Translations under genes and position numbers: made by a program
The notes under the pieces: generated by a model
The model's database searches: none
What the model was told of the DNA's origin: nothing
The model's input: the letters and a program-made list of their open reading frames with translations, nothing else
Part shown: in pieces, positions 1 to 6,011 of the stretch
Layout of the letters: each line of letters opens with the position of its first letter
Position numbering within the stretch: position 1 is the stretch's first letter
Source of the DNA: Candidatus Fermentibacterales bacterium
GTDB taxonomy: Bacteria > Fermentibacterota > Fermentibacteria > Fermentibacterales > JAFGKQ01
Assembly: GCA_016928495.1 (NCBI GenBank)
Contig: JAFGKQ010000117.1
Location: 1 to 6,011 of the forward strand
Length of the DNA: 6,011 bases
Direction: 5' to 3'

Positions 1-186
1 CCCGGGCAACTCGCACACTACGACGTACGAGTCGTCCGTCTCGTACACATCGGTCCTCGGGCAACGCGGGCCCGTCCGTCCGTCGCAAGGCAGAGGAAAC
101 GCTCTCCCCACACCCCCGTGCCGGTTCGCAGGCGCTGCGTGCCAGCGAGCCTCCGAGACAGGAGGGAGATCGCATGTTCCCGTCAT
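1..186 (-). CDS. Small heat-shock protein, Hsp20/alpha-crystallin family (partial, 5' part only)
   Basis: The gene reads leftwards off the window edge, leaving 62 codons. Residues 45-62, TDVYETDDSYVVVCELPG, match the conserved opening of the bacterial Hsp20 alpha-crystallin domain (family pattern roughly VD(I/V)YET(D/E)..YVV..ELPG). Hsp20 proteins are ATP-independent cytoplasmic holdases that bind unfolding proteins and pass them to DnaK/ClpB. The 44 residues before this motif fit the short variable N-terminal arm of the family. The ATG at 186-184 is chosen because a GGGAGG sits 6 nt upstream and a sigma-54 promoter stands just before that. The first 62 residues hold four cysteines (5, 34, 42, 58), unusual for a family that is normally cysteine-poor. 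The rest of the domain and the C-terminal I-X-I/V motif lie outside the window. The identification rests on one short but characteristic motif; an in-frame GTG at 111-109 is a weaker alternative start. Confidence 0.77.
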   Translation of the reverse strand, partial: MTGTCDLPPVSEARWHAAPANRHGGVGRAFPLPCDGRTGPRCPRTDVYETDDSYVVVCELPG

Positions 187-192
187 GTTCTG

Positions 193-198
193 CCTCCC
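193..198 (-). promoter_or_regulatory. Ribosome binding site of the hsp20 gene
   Basis: On the minus strand GGGAGG (AAGGGAGG at 200-193) is followed by 6 nt (CAGAAC) and then the ATG at 186. This near-ideal Shine-Dalgarno spacing fixes the start codon of the partial hsp20 gene. It lies inside a predicted leader of only about 17 nt. Confidence 0.75.
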
Positions 199-213
199 TT
201 CAGGGGCACAGGG

Positions 214-229
214 AGCAAGGCGCTTGCCA
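214..229 (-). promoter_or_regulatory. Sigma-54 (RpoN) -24/-12 promoter upstream of hsp20
   Basis: The minus strand reads TGGCAAG-CGCC-TTGCT. The sigma-54 consensus is TGGCACG-N4-TTGCW; this site matches 6 of 7 bases in the -24 element and all 5 in the -12 element. The invariant GG (228-227) and GC (216-215) are separated by exactly 10 nt. The expected transcription start is about 203, placing the Shine-Dalgarno sequence 5 nt and the ATG about 17 nt downstream. The agreement between promoter, RBS and start codon supports a working promoter rather than a chance match. Such promoters need an AAA+ enhancer-binding protein, and one is encoded at 1726-3087. No competing sigma-70 promoter is evident in the same gap. 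Confidence 0.78.
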
Positions 230-285
230 CCACCATGGATCGGCTTAACCGGCGGCATGACTACCACTTGGCGCGCTGTCAGCAA

Positions 286-295
286 GCCCGCGGGC
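286..295. repeat. 10-bp perfect palindrome between the candidate UAS and the hsp20 promoter
   Basis: GCCCGCGGGC is a perfect palindrome centred about 87 bp upstream of the predicted hsp20 transcription start. In DNA this GC-rich a 10-bp palindrome can arise by chance. It could be a second regulator site or nothing; no family is assigned. Confidence 0.2.
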
Positions 296-313
296 CGCTC
301 GCGCGCGCACGGA

Positions 314-330
314 TGTGCAATAGTGGCACA
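314..330. promoter_or_regulatory. Candidate enhancer (UAS) for a sigma-54 activator: TGTGC-N7-GCACA
   Basis: The plus strand reads TGTGC AATAGTG GCACA, an inverted repeat with 5-bp arms and a 7-nt spacer, like dyads bound by Fis-type HTH dimers. Its centre (322) is about 119 bp upstream of the predicted hsp20 start, within the usual 80-200 bp range for such enhancers, and it is intergenic, 27 bp past the stop of the reductase gene. A further GCAC at 307-310 makes a second overlapping dyad, GCAC-GGAT-GTGC (307-318). It does not match the NtrC consensus, whose half-sites have the opposite order. Placement is good, but the arms are short. Confidence 0.42.
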
Positions 331-356
331 CTCGGGCCGGGCGCTGCGGGGCCGGA

Positions 357-1205
357 TCAGGCCCGGAGGGGGTACTCCATTCCGAGGGATGAGGGAAGGT
401 CCGGGAATGGCCTCTTCAGTACTGCCCGGCCCAGCCGCAGGTCGAGGCTGAGGTCGAGCGGAGTGCCTTTCGGGGAGCGGCAGGGAGCCAGTCGCGCGGG
501 ATCGAGGCCCAGGTGCCCGAAGAGGGCCCGGGCGAAGCGCTCACGGCTGCATGCCTTCCCGGACGCCAGGAGCAGCATCCCCGAGGCGCCCATCTCGAAG
601 GCTTCCAGAACCGCTCCCGCCAGCCAGTGCGCCGGAGTGTGGTGCCGGAGGGAATCGGAATAGACCGGAAAGGTGCCCTCGGAGCTCTCCAGGAGCTCCT
701 CGCTGAAGGTGCTCCTCGCCGATCCGGTGGATCCGAAGATCACCGATGTCCTCGCGATCAGGGCGCTCTCCGAAGCGGCCTGGAGCAGCCTGTCGCCCAC
801 CAGCTTGGACCAGCCGTAGAGGCTCCTCGGAACGGCGGGCGACCGCTCGGAGTAGGGGGCGTTCCCTCCGCTGTAGACGAGATCGGTGGACAAGTGGATC
901 AGGCCGGTGCCCGAGTCCCCGCAGACCTCGGCGAGCATCCGCGGGAAGAGGGAGTTGACGCGCCAGGCCGCGGATGGGTCTCTCGAGCAGGACGCCCTCG
1001 AGGTTACCGCCACGCAGTTGACGACGAGGTCGGGCTTTGCCGCGCGGAGCAGCCCGAGGATCCCCTCTCGATCCAGACGATCGAGCGCGAGCCATCCGGC
1101 GCCGAGCGGGCGCCTCGAAGCCGCGGGAGCGAACGAGAGGCCGCCGGGCACCTCCAGGAAGCAACTGCCGAGGCGGCCGGAGGCTCCGAGCAGGAGGACC
1201 CTCAA
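357..1205 (-). CDS. RmlD-like NAD(P)-dependent sugar-nucleotide reductase/epimerase
   Basis: This 282-residue protein is a short-chain dehydrogenase of the extended (RmlD / dTDP-4-dehydrorhamnose reductase) type, close to the usual 280-300 residues. The N-terminus holds the Rossmann nucleotide-binding glycines GASGRLG (7-13). D59 and the VVNCVA segment (61-66) match the family's KPD.VVNCAA region. The catalytic triad is visible as Ser-Thr in LSTDLVY (105-111) and YGWSK (Y130, K134). The C-terminus (about 248-274) resembles the RmlD tail that carries a substrate-side Asp/Arg pair. True RmlD makes dTDP-L-rhamnose, but no rmlA, rmlB or rmlC neighbour is present, so the substrate is open and no symbol is given; a relative acting on another nucleotide sugar is equally likely. 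The start is TTG at 1205, just before the Rossmann strand. No Shine-Dalgarno sequence is visible, so translation may be coupled to the thioesterase gene ending 16 nt upstream. Confidence 0.86.
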   Translation of the reverse strand: MRVLLLGASGRLGSCFLEVPGGLSFAPAASRRPLGAGWLALDRLDREGILGLLRAAKPDLVVNCVAVTSRASCSRDPSAAWRVNSLFPRMLAEVCGDSGTGLIHLSTDLVYSGGNAPYSERSPAVPRSLYGWSKLVGDRLLQAASESALIARTSVIFGSTGSARSTFSEELLESSEGTFPVYSDSLRHHTPAHWLAGAVLEAFEMGASGMLLLASGKACSRERFARALFGHLGLDPARLAPCRSPKGTPLDLSLDLRLGRAVLKRPFPDLPSSLGMEYPLRA

Positions 1206-1221
1206 GGGAGTCGCGGGCCGT

Positions 1222-1623
1222 TCACTGGGAGCTGATGAATCTGGCGCTGGCGGTGCATCTGACCTGACCCTCCTGCGTCAGCTCCGCCTCGGCCCCCAGA
1301 ACCCGGCCCCGGATCCTGCTGGCCGTGGCCCGGACCACCAGCGGAACGCCTGTCAGCACAGGTACCCTGTAGCGGACGCTGATCTCGGCAGTGGCACATG
1401 GGCCGGCGAGGCTGATGCAGCTATAGGCCATCGCCTCGTCCATGACGGTCGACGCGATTCCTCCGTGCAGCACACCGGAGTAGCCCTGGTACTCCCTGCC
1501 GGGGGTCCATGAGATCTCGCAGGTGCCACCCTGCGCACGGATATCCAGGTGCAGCCCCGCAGGATTGCGGGGTCCGCACGCGAAGCAGAAGTCATCGTCT
1601 ACGAACGGGGATGAGTTGCACAT
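1222..1623 (-). CDS. PaaI/YiiD-like hotdog-fold thioesterase
   Basis: This 133-residue protein has the single hotdog domain of the 4HBT/PaaI superfamily, at the usual length for it. The N-terminus has DFCFACGPRNPAGLHL (11-26), matching the CxxCGxxNPxGLxL lead-in common in one branch of acyl-CoA thioesterase-like proteins. The catalytic helix follows as GVLHGGIASTVMDEAMAY (50-67), with the HGG turn (53-55) and acidic residues D62/E63 at the usual active-site place. The beta-strand region from about 78 to 131, including SVRYRVPV and RASGRVLGAEAEL-like strands, fits the rest of the fold. The family hydrolyses acyl-CoA or related thioesters; the substrate cannot be read from sequence. The ATG at 1623 is supported by a GGAGGG upstream. 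It is the first gene of a likely two-gene transcript with the RmlD-like reductase, with which no functional link is obvious. Confidence 0.88.
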   Translation of the reverse strand: MCNSSPFVDDDFCFACGPRNPAGLHLDIRAQGGTCEISWTPGREYQGYSGVLHGGIASTVMDEAMAYSCISLAGPCATAEISVRYRVPVLTGVPLVVRATASRIRGRVLGAEAELTQEGQVRCTASARFISSQ

Positions 1624-1634
1624 CGCTCTATCGA

Positions 1635-1640
1635 CCCTCC
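1635..1640 (-). promoter_or_regulatory. Ribosome binding site of the thioesterase gene
   Basis: GGAGGG on the minus strand ends 11 nt before the ATG at 1623, slightly wide spacing but a strong core. It rules out the much longer in-frame extension that would run antisense through the regulator gene. Confidence 0.6.
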
Positions 1641-1658
1641 GGAGCGGGGCTTGAACGG

Positions 1659-1679
1659 CGCTAGCTGGCAAGCATAGCG
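1659..1679. repeat. Inverted repeat over the -35 region of the regulator promoter
   Basis: CGCTA (1659-1663) and TAGCG (1675-1679) form an inverted repeat with an 11-nt spacer, centred at 1669 on the predicted -35 element. The position would suit an operator for a repressor or for autoregulation, but 5-bp arms are weak evidence. Confidence 0.22.
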
Positions 1680-1694
1680 ATACAGACCTATAAT
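1665..1694 (+). promoter_or_regulatory. Sigma-70-type promoter for the regulator-ABC exporter operon
   Basis: A perfect -10 box, TATAAT (1689-1694), is preceded at 18 bp by CTGGCA (1665-1670), which matches TTGACA in 4 of 6 positions. A TATAAT in this GC-rich context stands out. Transcription would start near 1701, giving a leader of about 25 nt that contains the strong RBS of the regulator gene. It lies in the 102-bp gap between divergent genes. I could not find an equally convincing promoter for the thioesterase on the other strand. Confidence 0.6.
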
Positions 1695-1712
1695 TTCTGC
1701 TCATCAACCCGC

Positions 1713-1719
1713 GGGGAGG
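1713..1719 (+). promoter_or_regulatory. Ribosome binding site that fixes the TTG start of the regulator
   Basis: GGGGAGG lies 6 nt (CAACCC) before the TTG at 1726. There is no ATG or GTG at suitable spacing, so this strong Shine-Dalgarno sequence is the reason for accepting TTG as the start codon. Confidence 0.75.
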
Positions 1720-1725
1720 CAACCC

Positions 1726-3087
1726 TTGGTCACTGTTCTCGGCAGCGGAACGGTACTGATCGCGGACGAGAAGCCGGAGAGGGCGAAGGAGCTCTCCGGG
1801 CTGGTCTCCTCCCTCGGGTACAGCACGACTCTCGAATCGACGGCCAGGGCCGCCCTCCGGAAGGTCCACGCGAGAGCCGTGAACGTCGTGCTCGCCTCGG
1901 CCACGCTGCCGGACATGCCCAGCACCGTCTTCCTCGACACGCTGCACAGGTCGAACGTCGCGGCGGGCGTAGTCCTGTACGGTGAATCGATCTCCAGGGA
2001 GGATGCGGTGATCCTGATGAAGAAGGGCGCCGTGGACATAATCTTCTCCCGTCGGGAGGAGCCGAGAGTCCTGGAGGCACTCCAGAGAGCGCTCGCCTGG
2101 TCCTCCAGAATAGTGGAGGACGCCGCTCTCCGTATGGCCTCGAGCGAAGCCTCGATGGAGCCCGTCCTGCTCTACCGGAGCGGCGCGATGGAGGAGATCG
2201 TCAGAAGGGTCCGCAAGGTCGCCCCGGTCAACGCCACGGTGCTGCTCACCGGAGAGAGCGGCACCGGCAAGGACTTGATAGCCCGCTACATCCACGTCCT
2301 CAGCGGCCGGACCGGAGCATACATAGCGATCAACTGCGCGGCCATACCGGAGACCCTGCTGGAATCCGAGCTGTTCGGCCACGAGAGGGGCGCCTTCACC
2401 GGAGCCGAGCAGGCGCGAGAGGGCAGGTTCGAAGCCACGAAGGGCGGCACTCTGCTTCTGGACGAGGTGGGGGAGATCCCTCTCTCGATACAGGTGAAGC
2501 TGCTGCGGGTCCTGGAGGAGGGGCAGGTCACCAGGCTCGGCTCGAACAGACCGATACCGACCGACGTGAGACTGATCGCGGCGACGAACAGCGACCTCAG
2601 GAGCCGGGTCCAGGAGAGGACCTTCCGCGAGGACCTCTTCTACAGGCTGAACGTGGTGGACATCCACATACCGCCTCTGCGCGCCAGGAGGAAGGACATC
2701 CCCCTGCTCGCCATGTCGTTCCTGAGGCAGGCATCGGAGAAGCACCGGCTGGCCATGCCGGAGATGTCCCCGGAGGCCCTGGAGGCCCTCACTTCCTATG
2801 GATGGCCCGGCAACGTCCGCCAGCTCAGGAACCTCATGGAGAGCCTGCTGATAGTCGCGGGCGACAGGATCAAGCCCGGGGACCTGCCTCGCGAGATCGC
2901 GGGCTCGCGCGCAGGCGATAGCTCCCTCCAGATCGAGCTCCCGGAGACTCTGGCAAACATCGAGGAAAGGGTCATCGCCTCCACGCTGGACCTGAGCGGA
3001 GGCAACCGCACGAAGGCCGCCAGACTGCTGGGAATCGGACGCAGGACCCTGCAGCGGAAGCTGGGCGGCGCGAAGCCGGACTCCTGA
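1726..3087 (+). CDS. NtrC-family sigma-54 enhancer-binding protein with degenerate receiver domain
   Basis: This 453-residue protein has the three-part NtrC layout: receiver (about 9-125), AAA+ ATPase (about 147-385) and Fis-type HTH (about 405-447). The AAA+ domain is intact: Walker A GESGTGKD (176-183), the sigma-54-contacting GAFTGA loop (222-227), Walker B LLLDEVGE (243-250), the REDLFYRLNV arginine region (301-310) and WPGNVRQL (360-367). The C-terminal LSGGNRTKAARLLGIGRRTL (423-442) is the DNA-binding helix-turn-helix. It should remodel sigma-54 RNA polymerase to open promoters from an upstream site. The receiver keeps the fold signature and an acidic D14/E15 pair, but the phosphoacceptor Asp is Ser58 (VVLASATLPDM), the switch Thr is Gly86 and the conserved Lys is Ser108. 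It therefore cannot be phosphorylated in the normal way and is probably controlled by a ligand, a partner or abundance. No kinase gene is adjacent. An ABC exporter gene follows after 32 nt, probably cotranscribed. Confidence 0.93.
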   Translation: MVTVLGSGTVLIADEKPERAKELSGLVSSLGYSTTLESTARAALRKVHARAVNVVLASATLPDMPSTVFLDTLHRSNVAAGVVLYGESISREDAVILMKKGAVDIIFSRREEPRVLEALQRALAWSSRIVEDAALRMASSEASMEPVLLYRSGAMEEIVRRVRKVAPVNATVLLTGESGTGKDLIARYIHVLSGRTGAYIAINCAAIPETLLESELFGHERGAFTGAEQAREGRFEATKGGTLLLDEVGEIPLSIQVKLLRVLEEGQVTRLGSNRPIPTDVRLIAATNSDLRSRVQERTFREDLFYRLNVVDIHIPPLRARRKDIPLLAMSFLRQASEKHRLAMPEMSPEALEALTSYGWPGNVRQLRNLMESLLIVAGDRIKPGDLPREIAGSRAGDSSLQIELPETLANIEERVIASTLDLSGGNRTKAARLLGIGRRTLQRKLGGAKPDS

Positions 3088-3119
3088 CCGGCCCGCGGCA
3101 CGACCCCGGATCGATCCCC

Positions 3120-4925
3120 ATGGAGACCAACGCACCGGCAAGAAGGAAGCTGATCCTGCGGGCGGTCCGGATCGTGTGGCACAGCAGTCCGGCGCTCGCT
3201 CTGGCGAACGTCTTCCTGCTGCTGGTCCAGGGCGTTCTCCCGGTGGCCGGGCTCTATCTCCTCAAGCTGACGGTCGACTCGCTGCAGGGCCTGGCCACGG
3301 GCGAGGGAGGCCCGGCCTTCGGTCATGTCGCCCTGCTGATCGGGCTGATGGGCGCAGCCGCGCTGCTGGGTGCGCTGGCCTCCTCTCTCAGCAGTCTCGT
3401 CAGCAACGTCCAGGCGAGGGTCGTTACCGACAGGATGCAGGACGTCCTTCACGAGCGCTCCGTCAGCGTGGACCTCTCCTACTACGAGGACTCGCGCTTC
3501 CACGACACACTGCATCGCGCTCAGACCGAGGGTCCCTACCGGCCCACCTCGATCGTGAACGGGCTGGTCCGGTCGCTCCAGGAGCTGGTCAGCCTCCTGG
3601 CCATGACGGGTCTCTTGCTGACCTTCCATTGGGCCGTGGCTCTGGTCCTCGTCGCGGCAGCCGCTCCCGGCACCCTGGTAAGGATGAGGTACGCGAGGGA
3701 GCTCTGGACCTGGAAGATGGACAGGACCGAGACCGAGCGGCGCGCCTGGTACGAGCACTGGCTGATGACCTCCACTGCTCACGCCAAGGAGCTCAGGCTG
3801 TTCGGCCTGGGTGACTTCTTCAGGGAGCGATACAGGGACCTCAGGGCCTTGCTCCGCAAGGAGATGATGGGAATGGCGAAGCGAAGGGCGCTCTCGGAGC
3901 TGGGCGCTCAGGGCTCCGCCACGGTCCTGGTCTACGGGTCGCTCGCCTTCATCGCCTGGCGGGCGCTCAGCGGGACCATCTCGATCGGGGACGTCGTCAT
4001 GTACTTCCAGGCCTTCCAGCGCGGCCTGGGAAGCCTGCGGGGCCTGCTCAACAGCATTGCGGGCCTCTACGAGGACAGCCTCTACCTCTCGAGCCTCTAC
4101 GACTTCCTAGGCATGCGTCCGGACATCGCCTCGCCCGATGCGCCTGCCCCATTCACGGGCTCTGGAGACTGCGGCATCAGCTTCAGGGGCATCACCTTCG
4201 GCTATCCTGGAACAGGAGAGGCCGTGCTGAGGGATCTCGACCTGGAGGTCCTCCCCGGAGAGACGCTCGCTCTCGTCGGCGCAAACGGCTCCGGGAAGAC
4301 CACCCTGGTCAAGCTCCTCTGCAGGCTGTACGACCCCGACAGAGGCAGGATAGGCATAGGCGGCGTGGCCCTTCGGGATCTCGATCTGGTCGAGCTGAGA
4401 AGCCACATAAGCGTGGTCTTCCAGGACTTCGCCAGATACCAGCTCTCGGCGCGGGAGAACATCGCCATAGCCGACACGGGGGCCATGGAGGACCTGCCAC
4501 GAGTTCGAGGTGCCGCCGCCACGGCCGGAATGGACGATCTGCTCTCGGCGCTCCCGGAGGGATACGAGACCCGCCTCGGGAAGTGGTTCAAGGGAGGCAC
4601 GGAGCTCTCGGACGGTGAGTGGCAGAAGATGGCGCTCGCAAGGGCCTTCTTCCGCAGCGCCGATATCGTGGTCCTGGACGAGCCTACCGCATCTCTCGAC
4701 GCCAGGTCCGAGAGGGAGGTCTTCCGCCGCTTCAGCGAGCTGGCAGGCGGAAGGACCGCCCTGCTCATCAGCCACAGGTTCTCGTCAGTGAGGATCTGCG
4801 ACCGGATAGCGGTGCTCGATGGAGGCCGGATAGCGGAGCTGGGCACCCACCAGGATCTGATGCGGCTGGGCGGCCTCTACGCCGAGATGTACTCCATATC
4901 GGCAGAAGCCTATGACCGGTCTTAG
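3120..4925 (+). CDS. ABC exporter half-transporter (fused permease and ATP-binding domains)
   Basis: This 601-residue protein joins an N-terminal membrane domain to a C-terminal nucleotide-binding domain, as in homodimeric type IV (ABCB-like) exporters of the inner membrane. Hydrophobic segments lie near 26-48, 69-92, 153-185 and 264-283, with a weaker one near 290-315. The stretch KELRLFGLGDFFRERY (223-238) is typical of the cytoplasmic helix in this subgroup. The ATPase has Walker A GANGSGKTT (387-395), Q-loop VFQDF (Q435), Walker B IVVLDEPTASLD (516-527) and H-loop ISHRF (H552). The signature is LSDGE (496-500) instead of the usual LSGGQ/E, with Asp replacing the first Gly. Cargo is unknown; lipids, peptides or drugs are all possible for the subgroup. 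It follows the sigma-54 regulator by 32 nt with only a weak RBS, suggesting one transcript, and converges on uvrA with 36 nt between stop codons. Confidence 0.93.
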   Translation: METNAPARRKLILRAVRIVWHSSPALALANVFLLLVQGVLPVAGLYLLKLTVDSLQGLATGEGGPAFGHVALLIGLMGAAALLGALASSLSSLVSNVQARVVTDRMQDVLHERSVSVDLSYYEDSRFHDTLHRAQTEGPYRPTSIVNGLVRSLQELVSLLAMTGLLLTFHWAVALVLVAAAAPGTLVRMRYARELWTWKMDRTETERRAWYEHWLMTSTAHAKELRLFGLGDFFRERYRDLRALLRKEMMGMAKRRALSELGAQGSATVLVYGSLAFIAWRALSGTISIGDVVMYFQAFQRGLGSLRGLLNSIAGLYEDSLYLSSLYDFLGMRPDIASPDAPAPFTGSGDCGISFRGITFGYPGTGEAVLRDLDLEVLPGETLALVGANGSGKTTLVKLLCRLYDPDRGRIGIGGVALRDLDLVELRSHISVVFQDFARYQLSARENIAIADTGAMEDLPRVRGAAATAGMDDLLSALPEGYETRLGKWFKGGTELSDGEWQKMALARAFFRSADIVVLDEPTASLDARSEREVFRRFSELAGGRTALLISHRFSSVRICDRIAVLDGGRIAELGTHQDLMRLGGLYAEMYSISAEAYDRS

Positions 4926-4961
4926 GGGGCGATCACTCCCCGCGGCGCGGCCCGGCAGCCC

Positions 4962-6011
4962 TCACGAGGCGGTAAGATCGGGCTCCCTGGCCAGGAACGC
5001 GCCGGTGTAGGAGACGGGGTGCCTCGCCAGGCCCTCCGGCGTGTCCTCCGCGATGATCTCGCCTCCCTGGTCCCCGCCCTCGGGGCCGAGGTCTATGATC
5101 CAGTCCGCGTTCTTTATCACATCCATGTTGTGCTCGATCACCACCACCGTGTTCCCCGCCCTGACCAGCCTGTCGAGGACCCTCAGCAGCCTCTTCACGT
5201 CGTGGCAATGGAGCCCGGTGGTGGGCTCGTCCAGTATGTAAAGGGTATGGCTGGTGCTGGGTCTGGAAAGCTCGCGGGCCAGCTTGGTCCTCTGGGCCTC
5301 CCCACCGGAGAGCGTCGGCGCGGGCTGGCCGAGCTGGATGTACCCAAGGCCAACCTCGTCGAGCACCCTCAGAATGCGGTAGATGGCCGGTATCCTGTCG
5401 AAATGGTCCATTGCCTGGCGGACCGTGAGGTCCAGTATCTCCGCTATGTCGAGGTCGTGGAACCTGACCTGGAGGGTCTCCCTGTTGAACCTGCGTCCCT
5501 TGCAGGTCTTGCACTCGACGAACACGTCCGCGAGGAAATGCATCTCTATCCTCTTCACGCCCGCGCCGCGGCAGTCCTCGCACCTCCCGCCCTTCACGTT
5601 GAAGCTGAACCTGCCGGGCCTGTAGCCCCGGACACGGGCATCCGGAAGGCCGGCGAAGAGGTTGCGGATATGGTCGAAGACCTTGGTGTAGGTGGCGGGG
5701 TTGGAGCGGGGGGTCCTGCCTATGGGGTCCTGGCTTATGTTGATCGCCTTGTCGATGTTGTGGACGCCCTTGAGGCCGGTGCAGGGTCCGCCGCGGTCGA
5801 GGGCTGACGAGCCCAGAGCAGCGGAGACGGCGGGATAGAGGGTCTCCGTTATCAGCGAGCTCTTGCCCGAGCCCGAGACCCCCGTCACGCAGACGAAGTT
5901 CCCCAGCGGTATCCTCAGATCGACGCTCTTCAGGTTGTGCAGGGTTGCCCCCTCGAGCTGGAGCAGCTTCTGGCCCTTCTTCCTGGGAGAGCGCACCCTG
6001 TGTATGGCCTC
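4962..6011 (-). CDS. uvrA: UvrABC excinuclease subunit A, C-terminal part (partial)
   Basis: The frame is open to the right edge, giving the last 349 residues of a protein normally about 940 long. UvrA is the DNA-damage-sensing ATPase of nucleotide excision repair; it loads UvrB at lesions. The fragment covers the second ATPase module. In fragment numbering it has Walker [10 protein letters not shown] (44-52), a zinc finger with C144-x2-C147 and C167-x2-C170 around the diagnostic [13 protein letters not shown] segment, the signature LSGGEAQR (234-241), Walker [11 protein letters not shown] (259-268) and the His loop VIEHNMD (H294). It ends with the usual UvrA tail ([14 protein letters not shown]), so the 3' end is complete. 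All key residues are present. It shares no strand or operon with its neighbours and looks like ordinary housekeeping. The start codon lies beyond the window; the in-frame GTG at 5996 is internal. Confidence 0.97.

Follow-up and report, generated by a model that had tools for sequence, protein, structure and literature searches.

Chaperone genes of Candidatus Fermentibacterales share a probable sigma-54 promoter and upstream activator site

In the textbook account, bacterial heat-shock genes are controlled by RpoH, HrcA/CIRCE or RNA thermometers. The locus described here raises the question of whether a small heat-shock gene (hsp20) is under sigma-54 control, and whether it is alone in this. 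The window, i.e., the whole stretch of DNA that was analysed, is a complete contig of 6,011 bases (G000:C206) from a metagenome-assembled genome of 2.3 Mb that is 81% complete. The source genome belongs to Candidatus Fermentibacterales, an order within Candidatus Fermentibacterota in the FCB group. The first-pass annotation presented the sigma-54 site as an oddity of a single hsp20 gene, but across the order such sites turned out to be the norm at hsp20, groESL and the dnaK operon. Judged from sequence comparison, without transcript or mutant data, the site in the window is very probably a promoter of the sigma-54 type coupled to an activator site further upstream, an arrangement common to the chaperone genes. 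The features of the window are listed below.

1-186, minus strand: 5' part of hsp20, 62 codons, ended by the contig end (similarity to Hsp20 N-termini, synteny)
193-199, minus strand: Shine-Dalgarno-like AGGGAGG (read directly from the sequence)
203 (approximate), minus strand: predicted transcription start (sigma-54 promoter geometry, 12 nt downstream of the -12 GC)
214-229, minus strand: putative sigma-54 -24/-12 promoter element, TGGCAAG-CGCC-TTGCT (consensus match and conservation in relatives)
314-330, minus strand: palindrome TGTGCCA-CTA-TTGCACA, probable upstream activating sequence (motif search, conservation)
357-1205, minus strand: RmlD-like reductase, a syntenic neighbour between hsp20 and the activator gene (sequence match, synteny)
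1222-1626, minus strand: hotdog thioesterase, a syntenic neighbour (sequence match, synteny)
1726-3087, plus strand: sigma-54 activator (bEBP) with a pseudo-receiver, a Sigma54_activat AAA+ domain and a Fis-type HTH (domain matches, orthologs, synteny)

The element TGGCAAGCGCCTTGCT (229-214, minus strand) differs from the consensus TGGCACG-N4-TTGCW at one position, with 11 of 12 consensus bases present and an exact GG-N10-GC spacing, just as had first been described. With one mismatch allowed, it is the only match in the window, where 0.02 would be expected by chance, and a match of this quality occurred in 4 of 200 shuffled windows. With two mismatches allowed, 0.56 matches are expected, so a match at that level is unremarkable. 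The site is also an inverted repeat, as can be read directly. Both points leave room for a chance resemblance, in which the palindromic GCAAG-CGC-CTTGC only looks like a -24/-12 element and is perhaps a repressor operator. On its own, the site is modest evidence, and it becomes strong because it is conserved in relatives. Its placement agrees with the earlier description of a start just upstream of the ribosome-binding site and ATG: AGGGAGG lies at 199-193 and the start codon at 186-184, and the start near 203, predicted from geometry, would give a leader of about 17 nt.

The identity of the gene behind this site requires some care. The first-pass annotation called it an Hsp20 gene; the 62-residue stub has no match to the Pfam HSP20 family on its own, and the name was retained because of its similarity to Hsp20 N-termini and its synteny. 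Orthologs in the same synteny match PF00011. In one relative (G006), the gene order is activator, thioesterase, RmlD, uvrA, hsp20, dnaK, grpE and dnaJ, and the activator, thioesterase, RmlD and hsp20 genes of the window are arranged in the same way. Additionally, another contig of the same genome (C305) starts with the 3' end of a dnaK, followed by grpE and dnaJ. Given this synteny and the dnaK remnant, an hsp20-dnaK-grpE-dnaJ operon probably begins with the hsp20 of the window; that the truncated gene belongs to it is inferred. A second, divergent dnaK (60% identity) is found in the same genome (G000:C142) without a -24/-12 site. It was considered as the operon partner and rejected on account of its divergence and missing promoter, the remnant on C305 being the better candidate. 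Beside the activator gene, the window also holds an MsbA-like ABC transporter gene (3120-4925) and the 3' part of uvrA (4962-6011).

Conservation of the element upstream of related hsp20 genes and the presence of rpoN in the genome had been named as checks of the sigma-54 reading, and both were found. Scored with an approximate sigma-54 weight matrix, high-scoring -24/-12 sites are present upstream of 31 of 66 hsp20 genes, in 27 of the 35 genomes of the order with adequate upstream sequence. The antisense strand at the same loci gave none (0/66). The hsp20 genes without a site mostly belong to a divergent, lower-scoring class. At groES, the element was found at all 30 loci examined, 80-129 nt upstream of the Cpn10 domain, and canonical dnaK promoters carry it in 30 of 30 cases. 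It lies directly before dnaK, or, in G002, G004, G005, G006 and G010, before the hsp20 that precedes dnaK. In promoter alignments, identity is 0.87-0.98 at the -24/-12 positions, 0.33-0.41 in the N4 spacer and 0.29-0.37 in the upstream region. The genomes of the order are related to one another, which bears on these counts. The sigma-54 reading is thus supported by computation, with conservation far beyond the antisense control; there are no data on RpoN dependence, which remains an inference. Of the rpoN gene itself, a C-terminal fragment is present, which includes the RpoN box RRRTVANYR; like the hsp20 of the window, the gene is cut by a contig end. The other two HSP20-domain genes of the genome, in tandem on C136, sit behind one site, TGGCATG-ACCT-TTGCT. 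Further sigma-54-like sites precede groES-groEL (C78) and two type IV pilin genes, a classical sigma-54 target.

The conserved sequence does not end with the -24/-12 element. A palindrome, TGTGCCACTATTGCACA, occupies 330-314. It is 101 bp further upstream than the -24 element, a position suited to an enhancer-binding protein, and 0.04 such matches would be expected by chance; it is absent from the first-pass annotation. The sequence TGYGYCA-N3-TGRCRCA, or a close variant, is common to the hsp20, groES and dnaK promoters of the order, and its distance to the -24 element is nearly fixed: 100-102 bp at dnaK, mostly 122-124 at groES and mostly 96-116 at hsp20. A strict palindrome pattern by itself retrieved too few promoters. 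A composite pattern, which consisted of the palindrome core, a gap of 80-110 and the -24/-12 core, succeeded. It matches the window and none of 200 shuffles. In 42 genomes, it gave 61 matches, every one before hsp20, groES or dnaK, and the backwards control gave 0. By script, 60 of them were assigned (hsp20 11, groES 23, dnaK-grpE 26), and the 61st was assigned to dnaK by eye. The source genome has exactly two, both at hsp20. The pattern was built from these promoters, which makes its recall partly circular but does not affect its precision or the absence of control matches.

These counts also bear on the chance resemblance raised above. Relatives keep the -24/-12 letters but not the repeat symmetry (TGGCAAGGCTGTTGCT, TGGCAAGCCTCTTGCT), and neither the antisense count (0/66) nor the composite count (61 against 0) fits a coincidence. 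A chance match or a palindromic operator was rejected and is regarded as very improbable.

The search for a good palindrome at sigma-54-type sites of pilins and other genes in the source genome found none. The type IV pilin genes (G000:C191, C95) have near-perfect sigma-54 sites without a palindrome, and an FmdB-type zinc-ribbon gene (G000:C307) has a perfect sigma-54 site and, 86 bp further upstream, a palindrome with 4 mismatches. In dnaK promoters, a further conserved stretch, approximately GTAAyATnnTGCagtrCAAc, lies between the palindrome and the promoter, at roughly -42 to -23 relative to the -24 element. It is seen in part at groES and hsp20 and not clearly in the window; it is possibly a DNA-bending site.

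It must still be asked whether other forms of control could account for these genes. HrcA and CIRCE control the dnaK operon and groESL in many bacteria. The HrcA search was negative in all 42 genomes and positive in 7 of 14 control genomes, and the CIRCE search of 94 promoters gave at least 6 mismatches throughout; HrcA/CIRCE control was therefore rejected. One may also suppose that a housekeeping or other sigma-70-family promoter, or an RNA thermometer, mainly drives the chaperones and that sigma-54 is accessory. In some genera, conserved TATA-like stretches at dnaK, located further upstream than the palindrome, would suit such a promoter, and RpoH was outside the searches. Against it, no sigma-70-like site was found in positions 1-1500 of the window, in line with the earlier remark that no other promoter was recognisable, and neither HrcA nor CIRCE was found. 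As for ROSE-type and other thermometers, the window has no Rfam match and the leader is too short, as had been pointed out; folding of the hsp20 start region gave z = -1.41. The RNA thermometer was rejected, and the whole alternative of another main control is considered unlikely. The sigma-54 regulon of the order apparently stands in place of HrcA/CIRCE, as far as can be predicted from these genomes.

Because sigma-54 promoters require an activator and are silent in its absence, control of the chaperones would be positive and ATP-driven. The window encodes an enhancer-binding protein and has an activator-like site within about 80-150 bp upstream of the promoter; no binding data exist. The protein (1726-3087) has the same receiver-AAA+-Fis HTH layout as enhancer-binding proteins of the NtrC/AtoC/ZraR type, but it does not reach the curated NCBIfam cut-off for any listed family. 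It also differs from phosphorylated NtrC-type response regulators in that the phospho-acceptor Asp is replaced by Ser or Ala in all 34 aligned orthologs. For this reason, it would be controlled other than by phosphorylation. Perhaps it is controlled by chaperone titration; how stress is sensed is the most speculative part of the proposal. One close copy is present in 38 of 42 genomes at about 55-65% identity, the next paralog being at about 42%, and nine relatives have it no more than about 14 kb from grpE.

Of the activators that might act at the palindrome, this protein is the best candidate. This is inferred from synteny only, and we would not put it quite as high as an even chance. The promoter and upstream site may be real while the activator is a different enhancer-binding protein, for example a neighbouring one or another of the genome's set, and this possibility is likewise a serious one, if somewhat short of even. 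Each genome has about 11-30 activator-like candidates. In several relatives, a second activator gene, about 40% identical and with the Asp intact, is located some 3-5 kb away from the first, and in the large genus g2 the ortholog of the first is unlinked to dnaK. Nevertheless, in the window, G005 and G006 it is the gene of the pseudo-receiver protein that shares synteny with the hsp20-dnaK operon, and among the genera of G011 and G013 this gene is close to dnaK-grpE. A gene similar to the second activator is found on contig C80 of the source genome.

With the pseudo-receiver protein as the provisional candidate, the following mechanism can be proposed. Sigma-54 RNA polymerase would form a closed complex on the -24/-12 element (229-214). 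The enhancer-binding protein would bind the palindrome at 330-314, and the intervening DNA would loop. ATP hydrolysis by the AAA+ domain would then open the complex, and transcription would start near 203 into hsp20 and probably continue into dnaK-grpE-dnaJ. Binding, looping, the function of the two elements as promoter and enhancer, and heat induction are all inferred, and no experimental data exist for them; what can be read from the genomes is the two elements, their conservation and spacing, and, as a pair, their restriction to chaperone genes. The groES-groEL and other hsp20 genes would be driven by the same two-part switch, and on this ground a sigma-54 regulon of chaperone (heat-shock) genes is proposed for the order. 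Throughout the order, the principal chaperone genes (hsp20, groESL and dnaK-grpE-dnaJ) would thus share one sigma-54 switch with a common upstream site, and both the candidate protein and the DNA site are defined well enough to be tested.

The arrangement is not confined to the order. Among named genomes outside it, 17 dnaK loci have a -24/-12 site, including those of Gemmatimonadota, Latescibacterota, Poribacteria, Sumerlaeota/BRC1, Tritonobacter and others. The palindrome core GYCA-N3-TGRC is present at 12 of these 17 loci, where 0.56 would be expected, against 3 of 57 loci without the site (p = 1e-7). The dnaK loci with a perfect CIRCE in other phyla had no sigma-54 site. Since dnaK promoters of several further phyla have the palindrome too, chaperone control without HrcA/CIRCE becomes directly testable there. 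In the broadest reading, Fermentibacterota as a rule control their chaperones through an old sigma-54 heat-shock regulon with one unphosphorylated pseudo-receiver enhancer-binding protein at GYCA-N3-TGRC, and at least the promoter architecture of this regulon is shared with Gemmatimonadota, Latescibacterota, Poribacteria, Tritonobacter and others. In this full form, the reading is tentative and rather doubtful. Individual dnaK promoters of Gemmatimonadota, Latescibacterota, Poribacteria and others have -24/-12 sites often accompanied by one or two palindromes. In a marine Verrucomicrobia record, dnaK and an activator gene are divergently oriented, with about 0.4 kb or more between them, and a sigma-54-like site lies upstream of that dnaK.

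Compared with known systems, the HrcA/CIRCE system has the same target genes, but the searches found no HrcA in the genomes of the order and no CIRCE in their promoters. The precedent first offered for a sigma-54 promoter at a small heat-shock gene, E. coli ibpB, is weak: its sigma-54 ChIP signal was only background, and the claim was not upheld and was called a likely misannotation (PMC4591121). A better one is Flavobacterium psychrophilum, for which the part of the report that was available gives mapped starts with -24/-12 elements (motif SM4) at groES-groEL, dnaK, grpE-dnaJ, htpG, clpB and lon (PMC9723704). Sigma-54 promoters at groESL and dnaK/grpE/dnaJ are common to this species and the order. 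According to the same part of that report, the species belongs to Bacteroidota, a different phylum of the FCB group, and has grpE-dnaJ separate from dnaK; hsp20 is not among the genes listed there, and no activator site is given (PMC9723704). In the planctomycete Rhodopirellula baltica, rpoN itself is not heat-regulated (PMC2754498). A Desulfovibrio sigma-54 regulome paper contained nothing useful on chaperones, and the literature search found no paper on heat shock that dealt with Fermentibacteria or with sigma-54 in Gemmatimonadota. A 2025 survey of Planctomycetota and Bacteroidota found GroEL, IbpA (Hsp20), GroES, GrpE, DnaJ and DnaK enriched for predicted sigma-54 promoters; its main text does not name Fermentibacter, and the present analysis adds the activator-site motif, the fixed spacing and the candidate activator (PMC12316311). 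Sigma-54 control of chaperones is therefore known in kind, while the phylum, the shared palindrome as an activator site and the candidate activator appear to be new in the literature searched. Candidatus Fermentibacterota, a little-known and mostly uncultured phylum, probably runs a heat-shock response quite unlike that of E. coli or Bacillus.
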